Below, one piece after another: positions 1 through 54,420 of a stretch of DNA of 54,420 nucleotides. Below the pieces are notes generated by a model. It saw only the letters and a list, made by a program, of their open reading frames with translations, did no database searches and had not been told where the DNA came from. A program made the translations under genes and the position numbers. Position 1 is the stretch's first letter, and every line of letters starts with the position of its first letter. Source of the stretch: Candidatus Roizmanbacteria bacterium RIFCSPLOWO2_01_FULL_37_16 (GTDB lineage: Bacteria > Patescibacteriota > Microgenomatia > UBA1406 > GWC2-37-13); the NCBI GenBank assembly GCA_001789695.1, contig MGAI01000004.1, positions 1 through 54,420 on the forward strand, read 5' to 3'.

Positions 1-135
1 GGAAAAACGATCGACAGTAATAAAACCCGTATCCTTATCCATCTCGTATTTAATAAAAGAACCTTGCGGGATTTCGACAAAAACGTTTATTTCTTCCGGG
101 GGATTAATACCTGCGGAAAGTTTTGCTAGATCCAT
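1..135 (-). CDS. ppa: Inorganic pyrophosphatase, N-terminal part (cut by window edge)
   Basis: This is the first 45 codons of a family I inorganic pyrophosphatase, which hydrolyses pyrophosphate to phosphate in the cytosol. The visible part starts [20 protein letters not shown] and continues with EIPQGS and KYEMDKDTG, the typical N-terminal pattern of the family (EIPxGSxxKYExDKxTG). The rest, including the aspartate cluster of the active site, lies outside the window. The start codon is 22 bp after the gyrB stop on the same strand, so the two are probably co-transcribed. The family call rests on the N-terminus only. Confidence 0.85.
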
Positions 136-157
136 AGGTAAATATATAAATTTATAA

Positions 158-2092
<1,935 letters not shown>

Positions 2093-2122
2093 TTAAATTT
2101 TACTAGATTTTAAAGCTAATTT

Positions 2123-2527
2123 CTATTTTAATTCGACTTTCCCTCCTGCAGCTTCAATCTTCTTTTTCGCTTCCTCTGCTGGTTCTTTTTTAACATTTTT
2201 CAAGAGTTCTTTTGGAGTGGATTCAACGAGCTTTTTAGCTTCCATTAAACCAAGATTAGGCAGTATTTCTCGTACTGCTTTTATAACGCCAAGCTTATTC
2301 TCACCAGCTCCGGATAATATAACTGTGAACGTAGTTTTTTCTTCTTTCTTTTGGGCATCTTGGGAAGTGGGTGAGGCAGCCGGTTGGCTAGCAGCAGCAA
2401 CCGGTATAGCTGAAACGCCAAACTTTTTCTCAAGATATTTAGAAAGATCGGCCATCTCAATAAGGGTCAAAGACTCGATTTCTTTTGCCAGTTTCTCTAG
2501 TTTTTCTGATAATTTTATTTCTGCCAT
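2123..2527 (-). CDS. rplL: 50S ribosomal protein bL12 (L7/L12)
   Basis: This is the ribosomal stalk protein that recruits translation factors. The 134 residues show an N-terminal dimerisation helix region, an Ala/Ser/Pro/Thr-rich hinge (about 43-60) and the conserved C-terminal domain with ENKLGVIKAVREI, LGLMEAKKLVE and the terminal AAGGKVELK. The start is preceded by a strong Shine-Dalgarno site (GAGGGGGTGAT ending about 8 nt before ATG). It sits 26 bp downstream of rplJ, the usual order, and 33 bp upstream of gyrB. rplK and rplA are not adjacent, unlike in many bacteria. Confidence 0.95.
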   Translation of the reverse strand: MAEIKLSEKLEKLAKEIESLTLIEMADLSKYLEKKFGVSAIPVAAASQPAASPTSQDAQKKEEKTTFTVILSGAGENKLGVIKAVREILPNLGLMEAKKLVESTPKELLKNVKKEPAEEAKKKIEAAGGKVELK

Positions 2528-2553
2528 AAATAATCACCCCCTCTTCCATAATC

Positions 2554-3087
2554 CTATTGTTTAGGTTTTTGTCTTAACAGGTAAACCAATTTATAAATAT
2601 TAGATTTCGTTAGAGAGACGAACCGAGAAGTTGGAGAATTTATTGATCCAATAATATTTGCCACTAATTGATTTTTACTAGGTAGTTGGGCAATTTTGAT
2701 AAGATCTGATGGCGGGTGGGATTCCCAATCTAATAGTCCAAACTTAAACGATAAGGTGGGTTCTTTTTTGCTAAAACTATAAAATGCGTTTAACCCTTTA
2801 GTCCAATCTTCATCAAAAAGCAGCAAAGCACTTGTTTCTTTAAGGGGAAAAAAAGATTTTTTAAGTTCTAGATATTTTTTTTCTTTCTGGGCAAGTTTAT
2901 TTATAGCCTTACCTAAAAGCGTATTTTTTATAACTTTAAATAATGAATGAGTTGTTTTTAATTCTTTTCGCAGGGTTTCAAGTGTTTGATGAGTAGTTCT
3001 GTCAATTTTGACTAGAATAAAATTTGGATGTTTTACCAGTAATTCTAAAAGTTTTTTTACGAAAGAAAGTTTTTCTTGTTTAATCAT
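2554..3087 (-). CDS. rplJ: 50S ribosomal protein uL10
   Basis: L10 is the base of the ribosomal stalk and binds 23S rRNA and L12 dimers. The 177 residues carry the family pattern: an N-terminal helix (MIKQEKLSFVKKLLELL), VKIDRTTHQTLETLRKELK, FKVIKNTLLGKAI, a central SALLLFDEDW-like strand and C-terminal helices that bind L12 (KSNIYKLVYLLRQ). It is directly followed by rplL. Upstream lie an 18-bp perfect palindrome and a tandem repeat rather than a recognisable L10 leader, so autoregulation cannot be read from the sequence. Confidence 0.9.
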   Translation of the reverse strand: MIKQEKLSFVKKLLELLVKHPNFILVKIDRTTHQTLETLRKELKTTHSLFKVIKNTLLGKAINKLAQKEKKYLELKKSFFPLKETSALLLFDEDWTKGLNAFYSFSKKEPTLSFKFGLLDWESHPPSDLIKIAQLPSKNQLVANIIGSINSPTSRFVSLTKSNIYKLVYLLRQKPKQ

Positions 3088-3102
3088 ATACTACCACTTT
3101 CA

Positions 3103-3120
3103 CTCCGCCAGCTGGCGGAG
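3103..3120. repeat. 18-bp perfect palindrome upstream of rplJ
   Basis: The sequence CTCCGCCAGCTGGCGGAG is its own reverse complement. It lies about 16 bp upstream of the rplJ start and stands out by GC content. It resembles the scattered GC-rich palindromes found elsewhere in this window (for example 7124-7138 and 47829-47863). In RNA it would form a strong hairpin in the rplJ leader. Confidence 0.8.
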
Positions 3121-3150
3121 ATCTACTTCGGGAAATTTTACCTCTTACAA

Positions 3151-3226
3151 CCCTTCGACTACGCTCAGGGCAAGGTTGCCCTTCGACTACGCTCAGGGCA
3201 AGGTTGCCCTTCGACTACGCTCAGGG
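3151..3226. repeat. Three tandem copies of a 28-bp repeat (CCCTTCGACTACGCTCAGGG core)
   Basis: The 20-bp core CCCTTCGACTACGCTCAGGG begins at 3151, 3179 and 3207, separated each time by CAAGGTTG. Related single copies of the core lie at about 47580-47599 (CCTTCGACTTCGCTCAGGA) and, in reverse, near 8468-8489 (TCCTGAGCAAAGTCGAAGGA). It lies between rplJ and rpmE and codes for nothing recognisable. Confidence 0.9.
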
Positions 3227-3287
3227 TAAGCCCGAAGTCTTAGTGACTGTTATTTATTTTACCAGAATTTTTTTAGAAAACAATATT

Positions 3288-3590
3288 CTAGATCTCACTT
3301 AGCAGCTCTTTTAAAGATTTTGGCTCTCTGTCTTCTTTTTGGGTTATTTTTCTTTTTTTGGTTGAAATAGTCGCTTGAAATTTTTTAGCTATTTCTTGTT
3401 TCTTTTGAAAAGTGTCGACTCTCCCTTTAATATCTAGATAGCGATGTTCACCAGTAAAGAAAGGATGACATTTATGGCAGACTTCTACGCTTATTGACTG
3501 CTTGGTGGAACCTGTGGTGAAGGTGTTCCTGCAGGACGAACAGGTGACGATAGCGTCGGGGAAATATTGTGGATGAATTTTAGGTTTCAT
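3288..3590 (-). CDS. rpmE: 50S ribosomal protein bL31
   Basis: L31 is a small protein of the large subunit central protuberance. The 100 residues begin MKPKIHPQYFPDAIVTCSSC and contain two cysteine pairs (CSSC and CHKC) that form the zinc site of the C+ type, followed by the typical HPFFTGEHRYLDIKGRVDTFQKK. A lysine-rich tail of about 30 residues extends beyond the usual length of about 70. It probably has its own promoter (extended -10 at 3600-3605) and lies downstream of prfA, a common neighbourhood (rpmE-prfA). Confidence 0.93.
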   Translation of the reverse strand: MKPKIHPQYFPDAIVTCSSCRNTFTTGSTKQSISVEVCHKCHPFFTGEHRYLDIKGRVDTFQKKQEIAKKFQATISTKKRKITQKEDREPKSLKELLSEI

Positions 3591-3599
3591 AGAGTTTAT

Positions 3600-3608
3600 A
3601 TTATAACA
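3600..3608 (-). promoter_or_regulatory. Extended -10 promoter of rpmE
   Basis: On the minus strand the sequence reads TGTTATAAT, a TGn extension followed by a perfect TATAAT (3605 to 3600). The rpmE ATG begins only 9 nt further on, so the 5' UTR would be about 2-4 nt. No convincing -35 is needed for an extended -10 site. Confidence 0.55.
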
Positions 3609-3612
3609 CGTT

Positions 3613-3644
3613 AACCCATTAACGCGTTAACGGGTTAATGGGTT
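3613..3644. repeat. Inverted repeat at the 3' end of prfA
   Basis: An 11-bp stem, AACCCATTAAC (3613-3623) against GTTAATGGGTT (3634-3644), with a 10-nt loop. The last codons of prfA and its stop lie inside this hairpin. There is no T-run after it on the minus strand, so it is not a typical intrinsic terminator. It may stabilise the mRNA end or be a repeat relic. Confidence 0.7.
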
Positions 3645-4325
3645 GAAAACTTTGTCCCATTTTCCCTCCCCAATAATCTGTTCGAGATTGTAAAAACTTT
3701 TTTCCAAGCGATGGTCTGTCAGTCTATTTTGGGGAAAATTATAAGTGCGAATTTTTTCAGCTCTTTCTCCTGTACCAACATCTTTCACGTATGAATTTAC
3801 AATTCCTTTTCTTTTTTCTTCTTCCAGTTGATATAACTTTCCCAAAAGAATATCCATAGCAATTTTTCTGTTGGCTTCTTGATACCTTTCACGGCTAGCA
3901 GTCGCTACTATGCCTGATGGTTTATGAGTGAGTCTAACAGCTGTCGATACTTTGTTGACATTTTGTCCTCCTTTCCCTCCGCTTCGAAAAAATTGCCATT
4001 CAAGATCTGAAGGATGAATCCTTGTATCAGTTTGTATAATTTGAGGCAAAACTACGATGATGGCTGTTGAAGTATGAATTCGTCCTCTTCGCTCGGTTGT
4101 GGGGATTCTTTGAACTCTGTGAACACCAGTTTCATTTTTAAAGTAACTAAAAGCATTTTCACCTGTGATTTTAATAATATTTTCTTCAAGATAGACAAAT
4201 TTGAAGTTCATTTTTTGGGCAAATCGTATGTAAGATAACAAAAGCTCCTTCATCCAAAGCTTCGCCTCATCTCCGCCGACGCCAGGAATTGCCTCAATAA
4301 TTGCAACTTTTGGATTGATAGTCAT
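3627..4325 (-). CDS. prfA: Peptide chain release factor 1, lacking domain 1
   Basis: This factor reads UAA/UAG and triggers peptide release. Its codon-recognition tripeptide is P-T-T (in [14 protein letters not shown]), which follows the RF1 P-x-T form and not the RF2 SPF form. The catalytic GGQ is present in [10 protein letters not shown], and the C-terminal [14 protein letters not shown] is canonical. At 232 residues it is about 120 shorter than normal. Translation starts right before the conserved [11 protein letters not shown] segment, so all of domain 1 is absent. Upstream there are only 61 bp before hisS and no frame encodes domain 1. RF-H type proteins are shorter still and lack the tripeptide domain, so RF1 is the better call. 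Confidence 0.88.
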
Positions 4326-4386
4326 AAATAAATTAGTCTAATTAACCTAATTAATTTTGACATTTGGAAATTGGAATTTGATTAGA

Positions 4387-5649
4387 TCAATTAGAATAAT
4401 TAGAAATTAGAAATTTGATGAGTTCAGACTCTGACAACTCTTTCTGCTCACCTGTTTTCATATTTTTAAGTTTTAGGACATTTTTTTTCACCTCTTCAGG
4501 ACCGATTATGACTACAAATTGGATTCCTTTTTTATCGGCGTATTTTAATTGTTTATCCAGTTTCTCTATCGTCGGAGAAACTTCGGTCTTTATTTTGTTT
4601 TTTCGCAATTCTGAAGTTAGTTTTAGTGAATTTTTAAGCGTTATTTGATCGAAAACTGTTACCAGGGCTTGAGTTCCCCTCGTTTCTTGAGAGATAATTT
4701 TAAAATATTCCGCTGCTTCGACCATCCTATCAAAACCAAAAGCGATTCCGACCGCTGGAGTTGGGTCACCGCCCAGTTGTTCTATTAATTTATCATATCT
4801 TCCACCCCCGCCGCACGAACCGGCAGCATACCCTGGTAAAACAACCTCGAAAATCATTCCCGTGTAATAATCTAAACCCCTCGCCAGACTCGAAGAGAAG
4901 ATAATATCTCTTTTTGGAACTCCTAATAAAATTGTCGTCTTAATAATTTCAGCAAGATTTTTTGAAAGCGTTGCTTCTGTAATTGAATTTATAGCCATTT
5001 GAGCCTGACTTTCATCCAACCCTTTCTTTATTAGTTCTTCAATTACTCTTTGGTTTCCGATTTTTTCTAGTTTATCGATACTTTGAATAAGGGAAAAAAT
5101 ATTTAAATTAGAATTGGTGAACGGTTCCAGATAACGAAAAAGAGTTTGTCTGTCATTTATTAATATCTTGATTTTTGGATAGCCCACATTTTGAAAAGCA
5201 AAATAGGTTGTAGCAACAATTTCTGCATCGGCAATTGGCGAAGTGGAATTAAAAATATCTATATCACATTGGGTAAATTCTCGAAAACGACCCCTTTGAG
5301 GTTTATCGGCACGATAGACATTTTGAATCTGGTAACGTTTAAAAAATTTAGGCAATGCCGATTGATATTGAGCTAAGACGCGAGCAGTAGGAACAGTTTG
5401 ATCATATCTTAAGGCTACTTCTCTTCCTCCAGAGTCTCTGAACCTGTAAAGAAGTTTATCTGCTTCCTTACCGTATTTTCCCAAAAGAAGAGAAGCATAC
5501 TCAAGAGTTGGGGTTTCCAAAGGTTCATAGCCAAAAAGTTCAAATATCTCTTTTACTTTTTGAGCCACAAGATCACGCTTTCTTTTTTCAGTAGGTAAAA
5601 AATCACGGAAACCCTTTAATGTTTGTGGTTTTAAAATATTTTTTATCAT
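4387..5649 (-). CDS. hisS: Histidyl-tRNA synthetase
   Basis: This class II synthetase charges tRNA-His. The 420 residues include motif 1 (FELFGYEPLETPTLEYA), motif 2 (RYQIQNVYRADKPQRGRFREFTQCDID), the HisRS-specific LARGLDYYTG and motif 3 region (PAVGIAFGFDRM), and a C-terminal anticodon-binding domain (about 330-420). It is preceded by a leader peptide with three histidine codons and by overlapping antiterminator and terminator hairpins (5667-5732), so its expression is very likely controlled by charged tRNA-His. A TATAAT at 5659-5664, after the terminator and 9 nt before the ATG, could give a second, unregulated leaderless start. Confidence 0.95.
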   Translation of the reverse strand: MIKNILKPQTLKGFRDFLPTEKRKRDLVAQKVKEIFELFGYEPLETPTLEYASLLLGKYGKEADKLLYRFRDSGGREVALRYDQTVPTARVLAQYQSALPKFFKRYQIQNVYRADKPQRGRFREFTQCDIDIFNSTSPIADAEIVATTYFAFQNVGYPKIKILINDRQTLFRYLEPFTNSNLNIFSLIQSIDKLEKIGNQRVIEELIKKGLDESQAQMAINSITEATLSKNLAEIIKTTILLGVPKRDIIFSSSLARGLDYYTGMIFEVVLPGYAAGSCGGGGRYDKLIEQLGGDPTPAVGIAFGFDRMVEAAEYFKIISQETRGTQALVTVFDQITLKNSLKLTSELRKNKIKTEVSPTIEKLDKQLKYADKKGIQFVVIIGPEEVKKNVLKLKNMKTGEQKELSESELIKFLISNYSN

Positions 5650-5666
5650 ATTTTTAAAATTATACT

Positions 5667-5690
5667 AAAAAACCCTCCTTTCAGAGGGTT
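5667..5690 (-). terminator. Attenuator (intrinsic terminator) in the hisS leader
   Basis: Read on the minus strand: stem AACCCTC (5690-5684), loop TGAAAG, stem GAGGGTT (5677-5671), with a run of six T that starts inside the stem and ends at 5667. It is a normal rho-independent terminator, but it sits 18 nt upstream of the hisS start rather than behind a gene. The left arm can instead pair with 5716-5723, which would abolish the terminator. Confidence 0.88.
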
Positions 5691-5732
5691 ATTAAAATTT
5701 AATTACAAAAGTTACAACCCTCTGCTAAGAGG
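5683..5732 (-). promoter_or_regulatory. Antiterminator and pause hairpins of the hisS attenuator
   Basis: On the minus-strand RNA, segment 1 (CCTCT, 5732-5728) pairs with segment 2 (AGAGG, 5723-5719) in a 5-bp hairpin with a 4-nt loop. Segment 2, extended to AGAGGGTT (5723-5716), can instead pair perfectly over 8 bp with segment 3, AACCCTCT (5690-5683). Segment 3 is also the left arm of the terminator. The 1:2 and 3:4 pairings exclude 2:3, the classical logic of ribosome-mediated attenuation. The His codons lie immediately 5' of segment 1. Confidence 0.85.
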
Positions 5733-5774
5733 ATGATGATGACTTTCTGTATTTTTAGTCGTTTTGTATTGCAT
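5712..5774 (-). CDS. His leader peptide of hisS (20 aa, contains His-His-His)
   Basis: A short reading frame of 20 codons plus TAA lies in the hisS leader. Residues 12-14 are three consecutive CAT histidine codons (5741-5733). The peptide begins MQYKTTKNTES and ends PLSRGL. Its 3' part overlaps the RNA segments that make the pause and antiterminator hairpins. A ribosome held at the His codons would cover segment 1 and free segment 2 to form the antiterminator. A ribosome reaching the stop codon would cover segment 2 and let the terminator form. The role is comparable to HisL of enterobacteria, but this leader precedes a synthetase gene. It follows a good promoter with almost no 5' UTR. Confidence 0.85.
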   Translation of the reverse strand: MQYKTTKNTESHHHPLSRGL

Positions 5775-5785
5775 ACCTAAAACCT

Positions 5786-5814
5786 ATATTACCAAATTGT
5801 TGCTAAATACTCAA
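5786..5814 (-). promoter_or_regulatory. Promoter of the hisS leader
   Basis: On the minus strand TTGAGT (5814-5809), a 17-bp spacer and TAATAT (5791-5786). The leader peptide ATG (5774) starts 11 nt after the -10 box, so the expected transcript begins about 5 nt before the leader start codon. Confidence 0.7.
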
Positions 5815-5945
5815 GTGAAAATTGTTTTAGTGTATAGTTTCACAGAGTAAAATATTATAGTTAAAGTCTATATAAAATAAGAAGAGTTTTTTAGTGTTTG
5901 ATGATTTGATAAAAGATATTATATTGTAAGAGTTAAACCTTAATG

Positions 5946-7079
5946 TTATTCGTTGAAGGCTTCGAGGGTGAGCTGTTTTTCGAGAATTTCTCCATTTTGC
6001 CAGATTTTTAGATTGACTCTTTCACCAATTTTCTTTTGGAGAATTTTTTTAGCCAGGACTTGATCATCGTCTCCTTTTATCCTCTGACCGTCGAATTCGA
6101 TGATGATATCCTCTTCCTGAATTCCAGCTTTTTGGGCGGGAGAGTTATCTAAAACTTCAATAACATAGGCTCCTTCGGCAATCTCATTTAAAACCGCAGT
6201 TTCTTTGTCAATAATCTTGTAACGAACACCTATATAGGGCCGTTCGAAACTACCTCCCTGTTTATTGAAATTGTCTATTAAAGTCTTTACGATATTAACA
6301 GGAAGTGCAAAGCCAATATTTTGACTTTCTTGGGCAATAGCTACATTTACTCCCACTACCTGTCCTTTAGAATTCAAAAGAGGTCCTCCAGAATTGCCAG
6401 GATTTATAGCGGCATCGGTTTGGATGACATTATCAAGCTTCTCAACATATCCTTCAAAGGGTGATCCGGCGGTTATGCCTCTTCCTAATCCAGATATGAT
6501 GCCAACAGTAACTGTATTGGTAAATTCTCCTAGTGGTGTACCAATCGCTATAGCCATCTGACCCAATTTAAGATTGTTAGAGTTTCCTAATTTAAGAGGC
6601 TTTAGTCCGGATACGTTTATTTTTACAATTGCTAGATCATTTAGAGGATCTCGATATATTTTTACTATGTCATATTTTTTATTGTCATTGGTCAGGACCT
6701 TATAGGAAGCGTCTGTATCGGAAACAACGTGTTTATTAGTGATGATCAGTCCGTCTTGAGAGATGATAAAGCCTGATCCGATATTTTGTTCAACTTTTTG
6801 TTGTCTGCCAGGAATTCTTCTGAAAGGACTGAACGGATCAAAAGGATCAATTTCAAAAAAATCACTTGTCGATGTTGTTTTACTGATTCCAACTGTGACT
6901 ACAGATGGTAGTGATTCTTCGACGACCTTGGTAATGACTGATTCTTCATAGACGACGGTTTGTTTTTCAATTTTTGGGCTAGGGGGTGTTGCTTGTTGAA
7001 GAGTAAAAGGGAGTCGAGATTTTTGGGCTATAGCCAGAACAATTATGAGAATCGCAAGGAGAAATAAAAGTTTTTTCAT
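5946..7079 (-). CDS. HtrA/DegP-type serine protease, membrane anchored
   Basis: This is a trypsin-like S1C protease with one C-terminal PDZ domain, acting outside the cytoplasmic membrane on misfolded proteins. From the start at 7079 (377 aa): N-terminal hydrophobic anchor (residues 3-18), Ser/Pro-rich linker, catalytic triad His117 (TNKHVVS), Asp148 (DPLNDLAIV) and Ser230 (NPGNSGGPL), then PDZ (about 285-375, AGIQEEDIIIEFDGQRI). An in-frame ATG two codons upstream (7085) is also possible. The start at 7079 is preferred because an extended -10 box ends at 7088, which puts transcription start near 7080. It is followed by the hisS attenuator region. Confidence 0.92.
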   Translation of the reverse strand: MKKLLFLLAILIIVLAIAQKSRLPFTLQQATPPSPKIEKQTVVYEESVITKVVEESLPSVVTVGISKTTSTSDFFEIDPFDPFSPFRRIPGRQQKVEQNIGSGFIISQDGLIITNKHVVSDTDASYKVLTNDNKKYDIVKIYRDPLNDLAIVKINVSGLKPLKLGNSNNLKLGQMAIAIGTPLGEFTNTVTVGIISGLGRGITAGSPFEGYVEKLDNVIQTDAAINPGNSGGPLLNSKGQVVGVNVAIAQESQNIGFALPVNIVKTLIDNFNKQGGSFERPYIGVRYKIIDKETAVLNEIAEGAYVIEVLDNSPAQKAGIQEEDIIIEFDGQRIKGDDDQVLAKKILQKKIGERVNLKIWQNGEILEKQLTLEAFNE

Positions 7080-7087
7080 ATACATAT

Positions 7088-7096
7088 ATTATAGCA
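7088..7096 (-). promoter_or_regulatory. Extended -10 promoter of the HtrA gene
   Basis: On the minus strand the sequence is TGCTATAAT: TGn plus a perfect TATAAT (7093-7088). The start codon chosen for the protease lies 8 nt after it, so the mRNA would be leaderless or nearly so. Confidence 0.55.
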
Positions 7097-7123
7097 TTGC
7101 CTAAGTCATATGGGGATCCTTCT

Positions 7124-7169
7124 CCCGCCTTTGGCGGGATCAGGATGACCCGCCTAAATCGGCGGGTCA
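7124..7169. repeat. Two adjacent GC-rich hairpins (CCCGCC/GGCGGG)
   Basis: CCCGCC-TTT-GGCGGG at 7124-7138 is followed by TGACCCGCC-TAAATC-GGCGGGTCA at 7146-7169 (9-bp stem). They lie at the 3' end of the CtpA gene and overlap its stop codon. Neither is followed by a T-run on the minus strand. The same CCCGCC loop GGCGGG hairpin occurs twice inside the 16S rRNA gene (53737-53752, 54055-54069). Confidence 0.8.
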
Positions 7170-8411
7170 TTTGATAAGCTGTTTTATTGCTTTTTCAAGC
7201 TGCTGATCATTCTCTCGAGTTAGGGTGGTTCCTTCTTTTAGTTTGTTTTCAACCTTAATGTCTGGTTCTATACCTTTACTGTTTATCCAGTCACCTTTTG
7301 GCAATATCCATTTCGCCACGGTTATATGAATTCCAGCTCCTCCTTTTAAATTAGTTGCCTCTTGCACCGATCCTTTACCGAAGCTTTTTTCACCTATTAG
7401 ACGCGCTCTTTTATAGTCCCTTAAAGCACCAGCCAGGATCTCTGAGGCTGAAGCTGAACCTTTATTGATTATTACCACTAAGGGTATATCAAGAAGTTTG
7501 CCCTCCCTTTTTACTTGATATGACTTTTCATCTTGAGTTGTTGACGTTTGTTTTACTACTAGTTTTCCTTTCGGTAGAAATTCTGACGCCACGTAGACAG
7601 AGCCATCAAGATAACCTCCGGGATTGTCTCTTAAGTCGATGATCAATCCTTTAATCTCATCCCTTTGCCATTTTTCAGCGATTTCTTCAGCAGTTTTGTC
7701 CCACTCGTCATTGGTGTTATCGCCAAACTGATTAAGCTTAATAATGGCGACGGACTGATTCTTTCTTTTTTCGTAACTTATTTCAACTGACTCAACTTTA
7801 ATTTGTTCACGAACAATAACAACTTCAAATTCTTTTGAAGAGCGCTCTAGAGTAAGTTTTACTTTTGTTCCCCGTGTTCCTCGAATTTTAGAAACTGCCT
7901 GGGGTAAAGTCCAACCTTTGGTAGATTTATCGTCAACTTCATTTATAAAATCACCAGCCTTTATCCCGCTTTTTTGTGCCGGAGAATTTTTAAGTGGAGC
8001 GACCACAGTGATGCGGTTATCTTGAAGTCCAAGTTGAGCTCCTATTCCTTCAAATTTACCCGCTAGATCGTCTCTCGATTCTTTATTTTCTTCAGGTGTA
8101 AGAAAAAAAGTATACGGGTCTTCAAGAGCTGAAACCATTCCTTTGATAGCGCCAAAATACATTTTCTGTTTGTCAATTTTGCTTTTGTCGATAAATTTTC
8201 TCTCAAGTTCTTCCCAAGTCTCCCAAAAAAGTTCAAAATCTAATTTTTTATCATCCAATAGAGGGCTTCGTTTTGTATTAAAAACGCTGTTGTTTAACTG
8301 TCCGATTCTTTCAATTTTTTCTTTATATTGGCCTAATTTTAAACCCGTACCAAAAAGAAAAACGCCAAGAGATAAAAGCAACAGTATATTAGTTATCTTT
8401 TTAGTAAACAT
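7167..8411 (-). CDS. C-terminal processing peptidase (S41, CtpA family)
   Basis: A membrane-anchored S41 protease that cleaves C-terminal tails of exported proteins. From the start at 8411 it has 414 residues: one N-terminal hydrophobic helix (about 7-22), a PDZ domain (about 120-200, GIGAQLGL and SPAQKSGIKAGDFI), and the protease core with LIIDLRDNPGG, the nucleophile region NKGSASASEILAGAL (about 316-330) and the general-base lysine in GEKSFGKGSVQ (about 346). A longer frame continues upstream to 8498, but that part is encoded by a repeat, so the internal ATG in front of the signal anchor is preferred. It lies 82 bp upstream of the HtrA gene; both act on envelope proteins. Confidence 0.92.
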   Translation of the reverse strand: MFTKKITNILLLLSLGVFLFGTGLKLGQYKEKIERIGQLNNSVFNTKRSPLLDDKKLDFELFWETWEELERKFIDKSKIDKQKMYFGAIKGMVSALEDPYTFFLTPEENKESRDDLAGKFEGIGAQLGLQDNRITVVAPLKNSPAQKSGIKAGDFINEVDDKSTKGWTLPQAVSKIRGTRGTKVKLTLERSSKEFEVVIVREQIKVESVEISYEKRKNQSVAIIKLNQFGDNTNDEWDKTAEEIAEKWQRDEIKGLIIDLRDNPGGYLDGSVYVASEFLPKGKLVVKQTSTTQDEKSYQVKREGKLLDIPLVVIINKGSASASEILAGALRDYKRARLIGEKSFGKGSVQEATNLKGGAGIHITVAKWILPKGDWINSKGIEPDIKVENKLKEGTTLTRENDQQLEKAIKQLIK

Positions 8412-8447
8412 AAATCTATTAAAATCCAAATGACAAAATCCAATGGA

Positions 8448-8536
8448 TTCGACTGTGCTCATCATTGTCCTGAGCAAAGTCGAAGGACAAAATCCCAATT
8501 AAATCCCAAGTCTAATCCCGCTTAGCGGGATGAATT
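8448..8536. repeat. Intergenic palindromic repeats upstream of the CtpA gene
   Basis: Two short repeats occur here. One contains TCGACTGTGCTCA facing TGAGCAAAGTCGA (interrupted inverted repeat) and is related to the 3151-3226 repeat. The other is AATCCCGCTTAGCGGGAT at about 8513-8531 with a 6-bp stem. They fill most of the 150-bp gap between two minus-strand genes. Confidence 0.65.
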
Positions 8537-8562
8537 GACATTTGAGCTTTGAATCCTGGAAT

Positions 8563-9282
8563 TTATCTGTAAAAATATATCTTACTATATTGTTTATCAA
8601 TTAAACAATAAGGTAAATTTAATTTTAGAATCTGTTTGAAATCTTCGATTGTTTTAATTTGTGCTTCAGGTAGGTCCGAATTTTGTGGTGGTACTCTCAT
8701 GGTAACAAAACCGCGAATACCCAAAGCTTCTGCTTTGGTTTTTAAATATACATCGACTACTTCAGCTATCATAATTTTATTAGCTGCTTGAGATGCAAAG
8801 ATTGGTCCATATGGATCTTTAAAGAATATAGTTTCTCCGCCAAAATTTGTACTTGCTTGTTTGAGTTGGAAATCTTTTGCCTCGGTAACCTTAATTTTTA
8901 TCCGCTCTTTAGTTAGTTCTACAATTTCACCTTTAAAATAAGCATTAGTAAATGTGTTCTTTGATTTATAGATAGAGATATTTACTGTCCCTTCGTAGTG
9001 ATTGATCTCCTTAATGACACCGTTATAATCACTTAAAATAACATTTTTACTGATTAAACTTTTCCTCTCAGCAATGATGTCTCCCTTTTGAATTGGGTCA
9101 CCAACAAATTTTTTAAGGTATTTAAATATTTTATCGGAAGGAATTTGTAATTTTTTTGCAATGGAGATGATGATATCTTCACTTTGGTAGTCTTCAATAA
9201 AAGGTGTATTAAAATCAACCTTTTGACCAACCTTTAAAATACACTTTGTATCTGTTGGTGTAGATATTGAAATATTCATCAT
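8563..9282 (-). CDS. Uncharacterised protein with a lipoyl/hammerhead-like middle part
   Basis: I do not recognise this 239-residue protein. It is predicted to be soluble, with no signal peptide or membrane helix. Residues about 60-100 (VGDPIQKGDIIAERKSL, then NGVIKEINHYEGTVNI) look like a sandwich barrel hybrid or biotinyl-lipoyl-like fold, in which a GD-x-IxKGDxIA turn is followed by G-x-I-x-x-I. The C-terminal third (GIRGFVTMRVPP, PYCLIDKQYSKIYFYR) has no motif I can name. It stands alone between the CtpA gene and rpsR. A start one codon later is equally possible. No function is proposed. Confidence 0.6.
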   Translation of the reverse strand: MMNISISTPTDTKCILKVGQKVDFNTPFIEDYQSEDIIISIAKKLQIPSDKIFKYLKKFVGDPIQKGDIIAERKSLISKNVILSDYNGVIKEINHYEGTVNISIYKSKNTFTNAYFKGEIVELTKERIKIKVTEAKDFQLKQASTNFGGETIFFKDPYGPIFASQAANKIMIAEVVDVYLKTKAEALGIRGFVTMRVPPQNSDLPEAQIKTIEDFKQILKLNLPYCLIDKQYSKIYFYR

Positions 9283-9373
9283 ATAATTTAAACAATCTGC
9301 ATTTTATGCTTACGAATTATTATTCTTGAAATTTTCCCTCAGTAAAATTATAGCAAGAAGTTATGAAGATTAT

Positions 9374-9583
9374 TTATCTTAGTCCTTGGTAAGAAACATA
9401 GGGTAAGAGAGCTAGATATCTTGCGTATTTTATCGCTTTCGTAAGGAGTCTTTGATGTTTAGCGCACACTCCTGTTTTATCGCGACCTAAGATTTTTTTT
9501 CTTATCGATAAAAATTTTTCTACGTTCTCTATATCTTTATAACTTGGTTTTGTTTTATACTGACAAAAAAAGCACTTAGTCAT
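9374..9583 (-). CDS. rpsR: 30S ribosomal protein bS18
   Basis: S18 binds next to S6 on the platform of the small subunit. The 69 residues contain CFFCQYKTKPSYKDIENVEK, the core FLSIRKKILGRDKTGVCAKHQRLLTKAIKYARYLALLPY, and a C-x2-C...C-x2-H set that suits the zinc-binding form. It is the last gene of the conserved rpsF-ssb-rpsR operon, 85 bp downstream of ssb. Confidence 0.95.
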   Translation of the reverse strand: MTKCFFCQYKTKPSYKDIENVEKFLSIRKKILGRDKTGVCAKHQRLLTKAIKYARYLALLPYVSYQGLR

Positions 9584-9668
9584 AATAAATAGTTTATCAA
9601 GTTCATAAAGTTTATAAAGTTATATGATTTTTCGACTTGATGAACTTGTAACTTGAAAAACTGGGAAT

Positions 9669-10196
9669 TTAGAAAGGTATATCATCGGGATTCACATCTT
9701 CGGTCCTTGCTTCTACACTCTTCTCTTCTTTTTTTTCTTCCTTTTCTTTTTTCTCTGTCTTAGACGTTTGACTTTCTTCAGAGGGCAATGATTCTTCGCT
9801 TGATTCCTCAACTGCTGGTTTAGTTTCTTGAACAGTTTCCTCTTCGACAGCAACTTTTCTGCCGTCGCCAAAAACAATAAAATCATCGAGAACAATTTCT
9901 GAGACGGTTCTTTGTTGTCCGTCGCGGCCGGTAAATGTCCGATAAACAAGTCTTCCTTCAAGAAATACTTTTCTACCTTTGGTTAGAAGTTTTCCACAAA
10001 GTTCGGCTAATTTCTGCCAAGCGACAATCCTATGATACTGTGTTTCTTCTTTTGTTTCACCATCGACGGTTTTCCATGACCTGTTTGTCGCTACGCCAAA
10101 ACTACATACAGCTGTTCCGGTTGGAGTATATTTTAACTCCGGATCACGGGTGAGATTTCCTATCAAGATAACCCTGTTTAAAGATCTACTTGCCAT
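9669..10196 (-). CDS. ssb: Single-stranded DNA-binding protein
   Basis: SSB coats single-stranded DNA in replication and repair. From the ATG at 10196 it has 175 residues: an OB fold (SLNRVILIGNLTRDPELKYTPTGTAVCSFGVATNRSW, then FLEGRLVYRTFTGRDGQQRTVSEIVLDDF), a long Glu/Lys/Ser-rich linker and the acidic tip PDDIPF that recruits partner proteins. A frame extending 11 codons further upstream exists, but the standard N-terminus begins at the chosen Met. It is located between rpsF and rpsR as in most bacteria. Confidence 0.95.
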   Translation of the reverse strand: MASRSLNRVILIGNLTRDPELKYTPTGTAVCSFGVATNRSWKTVDGETKEETQYHRIVAWQKLAELCGKLLTKGRKVFLEGRLVYRTFTGRDGQQRTVSEIVLDDFIVFGDGRKVAVEEETVQETKPAVEESSEESLPSEESQTSKTEKKEKEEKKEEKSVEARTEDVNPDDIPF

Positions 10197-10262
10197 AGTG
10201 TTAGTAATTAATTTATAACCTGATGTCAAGCTGAATTTAGTTCAGCATCTGATTTTAGTGGG

Positions 10263-10282
10263 ATCCCGAAATGAATTCGGGA
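10263..10282. repeat. Palindromic repeat between ssb and rpsF
   Basis: The 8-bp arms ATCCCGAA and TTCGGGAT face each other over a short loop. The flanking sequence (GGGATCCCG...GGGATGAC) resembles repeats at 37032-37068 and 30025-30050. Confidence 0.6.
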
Positions 10283-10287
10283 TGACA

Positions 10288-10554
10288 CTAACGTGTCATT
10301 TTTAATAATAAGTACCTGATTAGTTTTTCGTTGAAGTTCAGCTTTTTTTTAAGCTCGCTTATATTATTTTGGTCTAGATTAAGAAGCCAATGATAATAGT
10401 TGGAGCTGGTATTCTTTTTAATAGGATAGGCAAGAGTTTTCCCCCCCCATTTTTCTTCTTTTTCTATTTTACCCTTAAGCGAGTTAATTAAATCTTTTAT
10501 GTTTTTTAACTCTTCTTCATCCGAAAGAAGTAAAGTCAATTCGTAGTTAGGCAT
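10288..10554 (-). CDS. rpsF: 30S ribosomal protein bS6
   Basis: S6 pairs with S18 on the small-subunit platform. The 88 residues start MPNYELTLLLSDEEE and show the ferredoxin-like pattern of S6: a predicted helix, KWGGKTLAYPIKK and YYHWLLNLDQNNISELKKKLNFNEKLIRYLLLK. First gene of the rpsF-ssb-rpsR operon; the gene to its right is divergent. Confidence 0.94.
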   Translation of the reverse strand: MPNYELTLLLSDEEELKNIKDLINSLKGKIEKEEKWGGKTLAYPIKKNTSSNYYHWLLNLDQNNISELKKKLNFNEKLIRYLLLKMTR

Positions 10555-10610
10555 ACTTATTCACTAATTAGTTTCTTAATCTGAAACTGATTGATATTTA
10601 TAGAAATTAA

Positions 10611-12524
10611 ATGAAATTTACTTGCCCTTTAAAATTCTTATATATAATAAACTTTAACATGATTAAAATCAAGCGGATTTTGTTTATTTTGCTGTTTGCC
10701 ATGTTGCTTTATAGTCGTTTCGTCAATCTTTCATGGGGTCTCCCCTATCCAATGCATCCTGATGAAAGAAATATGGCAAATGCAATTCAACAGTTGCAAT
10801 GTCCAATTCAGAATTCAGAATTCAGAATTCAGAATTGTTTTAATCCCCATTTCTTCGCCTATGGGCAATTTCCTTTATATATTGGTTATGGAATAGTCAT
10901 GATTCTCAAGTTATTTGATGGTGATTTGGGAACAGCGATTGGTTTTGAAGAAGCAGCGTTTAGTCTAAGAATTATGTCGGCTGCAGCATCGATTCTAAAC
11001 GTTTTGATTCTTATGAAGGTCGCCGAACTCCTAATTTCTAAACAAATATCAAATATCAAATATAAAATATCAATTTTCTTAGTTTTCATACTCTCCCCAT
11101 TCTTCATTCAATTTTCTCATTTCGGTACAACGGAGTCACTGTTAATGTTTTTGTATTCAGTAATCATTTATCTATCGATAAAGTACAGTCAAAATAAACT
11201 CGATCCCTTAATTTTTTATCTTCAAACTTCAATCTTCGTCGGTATAGCCTTTGCGACCAAAGTTTCATCCGTAGTATTTTTAATCGTTCCACTGGCCCTA
11301 ATTCTTAATCAAATCAGAAGTTCCTTTCTGCAACGGTCGCTAGCGATATGGTATCTTTTAGCTCTGACATTAATTTTCGGTATTCTCTTTTCCCCACATA
11401 ATTTTATTTCATTCCTCGAGTTTTTAGGTTCGATGGGATATGAGTCAGATGTGGCAACAGGAGCCTACAGAGCTTTTTATACGCGACAGTTTGAATTTGC
11501 AGAACCGATTATATTTCAACTGACGAAAATTTTTCCTTACACTCTGGGTTGGCCGGTTTATATTTTTTTTCTACTGGGATTTGTTTTTCTTCCCAATAGA
11601 ATCGAATTTAATTTACTGCGCTTAGCTGTGTTATCAGGATTTTTGCCCAATGCCTTTTTTTATGCAAAATGGACAAGATTTATCAGTCCAATATTTCCTT
11701 TAATGTTAGTGGTTGCTATAGCATATTTAAATGTCATCCTGGACTTGCTTCAGGATCTGTTTTTAAAATTCAGATTCCGAAATCCATTCGACAAACTCAG
11801 GATCCTGAGTTTACCGAAGGATAAATTCGGAATGACGAAAATAATTATATCTTTTGCCTTTTGCCTTTTAAGTTTTATCTTTATATTACCTGGTCTCGCT
11901 TATCTTTCTATTTATAAAAACCCCGATGTTAGATTTACTGCTTCGGATTGGATCTATAAAAATATTCCATCAGGATCTTATATTCTTTCCGAAACCGCTA
12001 ATGTTATCGATCCCCCAATCTCAACTCCTACCTTCAAAAATCCCGACAAACATTATGAATACATTTCTTTCAATTTTTATGATCTAGATGAAAATCCAAA
12101 GTTCCAATCCGAACTTCCACAACATCTTAAAAAAGCCGACTATATATTTATTCCGTCAAGAAGAATTTTTGCGAATCATTATTGTTCAGATTCATTGTCA
12201 TTTCGAGGGAGTGAAACGACCGAGAAATCCAGTCCTGATTTTATCAGGACGTACGATAACGCTCCGCTAGATTTCTCGCTAATCGCTCGAAATGACGCAG
12301 AAAAAAAAAGATGTGTTTATTTAAGAAAAAAATATCCATTACTCAATGAATATTATGACAATCTTTTTTCCGGTGAGTTAGGTTTTGAGAAAATCGCCGA
12401 GTTCAACTCATATCCAAAAATTCAGTTTTTCGGTAAAACAATTATTGAAATTCCTGATGAGGAAGCAGAAGAAACCTGGACAGTCTTCGACCATCCTGTT
12501 TTCCGGATTTATAAAAGAATATAG
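10611..12524 (+). CDS. Polytopic membrane glycosyltransferase (GT-C, GT39/PMT-like), with repeat insertions
   Basis: This is an integral membrane protein of about 12 hydrophobic segments with an early HPDERN motif (about residue 48-53) after the first helix, as in GT-C fold lipid-linked sugar transferases (PMT/ArnT-like). It probably transfers a sugar from a polyprenyl carrier on the outer face. A later start at 10659 (MIKIKRILFILLF) would place the first helix directly at the N-terminus and is equally plausible. Three stretches look like inserted repeats kept in frame: 10802-10836 (AATTCAG tandem repeats), 11770-11838 (contains the palindrome at 11794-11813) and 12198-12296 (about 100-bp inverted repeat). 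They lie in predicted loops. Confidence 0.75.
   Translation: MKFTCPLKFLYIINFNMIKIKRILFILLFAMLLYSRFVNLSWGLPYPMHPDERNMANAIQQLQCPIQNSEFRIQNCFNPHFFAYGQFPLYIGYGIVMILKLFDGDLGTAIGFEEAAFSLRIMSAAASILNVLILMKVAELLISKQISNIKYKISIFLVFILSPFFIQFSHFGTTESLLMFLYSVIIYLSIKYSQNKLDPLIFYLQTSIFVGIAFATKVSSVVFLIVPLALILNQIRSSFLQRSLAIWYLLALTLIFGILFSPHNFISFLEFLGSMGYESDVATGAYRAFYTRQFEFAEPIIFQLTKIFPYTLGWPVYIFFLLGFVFLPNRIEFNLLRLAVLSGFLPNAFFYAKWTRFISPIFPLMLVVAIAYLNVILDLLQDLFLKFRFRNPFDKLRILSLPKDKFGMTKIIISFAFCLLSFIFILPGLAYLSIYKNPDVRFTASDWIYKNIPSGSYILSETANVIDPPISTPTFKNPDKHYEYISFNFYDLDENPKFQSELPQHLKKADYIFIPSRRIFANHYCSDSLSFRGSETTEKSSPDFIRTYDNAPLDFSLIARNDAEKKRCVYLRKKYPLLNEYYDNLFSGELGFEKIAEFNSYPKIQFFGKTIIEIPDEEAEETWTVFDHPVFRIYKRI
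10802..10836. repeat. In-frame AATTCAG tandem repeat inside the glycosyltransferase gene
   Basis: CAGAATT units repeat about four times and encode QNSEFRIQN. Similar AATTCAGAATT strings occur in the non-coding space at about 26320-26410, so this looks like a repeat that entered the gene without breaking it. Confidence 0.75.
11770..11838. repeat. Palindromic repeat element inside the glycosyltransferase gene
   Basis: The central 20 bp (11794-11813, AAACTCAGGATCCTGAGTTT) are a perfect palindrome. Outer arms ATTCCGAA and TTCGGAAT also face each other. The element has the character of the intergenic GC-rich palindromes but is translated in frame (FRNPFDKLRILSLPKDKFG). Confidence 0.7.
12198..12296. 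repeat. About 100-bp inverted repeat inside the glycosyltransferase gene
   Basis: TCATTTCGAGGGAGTGAAA at the left faces CTAATCGCTCGAAATGA at the right, GAGAAATC faces GATTTCTC, and the centre has GTCCTGAT facing ATCAGGAC. The element adds about 33 codons in frame in the C-terminal soluble part of the protein. Confidence 0.72.
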
Positions 12525-12531
12525 CTTCTTG

Positions 12532-12560
12532 TTGACTTTTTAATTTTGATAGATTAAGAT
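12532..12560 (+). promoter_or_regulatory. Promoter of the BCAT-like gene
   Basis: TTGACT (12532-12537), 17-bp spacer, TAAGAT (12555-12560). The ATG is at 12570, 9 nt later, so the 5' UTR would be only a few nucleotides. Confidence 0.65.
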
Positions 12561-12569
12561 TATCTCGCC

Positions 12570-13886
12570 ATGTCAGGACAAAGTGAATGGGCTTCCTCAG
12601 TTGTGAATCTTGAAACAAGAGTTTATGCGCATCTACCTTCCTCTAATATTCTACAAAGATCTCCTACCGATGATGAAATTGAAACAAGAGAAAAACATAG
12701 AAAAATATTTCCTGGAGCGGACTTTACTATTGCAACAAAAGAAGGAAAACTCTATTTTGTACCGTCTTGGCATGATTTGAATAGGATACGTGGAGATGCA
12801 AAGGGTGTACATTATGCTAAAGCTATCTTTGAAGGAGGTAGTTTTGTGCCAGTAACGGAAAGGGAAAATTCTACAAAAGTTACTCACGGAAATATTATTT
12901 TGGCAAGACCTAGAAATAAGCGTTATCGAAAATCTTGGCAAGCGTTAGGTTACGATGTTGAAACAGAAGATTTTAATCAATGTATCTTTGATTTAGCAGC
13001 TGTACTGGGAGAAAATGTATTGAAAGGTCCAGATGGCGAAATAGGAAGAGCATATATTAGGCCAGCCGGTGTTGTGATAACAGAAGGAACAGGTGTTGGT
13101 TCAGCTGCTGATGATGTAATTTTTAACAGTGTTTATATACATTATTTTCCTTCTTATTTTCCAGGTCGCGATGAAAGAATTTATCATGGCGACGGATTAA
13201 ACGTTACTATATTCTTAGATCAACAAAGACTTGAACCGATTGTAGGAAAACTTGCTCGAAATTACCCTTTGGTTGGTGATTTGACAAGAAGGGCGAGAGA
13301 GTTAGGAGACGAAGAGGCAGTTTTATTAGCACCGTATGGATTTAATCCAATAACAGGAGGACATATTCGTAGATTTGCTCAAGACGGGGAGAACGCATTG
13401 ATAGAACTTTTATTATATCAATATTTTTCAGACGGACCGGGTGAGGGACTGATTGCAGTTAGTGCAAGAAATGGACGTCGTGAACTATGGTATCCTCCAG
13501 AATTTGTAAATCAATTACCTTCGACAACTATGGCTTATATTTGTCGATATTTAGCTCCAGATTTAGGATTTAAGGTTATTGAGAGACCTTTTGGATTTTA
13601 TGAAATAAGAAAGGGCCTGGTTGATAATATTATCATGGTCGGAAATGCAGTCGGAGCTGCTATTATAGGAAATCAAAGAATCATTCATCCTTCAAAAGGA
13701 GAAATAGAAGTTATTAGTATGCCAATTTCCGAACCTGCCAAATTAATAAGAGATGCTTATGCAGATCAGATTTCCGAGAGAACACCTCCATCTAATCCTT
13801 CTTTATTGACAAGAGTTGACTTTAATTCTCCACAAGTTACTAGAGCTAGAGAAATTCTATACAACGCTTGGAAGTTGCACTTTTAA
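12570..13886 (+). CDS. Branched-chain aminotransferase-like PLP enzyme (fold type IV)
   Basis: This 438-residue protein belongs to the fold type IV aminotransferases (BCAT, D-amino-acid transaminase, ADC lyase). Visible motifs are HYAKAIFEGG (like the BCAT substrate loop), AYIRPAGV (about 161-168, compare YIRPL), the PLP lysine region VGKLARNYPLVGDLTRRARELGDEEAVLLAPYG with Lys227, and near the C-terminus IIMVGNAVGAAII in the position of the GTAA loop. It is about 80-100 residues longer than typical IlvE, and several motif positions differ (GNAVGA for GTAA), so substrate cannot be assigned. It faces the radical SAM operon tail to tail with a 4-bp overlap of coding regions, and probably works on the same amino-acid pool. 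Confidence 0.75.
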   Translation: MSGQSEWASSVVNLETRVYAHLPSSNILQRSPTDDEIETREKHRKIFPGADFTIATKEGKLYFVPSWHDLNRIRGDAKGVHYAKAIFEGGSFVPVTERENSTKVTHGNIILARPRNKRYRKSWQALGYDVETEDFNQCIFDLAAVLGENVLKGPDGEIGRAYIRPAGVVITEGTGVGSAADDVIFNSVYIHYFPSYFPGRDERIYHGDGLNVTIFLDQQRLEPIVGKLARNYPLVGDLTRRARELGDEEAVLLAPYGFNPITGGHIRRFAQDGENALIELLLYQYFSDGPGEGLIAVSARNGRRELWYPPEFVNQLPSTTMAYICRYLAPDLGFKVIERPFGFYEIRKGLVDNIIMVGNAVGAAIIGNQRIIHPSKGEIEVISMPISEPAKLIRDAYADQISERTPPSNPSLLTRVDFNSPQVTRAREILYNAWKLHF

Positions 13887-15118
13887 ATCGTCAGATTGGC
13901 GTTATCAAGGTTAATTGAAGATGTTAAGTAACTAAGAATTTTTTCCGCTGAAGAGTTATCTCGTGTTATCACATAGGCAATGCATCCATCCGCGTCATGT
14001 TCAAGCCCAAATTCACTTCTTAACTGTGTATCTTTTAATCTTTCAAACGGTGCCGTATGCAATCTTAACTCACCACCTTGCAAAATACCCATTTGCAGTC
14101 GATGATCCCTGACTTCAAGACAGGAATAAACTTCGTGAATGCCTCTCTTTTTAGGCACGATAGTGATTTCTCCACCAGGAATACCTGCAGGGCATTCATA
14201 GGGAGCCTTTCCATTATGAGAAGGTCTTCTTAATTTTCCAAAATCACCCGATACATTTACAGTTTTACCAGTGGTTGAAATAGGATATTTTTCTCTAATT
14301 TCACCAACGATTTGATAAAAAGTCGCATGATCTTCCTCTGTTAACATCAGATCTTGAAATCTACCTCCAGAGGCTTTATGTCGATTAAATCTCAAGCCGT
14401 TACAATCTAATCCTCCATGACTCTCATCAGCTAAAACTAAGTCTGCAACATTCTGTAACTGGTCTAAATTATGTTTGCCGACAGTAACGTTTAAAACAAC
14501 ACCGATGTAGGTTCCAAATTTTTGATTAAAAGCTAATATATTTTTCACTGCTTTTACTACAATCTGCCATGGAATACCGTTGAAGACATTATCTGAACCG
14601 GAAGCTCCATGCAGAGACATTTGGATGTTGTTTATGCCAGCTGTGGAAATTAATTCTAAGGCTTTTTCAGGCGCTTGTGCGACGATAAGACCACTTGTTA
14701 GTAGATAAGGTTTTTCGTTGAAAAGTCCTGCTTTGAAATGTTGAGGTAGGGACAGCAACTCTGCTCCGGTAAAAATAACTGAGAATCCCTTATCTTCTAA
14801 GGAATTTCTCATCTCTAAAGCTTCTTGGGTAGAAGGAGTATAATCGGGTCTTGCCCCACCTCTAATCAAATAACAATTTCTACAGGCAGCCCCGCAAGTC
14901 TCACCAATATTTCTTACTGTCTGCGGTGATCCAGTTGAAGCTTCGAGCAGGATATATGCTGTTCCTCCTGTAGATTTTATTTCATGAGGAGGTCTTTTAA
15001 GAGCTTCAGGTCTAAAAGGTTGATAAAGTCTAGGATGTATGTTGGGATTAAATTCGTCTAACCAGGCTACAGCGGGTTTGGCAGCAATTATTTGGCAATA
15101 GATTTTATTTTCAGGCAT
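13883..15118 (-). CDS. Radical SAM enzyme
   Basis: A 411-residue radical SAM protein. The [4Fe-4S] motif C-x3-C-x2-C is Cys75, Cys79, Cys82 (ETCGAACRNCYL), followed by the GGxP-like and SAM-contact segments (YLLTSGLIV, GINNIQMSLHGAS, VVLNVTVGK). Further cysteines in the C-terminal third (PYECPAG, YSCLEV, DGCIAY) could bind an auxiliary cluster, as in SPASM or twitch proteins, but the pattern is not canonical. It is the last gene of the minus-strand operon, 10 bp after the aminotransferase-like gene. Possible reactions include aminomutation, epimerisation or ring formation on an amino acid or peptide. The substrate is unknown. Confidence 0.85.
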   Translation of the reverse strand: MPENKIYCQIIAAKPAVAWLDEFNPNIHPRLYQPFRPEALKRPPHEIKSTGGTAYILLEASTGSPQTVRNIGETCGAACRNCYLIRGGARPDYTPSTQEALEMRNSLEDKGFSVIFTGAELLSLPQHFKAGLFNEKPYLLTSGLIVAQAPEKALELISTAGINNIQMSLHGASGSDNVFNGIPWQIVVKAVKNILAFNQKFGTYIGVVLNVTVGKHNLDQLQNVADLVLADESHGGLDCNGLRFNRHKASGGRFQDLMLTEEDHATFYQIVGEIREKYPISTTGKTVNVSGDFGKLRRPSHNGKAPYECPAGIPGGEITIVPKKRGIHEVYSCLEVRDHRLQMGILQGGELRLHTAPFERLKDTQLRSEFGLEHDADGCIAYVITRDNSSAEKILSYLTSSINLDNANLTI

Positions 15119-15128
15119 AATAGCGGTT

Positions 15129-16733
15129 TTACAATTTTGTGCTTTTTTTTGCCAAACCCGTTGTGACCCGTTGCATTAAGTTATATATTTTTTTAACTTC
15201 ATCTGATACATTTCCTCCAAGTACTTTATTTACTCGCCTAAAAATTATTCTAGCAATGTTTTTATTAGTTTCTGACAATTCAAAAAGCATTGGTTGGTAT
15301 CTTATGGCATTAGGTAGTGCTCCCACCAGTACTCCATCCTCGATTAAGAGCGCTATTTGGACTAGTTTCGCATTATTATTATTGCCAACAGCTATTCCTC
15401 TATTTAAATATTTACCTAAGAGATTTTTTTTATCGAAGTTTTCCTCCTTTGCGACTTGATCTATTGCATCTGATTTCATTTTGAACCATTTTTGCAAATT
15501 CTTACTCTTAAGAAGTTCAGCGGAAAGTAACACGCGAAGCAAGGGTCCATTCATCTGATTTGTGGTTATCTGTGTGAATGGATAAGCCTCTTTTTCAATT
15601 GTTTTTGGCATCATCACCATGCCAAAGGGTTGACCATTGGAAGCAGATTTAGCTGTAGTTACAACCAACAGATCAAAATCCGAAAAGATAGCATCAACAT
15701 TTTCGCCCCAATAACTTCCGGTTCTACCTAATTGTTGAACACAATCAACAATAATAGGTAGTCGATTTTTTTTCATTAAGTGTTTAACCTCGATTAGGAG
15801 TTTTTTATCTGTTACAATAATACCCAAATCTCCTAGTATATCAGGTTCCAAATAGAGTCCGGCAACTAGTTTCTTCTCGATTTTTTCTTTTAATTTTGTC
15901 ATAAATTCTCTGTGAAATTTAGCTGTTGGTGGAGGTAGTGATCTATCAACCCAAATAGTTTTACCTAGTCTCCTAACTTCTTGAACATCAACACCAAAAC
16001 CTGTCGCTTCACGGGCACTACCAAAACCACCAGCCCATGTTCCATCGACTGCAAGAATTCGGGCGTTCCTAAGTCTTAAAACCTTTTCTGCATAAGCATT
16101 AACTGTTTCTATAGCAATAGAGTTGACGATTGATGCGGATGACTCCATATGAATATATACATTATTCCGATTTTTTTTTATGGGATAGAGATCTCTGAGT
16201 TTTTCAAAAGCAAACACTTGTCTTAATCCGGGATGATAGGCGGTACAAACATTATCTTTCCAACCCATAAAATCTTCTATTCTGTCCATCATTAGCAGCC
16301 AGGGATTTTCTGCTCCCAAAGCAATAGAAGAAGCTGAATTTAGTACGTCGATCAATGCGCCTTCTTGACTATCTAAACCTAATAAATATTTTATTCCAGC
16401 AGTTTGTTTTTTTATTATTATTCCATCTAACACCCAAGCTCTGGCAGCATGTGGAAATAAGCCTTCTAAACTTTTTCGAGTCTTTTTCATTTCAGTATTG
16501 AAATACCAGATTCGTTTTTTAGACTTTCTCTTATTTTTAAGTGCTTTTTCGCTGAGATGAAAAGAATAAAGAAGAGCGTCGTTAAATTTTTTCTTAAAGT
16601 AATTAACTTCAGGCTGAAGAATCTTGTTTTCTTCCATAGAAATAGATGAGAGATTTTTGAGCTTATCTAGAAGTTGATTTACTGATTTATCAGCAATTTT
16701 TTCGATGAATTTTAATTCTGCAAAGTTATTCAT
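15129..16733 (-). CDS. Class III aminotransferase-like PLP enzyme (fold type I)
   Basis: Residues 326-375 match the class III (ornithine/lysine/GABA type) signature: PIIVDCVQQLGRTGSYWG, with Asp330 in the place of the PLP ring-nitrogen aspartate and Gln333 next to it, then LLVVTTAKSASNGQPFG with Lys362 as the likely PLP lysine. At 534 residues it is 80-100 longer than acetylornithine or GABA aminotransferases, mostly in an N-terminal helical part. The ATG overlaps the 3' end of the VanX-like gene by 8 bp, so translation is likely coupled. The family call is good, the substrate unknown. Confidence 0.78.
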   Translation of the reverse strand: MNNFAELKFIEKIADKSVNQLLDKLKNLSSISMEENKILQPEVNYFKKKFNDALLYSFHLSEKALKNKRKSKKRIWYFNTEMKKTRKSLEGLFPHAARAWVLDGIIIKKQTAGIKYLLGLDSQEGALIDVLNSASSIALGAENPWLLMMDRIEDFMGWKDNVCTAYHPGLRQVFAFEKLRDLYPIKKNRNNVYIHMESSASIVNSIAIETVNAYAEKVLRLRNARILAVDGTWAGGFGSAREATGFGVDVQEVRRLGKTIWVDRSLPPPTAKFHREFMTKLKEKIEKKLVAGLYLEPDILGDLGIIVTDKKLLIEVKHLMKKNRLPIIVDCVQQLGRTGSYWGENVDAIFSDFDLLVVTTAKSASNGQPFGMVMMPKTIEKEAYPFTQITTNQMNGPLLRVLLSAELLKSKNLQKWFKMKSDAIDQVAKEENFDKKNLLGKYLNRGIAVGNNNNAKLVQIALLIEDGVLVGALPNAIRYQPMLFELSETNKNIARIIFRRVNKVLGGNVSDEVKKIYNLMQRVTTGLAKKSTKL

Positions 16734-17787
16734 TTTTACTTTTAGAATTAATTGCTAATTGCCTCAACTGATCTGGTGTAAAAAATAGTCTATCGTAATC
16801 TGACGGATCATAGGGAAAAATTTTCCCAGTATTTAGATCGAATTTAGTTATTGGTCCATAAGAGGCTACATAGTTAGGCTTCAAACTTCCATCTGGATTT
16901 ACACCTGCTAAATTATCGCCATCTGAAGCATGCCAATCCTCTCCAGGATAGACAACCATGCCTACTATCTCCATCGCAACCCTAAATATTTGCCTGGTTT
17001 GCCATTCCTCAGCAAGAAGATACGGGCAGCTGAGAGAAACTAGCGCGCCTCCCTGGGGATATTTATTTCCCAAAGGTAAGGGATCTCCATTCAGTGTTCT
17101 TAGAGTGACATCGACAGCAGCTCCACCTTTATGTCCTGCAATTCTAGGCATGATAGCTGTCTTACTTTGTGCTTCGGTCATAATAAGGTTAAAGTCTCTT
17201 TCGGGATCCCAATCAGGGTGATCATTTAAGATAAAATCGGTAATTCTTCTTTTTAAAAGTCCTTCCTGAACTCCAACAGGTCTGAAAGCATCTTCAAAAT
17301 GCATGATTAAACCGACTTCATTCAACGCTCTGGCAGCTTGAAGTAATTTTTCGGAAACAGCTTCTCTTGTCCAAAAAACTCTAGATTTTCCTGCCCAACC
17401 AGATTCTGAAGCCGGATGGAAAGGTTTTTCGCTAAAACTTACTCTCACTCCTAACTGTTTAAATTTTTCTTCTAACGGAACCATCAGCTCTCCTGATTCT
17501 TCTATAGAGATCGCCATCATCATCTGTTGAAATTCGATGCTCTCTTGCGCGTAAACAGGTCCAAGTTGGTAATCTATTTGTTGTCTTTGTTCGGTGGTTA
17601 AGGGTTGAGTTAAAAATCCCATTACTGGCAGTTGTAATTGGGGTGCACTTGTGCCTATAGAGTGAGCCATACGGTTAACAAGAAGTTGTGCTGGTGATAA
17701 AAAATCTAGGTGAGGATGTTCAAATCTAATTCCCAATTGAGAATTTATTTCTGCAACTTTTCCTCTGACTGTTTCTGATACTGACAT
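16726..17787 (-). CDS. D-alanyl-D-alanine dipeptidase-like protein (VanX/M15D)
   Basis: Zinc D,D-dipeptidase family. The metal ligands fit VanX spacing: His219 and Asp226 in GHKGGAAVDVTL (H-x6-D) and Glu283, His286 in GEDWHAS (E-x2-H). The transition-state arginine is in EDAFRP (Arg169). From the ATG at 17787 it has 353 residues, longer than VanX (about 200), with an N-terminal extension of about 110 residues. A start at 17808 overlapping the previous gene is possible but less likely, since 17787 leaves a 1-bp gap after that gene's stop codon. No signal peptide, so it probably acts in the cytosol on imported or endogenous dipeptides. It lies between the racemase-like and aminotransferase-like genes. 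Confidence 0.82.
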   Translation of the reverse strand: MSVSETVRGKVAEINSQLGIRFEHPHLDFLSPAQLLVNRMAHSIGTSAPQLQLPVMGFLTQPLTTEQRQQIDYQLGPVYAQESIEFQQMMMAISIEESGELMVPLEEKFKQLGVRVSFSEKPFHPASESGWAGKSRVFWTREAVSEKLLQAARALNEVGLIMHFEDAFRPVGVQEGLLKRRITDFILNDHPDWDPERDFNLIMTEAQSKTAIMPRIAGHKGGAAVDVTLRTLNGDPLPLGNKYPQGGALVSLSCPYLLAEEWQTRQIFRVAMEIVGMVVYPGEDWHASDGDNLAGVNPDGSLKPNYVASYGPITKFDLNTGKIFPYDPSDYDRLFFTPDQLRQLAINSKSKNE

Positions 17788-17788
17788 A

Positions 17789-18934
17789 TTATTTTTTTTC
17801 GAAAACAACTTGTTTTGCAGTAATTTCTTTAAGCTTAACTTGGTCTATATCCCATCCTCGGCCAGGAACTTCCCTGATTTTAATTACCGCACCTTCTCTT
17901 TCCATTGGTTCGGTTACAGGGTCATCACCCTCAACAAAATAGGCTTTAGTACCTGAGATATCCGATGGCAGAGTAACTCCAGGATGAGTGGCCATCGCTA
18001 AACTATGAGCTTTACTTGGAGTTGGTTCAAGCATTCCGCCAATCCAGGTAGCTACACCTTCGGATTGTGCACGGTCAATCATCTGTTTTGCTACATGCAG
18101 ACCACCCACGCGAGCGATTTTTATATTAATAATCGGTATTCCACCTTCAATTGCCTGTTCTAACTGATCCAAGGTTTCTATACTTTCATCTAGGCAAACT
18201 CGACCAGGGATTCCTTCCCGATCAAACTTCTGCTGTAAGGCAATATGGTGTCTAATATCATCGGGCGCCAACGGTTGCTCAATCATCAAAAGATCTAATT
18301 CTGCAAACTTTCTTAATAAACGCATATGTTCTGGATTTCCGTGATCAAATGATGAATTTGCATCAACCATCAACATCACATCAGGGTTGGCATTTCTAAT
18401 TAGCGCAATTTTTTCAAGATCGTCTTGTAATGGCCCAACTTTGACTTTGATTCTTCGGAAGCCTTGTGCGATCTGTTTTCGTATATCGTCTTGCGAGGCG
18501 CTTTTAGGAATGCTGATTCCGACCTCAACAGGTCGTCTCGAACCTCCAACAAGAGAATAAAGGGGAACACCGTTGATCTGAGCACTGGCATCAAAAAATA
18601 AGTTGGCAAATCCGGCTTTGAATATATTGTGACCCACGATCGGTCCAAGAGCGTCGACAATTTCTTGAGGGTCAAAAAATTCAACACCAACTACATTTGG
18701 CCCAACCCGTTGTAACAATTCCCAAGCTCCTTCTGTCCATTCTGGATTATAGAAAGGAAAAGGTAAAGTGTCGATTGTCCCCCATCCCAGATATCCTTCA
18801 GTAGTCTGTGCCTGTAGAGCTATCATATCTCTTGCTGGACCAACAATTCTTGGTTTACCATTAACTTCACCAAGAGGGAAAGGATTAATTAATTTTGGAA
18901 TAATGTATCGTACCTCTAGCTGTTCAATTTTCAT
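17789..18934 (-). CDS. Enolase-superfamily protein, o-succinylbenzoate synthase / N-acylamino acid racemase type
   Basis: A 381-residue muconate-lactonising subgroup enzyme. Catalytic residues are all visible: K-x-K at Lys163 and Lys165 (RRIKVKVGP), metal ligands Asp191 (MVDANSSF), Glu219 (MIEQPL) and Asp249 (CLDES), and the second base Lys272 (NIKIARVGG). The N-terminal capping domain has INPFPLG and GYLGWGTID. No menaquinone genes are nearby, and the neighbour upstream is a GNAT-like acyltransferase. This combination recalls the N-succinylamino acid racemase pathway that turns D- into L-amino acids. Dipeptide epimerase is an alternative, given the dipeptidase next door. OSBS activity cannot be excluded from sequence. 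Confidence 0.85.
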   Translation of the reverse strand: MKIEQLEVRYIIPKLINPFPLGEVNGKPRIVGPARDMIALQAQTTEGYLGWGTIDTLPFPFYNPEWTEGAWELLQRVGPNVVGVEFFDPQEIVDALGPIVGHNIFKAGFANLFFDASAQINGVPLYSLVGGSRRPVEVGISIPKSASQDDIRKQIAQGFRRIKVKVGPLQDDLEKIALIRNANPDVMLMVDANSSFDHGNPEHMRLLRKFAELDLLMIEQPLAPDDIRHHIALQQKFDREGIPGRVCLDESIETLDQLEQAIEGGIPIINIKIARVGGLHVAKQMIDRAQSEGVATWIGGMLEPTPSKAHSLAMATHPGVTLPSDISGTKAYFVEGDDPVTEPMEREGAVIKIREVPGRGWDIDQVKLKEITAKQVVFEKK

Positions 18935-18953
18935 AGTGAAATCAAGAATCTTA

Positions 18954-20501
18954 TTAACCTATGGGACCAGAATCTGATAACTCTTGGAAAATTTGTAAAG
19001 CTTCATTTCGTACTTCAGTTAAATCTCCTTCGTAATATTTTTCGGGCATATCGGGACTAACAGGATTGTTGGCTCCCGGACCAAGTCTGGCATATGATAT
19101 TTGGATTGCGTCACCGTTGCCGCGGTTTGACGGTACCCAGCCGTTGCAGACAAATCCAAGCTGTTTTAGAGTGCTAACAATACCTGTTATTCTTTCTTGA
19201 TTGACGCCATCGCCTAAGGTAGCGTCAACGTAAACTTCAACAAAGGGAACGTTGCCATTTATCGCGATTTGGATTGCATCCGCCAATGAAACAGTCGGTA
19301 TAACTCCGGTAGCTTTTTGTCTAAATTCGTCATCGGTATCAACTATATCTACTTTTGCAAAAATATCTGATTGTCCGTTACTGTCTGTAGGCGTAAAACT
19401 AACGACAGCCTGAATTCCGTCAGAAGACAACACTTCAGAGCTAAGCACGGTTCCATTGTGTAGAATTTCTGGAGTAGCACCAAATGTCCTAAGCAGAAAA
19501 TTAGATATTCTTTCTGCATCTTTACTATCAGGTACAAATAAAGTTTTTTTAGTCAATTTCGTTCTATAGGATTCCGGAAAGGTAGGTTTAAAAATAAATA
19601 GAAAAGGTTCTGTTCTTTCAAGATTATACCTCCAACCGACGGAAGAAAAACCGAATCCTAAATTTTCTCCGTATTTTCTGCCTCCAAAAAAAACACTTTG
19701 AACCCCTTGACCCCCGGAAAATTCATCATTCCAAGTTTGGGCAAGTCTAATATCACTGTAGATAAATGAAGCTGATTTTCCAACAATTTCTGGGTCGGCA
19801 ATAAATCTAGGATCGGTTAATAAATGATATAACCGAAGTTTGGAAACTCCTCTGACCGGAACATTATTTAATTCCGCAGTTTTATCCGCTCGTATACCAG
19901 TTCTTCCCAGTTCGACAGCATAACCTTTTTTACCTAGGATATCTTCTCTTATTACCGTTCCAAATACGGCTACAGTTTCTCCTATAGGATTATGAACTGT
20001 ATACATATGAAATTTTCCGGCTCCAACATCGTCGATGATTGCTTGGGGGTTTTTTTGTTTTAAAGGGTAGCGAGTTCCTCCAGTACCGTTCGGATAAGTT
20101 TGTTGAATAACTTCAGCGTACTGATCGGCTTCACCTGTCAACGCTTGGTAGTCGGTTATGTAACAAAAAGGATTCTCGGTGTATGTAAATCCGGCTTTTC
20201 TTAATTGATGGTTTGCCGTAACAATATCCGGAAGCATAGTAACGATTGTTCCGAAATTTTCCTGAAAGATTTGCTCTTGCAGAGCGGCATTTGATCCGGA
20301 AAATAAATCCGGTGATAATTCATTAGTAGTCAATAGGATTCCGAGTAAATGTTCGGGGTGAATCAGAGTAGGTTTATAAAGTGGATCTGTTCTAGCTGCG
20401 TCTTGAATCATATCTACAAACTCACCCCTTCTTTGTCCTAAGGCTTCTTGCAAATAGTTTCTACCTAATTCAAATTTTTTACCTAGAGTACTTTCAGCCA
20501 T
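18954..20501 (-). CDS. GNAT-like N-acyltransferase, first gene of the attenuated operon
   Basis: A 515-residue protein from the ATG at 20501. Its middle (YAVELGRTGIRADKTAELN, then GVSKLRLYHLL) resembles the acetyl-CoA-binding core of a GNAT fold. The C-terminal end (VSTLKQLGFVCNGWVPSNRG and DAIQISYARLG) matches the tail of GNAT enzymes in which a strand after GF reads like GFxxxGxxP. The first 100 residues are helical and unrecognised. The similarity is weak enough that the reaction is uncertain; amino-acid N-acylation is inferred from the racemase-like gene 19 bp downstream. A frame extending 11 codons upstream would run into the terminator hairpin, so it is not used. Confidence 0.6.
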   Translation of the reverse strand: MAESTLGKKFELGRNYLQEALGQRRGEFVDMIQDAARTDPLYKPTLIHPEHLLGILLTTNELSPDLFSGSNAALQEQIFQENFGTIVTMLPDIVTANHQLRKAGFTYTENPFCYITDYQALTGEADQYAEVIQQTYPNGTGGTRYPLKQKNPQAIIDDVGAGKFHMYTVHNPIGETVAVFGTVIREDILGKKGYAVELGRTGIRADKTAELNNVPVRGVSKLRLYHLLTDPRFIADPEIVGKSASFIYSDIRLAQTWNDEFSGGQGVQSVFFGGRKYGENLGFGFSSVGWRYNLERTEPFLFIFKPTFPESYRTKLTKKTLFVPDSKDAERISNFLLRTFGATPEILHNGTVLSSEVLSSDGIQAVVSFTPTDSNGQSDIFAKVDIVDTDDEFRQKATGVIPTVSLADAIQIAINGNVPFVEVYVDATLGDGVNQERITGIVSTLKQLGFVCNGWVPSNRGNGDAIQISYARLGPGANNPVSPDMPEKYYEGDLTEVRNEALQIFQELSDSGPIG

Positions 20502-20518
20502 ATTATTTTCTTTGAAAT

Positions 20519-20547
20519 AAAAAAAACCTCCCAATTTTCGGGAGGTT
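20519..20547 (-). terminator. Attenuator terminator in front of the GNAT/racemase/dipeptidase operon
   Basis: Minus strand: AACCTCCC (20547-20540), loop GAAAATT, GGGAGGTT (20532-20525), then T down to 20519. The stem is 8 bp and the T-run starts inside it. It ends 17 nt before the first structural gene of the operon, so it can only serve to stop transcription before that gene. Confidence 0.85.
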
Positions 20548-20576
20548 AATTTTGAAAAGGTTAAATCAATTAGTAA

Positions 20577-20610
20577 ATCCTCCCGCCCGTTAAGGGGTAA
20601 GAAAGAGGAC
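20577..20610 (-). promoter_or_regulatory. Pause and antiterminator segments of the second attenuator
   Basis: On the minus-strand RNA, GTCCTC (20610-20605) can pair with GAGGAT (20582-20577), enclosing CCC/GGG (20597-20595 with 20588-20586). The sequence CGGGAGG (20585-20579) can instead pair over 7 bp with CCTCCCG (20545-20539), the left arm of the terminator plus one base. The alternatives exclude each other in the same way as in front of hisS. The stop codon of the leader peptide lies in the loop between the first two segments. Confidence 0.75.
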
Positions 20611-20640
20611 GTACATAATTGACCAAACCTTAGATTTCAT
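20590..20640 (-). CDS. Leader peptide (16 aa) of the amino-acid/dipeptide operon
   Basis: A short frame encoding MKSKVWSIMYVLFLTP followed by TAA, on the same strand as and 88 bp upstream of the operon's first gene. It has no run of one amino acid. By position relative to the pause hairpin, the codons equivalent to the His codons of the hisS leader are Ile-Met-Tyr (20619-20611). Val, Leu and Phe codons overlap the first RNA segment, and a Trp codon lies just upstream. A ribosome stalled in this part would favour antitermination, while one at the stop codon would cover 20579-20585 and favour termination. The amino acid sensed cannot be decided from sequence. Confidence 0.7.
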   Translation of the reverse strand: MKSKVWSIMYVLFLTP

Positions 20641-20648
20641 ATTATGAA

Positions 20649-20654
20649 ATTATA
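20649..20654 (-). promoter_or_regulatory. -10 box for the operon leader
   Basis: A perfect TATAAT on the minus strand, 8 nt before the leader-peptide ATG at 20640. A TTGCAA at 20676-20681 is 21 bp away, too far for a normal -35. The promoter lies at the very 3' end of cysS. Confidence 0.5.
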
Positions 20655-20669
20655 TTCTAGCAAAGTTTT

Positions 20670-22076
20670 TTATTTTTGCAAGCGGATTTTAAAGCCTTTT
20701 TCCAAATCCTCAATCAAATATCCTTTTTCAGCGATCTTTTCACGTAGTTCGTCAGCAGCAGTAAAATCACCTTTTCTTCTCGCCTCTTCTCTTCTATTTG
20801 CTAAGGCAAGAATTTGCTCAGGGATTTTGACTTCTTGAACTTCAGATAATTTGAGACCAAAGACTCGATCAAATTCAAACAGTTGTTCAAGTTTGTCTTG
20901 GGAGGGGATATTGGATTTGAGCATCTCCCAAGTTAGAGCTAAAGCCTGGGGAATTTGGAAATCATTAGAGATAAAGTATGTAAACTTTTGTTGATATTTA
21001 TTAAGCTGAGTTAATTTATCAGTTGAGAGAATGGATCTTTGTGTTTGACCACGAAGCGTCAAAACAAAATCTTTTAATTTTTGATAACCATCTTTAGCTG
21101 AATTTAACGCTTCCCAGGTGAAATTTTGCTTTGAGCGGTAATGGGCATTTAGAAAAAAATAGCGCAAATCCATGGGATCATACCCTTTTTCTATTACGTC
21201 GTTAAAGGTAAGAAAGGTTCCTGCGGATTTTGCCATTTTTTTAGCATTGACTAAGAGATGTTCGTTGTGAAGCCAATAATTAACAAATTTAGCTCCATTT
21301 GCACTTTCTGATTGAGCAATTTCATTGGTATGATGTATAGGTATATGTTCTACACCTCCCATGTGAATATCAATTGTATTTCCCAAAAGCGATTTAGCCA
21401 TGACGCTGCACTCAATATGCCAGCCGGGAAAGCCTACTCCCCAAGGTGAAGACCAAGTTTGAAGAGCACTTTTATGAGTTCCAGTTTTAAAAAACCAAAG
21501 TGCAAAATCAGAAAAATGCCGTTTATTTGGATCGTCTGCTTTACCTTTACCAGCTCCGGCTATATTTAAATCAATTTTTTGTCGATTAAGTTGATTATAG
21601 TTTTGAAACGTACTTACATCAAAATAAACTGCTAAATCTGTAATGTAAGCGTGTTTCTTTTCAAGTAAGACTTTGATCATGGTGATCATCTGCTTTATGA
21701 AACCAGTTGCACGAGGTTTATGATCAGGCGGTAGAATATTAAGTTTTTGCGTATCAGCTTCAAAGATTTTTATATATTTTTCAGCAACTTGTGAAGGGGT
21801 AAGGCCTTCTCTTTTGGCTCCTTTTTCCATCTTGTCCTCGCCAACGTCTGCGTCACTAACCAAATGACCAACATCGGTATAATTTCTGACAAAGGTAAGC
21901 TGATAACCTAAAAATTTAAAAGATTTTCTTATCAAATCAGACCATACCATTGCCCTTAGATTACCAATGTGCTGGACCCAATAAACAGTTGGACCGCAGT
22001 GATAAAAAAGGACTTTTCCTGCTATTAGAGGTTTAAAATCTTCTAATTTTCTAGATAATGTATTGTAAAGCTTCAT
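20670..22076 (-). CDS. cysS: Cysteinyl-tRNA synthetase
   Basis: Class I synthetase for tRNA-Cys. The 468 residues include the zinc-site start FYHCGPTVYWVQHIGNLR (HIGH form is HIGN), the central WHIECSVMAKSLLG with zinc cysteine and histidine, IHMGGVEHIPIHHTNEIAQSE, and the KMSKS loop as KKMAKSAGTF. The C-terminal anticodon domain is shortened but present, ending with DELREKIAEKGYLIEDLEKG. Upstream on the minus strand a TTTACA and a TATATA 15 bp apart lie just before the ATG. Its 3' end overlaps the promoter region of the attenuated operon. Confidence 0.95.
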   Translation of the reverse strand: MKLYNTLSRKLEDFKPLIAGKVLFYHCGPTVYWVQHIGNLRAMVWSDLIRKSFKFLGYQLTFVRNYTDVGHLVSDADVGEDKMEKGAKREGLTPSQVAEKYIKIFEADTQKLNILPPDHKPRATGFIKQMITMIKVLLEKKHAYITDLAVYFDVSTFQNYNQLNRQKIDLNIAGAGKGKADDPNKRHFSDFALWFFKTGTHKSALQTWSSPWGVGFPGWHIECSVMAKSLLGNTIDIHMGGVEHIPIHHTNEIAQSESANGAKFVNYWLHNEHLLVNAKKMAKSAGTFLTFNDVIEKGYDPMDLRYFFLNAHYRSKQNFTWEALNSAKDGYQKLKDFVLTLRGQTQRSILSTDKLTQLNKYQQKFTYFISNDFQIPQALALTWEMLKSNIPSQDKLEQLFEFDRVFGLKLSEVQEVKIPEQILALANRREEARRKGDFTAADELREKIAEKGYLIEDLEKGFKIRLQK

Positions 22077-22506
22077 GAGTTATGGTATATAATTTAGCTT
22101 TAAATTTGTAAAAGATCAACTAAATTGAGCAAAAAAAATAACTTTTTGTTATAATATTATTAACGATCAATTAATTTAACTCAACTAAATTGAACAATTA
22201 TAGTTAATATTAATCTATTATATCATCACAAAAGTTGCATTATGGATTATTATTAAAATATATTTTTTTCCTTATTTAAAAATTTCTTCAATTTCAAAAA
22301 TCGTTTTATACATTTATAAAAATAACTAATAAAAGCATCAATATAATATATTGTTTAAGTTAAATCTAGCTTCATAGAATAAAAGTCATTCCTTCAAATT
22401 TTTAAATAATTAGTTATAAATCATTTATAGATAAATAGGTTTAATAAATAACTTATTATAATTAAAAAATATTATAAAAAAAGGCATCTATAAAAACATT
22501 ATTAAT

Positions 22507-22610
22507 CTATACTTCGATAACTCAGGTTTGCAACTGAGTAACTCAGTATATACCCATCTAATCCACTTTTTTGCTCTTTCGAGCTGCAAACTGGAGTAAG
22601 ATGGGTATAG
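22507..22610. ncRNA. Candidate structured RNA or DNA element with loop-loop pairing
   Basis: A 6-bp hairpin ACTCAG/CTGAGT (22520-22525 with 22534-22539) has loop GTTTGCAA. An 11-bp stem TATACCCATCT/AGATGGGTATA (22549-22559 with 22599-22609) encloses a second hairpin (GCTC-TTTC-GAGC) and the string TGCAAAC (22585-22591). That string is the exact complement of GTTTGCA (22526-22532) in the first loop, so a 7-bp pseudoknot or kissing contact is possible. CTATAC at 22507-22512 can compete for the right arm. The strand cannot be fixed from sequence. It does not match a family I can name. Confidence 0.4.
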
Positions 22611-23296
22611 TAAATATATTCAAAAATTTTTAAAACAGTTTTATCTATCTTGGTCCATTCTTAAAACTTGTTTTTCTAATCTTTCTTTTCTGAAAATTAA
22701 AGATTTTTTAGCTTAGAATTATAGATGATAAAAGATAATTAACTCGCAATTTAACTACCTATAGTAATATTTAAATATCATGTTAAACGTTTATATATAA
22801 ATTAATATTAAAGTAATGAGTCTGATTAACGGATTAGAGCATATAATCAATTAAAAATGATAGAATTATAAATTAATATGAATTAATTTTATCTTTAAAG
22901 AAATTAAGAAATTACTAACTTAAAACCTAAGTTGCGAGAGTTAATTGGTTAAATTAATATATTTGGGGTAAAACAAGGGGATAAATTAGAGATTGATTTA
23001 TATTTAGATTAATTTGACAATCTAAACAAATTTAGCAGTCAGATTAGCACCTAATTCTTTTAGTTGCTAAAAAGAGATTTGAGTTGTTATTTTGCGCTAA
23101 AATGCACTTTTTTTAGGCAAAATTTTGTGAAAATCTTGATTTATCAAAAAATATATTGATTTTGATAAGAAATATCAGGAAAGTTTATAAGATTTGTTAA
23201 TATAACAATATTTTCCTGAAAATTAGCAATTCTATAGTCTTAGCCTAGATTTATATTTATAACCCTATAGTTTATTAAGTGTTCAGCATAATTTAC

Positions 23297-23374
23297 TTCA
23301 AGACTAGAATCTTCGCCTAGTCTAACTCGGCTTAGCTATTCGTAGACCAAGATTGATATGGTCGATGTCTTGAA
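23297..23374 (-). ncRNA. Candidate cloverleaf-like RNA downstream of tRNA-Pro
   Basis: Outer stem TTCAAGAC/GTCTTGAA (23297-23304 with 23367-23374). Inside are hairpins AGACTAG/CTAGTCT (23301-23307 with 23317-23323, sharing bases with the outer stem), GACCA/TGGTC (23345-23349 with 23359-23363) and a short CTAA/TTAG. On the minus strand it lies about 60 nt 3' of tRNA-Pro. It is not a functional tRNA: no proper anticodon loop or T loop. It may be a decayed tRNA or an unrelated small RNA. Confidence 0.3.
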
Positions 23375-23435
23375 TAACATTATTTGATGGATAAAAGAAA
23401 TACTAATCATCACTTCTCGGAAAGAGTTTCTTATG

Positions 23436-23508
23436 TCGGGATGGTGAGACTTGAACTCACGACCTCACGGTCCCGAACCGTGTGTTCTGCCATCTGAACT
23501 ACATCCCG
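23436..23508 (-). tRNA. tRNA-Pro (CGG)
   Basis: A complete cloverleaf on the minus strand: acceptor CGGGATG/CATCCCG (7 bp), D arm with GTTC...GAAC, anticodon stem CACGG/CCGTG around loop TTCGGGA (anticodon CGG, proline), and T arm GTGAG/CTCAC with TTCAAGT loop. The discriminator base is A and CCA is not encoded. It is preceded within 2 nt by the 88-nt repeat RNA (23511-23598) and shares its promoter. Confidence 0.95.
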
Positions 23509-23510
23509 TA

Positions 23511-23598
23511 TTTTGGGACATAACCTAGCGGTTTTTTCCCAACGATTTTCCCTAAGTTGAATCGCAAGCTATTTAAATTTCAAACGCACGCTTACGAT
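23511..23598 (-). ncRNA. 88-nt structured repeat RNA, copy A (leader of tRNA-Pro)
   Basis: About 90% identical to 28420-28507. On the minus strand it folds as P1 ATCGTAAGC/GCTTGCGAT (9 bp with one G-U), P2 TCAAC/GTTGG (with one U-G), P3 TTGGGA/TCCCAA, and P4 AACC/GGTT inside P3. P2 and P3 share bases and exclude each other. An extended -10 (TGATATAAT, 23604-23612) places the transcription start right at the first base of P1, and the RNA ends 2 nt before tRNA-Pro. It matches no riboswitch or ncRNA family that I recognise. Confidence 0.6.
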
Positions 23599-23603
23599 TA
23601 ATT

Positions 23604-23612
23604 ATTATATCA
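23604..23612 (-). promoter_or_regulatory. Extended -10 promoter for repeat RNA A and tRNA-Pro
   Basis: The minus strand reads TGATATAAT (23612-23604). The expected start, 6-7 nt downstream, is 23597-23598, exactly the 5' base of the first stem of the repeat RNA. It overlaps the stop codon of the preceding coiled-coil gene. Confidence 0.6.
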
Positions 23613-24137
23613 TTGTTTGCCGGTTGAGGGTTTGAGTTCGGCGTGTTGGCGCTGAGCAACTTTTTTAGGTGAAAAGATGCTTCGTCTTACTTTGCCTTTT
23701 GGTATTTCTGCTACTTGTTCTTGCTTTTTCTTTTGCTCCTCTATTCTTTCTTTTTCTTGGGACTCAAAGAATTCCTTTTGTTTCTTTTCTTGTTCTTCTT
23801 TTTTCTTATCCTGCAAAACTTGTTCCTCTCCACGTTTTACTAGCTGAAAAAGTCGTTGTTTTAAGATTTCGGTTTTTTGGGATTCCAGGTCTTGATAAGA
23901 TTTACCGAGTTTTTCAAGATTGAGAGGAGTGTGATTTGAGGCGGTTTCCCCTTTTTTCTCCTTAACCGCACCGGTTTTATCGCCATTAGAGTCCACACCT
24001 AGAATTTGCTCCCACATTTTAGTGGAGCTAATGGTTGATGACACCTGTTTAACGACGGTTTTAGCTGCTTTTTTTGCCTGGGTTGAGCCTTGTTCGACTA
24101 GTTTTTCAAAAGAATCTTCCAGGGTAGATTTTATCAT
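23610..24137 (-). CDS. Charged coiled-coil protein, unknown function (CPR-type)
   Basis: A 175-residue protein from the ATG at 24137 (three codons further upstream is an alternative). The N-terminal third is mixed (STLEDSFEKLVEQG, KMWEQILGV). The centre, about residues 75-145, is a strongly charged helix rich in Lys, Glu and Gln (QKTEILKQRLFQLVKRGEEQ and a long KKEEQEKK-type run) that should form a coiled coil. The basic C-terminus reads GKVRRSIFSPKKVAQ. I think similar proteins are found in many Microgenomates as a domain of unknown function, but I cannot verify that here. No membrane segment. Confidence 0.6.
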   Translation of the reverse strand: MIKSTLEDSFEKLVEQGSTQAKKAAKTVVKQVSSTISSTKMWEQILGVDSNGDKTGAVKEKKGETASNHTPLNLEKLGKSYQDLESQKTEILKQRLFQLVKRGEEQVLQDKKKEEQEKKQKEFFESQEKERIEEQKKKQEQVAEIPKGKVRRSIFSPKKVAQRQHAELKPSTGKQ

Positions 24138-24249
24138 GAGTATCAAGTATAAAGTATTTAGTATTAAGTATAAAACAGATGCTAGCCACGTTCAGCATGA
24201 GATCCAAAGGCGTAAATCATACTAGATACTTGATACTTTATACTAAATA
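24138..24249. repeat. AT-rich imperfect inverted repeat
   Basis: Microrepeats of the type AGTATCAAGTATAAAGTATTTAG on the left face ATACTTGATACTTTATACTAAATAC on the right; the string AGTATAAAGTAT and its complement ATACTTTATACT give a perfect 12-bp pair. The unpaired centre (ACAGATGCTAGCC...GGCGTAAATC) is GC-richer and unique. Size (about 110 bp) and form resemble a small non-autonomous insertion, but no target duplication is obvious. Confidence 0.5.
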
Positions 24250-24558
24250 CTAAATCCCGAGCATTGCTTTGGCTCTCTCGGACATTTTATCCATCGACCA
24301 GGGCGGATCAAAGGTAAGCTCAAAGCTGATTTTATCTTCTGGTAAACCTAGTTCTTTAAGCTTGCTTTTTGCCTCTTGCTCAATCAAAGAAAATAATGGA
24401 CAGCCAATAGTTGTAAGAGTCATGGTAATTTTTGCCTTGCCTAAGTTATCTAGAGTTATTTTATATACTAATCCCAAATCAACGATTGAAATGTTTAGTT
24501 CGGGATCCATGACTTCAGTTAGTTTAGCTCTTATTGCTCTTTCACTAATTTTAGCCAT
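24250..24558 (-). CDS. MIP18/SufT-family metal-sulfur cluster assembly protein
   Basis: A 102-residue DUF59 domain protein that helps assemble or hand over iron-sulfur clusters. Motifs are VMDPELNISIVDLGLVYKI (DPE and DLGL typical), LTTIGCPLFSLIEQEAK with the reactive cysteine in the T-x-x-GCP pattern, and FDPPWSMDKMSERAKAMLG at the end. No other SUF or ISC genes are in the window. It may serve the radical SAM enzyme and other Fe-S proteins of the cell. Confidence 0.9.
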   Translation of the reverse strand: MAKISERAIRAKLTEVMDPELNISIVDLGLVYKITLDNLGKAKITMTLTTIGCPLFSLIEQEAKSKLKELGLPEDKISFELTFDPPWSMDKMSERAKAMLGI

Positions 24559-24639
24559 AAGTAAATTTTAACAGATGGTATACTTATCTAAGTAGCTAAC
24601 AGTAAATAGTAAGTAGTTAGAGATAAATTTAAATTAACA

Positions 24640-26310
24640 ATGAATTCATATAAACTCCGTTTTATTCCACTTGGTGGCGTGGTAGATGTGACTAAAAACA
24701 TGTATGTCTATGAGCTGTATGAAAAAGAAAAGCTGAGAGATATCCTGATTGTTGATTGTGGGATAGGATTTCCAGAGGAAAAAGAACTTGGCGTTGACTT
24801 TGTCATTCCTGACATTTCTTATTTGTCTGACAAAGTTGATAAAATCCGTGCGGTTTTACTTTCTCATGGACATGAAGATCATACCAGTGCGCTTCCCTAT
24901 CATTATGAAGCTTTAAACAATCCTGAGGTCTTTACGAGTCGTCTAACAGCAACTTTTGTTGAAAATAAGTTTAAAGAATTCGGTAAAAAAGTAAAGATGA
25001 ATCAAATTGAATATGACAAAGAGTATCAGTTTGGACTCTTTACTGTAAGTTTTATTCGTATTACACATTCGATCCCTGACGCACTACATATCTTGATTAA
25101 AACACCTATTGGTAATTTCTATCATGGAGCCGACTTTAAACTTGATCTTACCCCTCCCTATGGCAAATATCCAGATTTCTATTCAATCATAAAAGCCGGG
25201 AGAGAGGGTATTTTGTGTCTTTTTTCTGATTGTCTGGGCGTTGAACGGGAAGGTCTTACTTTATCTGAGAGCATTGTTGGTCAGACATTTGAAGATGAGA
25301 TGCGAAAAACTAAAGGCAAATTCGTGATGACAACTTTTTCTTCTAATATTTCCCGTATTCGACAATGCGTTGAAGCTGCAATCAAATTCAATCGAAAAAT
25401 AGTCTTTTTAGGCAGATCGATGAGAGAAAATTCCGGTCAGGCAAAAGAGATAGGTTATTTACCAATTCCCGATAGACTTCAGGCTAAGGAAGATGAAGTG
25501 ATACGTCTGCCTCCCAACAAAATTTGCTTAATTGCAGCTGGTTCACAAGGTCAATATGATTCTGCTTTATCCCGTCTAGCTAATAATAAAAATCCAAATA
25601 TCAAAATAAAATCTGGAGATAGAATTATTTTTTCCTCAGATCCTATACCTGGCAATGAAAAAGAAGTCTACGCGTTAATTGAGGAACTCTCTTTACTAGG
25701 GGCGGATGTTGTTTATTCAGACATTCATGACCAACTTCATGCTTCAGGTCACGGAAATCAAGAAGATTTAAAATTTCTGATTCGTTTTACCAATCCAGAC
25801 TATTTTATCCCAATTGGGGGGACTATCCGGCATCAAAACCAATATAAAAAGCTGGTGTCAGATTTAGGCTATAATAAAGAAAAAGTTTTTTCCTTAAATG
25901 AGGGTGACAATGTCTGGTTTGTTAAGGGTAAAGCCTATCTTGGAAACTCTCTCGAGATAAAAAATATCTATGTCGATGCCTATGGAATAGGTGATGTTGG
26001 GAATGTCGTTTTACGCGATAGGAGAACCTTATCTAGCGAAGGAATTGTGGTAGCTGTTTTAGTACTAGATTCAAAAGCTAAGCTGGTTAGTCGGCCAAAA
26101 TTATTATCAAGGGGTTTTGTTTATGAAAAAGGAGAAGAGAAATTGTTTTCCGAAGCTATAATTTTGCTAGAAAGAAGTTTGAAGCCAAGGCCTGAAAGAG
26201 TAATCGATTTCAATAATATTAGAAAAGAAATAACAATAATTTTGGAAAATTTCTTTTTTAAGAAAAGAGGAAGAAAACCATTAGTAATAGTAGATATAAT
26301 TCAAATTTAG
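24640..26310 (+). CDS. rnj: Ribonuclease J
   Basis: Metallo-beta-lactamase/beta-CASP ribonuclease that acts as 5'-3' exonuclease and endonuclease in mRNA decay and rRNA maturation. The 556 residues have PLGGVVDVTKNMYVYE, the zinc motif SHGHEDH (75-81), HSIPDALHI, the GADFKLD aspartate, then the beta-CASP motifs (TTFSSNISRI, SGHGNQEDL, PIGGTIRHQNQYKKL) and a C-terminal domain. First gene of a plus-strand pair with recR. Confidence 0.95.
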   Translation: MNSYKLRFIPLGGVVDVTKNMYVYELYEKEKLRDILIVDCGIGFPEEKELGVDFVIPDISYLSDKVDKIRAVLLSHGHEDHTSALPYHYEALNNPEVFTSRLTATFVENKFKEFGKKVKMNQIEYDKEYQFGLFTVSFIRITHSIPDALHILIKTPIGNFYHGADFKLDLTPPYGKYPDFYSIIKAGREGILCLFSDCLGVEREGLTLSESIVGQTFEDEMRKTKGKFVMTTFSSNISRIRQCVEAAIKFNRKIVFLGRSMRENSGQAKEIGYLPIPDRLQAKEDEVIRLPPNKICLIAAGSQGQYDSALSRLANNKNPNIKIKSGDRIIFSSDPIPGNEKEVYALIEELSLLGADVVYSDIHDQLHASGHGNQEDLKFLIRFTNPDYFIPIGGTIRHQNQYKKLVSDLGYNKEKVFSLNEGDNVWFVKGKAYLGNSLEIKNIYVDAYGIGDVGNVVLRDRRTLSSEGIVVAVLVLDSKAKLVSRPKLLSRGFVYEKGEEKLFSEAIILLERSLKPRPERVIDFNNIRKEITIILENFFFKKRGRKPLVIVDIIQI

Positions 26311-26409
26311 AATTTATAATTCAGAGTTCAGAATTAAATTTACAATTTAAAATTGTTTTTATTCTACATTCTTAATTTAATTCTTAATTCTAGAATCTGA
26401 ATTCTGAAT

Positions 26410-27069
26410 TTGAGTATGAATTCTTTACCCAATAATCTTAAAAAGATAGCTTTATTTCTTGAGAGATTGCCAGGCATTGGTGAAAAAACAGCTAACCGTC
26501 TGGCTTTTTACCTTTTGAGACTTCCAGAAAGAGATCTTAAAGATGTAGCTTCAAATCTAGCTTCGATTAAGTCAAAGACAAAGTTATGTAAGGTTTGTCT
26601 GAATCTTACCGAAGATGAGATTTGTAATATCGATACGGATTCTACACGAGATCATGGTGTAATCATAGTAGTTGAAGAGGTATTGGATTTATTATCACTT
26701 GAAACGGGAAATATTTATAAAGGGATCTATCATGTATTACACGGAAAGATCGATCCGCTCAATCATATTGGACCAGAGGACATTTATATTGACAAATTGA
26801 TGGAAAGAATAAAGAATTCGCTTAAAAATAATGGAACAAAACAAAGCAAAAACACAAAATTAAAGGAAATAATACTAGCTTTGAATCCTGATTTGGAAGG
26901 TGAGGCAACGGCAATGTATATTAGAGATAGATTAAATGAAATCAAAAAGAGAACCGGATCTAGTTTGCGAATAACGCGTCTTGCCTATGGTTTACCGATT
27001 GGTGCGAGTTTAGAGTACGCCGACTATATGACTTTGAGAAAAGCAATTGAAGGAAGAAACAATTATTAA
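26410..27069 (+). CDS. recR: Recombination protein RecR, with three-cysteine finger
   Basis: RecR loads RecA at gaps with RecF/RecO. The 219 residues contain the helix-hairpin-helix LPGIGEKTANRLAFYLL, a zinc-finger region CKVCLNLTEDEICNID and the TOPRIM domain (GVIIVVEEVLDLLSLE, YHVLHGKIDPLNHIGPEDI, LNPDLEGEATAMYI, ITRLAYGLPIGASLEYAD). The fourth zinc ligand, normally cysteine, is Asp75, so metal binding may be weakened or use the aspartate. A start at 26416 (MNSLPNN) is also possible. It lies 99 bp after rnj; that gap has AATTCAGAATT-type repeats. Confidence 0.93.
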   Translation: MSMNSLPNNLKKIALFLERLPGIGEKTANRLAFYLLRLPERDLKDVASNLASIKSKTKLCKVCLNLTEDEICNIDTDSTRDHGVIIVVEEVLDLLSLETGNIYKGIYHVLHGKIDPLNHIGPEDIYIDKLMERIKNSLKNNGTKQSKNTKLKEIILALNPDLEGEATAMYIRDRLNEIKKRTGSSLRITRLAYGLPIGASLEYADYMTLRKAIEGRNNY

Positions 27070-27073
27070 ATTG

Positions 27074-28024
27074 TTAAATTGTTTTTAATTCATCGGCTAA
27101 AAGCTTGGCTACGGAGATTTCTTCTAATTTTGGAAATTTTTGCTCGCGGTTCAGCGCTAAGGTATTAGTAGTAAAAAATCTTACCAGTTTTGAATTTTGC
27201 AGCTGATTTGGAGCAATTTCGGTGAAATCGTGATGAACTACAGCGGCATATACTGAGGTTGCACCTCTTTCTAAACATAAATCAACGGCTGGTAGAATCG
27301 TGCTTCCTGAAACGATCATATCATCGACTATTAAAGCTATTTTTCCCTCAACATCTCCATAGAGATCAAGCGGTTTTGCTTTATGAGCGGTTGCTAAATC
27401 TCTTTTTTTTTCAATCACAACTTCGCTAAAGTTTTCAGTATTAAAAAAAACCTTGCCAAAATTTCTTACTTTTTCAACTGCTCCTTGGTCTGGGGAAACT
27501 AGCGCTATATTTTTTTCTAATGTCGTCTCATGCAGAGATTTAATATTATTTAATAAAAAATCTCGACTATGTGTTGCTAGCAAAGCAAAAGCAGATAAAT
27601 GTTTAAAAGGAATAGAAAAAACACCAGCGGTTGCTTCGTCATGAAGATCAAAAGCATACACTTTATCAAAACCTATCGCTTCAATAAATCTAATTACGAC
27701 ATTCACCGAAACACTCTCGCCTATTCTATGTTGGATATTTTGTTTCGCATAACCAAAATAAGGAATTATCCCAATTACTTTTTTTGCTTCCTGTCGTTTT
27801 AGGGCATCGCAAAAAAAGAATAGTTCCATATAGTTTGTATCTGTTGGATTTGCAGCTGGTTGAATTATTAGGGTTATAAAGTCTTTGACATCTTCTTGTA
27901 TTCTTACCCTTACCTCGCTATTGCCAAATCTTACGACCTCAGCTTTAGCCAATGGAATTTTGAGCAGTTTTGAAACTTCTTGGGAAAGAACGGGGTGAGC
28001 AGTACCAGAAAAAAGCTTAAGCAT
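27074..28024 (-). CDS. prs: Ribose-phosphate pyrophosphokinase
   Basis: Makes PRPP from ribose 5-phosphate and ATP for nucleotide synthesis. The 316 residues have KLFSGTAHPVLSQEV, the FGNSEVRVRIQEDV site, the flexible loop PYFGYAKQNIQHRIGESVS, ALVSPDQGAVEKV and the PRPP loop ALIVDDMIVSGSTI. It is transcribed toward recR (convergent, 4 bp apart). Its promoter places the -10 only 4 nt before the ATG, so the mRNA may be leaderless. Confidence 0.95.
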   Translation of the reverse strand: MLKLFSGTAHPVLSQEVSKLLKIPLAKAEVVRFGNSEVRVRIQEDVKDFITLIIQPAANPTDTNYMELFFFCDALKRQEAKKVIGIIPYFGYAKQNIQHRIGESVSVNVVIRFIEAIGFDKVYAFDLHDEATAGVFSIPFKHLSAFALLATHSRDFLLNNIKSLHETTLEKNIALVSPDQGAVEKVRNFGKVFFNTENFSEVVIEKKRDLATAHKAKPLDLYGDVEGKIALIVDDMIVSGSTILPAVDLCLERGATSVYAAVVHHDFTEIAPNQLQNSKLVRFFTTNTLALNREQKFPKLEEISVAKLLADELKTI

Positions 28025-28028
28025 AAAT

Positions 28029-28056
28029 ATAATACCAATCTACGAATGGTATGCAA
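28029..28056 (-). promoter_or_regulatory. Promoter of prs
   Basis: Minus strand TTGCAT (28056-28051), 16-bp spacer, TATTAT (28034-28029). The ATG follows after 4 nt, so transcription probably starts at or next to the start codon. Confidence 0.65.
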
Positions 28057-28135
28057 ATATTGCTAATTATGCAAATAAAATCGAAATTAGAATAATTCAC
28101 AGCATTTGCATAAAGATTCGCATCATTCGTATCAT

Positions 28136-28399
28136 TTATCTTTGTTGGCTGGATATTTCGATTAATTTTTTGGCTGCAAGCTCTTGGGTTTTTTTTATAG
28201 CTTCATTAATTGTTTCTGCGATACGATTTTCAATAACTCCGTCAACTTCAATTGCTTCAATAATTTGATCACCTCGAACCTGTACTTTTACTCCATTTTT
28301 TTCTACCACAACTTGTTCTTTCTGAAGAGCCTGTTGCATCTGTTGAGCTTGTTGTTGAAGTTTTTGTAGGTCTCCTAAACCGCCTAATGGATTGAACAT
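28136..28399 (-). CDS. YbaB/EbfC nucleoid-associated protein
   Basis: Small DNA-binding protein of 87 residues that normally accompanies dnaX and recR. It has the N-terminal FNPLGGLGDLQKLQQQAQQMQQALQ helix and the VRGDQIIEAIEVDGVI strand pair with a C-terminal helix. A strong Shine-Dalgarno site (GGGAGGTG) lies 8 nt before the ATG. The 5' region is the second copy of the 88-nt structured RNA (28420-28507), so expression may be controlled through that element. Confidence 0.9.
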   Translation of the reverse strand: MFNPLGGLGDLQKLQQQAQQMQQALQKEQVVVEKNGVKVQVRGDQIIEAIEVDGVIENRIAETINEAIKKTQELAAKKLIEISSQQR

Positions 28400-28419
28400 A
28401 AATTTACACCTCCCTTACG

Positions 28420-28507
28420 TTTTGGGACGAAACCTAACGGTTTTTTCCCAACGATTTTCCCTGAGTTGGATCGCAAGCTATTTAAGCTTCAAACGCACGC
28501 TTGCGAT
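28420..28507 (-). ncRNA. 88-nt structured repeat RNA, copy B (5' leader of ybaB)
   Basis: Fills the space between the dnaX stop and the ybaB Shine-Dalgarno site. Same fold as copy A: P1 ATCGCAAGC/GCTTGCGAT (9 bp, all Watson-Crick), P2 CCAAC/GTTGG, P3 TTGGGA/TCCCAA, P4 AAACC/GGTTT. The TCCC of P3 could alternatively pair with GGGA of the Shine-Dalgarno site 9 nt downstream, which would make P3 formation open the ribosome site. The sequence in front (TTAATAAT) could be a weak -10. The dnaX-ybaB location invites SRP RNA, but the SRP core motif is absent. Confidence 0.55.
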
Positions 28508-28514
28508 AAAATTA

Positions 28515-29624
28515 TTAATTCTTTTTTTCAAGTTTAATATTTTTTTGCTTATGTTGATTGTAAAACTCGACTACAGCAATTTCAAGCGGTAGTGATTCGA
28601 TTGGTGATATTTTCAGATTGGAATAGGCTTCGGTTAGTAGCTTCATCAAAGCAATTATTTCTTTGATTTTGAAGTTGATGCCGACTTCTTCAGCTATTTT
28701 GACTCCGCTTTGAACAAGTAAAGCTAAACGCAATTCCTCTAAAAGCTGTTCGATGAGATGTTTAACATTTCCACCCGATTCGCTAAATTCGTGGATCCAA
28801 GCAAGCATTTCTTTTATTTCTCCTTTTTGCAGGATTTCAAAAAAGTTATCGCTGATGAGGCCTAAGAATTTTCTACCTTCTTCGTAAGTAAGTTTCTGTT
28901 GAATAGTAAGTTCTTCCAGAAATTTTGCTGCATCTCTAAACGAGTAATCAGAATGTTTCGCGATCAACTCCAAGAGAGGTTCACTAATTTTAATTTTTTC
29001 TTTATCGACAATTTTTTTGAGCATAGCTAAGATATCTGAATTTTTAGCTTTGCCAAAGTTGATTAAAAAACAACGTGACAGAATGGTTTTGGGTATTTTT
29101 TCTTGATTTGTGGTTGCAAGAATGAAGATAATAGATGTAGGTGGTTCTTCAAGTATTTTAAGAAGTGCGTTAAATGCTTCTTTAGTAATCATATGCGCTT
29201 CGTCTATAATATAAACACGGAAGCGGCTAACCATTGGATAGAAACTGGAATCTCTGATTAAATTTCTAATATCTTCTATGCCTCTATTGGAAGCTGCGTC
29301 TAACTCAATAACATCAGGTGAGGAAGAGTTGTCAACCGAGAGGCAGTTTTTACAAGAATTACAAGGTTCATAAGATTCTTTAATTACTTTGATATGAGTT
29401 GTCGATGTGGTACGACTTTGGGAGGGTTGAACCCATTTATTGTTTAAACAATTTACTGCTTTGGCTAAAATTCTGGCTGTAGAGGTTTTACCTGTCCCCT
29501 TTTGCCCTACTAAAAGTAATGCGTGAGGAAACGAATGTGATAAAAGAATTCTACTTACGGTTTCTTTAACTTTAGAATTATCAAGTTGTTCGACTGTTTT
29601 GGGACGATATTTGAGGTAAAACAT
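28515..29624 (-). CDS. dnaX: DNA polymerase III subunit gamma/tau
   Basis: Clamp-loader ATPase. The 369 residues have the N-terminal YLKYRPKT, Walker A GQKGTGKTS (40-48), the four-cysteine zinc module (NCLNN, then CNSCKNC), ELDAASNRGIEDIRNL, Walker B VYIIDEAHM, sensor 1 LATTNQEKIPKTILSRC and the DnaX domain III. The tau-specific C-terminus is absent, so this is a gamma-length protein. It follows the YbeY-like gene by 21 bp and precedes the 88-nt RNA and ybaB. Confidence 0.95.
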   Translation of the reverse strand: MFYLKYRPKTVEQLDNSKVKETVSRILLSHSFPHALLLVGQKGTGKTSTARILAKAVNCLNNKWVQPSQSRTTSTTHIKVIKESYEPCNSCKNCLSVDNSSSPDVIELDAASNRGIEDIRNLIRDSSFYPMVSRFRVYIIDEAHMITKEAFNALLKILEEPPTSIIFILATTNQEKIPKTILSRCFLINFGKAKNSDILAMLKKIVDKEKIKISEPLLELIAKHSDYSFRDAAKFLEELTIQQKLTYEEGRKFLGLISDNFFEILQKGEIKEMLAWIHEFSESGGNVKHLIEQLLEELRLALLVQSGVKIAEEVGINFKIKEIIALMKLLTEAYSNLKISPIESLPLEIAVVEFYNQHKQKNIKLEKKN

Positions 29625-29645
29625 ATATAATGCAAATACTGCTTT

Positions 29646-30002
29646 TTATCTAAGAATGTTATCAATTCCATGTTTAACAAGTTGCGATATGATAACATCA
29701 ACTTTTCTCTCTCTTTCTGCGGCTAAAAGAATTGTCAGTGGATAACAAATAAAAATCTCACCAAGGGGATCTTCCTTTTCGAATGTATTATTTTTGTCAA
29801 GATAGGAGAAACTTAAAACAGGTAAAGCGGCATTTTCTTTTTTATATTGACTAGCAATTGTTTTCATTTTTTTTTTACCAACAAATATTAAATTAAAAAG
29901 TGCGTTATCTGGAATGCCATAATTCTTTAAGATTTTATTCATCTCTTGTTTTAGCAGCTTTCTGTTGATTTTATATCTAGAGGAGGAGATGATATTTATC
30001 AT
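29646..30002 (-). CDS. ybeY: YbeY-like protein, truncated at the zinc site
   Basis: YbeY is a zinc endoribonuclease of rRNA maturation. The 118 residues match its central part: VLSFSYLDK (compare VLSFP), LGEIFICYP, AAERERKVDVIISQLVKHGIDNILR. In normal YbeY the last motif is H-G-x-L-H-L-x-G-x-D-H, which supplies three zinc histidines. Here the chain ends after the first (His111) and a substitute sequence, and no frame continues the motif before dnaX. Either the protein uses another chemistry or partner, or it is a structural remnant under selection. The call as a family member is good, the enzymatic activity doubtful. Confidence 0.8.
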   Translation of the reverse strand: MINIISSSRYKINRKLLKQEMNKILKNYGIPDNALFNLIFVGKKKMKTIASQYKKENAALPVLSFSYLDKNNTFEKEDPLGEIFICYPLTILLAAERERKVDVIISQLVKHGIDNILR

Positions 30003-30069
30003 GTATTGTTTTACCTCAACGGCATCCCGACGTTACGTCGGGCTGACAGAGAATTAAGGTAGATCTCTG

Positions 30070-30276
30070 TCATTTTCTTATGGTTTTTTTCGGATAACCT
30101 TGTCTCGATCTGGTTCTCAACAATTCTTTTTCCTTTTCTTTTCTGAGAAGTGAGGGTTTTTTGTAAAATAATTTATTTCTAACTTCATCGACAATATTCT
30201 CCTCAATAAAAATTTTGGTAAATTTTCTAAATAATTTATCCTTTGACTCGCCCTTTTTTTTACTGACAAGTACCAT
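30070..30276 (-). CDS. rpsU: 30S ribosomal protein bS21
   Basis: Small basic protein near the anti-Shine-Dalgarno end of 16S rRNA. The 68 residues have GESKDKLFRKFTKIF, IVDEVRNKLFYKKPSLLRKEKEKELLRTR and a basic tail. A strong Shine-Dalgarno (GGGAGGC) precedes the ATG by 8 nt. Upstream lies an AT-rich region with AAAGTTTATAAAG inverted repeats (30301-30383). Confidence 0.85.
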   Translation of the reverse strand: MVLVSKKKGESKDKLFRKFTKIFIEENIVDEVRNKLFYKKPSLLRKEKEKELLRTRSRQGYPKKTIRK

Positions 30277-30389
30277 AATTAACGCCTCCCTTCAAAAGAG
30301 TTAAAAAGTTTATAAAGTTTGTAAGGTTATAAAGTAACACAAAAAATCTTCGTGAACTTTATGAACTTTTAACTTTATGAACTTTTCTA

Positions 30390-31223
30390 TTATACGCTTT
30401 TTATTATTTCAATGAGCGTTGGAATTGTTACAGGAGAGGGAACCTGATCAGGACGTTTCGGAGATCCATTGAGGAGCATATGTTTGGACGAATGAAGAAA
30501 CCAGGAGCCTTTGGAATCGACTTTAAGAATTTTGTTATAAAGCGGCGTTAGATCGAGTTTAGGGTTTGGTGGAGACTTTATTCTAATATTGCCATATTTA
30601 GGATCTTTGCGAGCGACGAGTTGATAGCCTAATTTTTGCGCCAGTCGTAAGACTTCATCATTGGTTGATTCAATAGCCATGGATTTTCCCAGATAAGAAT
30701 GGAAGGCAAACCCTTTTTTAATTTCTGCTTGTGCTGCTTGTTGTTTCTTAAGTTTATCTAAAGCGCCATCAAGAGCAATAAAGACAAATTCAACCAGTTT
30801 TTGGTCATCAGTGAGAGTGTTTTTTAATCCGTCGATTAAGTTATTTAGCAGGAAATTATAACGGCTTGATTCTGTATCAGGATAATAGACTTCGAGAAAG
30901 TGATCGTCTTCAATCACAAAATCGACGAGAATTTTAAGTGGCTCGATTAATTTAATTTTGATTAAATCGTTTTTTTTTAGATAGTTTAAGATTTTTTCTG
31001 CAGCGCAAGTTATATCGTTTGACTGATGGTGGTCGAATTTTCCCAGACCGGTGTCAACGTGGATTATTTCGGGATTCGAGTCCACGAGTTTGTTCTCATA
31101 CGTCAATCCAGCCGGAACAAACTTAATTTCAGCATTTTGCCAACCTGGAAAAAACTTTTTGATTAACCAACAGGAAGTGATAGCATCTAAGTCGGGAGAA
31201 AAGTGAGTAATAATAACTTTCAT
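30390..31223 (-). CDS. DHH/MYG1-like putative phosphoesterase
   Basis: A 277-residue protein beginning MKVIITHFSPDLDAITSCWLIKKF, where the S-P-D-L-D-A-I-T pattern resembles the D-x-D metal motif of DHH phosphoesterases, and continuing with HVDTGLGKFDHHQSN (DHH-like FDHHQ, also found in MYG1-type proteins). A conserved acidic patch VIEDDHF follows. The C-terminal part (about 180-277) shows no known motif. It may hydrolyse a nucleotide or phosphodiester. It is 7 bp downstream of proS in the same direction, so it is likely co-transcribed. Confidence 0.65.
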   Translation of the reverse strand: MKVIITHFSPDLDAITSCWLIKKFFPGWQNAEIKFVPAGLTYENKLVDSNPEIIHVDTGLGKFDHHQSNDITCAAEKILNYLKKNDLIKIKLIEPLKILVDFVIEDDHFLEVYYPDTESSRYNFLLNNLIDGLKNTLTDDQKLVEFVFIALDGALDKLKKQQAAQAEIKKGFAFHSYLGKSMAIESTNDEVLRLAQKLGYQLVARKDPKYGNIRIKSPPNPKLDLTPLYNKILKVDSKGSWFLHSSKHMLLNGSPKRPDQVPSPVTIPTLIEIIKSV

Positions 31224-31230
31224 AAAATAA

Positions 31231-32934
31231 TTAGACTAATTTGTTTAATGAGACTAATTGGAAGGTTTTTTCATTTCTTTTTTTAACTTCAATTTTATCT
31301 CCTGTTTTTTTTGAAACAACCAAGCGATATGGGATACCGATTAGATCAGTATCTGCAAATTTTTCACCGGCTGATACATCTACTCTATCATCGAAAAGTA
31401 CTTCTTGATTTTGTTCTTTAAGAACTTTATAAACTTTATGAACTTTTTCACTAACTGACTTATCTTTTAAATCTAGTCCGATTAAGTGGAAACGGTAAGG
31501 AGCCACGTTTTCTGGCCAGATGATGCCGTGGCTGTCGTGAAATTTCTCAACAATTACTCCCATGATTCGAGAAGAGCCTATGCCGTAGCATCCCATATAA
31601 ATTGGTTTTTCTCTACCATCGCGATCGATGAATTTGTAATTGAAAGAGTCAGTAAATTTTGTGTAAAGTGGAAATATATTACCAACCTCTGAGGCTTTCA
31701 TCGTAAGATAAATCTCACCTGTATCGGGATTTAAATCACCATCTTTGGCAATTTTTATATCGTAAAATTTTTTAGGCAAAGGCAAATCGCGACCAAAATT
31801 TACATTAATAGAATGATAGTTGGTTAGATTTGCACCAGTTTCAAAATTGATTCTTTCACCGACTGATTCATCGATATAGACTTCAAGATTTTTTGCTAGA
31901 TTAATTATTCCCGCATAACCAACTTCAGCTCCAGTAATTTTCTTGACATTTTTTTCTGAAGCAAGTTTTAAAGCTTTACATTTTGCAGCTTTTCGCAGTT
32001 TATCTTCGTTGATATCATATCCGCCTCTTACAGCTGCAGCAATTACTCTTCCATCATCAGTCTCAAAAATAAGAGTCTTGGTTGTTTTTTCAATTGGAAT
32101 ATTGAGGAATTTAGCTAATTCTCCAACACCTATAATTCCTTTGCCAAAAACATTTTGTCGCTTGAGCATTTTTTTTTCTTTATATTTGACTTTTGGAGCT
32201 CTACTAGGTGTTACTTCTTTGTTATAGTAAATTTTTTTGCTTTTGACAAAAAATAAAGTATCTTCTCCTGCTTCACAGAAAGTCTGAAATTCATGAGAAA
32301 AGTCTTCGGTAAAAGAACCGCCTGAGGCTAAGACGGTTACAGTATCTTTGCCTAAACCAAGTCGCTTAAAAATATTGAGATATGACTCTTTTGTTTTTTC
32401 ATAATAGGACTTGAAGTCTTCGACCGAGGTATGAAAACTATAAAGGTCTTTCATCCTAAATTCTCTGCCACGAAGAAGCCCGGATTTAACTCTAGGTTCA
32501 TTGCGAAATTTGGATTGGATTTGATATAAGGCAAAAGGAAAGTCCCTATAGCTTAAGACAAATTTTTGGCCGAGTGGTACAACCACCTCTTCATGGGTTG
32601 GATTTAAAATATATTCTGTAGCATTTTTCGCCAGAGCAAATTTGTTTGCAGGAGCCGTTTTCATCAAAATATCAACTGTATTAAGCCTTTCTGTCTGCTC
32701 CCAGGCTAACTTTGGTGTTAATGAAGGCATAAAAATTTCCTCGCCAATTTTATTCATCTCTTCTCTAATGATATTTTCAATTTTATTTAGAACACGAAGA
32801 CCAAGCGGTAAATAAGTATAAACACCGGCCATTACTTGATCTATGAAACCTGCTTTTTGCAGTAAAGCGGCATTGACCGAATCATAAGCTTTGCTGCTTT
32901 TTTTTGCTTTTCCAAAAAGTTTTGAGTAAAGCAT
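31231..32934 (-). CDS. proS: Prolyl-tRNA synthetase
   Basis: Class II synthetase for tRNA-Pro. The 567 residues are close to the bacterial type with an inserted editing domain. Visible: YTYLPLGLRVLNKIENIIREEM (motif 1), FRNEPRVKSGLLRGREFRMKDLYSFH (motif 2), the insertion from about 230 to 390, CYGIGSSRIMGVIVE (motif 3) and the C-terminal anticodon domain (VLFDDRVDVSAGEKFADTDLIGIPYRLVV). The 5' side carries no obvious attenuator. A DHH-like gene follows at once. Confidence 0.95.
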   Translation of the reverse strand: MLYSKLFGKAKKSSKAYDSVNAALLQKAGFIDQVMAGVYTYLPLGLRVLNKIENIIREEMNKIGEEIFMPSLTPKLAWEQTERLNTVDILMKTAPANKFALAKNATEYILNPTHEEVVVPLGQKFVLSYRDFPFALYQIQSKFRNEPRVKSGLLRGREFRMKDLYSFHTSVEDFKSYYEKTKESYLNIFKRLGLGKDTVTVLASGGSFTEDFSHEFQTFCEAGEDTLFFVKSKKIYYNKEVTPSRAPKVKYKEKKMLKRQNVFGKGIIGVGELAKFLNIPIEKTTKTLIFETDDGRVIAAAVRGGYDINEDKLRKAAKCKALKLASEKNVKKITGAEVGYAGIINLAKNLEVYIDESVGERINFETGANLTNYHSINVNFGRDLPLPKKFYDIKIAKDGDLNPDTGEIYLTMKASEVGNIFPLYTKFTDSFNYKFIDRDGREKPIYMGCYGIGSSRIMGVIVEKFHDSHGIIWPENVAPYRFHLIGLDLKDKSVSEKVHKVYKVLKEQNQEVLFDDRVDVSAGEKFADTDLIGIPYRLVVSKKTGDKIEVKKRNEKTFQLVSLNKLV

Positions 32935-32991
32935 AAATTAATTAGAAATTATATAACAAATTCAAAATTATACGAAGAAATTATTTGAATA

Positions 32992-33019
32992 TGTTTCGAT
33001 TAATCAATTAATCGGAACA
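32992..33019. promoter_or_regulatory. Palindrome 1 of the Nudix/TrpR-like cassette
   Basis: TGTTTCGATTAAT, centre CA, ATTAATCGGAACA: 13-bp arms with one mismatch. It sits directly after the Nudix gene (stop codon 33021) and upstream of proS. The core CGATTAAT-CA-ATTAATCG is shared with palindrome 3, and the right-hand flank CGGAACATTCATAATA with palindrome 2. Confidence 0.7.
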
Positions 33020-33020
33020 T

Positions 33021-33455
33021 TCATAATACTACAGCTTTTTTTACAGATTCCAGATGAATTAGATACATCGAATGAAGCGGTACAGGAAGCTTGTTTGGCT
33101 TAAACCAACCGATTTTTTCCATCTTTGAAGTGTTACCGATTTTTACTTTTCTGGGATCAACCTTCGCAGCATATAAAATTGCGATCCAGTGAGTTTTTAC
33201 TTTGCCTTCATTTCTAATTACGTTATTAAAACCAACTGGAACTAGTTTTTCGATATTGCAACAATATTCTTCTTTTACTTCTCTTTTCATAGTCTGCTCG
33301 AAACTTTCGCCAAATTTCATAGCTCCTCCACCGCAATCCCAACGGCCTTTTTCATCTCGACACTTTTGACTTCTTTTATGAAGTAATAGATTTCCTTTGC
33401 CGTCATGGCAATAAAAAACACATGTAACGCCTATATAATCTACCCCTTTTTTCAT
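33021..33455 (-). CDS. Nudix hydrolase
   Basis: A 144-residue pyrophosphohydrolase. The Nudix box is GGGAMKFGESFEQTMKREVKEEY (about 42-64), agreeing with G-x5-E-x7-R-E-x2-E-E. Flanking strands (VFYCHDGKGNLLLHKRS, WIAILYAAKVDP) fit the fold. The substrate cannot be named; nucleoside diphosphate derivatives or damaged nucleotides are typical. Divergent from the TrpR-like gene, with palindromes on both sides. Confidence 0.92.
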   Translation of the reverse strand: MKKGVDYIGVTCVFYCHDGKGNLLLHKRSQKCRDEKGRWDCGGGAMKFGESFEQTMKREVKEEYCCNIEKLVPVGFNNVIRNEGKVKTHWIAILYAAKVDPRKVKIGNTSKMEKIGWFKPNKLPVPLHSMYLIHLESVKKAVVL

Positions 33456-33532
33456 ATATTAGTTAAATTTAGTTGATTTTACAGGAAAAACAAGAATTTT
33501 GTGGCATATAATCCATTGAATTATATAATTCA

Positions 33533-33568
33533 TGAATGTATTAATTAATCAATTAATCGGAACATTCA
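33533..33568. promoter_or_regulatory. Palindrome 2, in front of the TrpR-like gene
   Basis: TGAATGTATTAATTAAT, centre CA, ATTAATCGGAACATTCA: 17-bp arms with four mismatches in the middle of each arm. It lies between a -10-like TATAAT (about 33524-33529) and the likely start codon at 33577, a position suited to repression of the TrpR-like gene. Confidence 0.6.
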
Positions 33569-33576
33569 TAATAAAC

Positions 33577-34017
33577 ATGACGAGAATTTCCAGAAGAATA
33601 TTAAAAGAAAATTTACTTCTTAAGTTACATAGTTTATTCTTTGAAATAATGTCACAATATAGTAGCAAAGAAAGTTTTTTAGAATTAATAGATGATATTT
33701 TATCACCAACTGAAAAAATTATGCTGACGAAAAGAGTAGCAATTATTTATTTGTTAATAAAAGGAGTTGACTATCGAGATATAGCAAATGTTTTAAAAGT
33801 ATCAACTGGAACTGTTGTTTTATACGCAGCCAAATTCTATAAAAGGGACTCGAAAATAGTTAAAATGATTAAAACAATGCTTAAAAAAGAAAAGTTTTTT
33901 AACTTTCTGGAAGATGTTTTTGCAGATTTAAGTATACAACCAGGTCTAAAGATCGGTGATTGGCAGAGATATTGGAATCATAAAAGACGCCAACAAGAGA
34001 GAAAAATTCTACCTTAA
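33577..34017 (+). CDS. TrpR/YerC-family DNA-binding protein
   Basis: A 146-residue protein with a Trp-repressor-like helix-turn-helix: ILSPTEKIMLTKRVAIIYLLIKGVDYRDIANVLKVSTGTVVLYAAKF (about residues 45-90 from this start), in which DYRDIANVLKVSTGTVV is the HTH. The C-terminus is basic. An upstream in-frame ATG at 33532 would add 15 residues encoded by palindrome 2, so MTRISRRIL at 33577 is preferred. It may regulate itself and the divergent Nudix gene through the palindromes; the ligand is unknown. Palindrome 3 begins 6 bp after its stop codon. Confidence 0.8.
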   Translation: MTRISRRILKENLLLKLHSLFFEIMSQYSSKESFLELIDDILSPTEKIMLTKRVAIIYLLIKGVDYRDIANVLKVSTGTVVLYAAKFYKRDSKIVKMIKTMLKKEKFFNFLEDVFADLSIQPGLKIGDWQRYWNHKRRQQERKILP

Positions 34018-34023
34018 TCATGA

Positions 34024-34053
34024 ATGTATCGATTAATCAATTAATCGATACAT
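34024..34053. promoter_or_regulatory. Palindrome 3, after the TrpR-like gene
   Basis: ATGTATCGATTAAT, centre CA, ATTAATCGATACAT: perfect 14-bp arms. No T-run follows, so it is not an ordinary terminator. It shares the central 18 bp with palindrome 1. Confidence 0.75.
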
Positions 34054-34148
34054 ATTCGAAAAGAGAATCTGGTAAGCCGTTAGACAAGAGCAAGTCGTGA
34101 GAAAGAAGGATGGGTAGAAAGATTTGTTAATAATGATTTTTGTCGTGG

Positions 34149-34718
34149 TTACTTCACTTTAATTTGAGCATGCTTCGTCTGATACCCAATTTTATCGAGG
34201 ACTTTGCCGGTTGTCTCGAGAGGACCCGAAGAGTAAGTGTCAATAACTAAAGTAAAATATTTAGGGTCAAAAAAATTATAATCACCATAAATTCTGTTCC
34301 ATTCATTAAAGTTAACACTTTCCCTTTGTTTTATAAATTCCTTAGCTTGCTCGATTGAGATTTTATCGCGATTTACGACTCGGTCGACCTTTAATGCTTC
34401 ATCACTACAAACAAGAAGTACACGGAGAGTATTTTTTAGATCTCTTGCCATAAATCCAGCCAACCAGGCCTCAATGACATAGTGACCTTCCTTGGTTAAG
34501 AGTTTTCTGGTTCTAGCATCAAGCGCATTATGAAATTTTTTATCAGCGAGATTGGCTAGAGGTTGGATGTATTCCTTAGCAAAATCTCGTAAAAGTTGAC
34601 CACCTGAAGTAAACTTCCAACCATAAGGTTTTAAATATGGTTTGAGGTTATTGAGTAGGGTGTTTTTACCTGTTGCTACACCGCCTGAAATGGTGATGTT
34701 GTCGTATTTGAGTTTCAT
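34149..34718 (-). CDS. Cytidylate kinase-like P-loop kinase
   Basis: A 189-residue nucleotide kinase with P-loop ISGGVATGKNTLLNNL (about 11-26), followed by the GGQLLRDFAKEYIQPL segment, which in archaeal-type CMP kinases contacts the nucleotide (GGxxFRxxAKE). The LID-like part is RVVNRDKISIEQAKEFIKQRE. No E. coli-type Cmk insertion. It probably phosphorylates CMP, but AMP or other substrates are possible. The ATG overlaps the rseP stop by 4 bp. Confidence 0.75.
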   Translation of the reverse strand: MKLKYDNITISGGVATGKNTLLNNLKPYLKPYGWKFTSGGQLLRDFAKEYIQPLANLADKKFHNALDARTRKLLTKEGHYVIEAWLAGFMARDLKNTLRVLLVCSDEALKVDRVVNRDKISIEQAKEFIKQRESVNFNEWNRIYGDYNFFDPKYFTLVIDTYSSGPLETTGKVLDKIGYQTKHAQIKVK

Positions 34719-35884
34719 CTGTAGATTTTGATTATATCATTTATGGTTATAAGACCAGCTAAGGTTAAAAGAATAACAAAACCAATTAAATTAAGATTTC
34801 TTTCTAGATTTTGATTTATTCGTCTTTTTGTCAACCATTCATAGACGACTAATGCAAATCTTCCTCCGTCAAGAGCAGGAAAAGGTAAAATATTTATAAA
34901 TCCCAATGACAAGCTAAGTAGTGCTAAGAGATTGAGAGTATTTAAGGTTAATTTTTTACCTGATGATTGGACAGTTTCATCAATAATCCTGAAAATACCA
35001 AGCGGACCAGCTGATCCTTCCGCAACTGGCTGCAAAGATTTTTCTTTGGCTGATTGGTTAATTAGAAATCGCATCCCTTCCAAATTATAGGCGGTGACAT
35101 TATAGGACTGTAAAAAACCCATGAATAATCGATCAAGAACTGTATCGTATTTTATTATGGTTGCCTCGACCAGATTTATACCGATGATAGCTCTTTTAAG
35201 CTCCGGGTCATAACGAGGTATAACTTGAACAATTTTTTTTTCATCATTGATGATATTTTCCAAGTCAAGATAAATTGGTGTATCTTTCGACTTTTTAACA
35301 AGTTCGATAAATTGTTCCGGTTTGCTGATTGGATACCAGATAATTTGTCCACTCTTAGTCTTTACACCTATGCGTGATGTCAAATCACCTATTTGAATTT
35401 TGGTTTTGGATGCAGGTGATTTTTTGACAACTGCGCCAATTACTACCCTATTTTCTTGACTACCAAATCTGAAATTATAGTCATTAATTAGAGGCATTGG
35501 TTCTGATTTAAAATTATTTAAAGAAAGGGTTATGTAATAAAGAAATATTGCCAGCAAGAAATTCATCAAAACTCCAGCAACAATAATAAGACTTTTAGTT
35601 TGTGGGTGTTTAAATGCGAAAGCCCGGCTTTGTTTTTGTTCTAATGGGTAGGGATCTGACTCAACCTGATGATACTCTTCCCCATACAACTTGACAAATC
35701 CTCCAAAGGGAATTAGATTGATACTATAAATAGTTTCGCCTATTTTTTTAGCAAAAATTCTTGGAGGGAAACCGAAACCGAATTCTTCAACTAATACTCC
35801 CTTTTTTTTGGCGACTAAAAAATGACCTAATTCATGAATCAGGACAAGAATACCTAAGACTAAGATAAAAATTAGTATTGACAT
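34715..35884 (-). CDS. rseP: RseP-type site-2 protease (M50)
   Basis: Integral membrane zinc protease that cleaves transmembrane anchors. The 389 residues begin with a membrane helix containing HELGH (17-21) and FLVAKKKG, FGFGFPPRI, a PDZ-like domain (about 150-230) and the second metal motif LPFPALDGGRF in the C-terminal helices. Located between frr and the CMP-kinase-like gene as a remnant of the rpsB-tsf-frr-rseP gene order; pyrH, uppS, cdsA and dxr are missing from this neighbourhood. Confidence 0.93.
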   Translation of the reverse strand: MSILIFILVLGILVLIHELGHFLVAKKKGVLVEEFGFGFPPRIFAKKIGETIYSINLIPFGGFVKLYGEEYHQVESDPYPLEQKQSRAFAFKHPQTKSLIIVAGVLMNFLLAIFLYYITLSLNNFKSEPMPLINDYNFRFGSQENRVVIGAVVKKSPASKTKIQIGDLTSRIGVKTKSGQIIWYPISKPEQFIELVKKSKDTPIYLDLENIINDEKKIVQVIPRYDPELKRAIIGINLVEATIIKYDTVLDRLFMGFLQSYNVTAYNLEGMRFLINQSAKEKSLQPVAEGSAGPLGIFRIIDETVQSSGKKLTLNTLNLLALLSLSLGFINILPFPALDGGRFALVVYEWLTKRRINQNLERNLNLIGFVILLTLAGLITINDIIKIYR

Positions 35885-35963
35885 ACAATAAAAATCTTAA
35901 ATTCAAATTTTCAAATGTTCAAAACTGTTTCGAATTTAGATTTTTTCTAATTAGTATTTGTTT

Positions 35964-36524
35964 TTAGATCTGCATGATCTCCTTCTCTTTATTCGTTCTT
36001 ATTTGTTGTAATTGTTCCATATATTTTTGTATTTCAGAATCGATTTCTTTCTCAAGTCTGAATTTATCGTCTTGAGTAAGATTTTTTGCTTCGTACAATT
36101 GTTTAATTTTTTTTCTTGCCTCATCGCGATAATTTCTAATAAAATTTTTTCGTTCCTCTGTTTTTTGATTGACTAATTTTAACAGTTTTTCCCGCTGTTC
36201 TTGGGAAAGGGGGGGAATTATAACCTTGATTTGATTGCCTTGAACCGAGGTCGTTAAACCCAAAGAAGACTTTAATATTGCTCGTTCAATGTCAACAAGA
36301 GTCGATGGATCAAAAGGTGTGATTAACAGCGCTGTTGCTCCTTCTGTTGCTGTAGTGGCAAGTTCTAAAAGTTTTAATTTGGACTGTCCAGCATAGGTTT
36401 CGACTAAAATGTTTTCAACCAGAGCTGGATTAGATTTGCCGGTCCGAATAGATTTAAAGTCTTCTTTTAAATAAATAAGAGTTTTTTCGGCGGATAGTTT
36501 GAACTGTTCTAATATTGAGTCCAT
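35964..36524 (-). CDS. frr: Ribosome recycling factor
   Basis: Splits post-termination ribosomes together with EF-G. From the ATG at 36524 it has 186 residues, the standard length, with FKSIRTGKSNPALVENILVE, LLITPFDPSTLVDIERAILKSSLGLT, IIPPLSQEQREKLLKLVNQ and RNYRDEARKKIKQLYE. A frame reaching 36563 adds 13 residues that no RRF has. It follows tsf by 45 bp. Confidence 0.95.
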   Translation of the reverse strand: MDSILEQFKLSAEKTLIYLKEDFKSIRTGKSNPALVENILVETYAGQSKLKLLELATTATEGATALLITPFDPSTLVDIERAILKSSLGLTTSVQGNQIKVIIPPLSQEQREKLLKLVNQKTEERKNFIRNYRDEARKKIKQLYEAKNLTQDDKFRLEKEIDSEIQKYMEQLQQIRTNKEKEIMQI

Positions 36525-36569
36525 ATATTTTATAGGATGCTCACGAATAATAACTAATTTCAACTAATC

Positions 36570-37025
36570 CTACTCTCCCATTTCCCAACGAATAAATCTA
36601 CCAACTTTAATATTTTCTCCAAACTTAAGGACTACTTCATTAATAAGATCAGATATTTTTTTATTAGGGTCACGAATATATTCTTGATTCATTAGCTCTT
36701 CAACATTTTTTGCAGGAATTGAAGCTATCTGCATGCATAGCTCATTGCCGAATTTTATTAATTCAGTATTATTTGCCACAAAATCAGTTTCACATAATAT
36801 TTCAACCAATGCAGCAATTTTTTTGTTATGGTGTATGTAACTAAAAATAGCTCCCTGAGAGGTTGAATGGTTTATCTTATCTTTAATATTTTCAATACCC
36901 CATTTTCTTAACAATTTTTTCGCTTCTAAAATATCATTGTTACTTTGTTCTAGCGCTTTTTTGCAAAGCGCAATAGAAATTCCTGTTTCTAATCGTAGTT
37001 GTTTTAATTTTTTTATATCTAGCAT
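36570..37025 (-). CDS. tsf: Elongation factor Ts, short form
   Basis: Nucleotide exchange factor of EF-Tu. The 151 residues contain the UBA-like N-terminal domain (KKLKQLRLETGISIALCKKALEQSNNDILEAKKLLRKWGI) and one dimerisation domain with LVEILCETDFVANNTELIKFGNELC. At about half the E. coli length it resembles the compact forms of chloroplast or Thermus type. It follows rpsB by 71 bp, with a palindromic repeat in between. Confidence 0.93.
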   Translation of the reverse strand: MLDIKKLKQLRLETGISIALCKKALEQSNNDILEAKKLLRKWGIENIKDKINHSTSQGAIFSYIHHNKKIAALVEILCETDFVANNTELIKFGNELCMQIASIPAKNVEELMNQEYIRDPNKKISDLINEVVLKFGENIKVGRFIRWEMGE

Positions 37026-37031
37026 AGTAGT

Positions 37032-37068
37032 TTATTAGTGGGATCCCTCGTCGTTTAGCTCCTCGGGA
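37032..37068. repeat. Palindromic repeat between rpsB and tsf
   Basis: Contains GGGATCCCTCG and CTCCTCGGGATGACG, a loose inverted repeat of the GGGATCCC...GGGATGAC type that occurs several times in the window. Confidence 0.5.
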
Positions 37069-37096
37069 TGACGTACTAATTAATGTATGATGTTCG

Positions 37097-37783
37097 TCAT
37101 TTTTTAGCTTTTATATAAGCCTCAACAATCTGATTTACTATATACTCAATTGAAGAAAGAGAGTCATCATTGGCTGGAATTGGAAAATCAACCAGATCTG
37201 GGTCAACATTGGTATCGGTGATGGCAACAACGGGTATATTTTTTTTACGTGCTTCGATGACAGCGTTTTTTTCTTTTTTTATATCAACAATAAAAAAAGC
37301 ATCTGGTAACTTTTCAAGCTGAATAAGGCCACCATATGCTCTTTCTAATTTTAAAAGCTGCTTTTCTAATTTTATTCTGTCATGTTTGACATATTTATTC
37401 CAAGCTCCTTCCTCCTTATCTTTTTTCATTTGGCTAAGTTTTTTTATATTTTTAGTTATGGTTTCAAAGTTAGTCAGTAAACCAGCCGGCCATTTAGCGG
37501 TAACATAGGGAATAGAGGTTTTTTGACATAAAGTTTGAATTTGAGAAGAGGCGATCTTTTTAGTTGCCACCAACAAAAATAATTTTTTTTGTTTAGCTAG
37601 CTCTTGGATAAATTGCTTAGCTTCGTCAAGGAGCTTAGTAGTTTTTGTAAGATCAATCACCGAAACTCCAGCCTCATTTTTATAGATATATTTTTTGGCT
37701 TTAGGGTGAACTCGGTTTGTCTTATGGCCTAAATGGGCTTTGGCGACGAATAGTTCTTCAATTTGCTTGGAGACTTCTTCCAT
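37097..37783 (-). CDS. rpsB: 30S ribosomal protein uS2
   Basis: The 228 residues have the S2 landmarks: AHLGHKTNRVHPKAKKYIY, VSVIDLTKTTKLLDEA, LLVATKKIASSQI, YVTAKWPAGLLTNFETI, LPDAFFIVDIKKEKNAVIEA and VVAITDTNVDPDLVDFPIPANDDSLSSI. First gene of rpsB-tsf-frr-rseP on the minus strand, 35 bp after galU. Confidence 0.96.
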   Translation of the reverse strand: MEEVSKQIEELFVAKAHLGHKTNRVHPKAKKYIYKNEAGVSVIDLTKTTKLLDEAKQFIQELAKQKKLFLLVATKKIASSQIQTLCQKTSIPYVTAKWPAGLLTNFETITKNIKKLSQMKKDKEEGAWNKYVKHDRIKLEKQLLKLERAYGGLIQLEKLPDAFFIVDIKKEKNAVIEARKKNIPVVAITDTNVDPDLVDFPIPANDDSLSSIEYIVNQIVEAYIKAKK

Positions 37784-37818
37784 TTGTCCATTGTACCAAC
37801 GCAGGGAAAGATTTGCAA

Positions 37819-38700
37819 TTAATGTTTAGGTAGATCTTTGAGGAATTTACGAAATTCTCCGTTGATCTCTGTATGAGTTAAAGCAAACTCGACTACCGTT
37901 TTTAAATACTCTAGTTTATTTCCTGTATCAAAATATTTTCCATTATTGATTTCGCAAGCGTAGATTGGCACACCTTGTTTTTTTAGCTCATTAATTGCAT
38001 CCACAAGCCAAATCTCTCCACTTTTACCCGGTTTCAAATTTTTTAAAGCTTTAAAAATTTCAGGCGGAAGAATATAAGCTCCGTGGGTGGCTAGATTTGA
38101 AGGTGCATTAGTAGGTAGAGGTTTCTCAACGATTTTCATAATTTTATGAACTGTTCCATCCACAGGTTCAAGCTCTGCAATTCCGTACCTACTTAAATGG
38201 TCTTTTGATTCAATCCTAACACCTGAGATCATTATCCCTCCATATTTTTTCCAGGCATCTATCATCTGTTTAAGTCTAGGCGGTTTTGCATAAATAAATT
38301 CGTCTCCCCACATCACAGCGAATGGCTCTGTCCCGATAATGGGTTCTGCAGAAAGGACTGGAGTGCCATTTCCATATGCGCCCTTTTGTCTGATGTAAAT
38401 AAAATTAGCCATTTCTGAGATATTGATTAGTTCATGTAAAAGATGATCTTTTTTACCTTGTCTTAAGTTGTTAACTAAATCCGCATTTGGACTGTCAAAA
38501 TGATCTTCAATGGCTCTTTTACTCCAACCTGTGACTATAATTACATCTTCAATCCCAGAAGCGACAGCTTCTTCAACCACATATTGGATGACGGGTTTAT
38601 CGACAACAGGAAGCATCTCTTTGGGCATCGCTTTAGTTTGGGGAAGAAAGCGTGTGCCAAAGCCAGCAGCAGGAATGACAACTTTAGAAATTTTATTCAT
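37819..38700 (-). CDS. galU: UTP-glucose-1-phosphate uridylyltransferase
   Basis: Makes UDP-glucose for surface polysaccharides. The 293 residues start with the nucleotide-binding VVIPAAGFGTRFLPQTKAMPKEMLPVVDKPVIQYVVEEAV, followed by DVIIVTGWSKRAIEDHFD, IRQKGAYGNGTPVLSAE, WGDEFI and GKYFDTGNKLEYLKTVVEFAL. Complete and typical. It may supply sugars for the GT-C enzyme at 10.6 kb. Confidence 0.95.
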   Translation of the reverse strand: MNKISKVVIPAAGFGTRFLPQTKAMPKEMLPVVDKPVIQYVVEEAVASGIEDVIIVTGWSKRAIEDHFDSPNADLVNNLRQGKKDHLLHELINISEMANFIYIRQKGAYGNGTPVLSAEPIIGTEPFAVMWGDEFIYAKPPRLKQMIDAWKKYGGIMISGVRIESKDHLSRYGIAELEPVDGTVHKIMKIVEKPLPTNAPSNLATHGAYILPPEIFKALKNLKPGKSGEIWLVDAINELKKQGVPIYACEINNGKYFDTGNKLEYLKTVVEFALTHTEINGEFRKFLKDLPKH

Positions 38701-38748
38701 GAAAATATTATGCGAATGATGCGAATCTGCCTAGATATTAGCATCATT

Positions 38749-39165
38749 TTACTCGAAGTTTATACTTATTTTATTTGCTATTTTGATATTGGGTTCAACG
38801 GTAGCTTCAATTTCGGCAACTCCAGGTGTATTAGAGGAGATTTTAAATGTAGCTTTGCCATTGTTATCGGTTTTAACAATTTTTTTATCTAAGCTACCTA
38901 AAGAATTTGTCAGAGTTACGACTTTATCAGCCAGTGGCCTATTGGATTGGCTTATGACAAATACATTTATCACTGATTCTGATATTCCATCTGCTACCAC
39001 GGCTCGAATAGGCCAGGCTAGTATCATAGAGCGAACAGGAGAAGGTGTATACCCCTCTTTTGCTCGAGTAAGACTTATTAGGGGATCTTTGAAAATTAAG
39101 GCACCGACGAATAAAGCAAAAGTTATAAAAAAGAGCATTATGAGAGCAACAAGCTTCTTATCCAT
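38749..39165 (-). CDS. Membrane-anchored protein with one bacterial Ig-like domain
   Basis: From the ATG at 39165, 138 residues: an N-terminal membrane helix (MDKKLVALIMLFFITFALFV, about 5-22), a short linker, and an Ig-like (Big_1/invasin type) domain with ADGISESVINVFVISQSNRPLADKVVTLTNS, the DNNGKATFKISS strand and TPGVAEIEATV. It should sit on the outside of the cell membrane. The longer frame to 39291 runs through its promoter and a repeat and is not used. Confidence 0.8.
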   Translation of the reverse strand: MDKKLVALIMLFFITFALFVGALIFKDPLISLTRAKEGYTPSPVRSMILAWPIRAVVADGISESVINVFVISQSNRPLADKVVTLTNSLGSLDKKIVKTDNNGKATFKISSNTPGVAEIEATVEPNIKIANKISINFE

Positions 39166-39177
39166 GGTTATAACCGA

Positions 39178-39207
39178 ATTATAAAACAACCAGTTAACAT
39201 TTGTCAA
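39178..39207 (-). promoter_or_regulatory. Consensus promoter of the Ig-like protein gene
   Basis: Minus strand TTGACA (39207-39202), 18-bp spacer, TATAAT (39183-39178). Both hexamers are perfect. The ATG is 12 nt beyond the -10. Confidence 0.75.
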
Positions 39208-39221
39208 ATGACGTCGATAAC

Positions 39222-39326
39222 ACAATGATTTCGACGTCATCATGAGCAAAGCGAAGGATCCTAATATAATCTGGATTCCCACTTTCGCCACGTCAGACGT
39301 GGCTTTCGCGGGAATGACAATTACGG
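39222..39326. repeat. Cluster of intergenic palindromic repeats
   Basis: Two elements lie side by side. One contains TTTCGACGTCATCATGAGCAAAGCGAAGGAT. The other runs GGATTCCC...CCACGTCAGACGTGG...GCGGGAATGAC, whose centre CCACGTC-A-GACGTGG has a 7-bp stem. They fill the gap between two minus-strand genes. Confidence 0.65.
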
Positions 39327-40445
39327 GATAATTTTTTTTTCTTTAAGTACTTCAATTACCTTTTTATGGATAAGCAAAGGAGATAAAAGTTTTCCATCTA
39401 TAGTACAGTCGATCTTGACCCAATGTTTGTATTTATGAGATAGATATAAATACATCTGTTCAGTCATAAGTCTATGTTCTGGATCGCTTTCATGGATGTC
39501 TTTTTTTTTATCTAAAAGATATTTTCTTTCTTTTTTTTTATGGCTGAGTTTCATGGCGATATACCATGGAACATATAAATAAATAACTATATCTTCTTTT
39601 GGCATCTTGTGAACCTTATATTCCAGTTCATACAGCCATTTAAGAAATTCTTCTCTTAGTTTTTCTTTCTTAAATTTAGAACTTTGATGAGCGAGATTTG
39701 AAGTTACATAGCGATTTGAAATGATAATGCCACCCTTCTTTAAAAAAAGATTCATTTCATTTTTGGCAGAGACTCGATCAAGAGCATAGGCCAGTGATAT
39801 TAAGTAGGGAGAAACTTGCTGAATTGTGCCAAACTCTCCGCGTAAAAATTTTGCTACTGTTTTACCATGAAATGAATGTTGATATTGAGGAAAATCAAGA
39901 TATTTAGTGGAAAATTTAAGTTTTTTTAAATACTCAAGTAACAGTTTTGCTTGAGTGGTTTTTCCAGATCCGTCCTCTCCGTCGATGACCACTAGTCTCC
40001 CCTTTTTTTCTAAAGTTGATTTAATGTGGTTAAAAAAATCTCTGATCAGGAAAGATAATTTATCAAAGTTATAATATTCGAAAAAAAGGTTCTCGGCTGG
40101 ATTACCAGCAATTATGGGAGATATTTTATCCTCAAATCCTTCTAAGACTAATGCCATTACAGGTTTTTCTTTATTTAAGGCATAGGTAATCTCCGATCCT
40201 ACACCAAGCGATGGTCTAGAGACTTCGGCGATGATACAATCTGACTGATCGATAGATTTTCGTTCTCGTTCAAAAATTTGTCTTTTTGTGAGGCTTTTAT
40301 CTCGATTAAGCAGCTTCTTATCAATAATTTGTTCTCCTGATAAGATATTCACTCCACTCCTTTTAATTAAGTAAATAATTTTCCCATACTGCTTTTTTAG
40401 ATCACCATCGTAGGAAGTTGCTGCAGTAAAATAAACATTGAGCAT
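39321..40445 (-). CDS. Fusion of a dNMP N-hydrolase (Rcl/DNPH1-like) domain and thymidylate kinase
   Basis: From the ATG at 40445, 374 residues with two domains. Residues 1-135 resemble the nucleoside 2-deoxyribosyltransferase/Rcl family: NVYFTAATSYDGDL at the start and DQSDCIIAEVSRPSLGVGSEITYALNKEKPVMAL, including the E-V-S-x-P-S-x-G-V-G-x-E motif with the nucleophile glutamate. Residues 145-374 are a thymidylate kinase: RLVVIDGEDGSGKTTQAKLL (P-loop), YLDFPQYQHSFHGKTVAKFLRGEFG, ALDRVSAKNE and SNRYVTSNLAHQ. The N-terminal half could remove bases from unwanted dNMPs, while the kinase makes dTDP. The longer start at 40469 adds eight residues of no known domain. Confidence 0.85.
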   Translation of the reverse strand: MLNVYFTAATSYDGDLKKQYGKIIYLIKRSGVNILSGEQIIDKKLLNRDKSLTKRQIFERERKSIDQSDCIIAEVSRPSLGVGSEITYALNKEKPVMALVLEGFEDKISPIIAGNPAENLFFEYYNFDKLSFLIRDFFNHIKSTLEKKGRLVVIDGEDGSGKTTQAKLLLEYLKKLKFSTKYLDFPQYQHSFHGKTVAKFLRGEFGTIQQVSPYLISLAYALDRVSAKNEMNLFLKKGGIIISNRYVTSNLAHQSSKFKKEKLREEFLKWLYELEYKVHKMPKEDIVIYLYVPWYIAMKLSHKKKERKYLLDKKKDIHESDPEHRLMTEQMYLYLSHKYKHWVKIDCTIDGKLLSPLLIHKKVIEVLKEKKIIP

Positions 40446-40482
40446 AATTAGGTGATACAAATGCTGCAAATCTGTATGCTAA

Positions 40483-42771
40483 TCATAGTTGTATTGTTTC
40501 TCCTTCTTTGACTTTCCCTTCCAATATAGTCTTGGCTATTTTATCTTCAACTTCGTCTCTTATCAAGCGTTCTAAATTTCGAGCGCCGAACTTTTCGTCG
40601 TAGCCCTTATTAACAGTGTCACTCAAAAAGGAATCAGATATCTTAAGGTTTACTTTATGTAATTTATAGATATCTTCGCTTATGGTTTGAATCATTTTTT
40701 TGGCGATTTGTTTTGCCGATTCGACATCAAGTGGGTCATAGGCAATGACGGCATCAAAACGGTTTAAGAATTCTGGAGCAAAAATTTTTTGCTCGATGAG
40801 ATAATTTATTAAACTGGATGATGGAAGATTAAGAATAGAAGTTTGCAAATTTCTATCTTCTCTTGCCTGAATTTTTTTGAAGATAAAATCTGAACCGGCA
40901 TTGCTTGTAGCTATGATAACTAAATTTTTACAGTCAACTCGTTTACCGAATCCATCGGTAAAGTAACCTTCATCTAAGATAGTTAAAAAAATATTTAAAA
41001 GATCTTTGTTGCCTTTTTCAATTTCATCCAAAAGTAGAACACCATAAGGATTTTCGCGTATGGCTTTGGCTAAAAGTCCCACAGTCCCTGTGTCTATAGA
41101 TCCAATAAGTTGGGGAATATCTACAGTTGATTGATAATTTGACATATCGAAGCGTGTTAGATACGCGTCTCCGCCAAAAAAAATTTTGGCAATCGCTTTT
41201 GCAGTTTGGGTCTTCCCTACTCCAGTTGGACCTAGAAAAAGCAGACTGGCAAGTGGCTTTTTACGTTTACCTATTAGGACGAATGAACGTCTGAGCGCTG
41301 ATGATAATTTAGCGATGGCTTTTTGTTGATGAACAATTTGACTTAAAACAAGAGTTTCGAGATGAACAAGTTTTTGTTTTAGGTTTTCGGTTAAGGTTGT
41401 GGGAATGTGCGTTTTTTCCGTGAGTACACTATCGACAAAGTGGGGATGGACGATCAGAGATTTATTTTTATCGGAATCAGGCGAGGAATTTTCTTGTTTT
41501 GCCAATATGCAAGCTGAATCTAATAAGTCAATTGCTTTTTCAGGAAAAGGAATTGAAGTGATATAAAAGTCACTTTTTTGAATCGCATTTTTGATTGTTT
41601 CATAAGGTAGAATAATGTTGTATCGGATTTCAAATGAGAAAGCAAGATGAAGTAGTATTTTTTCTGCTTCTTCAGGTGGTACTTCTTTGACATCAATTTT
41701 AGTAAAAAGACGAGACAATCTTTCATTTCTTAGAACATATTTTTCATAATTAAAAGTTGTAGTGATGCCAATAAACTGTATCTGGTTTGATTTGGCATAT
41801 TTTTCAAAAGATGTGGTCAGATCTATTTTTGAAGCATCGCTGGCAATATACTGTTCAATATTATCGACGAGAATAATAATGTTTTTAGCTTCCGTAGCTT
41901 CCATTAAGAGCTCTTCAAAAAAATGTTCTCTTTTTTGAATATCTGTTTCCTGATTTAAAATTTTTTCCATATTAAACCAAAGTATTCTTTTATACATAAG
42001 CAAATTATTGGTTTTGCCTTCATACATTTTTTTTGCTAAGGCTACGATAATAGTGTGTTTCCCCACACCCTCATCGCCCACTATAACTAAACTTGCATCC
42101 TGGCTTTTTACCAGTGTCCGCTGCATTTCATCTATTTCTTTTTCGCGATCAACGATAGTCAAGGTTTTATTTTGATATGCTGATGAGGTTAAATCTTGGC
42201 TATACTGATCAAGGGTTGGTGTAAAACCAACAGCCCAGTCACGCGCCAATGGTGGAATAGAAAATAGGTTTGATTTTTTCCACCAACGTGTTTTATGAAT
42301 AAATTTCTGATAGTATTCCTCAAACCAAGTCGCTACGGTTTTATAGTTTTCCTGATCAAGTAGATGAGATCCTACAAATTTGACTCTGGCAAGTTCCTTT
42401 AATTCTTCTTCAGTTTTTTGGCTTAAAGATCGTATATATAAAATTGGAAGTAAGATAATATAAGTTATTAATAAAAATGGTAGTAGCATAACTAAGATTG
42501 ACTGAAAAATAAAATAAAAGAAGATAAGTGAAAATCGCATCATCAGGCCTATACAACTAGAAATAAAATTGAAACTAAAGCTAGAAAACCAGACATTAAA
42601 GGAAAAACCAACAGTTTTTTCTTTAGACACCAAATTTTTCCAGGGTGAGAAAAGAGTTTTAAATAAAGTTGGAATAGAAAAAAAATAGGGCAAAAATAAC
42701 TCAATGTTTATGAGAGCTTCAAGAAAATTTACGATCGATTGACGAGCAAAATAGCTAAAATTCTTCGACAT
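40483..42771 (-). CDS. Membrane-anchored double-AAA+ Clp-type ATPase
   Basis: A 762-residue ClpA/ClpC-like unfoldase, but in place of the Clp N-domain it has hydrophobic segments at about 18-40 and 62-115. NBD1: Walker A GDEGVGKHT (232-240) and Walker B IIILVDNIEQ, where the catalytic Glu is Asn304. NBD2: Walker A GPTGVGKTQTAK, Walker B GVLLLDEIEKG, sensor IIATSNAG and the C-terminal D2-small domain with GARNLERLIRDEVED. NBD1 thus probably binds ATP but hydrolyses it poorly. The start at 42771 is chosen because the promoter covers the upstream ATG. No ClpP gene is in the window. Confidence 0.88.
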   Translation of the reverse strand: MSKNFSYFARQSIVNFLEALINIELFLPYFFSIPTLFKTLFSPWKNLVSKEKTVGFSFNVWFSSFSFNFISSCIGLMMRFSLIFFYFIFQSILVMLLPFLLITYIILLPILYIRSLSQKTEEELKELARVKFVGSHLLDQENYKTVATWFEEYYQKFIHKTRWWKKSNLFSIPPLARDWAVGFTPTLDQYSQDLTSSAYQNKTLTIVDREKEIDEMQRTLVKSQDASLVIVGDEGVGKHTIIVALAKKMYEGKTNNLLMYKRILWFNMEKILNQETDIQKREHFFEELLMEATEAKNIIILVDNIEQYIASDASKIDLTTSFEKYAKSNQIQFIGITTTFNYEKYVLRNERLSRLFTKIDVKEVPPEEAEKILLHLAFSFEIRYNIILPYETIKNAIQKSDFYITSIPFPEKAIDLLDSACILAKQENSSPDSDKNKSLIVHPHFVDSVLTEKTHIPTTLTENLKQKLVHLETLVLSQIVHQQKAIAKLSSALRRSFVLIGKRKKPLASLLFLGPTGVGKTQTAKAIAKIFFGGDAYLTRFDMSNYQSTVDIPQLIGSIDTGTVGLLAKAIRENPYGVLLLDEIEKGNKDLLNIFLTILDEGYFTDGFGKRVDCKNLVIIATSNAGSDFIFKKIQAREDRNLQTSILNLPSSSLINYLIEQKIFAPEFLNRFDAVIAYDPLDVESAKQIAKKMIQTISEDIYKLHKVNLKISDSFLSDTVNKGYDEKFGARNLERLIRDEVEDKIAKTILEGKVKEGETIQL

Positions 42772-42779
42772 ATCATAAG

Positions 42780-42807
42780 TATATACCAAGCTTCTTTGCT
42801 TTTGCAA
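42780..42807 (-). promoter_or_regulatory. Promoter of the Clp-type gene
   Basis: Minus strand TTGCAA (42807-42802), 16-bp spacer, TATATA (42785-42780). The chosen ATG follows 8 nt later. The divergent promoter for the next gene starts 33 bp away. Confidence 0.6.
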
Positions 42808-42839
42808 ATATTAAAAAGTAAATTAATTTAAAGAAAGTG

Positions 42840-42867
42840 TTGACATTTTGAGAAATTATTTCATAAT
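42840..42867 (+). promoter_or_regulatory. Promoter of the PP-loop gene
   Basis: TTGACA (42840-42845), 16-bp spacer, CATAAT (42862-42867), ATG at 42883. Confidence 0.6.
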
Positions 42868-42882
42868 TTAGTAAAAATAATC

Positions 42883-44265
42883 ATGAATAAATCTACAATT
42901 CATATCTTTCGAAAAATAAAAAGAACGGGTATTGAAATAAAAACAAAAAATAAAAAATATTCACTCAATTATCCTTTTTATATCTGGAATAAATTTCCTA
43001 AATCTTTACACCGTCTTTTTGCTGATAATGCTACTTATGTTGCAACCTGGCATTTACCTTTAGTTGAAAAATCTAAAATCATTTATCATTTTTCTCACCC
43101 TCCGATTGAAACTATTTTCTTTAAAATGCTGCTTTACACTATCCCAATGAATATATTCGAAGCAAGAACTTTAAAAACGTCCGAATTAATTAAAAATTTT
43201 TACAATGCAAATTTTCAAACGCAATATCGTGGACTTAATTTTCAAAGCTCGGGCAAGAAAGTAAAAAAACAATTAAAAGAAAAGGCTATCGTTTTGTTTT
43301 CATTTGGAAAGGATAGTTTATTAACTTACGGACTGCTGAAAGAAGTGGGAGTAACTACTTGTTTAGTTTTTATGAGGGAGCCACAAAGTCCTTTTGAGAA
43401 CGCTCACAAAAGAAAGTTGGCAGATAGGTTTTATAATAAGTTTAATGAAGAAGTTATTTTTTTCCCTTTATCAATCGGTAGGTTACGTCAAACTGTTGGT
43501 TTATATTGGGGATGGGATATAATCCTTTCCCAATACGCTTTTGTCTTGATCCCATATTATTTTTATTATCAAACTCGATATTTATTTTTCGGCAACGAAC
43601 AAAGCTGTAATTTTTTTCTTGCAGATAAAGAGGGATATTTGGTCAATCCTGTTTTTGAACAAAGCGTATCGGCTATGCAACTTCTTCAGGATATACCTCA
43701 GTTATTTTCTATCCAAACCCATATCGGTAGTCTGGTTGAACCAATTAACGAAATATTTATAACCTACATTCTGCATCACCGTTATCCAGATATAGGTAAA
43801 TTTCAAATGTCTTGTTTTTCCGAGGAGGAGCCAGCACGAAAGAAAAGATGGTGTGGAGTCTGTGAAAAATGCGCCAGAATGTATATATTTTTAAAAGCAT
43901 TAAATATTTCACCAGAAAGAGTTGGTTTTTACAATAGCGATATGCTTTCGTTTAAAAAAGAAAAATATTACGTTTTATTTAACGGAGAAAGTGATAATAG
44001 CGCTTATGGCGGTAGCGGACTTGGACGAGATGAACAGCTTTTGGCTTTTTATTTAGCTTATAAAAATGGAGTGAAAGACGAACTCATAAATAAATTTAAA
44101 TCGTTACATTTAGAAGAAGCCGAGAAAAAAAAAGAAAAGTTAATTAAGGAATATTTTGGAATTTTAAGTTCATATTCGTTGCCTTCTACTCTAAGAAAAA
44201 AAACTTTAAGAATATTTGAAAAAGAACAAATTGAAGCAAAGAAATATTTAAAAAAAATTTTATAA
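42883..44265 (+). CDS. PP-loop ATP pyrophosphatase-like protein, possibly MurL-like
   Basis: The 460 residues have an ATP-pyrophosphatase loop, VLFSFGKDSLLTYGLL (about 137-152), and a C-terminal cysteine cluster in RWCGVCEKCARMYIFLKAL with an upstream MSCFSEEEPARKK. Together they resemble enzymes that adenylate a substrate and release PPi (QueC and related). UDP-MurNAc-L-Ala-L-Glu epimerase (MurL) is a tempting match, because it uses ATP to AMP+PPi and because two ligases of the D-Ala-D-Ala ligase family follow directly. I cannot confirm that from motifs alone. First gene of a plus-strand group 42.9-46.4 kb. Confidence 0.55.
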   Translation: MNKSTIHIFRKIKRTGIEIKTKNKKYSLNYPFYIWNKFPKSLHRLFADNATYVATWHLPLVEKSKIIYHFSHPPIETIFFKMLLYTIPMNIFEARTLKTSELIKNFYNANFQTQYRGLNFQSSGKKVKKQLKEKAIVLFSFGKDSLLTYGLLKEVGVTTCLVFMREPQSPFENAHKRKLADRFYNKFNEEVIFFPLSIGRLRQTVGLYWGWDIILSQYAFVLIPYYFYYQTRYLFFGNEQSCNFFLADKEGYLVNPVFEQSVSAMQLLQDIPQLFSIQTHIGSLVEPINEIFITYILHHRYPDIGKFQMSCFSEEEPARKKRWCGVCEKCARMYIFLKALNISPERVGFYNSDMLSFKKEKYYVLFNGESDNSAYGGSGLGRDEQLLAFYLAYKNGVKDELINKFKSLHLEEAEKKKEKLIKEYFGILSSYSLPSTLRKKTLRIFEKEQIEAKKYLKKIL

Positions 44266-44305
44266 AAACCTTGGCGTTTTTTTATTTTTTTAATAATAAA
44301 AAGTC

Positions 44306-45364
44306 ATGCCTAAAAATGAGGATCATTCAAATAAAAAGCTACACTTACATGCAAAAAAAATTGCAATTATCTATAGCGATGTCAAAAGAGACTACTTTCC
44401 CACCGAAGCACAGTATCTGACCGAGAAAGATGCCTATCGTGACGCTAAAGTAATTGCTGCCTATATTAATAAATTACGTATTAAAACTTTTCTTTTTCCT
44501 GCTGACAAACTTTTATCTCAACGTCTAAGGAAAAATTCTGTTGATTTAGTGATAAACACCGTTGGCTCGGTTAGGGGTAATGAATATCTGGCTTCGACCA
44601 TTCCGGCTTTGCTTGAACTTTTAGAAATTCCTTATACAGGGGCTGGTATTTTAGGTGAGTCTCTTTCTTATAATAAATTCATCATCAAAAAACTCCTACA
44701 ACAAAATGGCGTACCAGTGCCAGCTTATCAACTTTTTAACAGTTATACTGATCCAATCGATCCAACGCTAAGGTTTCCTTTGATTTCCAAACTAAATGAA
44801 ATTCATGGCGCAGTTGAGATCACTCGAAATGCCGTCTCCGAGAATGAGAAACATCTTCGGGAAAGGATGAAGTTTTTGATAAAAACCTATGACCAGCCTG
44901 TTTTAGTCGAGGAATTTATTGTCGGCAGAGAAATAACTGCAATTTTACTTGAAGGTTTAAATAAAAAAGTTTATTTGGCTGAAAAAAGGTTTAATAAACC
45001 AAATGAAAAGTATATCTTTGCCACTTTTGAGGACCAGTGGATGGAGTCAGAAATTGAACCTTTTGAATATCAAAAATTCAATGATCCAATTTTAAAAGAA
45101 TATATTAAAAAAGCATTTGAGGTAACTGAGATGTTTGACTATGGTAAATTTGATATCCGTTTAGACCAATCAGGTCGCTATTTTTTTGTTGACGCCAACA
45201 GCAACCCGGCTTTTGGTCCAAAAGAACTTGAATGTGCGATTGCAAATATTTTAGATTTGTATGAGGTAACCTTTATTGAAATTTTAAAGCGGTTGATCGA
45301 AAATACGATAAGAGACGCTATGGGAAAAAAATTGTTACCTATAACGCAAAATAACAATAAGTAA
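44306..45364 (+). CDS. Divergent ATP-grasp ligase, D-Ala-D-Ala ligase family
   Basis: A 352-residue ATP-grasp protein. The N-terminal domain (VDLVINTVGSVRGNEYLASTIPALLELLEIPYTGAGILGESLSYNK) matches Ddl. The ATP-site loop is FPLISKLNEIHGAVEI, without the usual VKPxxxGSS. The C-terminal metal motif is FDIRLDQSGRYFFVDANSNPAFGP, with N-S-N-P-A-F-G-P for the usual N-x-x-P-G-x-T. The substrate is therefore probably not two D-Ala. It overlaps nothing but lies 4 bp before a second, more normal member of the family. Confidence 0.8.
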   Translation: MPKNEDHSNKKLHLHAKKIAIIYSDVKRDYFPTEAQYLTEKDAYRDAKVIAAYINKLRIKTFLFPADKLLSQRLRKNSVDLVINTVGSVRGNEYLASTIPALLELLEIPYTGAGILGESLSYNKFIIKKLLQQNGVPVPAYQLFNSYTDPIDPTLRFPLISKLNEIHGAVEITRNAVSENEKHLRERMKFLIKTYDQPVLVEEFIVGREITAILLEGLNKKVYLAEKRFNKPNEKYIFATFEDQWMESEIEPFEYQKFNDPILKEYIKKAFEVTEMFDYGKFDIRLDQSGRYFFVDANSNPAFGPKELECAIANILDLYEVTFIEILKRLIENTIRDAMGKKLLPITQNNNK

Positions 45365-45368
45365 TAAA

Positions 45369-46394
45369 ATGAAAATCAAAACCCTTGCTTTTCTTTATAA
45401 TGTAAGACATAAGTATCCTGATCCCAATGATCCAAGAACGCAACTTGAGGCAGACTTTGATGATCCAGAAACAACAGATTGGCAGATCAGACATCTAAAA
45501 AATTGCGGCTATAAAGTTATCCCGATTGAGGCAGATGAGACAGCTTATTTAAAGCTATATAAAAATAAAAGCAAGATTGATTTAGCCTTTAATGTATCAG
45601 AAGGAATCTATGGTAAGGATCGTGAAGCTCATCTGCCTGCGATGCTTGAGATGCTTCAGATAGCCTATACCGGATCATCACCCTTAACCCAAGCCTTGGT
45701 TTTAAATAAAGCAAAAACTAAGGAAGTACTTATGGGGAATAATATACCTACTCTAGCCTTTCGACTTTACACGGATCACTCAGTTATACCAGAGATAGAT
45801 ATTAAATATCCAATTATCGTCAAGCCGGTAGCCGAAGGATCAAGCGCAGGAATTAGCAATAACAGCGTCGTATACAATAAAAGCCAATTAGATAAACAAG
45901 TTAAATATATCTTAAAAACTTTTAGAGGAGAGCCAGCTTTGGTTGAGGCGTTTCTCAGCGGGCAGGAGTATTCGATTGCGATGATTGGAAATCCACCTAA
46001 AATTCTGCCGATTATAGAACCTGTTTTTTCCATGCTGCCAAAAAAATATTTACCGCTTGATTCCTTGGAGGTAAAATGGATTTTTGAAGAACAAGGTCAC
46101 ACCGACTATCTAAGATGTCCTGCCGGTTTAAATAAAAAATTAAAACAGAAAATTGAAGAAGTATGTCTTAACGTTTGGAAAGCTCTTAATATCCAAGACT
46201 GGTGTAGAATCGATCTTCGTCTAGATAATAACGGTAATCCTTATATTCTTGAAGTAAACTCTCCTCCTGGAATTCTTCCGCCTGAGATTTCTCAAACTTC
46301 TTATTTTCCACTAGCAGCACGTAAAGCCGGGATAGAGTATGAAGAAATGATGAAAATAATAATAAATTCTGCCGTTAGAAGGTACACTAAGTAA
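45369..46394 (+). CDS. D-alanine-D-alanine ligase family protein
   Basis: A 341-residue ATP-grasp ligase with a canonical active site: NVSEGIYGKDREAHLPAMLEMLQIAYTGSSP, YPIIVKPVAEGSSAGIS, LVEAFLSGQEYSIAMI, and CRIDLRLDNNGNPYILEVNSPPGILPPEIS. This is the better candidate for the cell-wall dipeptide ligase of this region. The start is 4 bp after the stop of the divergent paralogue, so the two are probably translated together and might form a pair. Confidence 0.87.
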   Translation: MKIKTLAFLYNVRHKYPDPNDPRTQLEADFDDPETTDWQIRHLKNCGYKVIPIEADETAYLKLYKNKSKIDLAFNVSEGIYGKDREAHLPAMLEMLQIAYTGSSPLTQALVLNKAKTKEVLMGNNIPTLAFRLYTDHSVIPEIDIKYPIIVKPVAEGSSAGISNNSVVYNKSQLDKQVKYILKTFRGEPALVEAFLSGQEYSIAMIGNPPKILPIIEPVFSMLPKKYLPLDSLEVKWIFEEQGHTDYLRCPAGLNKKLKQKIEEVCLNVWKALNIQDWCRIDLRLDNNGNPYILEVNSPPGILPPEISQTSYFPLAARKAGIEYEEMMKIIINSAVRRYTK

Positions 46395-46513
46395 TTTTCA
46401 TTTTTCATTTTACAATTTGAAATGAATTTTAAATATTAAAAATTAAAACATTGAAAATTGATTGAAAATTAAAAATTGAAAATTTCAAACTTATATTTGT
46501 TATTATTTATCTT

Positions 46514-47485
46514 ATGTACGATTTAATCATAATTGGCGCAGGACCAGCTGGATTGACAGCTTCTATTTACGCCTCATGTCTTGGTTTGAAACATTTGGTT
46601 ATTGGCAAGGTAATTGGCGGACAGATGATTTTGGCACCTGATATTTTAAACTATCCTGGCTATGATGAAATTAACGGCCAGGATCTTAGCAATAGAATGG
46701 TTCAACAAGCAAAAAAACGAGGTGGAGTGATTTTGACTGACTCGGTTATCAACGTCAGTCAAATTGAGGAGGGTTTTTTACTTAAAACCGAACAAAACCA
46801 AGAATATCAAGCAAAAACAATAATTTTGGCAACTGGAGTTGAGAGGAGAAAATTGAACGTTCCCGGAGAAAACGAATATACTGGAAAAGGAGTGGAGTAT
46901 CATGCCAAATGGGGGAGATTTGATTATCTTGGTAAAGTAGCGGTTGTGGTGGGTGGAGCTAATGCAGCAGCCCAGACCGCAGTCCAAGTTGGTCATTCGG
47001 CCAATAAAGTAACAATTATCTATCGAGGAAGCGACCTGCGCTGTGACGAAGTTTGGAAAAAGCACATCAGCGAAAATCCTAAAATAGATGAACTTTATAA
47101 TTCTTCCGTCAGCGAAATTAAAGGCGACGGCCAAAAGGTTACCGAAATAACAGTCTTGACGAAAGCAGTCCAAAATCAAACGACCAGCAAAAATTTGGCT
47201 GTTGATAAAGTTTTTATTGAGATTGGTGGGGTTCCCGGATCTGCCCTCCTAATACCGCTTGGTGTAACCATGGATCCAGGTGGATTTATTGCTATTGATG
47301 AAAAATTAGCTACGAATGTACCAGGAGTTTATGTGGCTGGTGACGTTATTAGCCATAGATATTCGATCGAGCAGATTACTTCGGCTGTTGGCTCGGGAGC
47401 AAGAGCGGCAAGCTTGGTTTTTTCTTTCCTTAAACAACAGACCGCGCCAACTTTGTGGGGAAGTAGTCAAATTAGAAGAGGCTGA
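46514..47485 (+). CDS. Thioredoxin-reductase-like flavoprotein without the CxxC site
   Basis: A 323-residue FAD/NAD(P)H protein of the TrxR family: FAD loop IIGAGPAGLTASIYA (7-21), GGQM, ATGVERRKLNVPGE, and C-terminal FAD motif GVYVAGDVISHRYSIEQITSAVGSGARAA. In TrxR the redox pair lies in GVSYCATCDG. Here the same place reads GVEYHAKWGR (residues 127-136), so both cysteines are lost. The NADPH loop is also altered, VVVGGANAAAQ in place of GGGDSA. It cannot reduce thioredoxin by the usual mechanism. It might be a ferredoxin/flavodoxin-NADP reductase-type protein. A promoter with TTGAAA and TATTAT precedes it. Confidence 0.85.
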   Translation: MYDLIIIGAGPAGLTASIYASCLGLKHLVIGKVIGGQMILAPDILNYPGYDEINGQDLSNRMVQQAKKRGGVILTDSVINVSQIEEGFLLKTEQNQEYQAKTIILATGVERRKLNVPGENEYTGKGVEYHAKWGRFDYLGKVAVVVGGANAAAQTAVQVGHSANKVTIIYRGSDLRCDEVWKKHISENPKIDELYNSSVSEIKGDGQKVTEITVLTKAVQNQTTSKNLAVDKVFIEIGGVPGSALLIPLGVTMDPGGFIAIDEKLATNVPGVYVAGDVISHRYSIEQITSAVGSGARAASLVFSFLKQQTAPTLWGSSQIRRG

Positions 47486-47491
47486 ATTTTG

Positions 47492-47521
47492 CCCACCTAT
47501 TCTTACTTCTTTTGGTGGGCA
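47492..47521. repeat. Hairpin after the TrxR-like gene
   Basis: TGCCCACC and GGTGGGCA form an 8-bp stem around a 13-nt loop. No T-run follows on the plus strand (TAAGAATTTC), so termination is uncertain. Confidence 0.55.
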
Positions 47522-47579
47522 TAAGAATTTCTAATCCTCACGGAGTTCGGAAAGAAATTCTAATGTGACCGCTGAGGGA

Positions 47580-47599
47580 TCCTTCGACTTCGCTCAGGA
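47580..47599. repeat. Single copy of the CCTTCGACTTCGCTCAGGA repeat
   Basis: Same core as the tandem repeat at 3151-3226, with two base changes. Located between the TrxR-like gene and tRNA-Val. Confidence 0.7.
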
Positions 47600-47617
47600 C
47601 TATAGTTTGAACAATTG

Positions 47618-47691
47618 TGGTCGTGACAGGACTCGAACCTGTGACCTTTCGGATGTAAGCCGAATGCTCTAACCAACTGAGCTACACGACC
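47618..47691 (-). tRNA. tRNA-Val (TAC)
   Basis: Acceptor GGTCGTG/CACGACC, D arm GCTC...GAGC, anticodon stem TTCGG/CCGAA with loop CTTACAT (anticodon TAC, valine), T arm ACAGG/CCTGT with TTCGAGT loop. Discriminator A; CCA not encoded. Confidence 0.96.
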
Positions 47692-47720
47692 AAGAGTCAA
47701 TTTAGTTTATCGACCTTGTG

Positions 47721-47792
47721 TGGGTCGCCTTGGAATCGAACCAAGCACCTCTTTCTTATCAGGAAAGTGTTCTACCGATAAACTAGCGACCC
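47721..47792 (-). tRNA. tRNA-Ile (GAT)
   Basis: Acceptor GGGTCGC/GCGACCC, D stem GTTT/GAAC (one G-U), anticodon stem CTTTC/GAAAG with loop CTGATAA (anticodon GAT, isoleucine), T arm CTTGG/CCAAG with TTCGATT loop. Discriminator A; CCA not encoded. It lies 29 nt upstream of tRNA-Val on the minus strand. Confidence 0.95.
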
Positions 47793-47804
47793 AACTTGTA
47801 CTTT

Positions 47805-47883
47805 GGCAGGCGGGTCAGGACGGCGCTCCCCGCCTGCAACGCAGGGCTTGCATTGCGGGCAGGTACCACTGAGCCACGCACCC
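47805..47883 (-). pseudogene. Broken tRNA gene: D-loop insertion by a palindromic repeat and missing 3' half
   Basis: On the minus strand it begins like a tRNA: acceptor GGGTGCG, TG, then GCTC AGTGGTA of the D arm. There a 35-nt palindrome (47829-47863) interrupts, after which GAGC closes the D stem and GCCGTC CTGAC leads to an anticodon loop starting CTGA. The sequence then changes into another repeat (CCCGCCTGCC), and no anticodon 3' stem, T arm or acceptor 3' strand follows. The anticodon would begin GA. As the 3' half is missing, the gene should be dead. Confidence 0.7.
47829..47863. repeat. 35-bp palindromic repeat inserted in the tRNA
   Basis: Arms CCCGCCTGCAACGCA (47829-47843) and TGCATTGCGGGCAGG (47849-47863) pair over 15 bp with a 5-nt loop; the three non-canonical positions are G-U pairs in the minus-strand RNA. 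Its GC content is far above the surroundings. Confidence 0.8.
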
Positions 47884-48006
47884 AAAATTTCAATTTCTGC
47901 TAAAGTTGGCCTCAAAATGTTTTCTATTGAACTTTAGAAGCTTTTGACTAAAATTATACCAAAAATAATACGACTTAAAAGTTTGATATCAAAATAAGCA
48001 ATAGAC

Positions 48007-48015
48007 TGATATAAT
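48007..48015 (+). promoter_or_regulatory. Extended -10 promoter of the GNAT gene
   Basis: TGATATAAT (TGn plus TATAAT at 48010-48015), with the ATG 5 nt later. The mRNA would be leaderless. Confidence 0.6.
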
Positions 48016-48020
48016 AAGAT

Positions 48021-49001
48021 ATGTTATATAGATCTGAAAATATTCAGATAAGAAAATTTGAATCTACATTTTTTGAACACCCACATATCGCGGAGACGAT
48101 AGTCAGGAATTCAATTTGGCAACAAATTATAGCGTGTAATCCACCTATTCTTCAAGACGAGCTGCTAATACAGGAAGCTTTTAGATTTGTTGATATTTTT
48201 AATCCTGAAAGACCTGATATTGCTTCATGGGACATATCTGAAGGCGTAGTTGATGGAGAAAAAAGAAAAGCGGTAATTATGTATTATTATGGAAGGAAAG
48301 AAGGTAGAGCTGGGGATTACATAAGACGAGTGAGGTATTTTCCAACAGGAGACCCAACGATATATTTGCATGCACTCAATAGGATAGCTAATCGATCGTG
48401 GAATATTTTTCTACCCACGCTAATTAAACAAGAATTTAGGACAGTTTTACCCGGTCCTCCTTTTACAGAAGAGGAATTACCAGATTTATTGGGTTCTCGC
48501 TGGCGACTAAAAAAGAATACCGATCCTGAAAAAAGAAATCCGCAAATTGTTACCAGGATGGGATTATTATATGGTAAACGAGCAAATCTCGGACATATGG
48601 CGATACCAAAAGGTTATAATATTAGAGCTTTGGATGAAGGTGATAAACCTCAAGTAGACGCACTATTAACTTATTATGCTTTTAACTCATTTCGTGATAA
48701 ATCTTATGAGCGTGATACTCATTTAGTTGCCGTTGACAGTAATGGTGTGATAGTTGGCTTGGGAGGATTAATAGCTTCTGCAAACCCAGTTTCTATTATT
48801 GGAGATTTGGTCACAGATCCAGCTCATAGGGACAAAGATTTAGCCAAAGCTATTGTTTATCAACTTCTGACTGAAAAAATTCCTGAGGATTCTATCGTTG
48901 TAGCTGACGCAATAAATCAAACTTCAATATCTGTTTTTGGGAAACTAGGTTTTAAGGAATATGGAAAAACTTTTTGGACAGTCCATGAAAAAAGTTGGTG
49001 A
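48021..49001 (+). CDS. GNAT-family N-acetyltransferase with an unknown N-terminal domain
   Basis: Of 326 residues, the last 125 form a GNAT domain: YNIRALDEGDKPQVDALLTYY (first helix), VVDSNGVIVGLGGLI-like strands, IIGDLVTDPAHRDKDLAKAIVYQLL (acetyl-CoA motif A, in which the R/Q-x-x-G-x-G/A loop is RDKDLA) and VVADAINQTSISVFGKLGFKEYGKTFW (motif B). The first 190 residues (for example RSWNIFLPTLIKQEFRTVLPG) have no recognisable motif. The substrate is unknown. It stands alone, preceded by the broken tRNA region. Confidence 0.78.
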   Translation: MLYRSENIQIRKFESTFFEHPHIAETIVRNSIWQQIIACNPPILQDELLIQEAFRFVDIFNPERPDIASWDISEGVVDGEKRKAVIMYYYGRKEGRAGDYIRRVRYFPTGDPTIYLHALNRIANRSWNIFLPTLIKQEFRTVLPGPPFTEEELPDLLGSRWRLKKNTDPEKRNPQIVTRMGLLYGKRANLGHMAIPKGYNIRALDEGDKPQVDALLTYYAFNSFRDKSYERDTHLVAVDSNGVIVGLGGLIASANPVSIIGDLVTDPAHRDKDLAKAIVYQLLTEKIPEDSIVVADAINQTSISVFGKLGFKEYGKTFWTVHEKSW

Positions 49002-49079
49002 TTGTATTGATAAATATTTTTAATTAAGATATTAATAAAAATAGTTTAGAAAAGAGTTTGGGATATTATTTTAGGCTTT

Positions 49080-49116
49080 AATCTATAACTACTATTCCAT
49101 TTAGGTTATAGATTTT
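49080..49116 (+). promoter_or_regulatory. 10-bp hairpin in the leader of the Mg-transport operon
   Basis: AATCTATAAC (49080-49089) and GTTATAGATT (49105-49114) form a perfect stem with a 15-nt loop, followed by TT. It ends 8 nt before the start codon, covering the place of a Shine-Dalgarno site. It does not look like an M-box. It could act as a weak terminator, a thermosensor or simply mask the start. Confidence 0.5.
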
Positions 49117-49122
49117 GAAAAT

Positions 49123-50334
49123 ATGATTTATTTCTCCGAATTAAAAGGAAAAAAAGTTTACACGAAAGATCAGGTAGGGGTCGGAACACTTGAAGATCTA
49201 ATTTTCTTGGCAAGTGAAACTCCAAAAATTACCAAACTGATCATAAGAGACCTTAAAGAAAATAAAATTATTGTTCCAATCGAATATTTAAACAAAATAA
49301 ATCGAAATATCACTCTCGAAAAAGACTTTAACTTATCAGAATTAAGTGAGAATGAACTTTATTTAGTAAAAAATATTCTGGATAAACAGATTATTGATCT
49401 TAAGGGTAATAAGATTGTTAGGGTTAACGATATCGCAATACAAGATAAAGATGGTTTTTATATAGCAGGAGTAGATATAAGTCCTTTTGGCATACTTCGT
49501 TGGCTACGATTAGAAAAAATTACAGCGAAATTGTTAAGTTTTTTTCCTTTTGCTTTTTCTGCCGAATTTTTGTCTTGGGCAGATATTCATCCTTTAGAGC
49601 TTACCAGGGGGCAAGTTAAGCTCAAAAAAGAAGAAAAAAGACTCGAAAAATTGTTCCCCGAAGATTTAGCTGATTATCTTGAGAAAACAAATGTAACGAA
49701 TGCAAATAAAATTCTTAAAATATTAGATGAAAAATTTGCTGCCGACGTTATAGGAAATCTAAATATTAATTATCAAACTTCACTTTTTAAGCAATTTAAT
49801 CTTGACAGATGTGCCAAAATAATTACTCTAATAGATCCTGATGAGGCTGTTGACGTTTTGCTTGCTATGTCACAAAAAAAACGAGAACAGATAATAGAAC
49901 TACTTCCTGATTTGAAAAAAAAAGAAATTAAAGCTCTTATTAGATTATCTCGTACACCAATAGGTGAACTCCTCACGACAGAGTATCTAGCTGTCCAGCC
50001 GAAAGATACGGTTAGTCATGTCATGTCTAAAATTAAAAATGAAACAACCGAGTTTTCATATTTCTCAGCAATTTACGTCTTAAATGAAAAAAATCAATTG
50101 ATCGGGGTATTTGGTCCTCATGATTTGTTACTTCAAGAACAAAGCGGCTTAGTTTATAAATTTATGACCCAAAATATAATAGTTATTCATTTAACTACTC
50201 CCGTTGAGATTGCAGTTAAGAAAATGTTGAAATATAAATTGTCAGCTCTTCCTGTCATAGACATGGAAAAACAAATCTTAGGCATAGTAACGATAGATGA
50301 TGTTACCGAATATCTGTTAGAAAAAATAAAATGA
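49123..50334 (+). CDS. PRC-barrel / MgtE-N / CBS regulatory protein coupled to an Nramp transporter
   Basis: A 403-residue soluble protein with PRC-barrel-like domains at about 1-70 and 75-150 (KGKKVYTKDQVGVGTLEDLIF, DLKGNKIVRVNDIAIQDKDGFYIAGVDIS), an MgtE intracellular N-domain at about 170-280 (FPEDLADYLEKT, AADVIGNLN, LIDPDEAVDVLLAM) and two CBS domains at about 285-403 (PIGELLTTEYLAVQPKDTVSHVM, ALPVIDMEKQILGIVTIDDVTEYL). In MgtE channels the N and CBS domains sense cytosolic Mg2+ and close the pore. Here they lack the MgtE membrane part. The stop codon overlaps the start of the transporter gene by 4 bp, so the two are likely one system. Confidence 0.85.
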   Translation: MIYFSELKGKKVYTKDQVGVGTLEDLIFLASETPKITKLIIRDLKENKIIVPIEYLNKINRNITLEKDFNLSELSENELYLVKNILDKQIIDLKGNKIVRVNDIAIQDKDGFYIAGVDISPFGILRWLRLEKITAKLLSFFPFAFSAEFLSWADIHPLELTRGQVKLKKEEKRLEKLFPEDLADYLEKTNVTNANKILKILDEKFAADVIGNLNINYQTSLFKQFNLDRCAKIITLIDPDEAVDVLLAMSQKKREQIIELLPDLKKKEIKALIRLSRTPIGELLTTEYLAVQPKDTVSHVMSKIKNETTEFSYFSAIYVLNEKNQLIGVFGPHDLLLQEQSGLVYKFMTQNIIVIHLTTPVEIAVKKMLKYKLSALPVIDMEKQILGIVTIDDVTEYLLEKIK

Positions 50335-51578
50335 GGCAGCTGTGGGCGAAATATAAATATAGATTTCTTGTTTTTATCTCCGTTTTTGGACCGGCAACAA
50401 TTGCAGCCATAGCCGATAACGACGCGGCGGGAGTCGCAACTTATTCTTTAGCTGGAGCAAAATTCGGCTACTCCATTCTTTTTATTCTGCTTTTTGTTAC
50501 TGTGCTTCTGGCTATTACCCAAGAAATGGGAGTACGGACTGCAGCCATAACCGGGAAAGGCCTGGGAGATCTTATTCGAGAAAGACATGGAGTGAGGGTT
50601 GCATTTTTGGTTTTCCTTTTGCTGTTAATTGCAAATATGGGCTCAATTATAGCTAATTTTTCGGCACTAAAAACTGTAGCGCATATGTTTAATCTTCCGG
50701 TAATTCCTCTGGTAATTATTGTTATTGTTGCGGCATTTTTGTTTATCTCAAAAGGCGACTATAAGACAAATCAAAGAATATTTTTATTTGGAACGATTTT
50801 ATATCTTTCCTATATCATATCTGCATTTAAAACCTTTCCTGACTGGGGTAAGGCAATTACTAGTCTTGTTACACCGGTTGAGATAAAGCTGTCAAAGGAA
50901 TTTATCTTTGCCTCGATCGCGGTTTTGGGAACGACAATCACCCCATGGGGTCAATTTTTTGTCAACAGTTTTGTGGTCGATAAAAAAATTCAACCAGAGA
51001 AACTAAAATATTCTCAACTCGAGACCTATTTTGGTGCTTTCCTCACTGACTTTTTTTCTTTTTTTATGATTGTAGCTACTGCCTCGACACTATTTGTGCA
51101 CAAGATAAGTCTCATTTCAGGCGAGGAAGCTGCTTTGGCGATAAGACCTTTTGCTGGTGAGCTGGCAAGTATCTTGTTTGGTTTGGGACTTTTGAATGCT
51201 GCTATTATGGGAATAATTATTATATCTTTAACGACTTCTTATGCTTTTTCTGAGTTTTTTGGTTTTAGTGGAAGTTTAGATGATCCATATGAAAGAGGCA
51301 GGTTTTTTTATACTTTATTTCTTTTACAGCTTATTGTCGCAGCTCTATTCGTAATCTTTCCCTTTATTTCTTTATTCAAGATTGTTTTTTTTACACAATC
51401 TTTGAATGCTGTTCTTCTACCTATTATTTTTTATTTTCTTTTGAAGATAACCAACAATAAGGATTTGATGGGAAGTTATACAAATTCTAAAGATCGCAAC
51501 TACATAGTTATAGCCTCGTCTGTTATAATTATTTTTGCCTCGATTTTTGTACTCATCAGTTCAATATTCAAATTATGA
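50331..51578 (+). CDS. Nramp-superfamily divalent metal transporter, NRMT-like
   Basis: A 415-residue protein with about 11 membrane helices of the Nramp fold. The TM1 motif is GPATIAAIADNDAAGVATYS: Asp31 aligns with the DPGN aspartate, but P-G-N is replaced by A-A-G. In TM6 the A/M-P-H motif reads TTITPWGQF, so the methionine and histidine of Mn/Fe transporters are absent. Loss of the soft Met ligand is known from Nramp-related magnesium transporters. With an MgtE-like regulator directly upstream, Mg2+ is the best guess. It also overlaps the next gene by 4 bp. Confidence 0.85.
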   Translation: MRQLWAKYKYRFLVFISVFGPATIAAIADNDAAGVATYSLAGAKFGYSILFILLFVTVLLAITQEMGVRTAAITGKGLGDLIRERHGVRVAFLVFLLLLIANMGSIIANFSALKTVAHMFNLPVIPLVIIVIVAAFLFISKGDYKTNQRIFLFGTILYLSYIISAFKTFPDWGKAITSLVTPVEIKLSKEFIFASIAVLGTTITPWGQFFVNSFVVDKKIQPEKLKYSQLETYFGAFLTDFFSFFMIVATASTLFVHKISLISGEEAALAIRPFAGELASILFGLGLLNAAIMGIIIISLTTSYAFSEFFGFSGSLDDPYERGRFFYTLFLLQLIVAALFVIFPFISLFKIVFFTQSLNAVLLPIIFYFLLKITNNKDLMGSYTNSKDRNYIVIASSVIIIFASIFVLISSIFKL

Positions 51579-52399
51579 AAAGACTGATTGTGGTTGCCGA
51601 TTGGGCTTCAGATAGTCTCTCGTGTCAGGAAGTGCGGTCTAGAGTTGAAGGATATCTTAAAGATCGTAACGGAGGAATTTTAACTTTTATCCACTCTACT
51701 CCTTCGACCATACACACCGGTTTTCTTATCTCGCAGGTTGTTCAGGTCGAGGAAAGATATGGAAAGCCTCTTGAGACGGTGATTTTTCAAAACACCGATC
51801 CTCGACTGCACTCGGATCACGCTTTGAAAAACTCTGAAGGTGCAAAGCCACTAATTATCCGACTGAAATCTGGTATGTATTTAACTGGCCCCGATGCTGG
51901 CTACAATTTTTCTTTAATCAGAGATAAAATTGACGAGGTATTTACCTATGAGGGACTAAATCTTGAGGGTCAATTTCACTCGCGAGATTTATATGCCAGA
52001 ATATCGGCCCATCTGATGGATGGGATGGAAGACGAGATGGAACTCGAGGAAATCTCGCCAAATATAATCCCTATTTTAAACGGATTTTATGTAGCCCATA
52101 TTGATAATTTTGGCAACATTAAAACGCTAATACCCCATTCCTATTTCAAAGGTAAATTTGAGTATGGTGAAGAAGTTACCGTCACTTTAAATCAAATAAC
52201 TAAAAAGGCAAAATATGTCACGAATTTATTTGGAGCAGAACCTGGAGAATTGGTTATTTATCCAGGTTCTTCTGGAAAATCAGACGATCGATTTTTGGAA
52301 ATTAGCGTCTGGAGGCACTTTACTGAAGCTGATCCTGCGACTGGAGTGCGTGTTTTTAATTATCCAAGGCCTGGTGCAGAAATAGCTATAGTTAAGTAA
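51575..52399 (+). CDS. SAM hydroxide adenosyltransferase family protein (DUF62)
   Basis: The 274 residues match the family that cleaves S-adenosylmethionine to adenosine and methionine (also fluorinase/chlorinase). Visible are TGPDAGYNFSLI (compare PDNGLL), the catalytic FHSRDLYARISAHLMDG (compare FRGRDxFAxxAAxL), and C-terminal GFYVAHIDNFGNIKTLIP (H-x-D-x-F-G-N). The FRGRD motif is FHSRD. Overlaps the transporter stop by 4 bp. Why it belongs to a metal-transport operon is not clear; DUF62 genes are elsewhere found near cofactor or metal transporters. Confidence 0.87.
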   Translation: MKRLIVVADWASDSLSCQEVRSRVEGYLKDRNGGILTFIHSTPSTIHTGFLISQVVQVEERYGKPLETVIFQNTDPRLHSDHALKNSEGAKPLIIRLKSGMYLTGPDAGYNFSLIRDKIDEVFTYEGLNLEGQFHSRDLYARISAHLMDGMEDEMELEEISPNIIPILNGFYVAHIDNFGNIKTLIPHSYFKGKFEYGEEVTVTLNQITKKAKYVTNLFGAEPGELVIYPGSSGKSDDRFLEISVWRHFTEADPATGVRVFNYPRPGAEIAIVK

Positions 52400-53285
52400 T
52401 TTCTTGTCTAATTTTGCTAAGAATTTTAAAATAGGATGAGTCTTTTTTTTTAACCATTCTCCAATACCAATATTCATACCCCCAAAACAGTACCACACTG
52501 GGATTAGCTTTAAGACATTTTTTAAAGTTTCTATACATGAGCGAAGGGCTAATACTTCTGGGATTATCTCCAGCGTAAAATATTGTCTGCCATTCCCAGG
52601 GTTCTGCTTGTAGTTCGGTTATCCAAACATCTTTTTCGTAGTTTCGTATTATGTTCGCAGGTTTATCTTCCGAAAACGGGAAAGAAAGGTAAAAAAAAGA
52701 GTTAATCGGCACTTTATAATAGAGATCTAATCCTACTGCATCAACCTGAGGGACTAGTCTTTCAATTGTTTTTCTCTTAAGACATTCATTAGCCCAGACA
52801 TTTGCGCTAACTTTTATCTTGGGATTGATGGTTTTTACCAGATTGACTTCTTTTAAAAAAAAGGGTAAAGGGATAGATTTGTTATCAGGACCACTTGGAT
52901 CTAATGGTTCATTTTCAACCTGCCATGAATAGATACACGGATAAGACTTAAGTTTATTAACTGTTTTATCGATGAAATTAAGACATCTAGCAAACAAATC
53001 AGGCTGGCTTGACGAGTTAATCCAACTAGGAAGATAAAATTCCGGCCAGCGAGGCGCTTTCATACCAACAGTAACTATAACTTTTTGTTTTTTTCTAGAG
53101 CAGTATTCTAAAATCGTTTGTATTTTAGCGAAATTAAAGTTGTCTTTTTTTGTTTCAATTTCACTCCAATAACAGCCGATTCTAATAATACCTAATTCAA
53201 GCTTGCTAAGAAAGACTAACGACTTTTTAAAGTCCAGTTTGAGGAAATCAAGATGAGGATGACTTAAGGTTGTACCTATAAGCAT
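52392..53285 (-). CDS. Glycoside hydrolase-like TIM-barrel protein (clan GH-A type)
   Basis: 297 residues with the features of clan A glycosidases: LGIIRIGCYWSEIETKKDNFNF (first strands), VTVGMKAPRWPEF, the acid/base glutamate in YSWQVENEPLDP (about 122-133), AVGLDLYY and the nucleophile glutamate in DVWITELQAEPW (about 222-233). No signal peptide is seen, so it may act in the cytosol. Its start is 96 bp after the 3' end of 16S rRNA on the same strand with no clear terminator in between. Its 3' end overlaps the convergent DUF62 gene by 8 bp. Confidence 0.75.
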   Translation of the reverse strand: MLIGTTLSHPHLDFLKLDFKKSLVFLSKLELGIIRIGCYWSEIETKKDNFNFAKIQTILEYCSRKKQKVIVTVGMKAPRWPEFYLPSWINSSSQPDLFARCLNFIDKTVNKLKSYPCIYSWQVENEPLDPSGPDNKSIPLPFFLKEVNLVKTINPKIKVSANVWANECLKRKTIERLVPQVDAVGLDLYYKVPINSFFYLSFPFSEDKPANIIRNYEKDVWITELQAEPWEWQTIFYAGDNPRSISPSLMYRNFKKCLKANPSVVLFWGYEYWYWRMVKKKDSSYFKILSKIRQEIT

Positions 53286-53355
53286 TTTTTTAGTCTAATA
53301 AACGGGTTAGGGGATGTTTAAAGTCTCACCTTCGCTCTAACGAGCTACGGAGGGA

Positions 53356-53381
53356 CTAATTTTCTTTAAAAAGAAAATTAG
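53356..53381 (-). other. Hairpin next to the 16S rRNA 3' end
   Basis: CTAATTTTCTT (53356-53366) and AAGAAAATTAG (53371-53381) form an 11-bp AT-rich stem with a 4-nt loop directly behind the anti-Shine-Dalgarno sequence. It has no T-run after it. It could be a processing signal for the rRNA 3' end. Confidence 0.6.

Positions 53382-54420
<1,039 letters not shown>

Follow-up and report, generated by a model that had tools for sequence, protein, structure and literature searches.

Architecture of the hisS upstream region

The window, the whole 54,420-nt stretch of DNA analysed here from an ultra-small member of a candidate phylum, carries on its minus strand the gene hisS (5649-4387), identified as a histidine--tRNA ligase (histidyl-tRNA synthetase) by a match to TIGR00442 (383.7 bits, cut-off 286.75). 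Directly downstream (3627-4325, minus strand) lies a homologue of release factor 1 that is only 232 aa long; it matches RF1 models from position 104/112 onward, and its N-terminal domain is apparently absent. The region ahead of hisS contains a compact series of elements, all on the minus strand, whose positions agree base for base, within one base pair or nucleotide, with those given in an earlier reading of this DNA (the sequence-only reading).

The predicted promoter consists of a -35-like hexamer, TTGAGT (5814-5809), and, after a 17-nt spacer, a -10-like hexamer, TAATAT (5791-5786). Both are present as that reading had claimed, but each has 4/6 matches and the pair falls under the 9/12 cut-off of the promoter scan, so that the promoter is weak. 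Transcription would start at about 5779, which puts some 5 nt of 5'UTR in front of the leader ATG (5774), as had been noted earlier. The leader ORF (MQYKTTKNTESHHHPLSRGL, 5774-5712) comprises 20 codons, ends with a stop codon at 5714-5712 and includes three consecutive His control codons, CAT CAT CAT (5741-5733). These are followed by segment 1, CCTCT (5732-5728), which pairs with AGAGG (5723-5719) to give the 1:2 pause or protector hairpin. Leader, control codons and hairpin lie where they had been placed.

Segment 2 (CAGAGGGTT, 5724-5716), the 5' strand of the antiterminator, adjoins the leader stop codon with its 3' end and pairs with segment 3 (AACCCTCTG, 5690-5682). This pairing had been described as an 8-bp duplex; it is indeed found, but extends over 9 bp, with an energy of -17.4 against a shuffle mean of -5.6, and none of 100 shuffles is as good. 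Segment 3 also takes part in the intrinsic terminator (AACCCTCTGAAAGGAGGGTT, 5690-5671 plus the T-run), where it pairs with the 3' arm, segment 4 (AAGGAGGGTT, 5680-5671), through 8 pairs (4 GC) closing a loop of 4. The T-run (5672-5667), whose first two T also form the 3' edge of the stem, is separated from hisS by 17 nt rather than the 18 nt originally counted. The fold of 5640-5785 reaches -33.8 kcal/mol (z -3.7), a value equalled by none of 200 shuffles. Between the terminator and the gene, 9 nt before the hisS ATG, lies a TATAAT box (5664-5659) that matches the -10 consensus at 6/6 positions and has no recognisable -35.

The elements, their order and their exclusive pairings, all read directly in the DNA, correspond to the attenuator class. 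Consecutive codons cognate to the downstream synthetase lie in a short ORF, and a terminator is positioned between this ORF and the structural gene. The antiterminator excludes the terminator, and its 5' strand is located 3' of the control codons, at the stop codon. From this arrangement and from the comparison with relatives described below, the element is very probably a ribosome-mediated (leader-peptide) transcription attenuator of hisS.

Cognate leaders ahead of hisS and thrS

The hisS gene was located in 57 near relatives, in named public genomes and in 347/373 genomes of the class; the best-matching named genomes were Candidatus Roizmanbacteria and other Microgenomates. The comparison set was built from the DNA in front of 184 distinct hisS genes, mostly from Microgenomates/CPR with a minority from other phyla. 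An intrinsic terminator was found within 300 nt in 60 of these 184 regions, and in 25 of the 60 it is preceded immediately by a short frame that opens with ATG and contains adjacent His codons. In these 60 regions HH stands out as the over-represented doublet (25 cases), followed by LL and SS with 9 each. Of the hisS genes sampled, only about 14% thus possess the full device. Several further loci (L031, L128, L209 and L185) show this layout with HRH or just one His codon; the first of them, L031, is a near relative whose leader is of the one-codon type.

The pairing is retained together with the codons. When the predicted antiterminator duplex of each leader is compared with shuffles of its own segment, 19/25 fall in the best 5%, with a median rank of 1 of 100. 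In the five sequences nearest to the window in layout, the 2:3 helix is paired in 100% of cells and two pairs are changed on both sides, whereas slid controls show no pairs changed on both sides. The comparison with related genomes had been set beforehand as the test that could refute the sequence-only reading; it revealed His-rich frames in the same position and a 2:3 pairing kept through compensatory changes, and supports the interpretation as ribosome-mediated attenuation. Segment 2 begins 4-21 nt beyond the His codons, usually 8-15, and in most relatives is found at or close to the stop codon, a spacing that would allow a stalled ribosome to leave segment 2 free and a terminating ribosome to cover it.

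The distribution is patchy. The element is absent from three same-genus genomes that were examined (L002, L020 and L024), and because several genomes of the genus are without it, the attenuator appears to be gained and lost readily. The automatic test found no His leader in 70 hisS genes of other Patescibacteria classes. In one locus from another class (L447, positions 1-140), an HH short frame (MKIQTKKLNNIHHYNSLPFGKGSF) with a terminator was observed, but it lies far upstream, ahead of a small ORF that separates it from hisS, and was left out of the count. In four relatives (L019, L150, L189 and L205), a tRNA-His gene sits between the His-leader terminator and hisS, an arrangement in which the tRNA would be co-regulated with the synthetase. 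The hisS gene of another locus (L078) has a long 5'UTR and a strong terminator with no His leader and no Rfam match, and could carry a different regulatory RNA.

A second version of the device was found ahead of thrS. In the window's own genome (contig C35, locus L311), a Thr leader (MKLEKLLNCTTNAFS) followed by a terminator (TCCCTCCGAAAGGAGGGA) precedes thrS. Among 79 thrS upstream regions, the enriched doublet is TT, detected by the automatic test in 16 regions, one of them (L428) probably false, while HH occurs once. The combination of Thr leader, antiterminator and terminator is present in the own genome and in about 15 relatives (L309, L310, L374, L390, L401, L409, L410, L411, L412, L416, L421, L427, L435 and L437), with leaders such as MMSPRNITTTTTT, MKNVSLVLTTTTTR and MKLNFVTTTTNLS. 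The codon type of the leader follows the downstream gene, His for hisS and Thr for thrS. A Phe leader (FF), sought as a parallel to E. coli pheST, precedes none of 30 pheS genes, and no convincing cognate leader was found at the other synthetase loci examined (Ile/Leu/Val/Met, Pro/Ser/Trp/Tyr and similar).

These data bear on a rival explanation, in which the terminator is an ordinary one, belonging to an upstream or antisense transcript, with a short ORF beside it by chance, and hisS is driven solely from the TATAAT box at 5664-5659. Short ORFs are cheap, and the perfect box 9 nt 5' of hisS is of a kind common at hisS genes lacking an attenuator (96/159). However, a His-doublet leader with a terminator was observed in 25/184 regions, whereas each of ten dinucleotide-shuffled sets yielded 0-1, the codons switch to Thr at thrS, and in most relatives a strand in or beside the leader frame pairs with a terminator arm. 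The upstream htrA-like gene, moreover, has its end at 5946, and the stretch of about 170 nt from there to the leader ATG contains a separate promoter-like pair. We consider this explanation quite improbable.

Outside the His run, the 25 leaders are unrelated (HHHTLL, SHHSPDPDGG, LHHHCQNRE, VHHHLPNGG, AHHTHS, IHHAYWNHSFGGV, NHHHHA and others). The leader product might instead act through nascent-chain arrest or as a trans-acting peptide, as has been suggested for S. meliloti peTrpL, and leader peptides with second functions do exist (PMC7298713). The lack of conservation of the peptide beyond the His/Thr run argues for codon sensing, and we regard a role of this type as very improbable.

Direct sensing of tRNA or histidine by a T-box or another RNA, with the short ORF being incidental, would agree with the common control of Gram-positive synthetase genes by T-boxes (PMC2965389). 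In the window region, a search for T-boxes gave no match even with E raised to 10; 17 hisS loci (E up to 1) and 20 thrS loci (gathering threshold) gave none either, and the leader, at about 100 nt, is too short for a T-box. What is conserved is the codons and the two-hairpin logic. We consider direct sensing extremely improbable. More generally, no known Rfam RNA matches in the window at the gathering threshold, nor in the hisS and thrS loci searched. A T-box-like string (GGGACCGCG) near one hisS gene (L203) has no Rfam match and was dropped.

Probable near-leaderless leaders and a possible proximal promoter

A -10-like box usually ends 5-9 nt ahead of the ATG in the 25 His leaders. At a distance of 4-9 nt, a box with at least 5/6 matches is present for 18 of the 25, compared with 6 of 96 for the other ATGs of these sequences. 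Given this position of the box, the leader is probably translated from a leaderless or near-leaderless transcript. The window lies at the edge of the pattern, the gap from TAATAT to the ATG being 11 nt, longer than in most relatives. Across the class, a TTGAC-TATAAT-ATG pattern with the ATG 5-9 nt past the -10 box was detected in 54/59 genomes, far above the backward control, which suggests that many mRNAs in Microgenomates are leaderless.

L001, L022, L070 and L082 likewise have a TATAAT box between terminator and gene, 8-9 nt ahead of the hisS ATG. The proximal box of the window may represent a second, leaderless hisS promoter that bypasses the attenuator and provides basal or unregulated transcription.

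Proposed mechanism and comparison with known systems

According to the proposed mechanism, RNA polymerase would start about 5 nt 5' of the leader ATG, and a ribosome would load at or near the 5' end and follow the polymerase. When His-tRNA(His) is scarce, the ribosome would stall on the three CAT codons, covering segment 1 and leaving segment 2 free to pair with segment 3. The resulting antiterminator would block the terminator, and hisS would be transcribed. When charged tRNA is plentiful, the ribosome would run on to the stop codon, which directly follows segment 2, and mask this segment, allowing the 3:4 terminator to form and transcription to end before hisS. Attenuation would then yield a short RNA, about 110 nt in length, whose 3' end lies in the terminator. 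The 1:2 hairpin would account for the basal state and for polymerase pausing. We infer the stall, as well as the direction and size of the response, from the arrangement of these parts.

No HisG was detected in the assembly that contains the window (92.6% complete), in line with the earlier suggestion that the organism probably cannot make histidine; HisG is absent from 49/54 genomes of the set, own genome included, being present in only 5. This absence supports histidine auxotrophy, and the organism is most likely an auxotroph that imports histidine. Control of the synthetase would consequently respond to tRNA charging and not to biosynthesis.

Because the same device recurs across the class with unrelated sequences, these reduced bacteria apparently still sense a shortage of charged tRNA by stalled-ribosome attenuation. 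It seems reasonably likely, if clearly less certain than the assignment at the hisS locus, that near-leaderless leader-peptide attenuation operates class-wide in auxotrophic, genome-reduced Microgenomates, matching the levels of HisRS and ThrRS, and in some lineages of tRNA-His along with HisRS, to tRNA charging, and that the attenuators arise repeatedly with new sequences rather than as one conserved RNA by descent. If true, the retention of codon-stall sensors at both genes would imply that the use of imported amino acids is regulated via tRNA charging rather than biosynthetic control in a group, the Patescibacteria/CPR, that is largely uncultured. The analysis further points to leader peptides starting at the transcript end in Microgenomates. 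In the literature searched, no report joins Patescibacteria/CPR with ribosome-mediated (leader-peptide) attenuation.

A close parallel in design is the enterobacterial hisL attenuator (Rfam His_leader), which controls the his biosynthetic operon and contains 7 His codons. Both systems combine consecutive His codons, a pause hairpin, an antiterminator and an intrinsic terminator in the same order, with mutually exclusive pairings. By contrast, the target here is hisS instead of the biosynthetic operon, the leaders have 2-5 His codons, the start is near-leaderless and the phylum is different. The window has no match to Rfam His_leader at the gathering threshold nor up to E=10. E. coli pheST, with its pheM/PheL leader, is the classical case of a synthetase gene under leader-peptide attenuation by cognate codons, and in this respect resembles the present element. 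A match to Rfam Phe_leader that covers the hisS element is sub-threshold (19.1 bits, cut-off 55). The system described here differs from pheST in using His and Thr rather than Phe codons and in its leaderless-type start, and no pheS version was found in 30 relatives.

For Bacillus, a His leader peptide was predicted in 2010 in front of both hisS* and hisZ (Naville & Gautheret 2010, PMC2965389). The Bacillus hisS* case is alike in placing a His-codon leader and a terminator ahead of a hisS paralogue. There, the leader serves paralogues while hisS itself is under a T-box, whereas here it precedes hisS, the phylum is another one, and leaders of unrelated sequence recur throughout a class. Leader ORFs with control codons that are located at, or close to, the 5' end of the transcript have precedents in the leaderless leader peptide of S. 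meliloti trpL (PMC7298713) and in the mycobacterial poly-Cys sORFs, described as leaderless leader peptides (Canestrari et al. 2020, as cited in PMC13236596). The targets of these are Trp or Cys metabolism genes and not synthetases, and they belong to other phyla. The sequence-only reading had proposed a new use of the mechanism; the proposal holds only in part, since pheST and the predicted Bacillus leader already place it on synthetase genes. The mechanism is classical, and what is new, as far as checked, is the phylum and lineage, the breadth of occurrence, the hisS/thrS target pair and the near-leaderless design.
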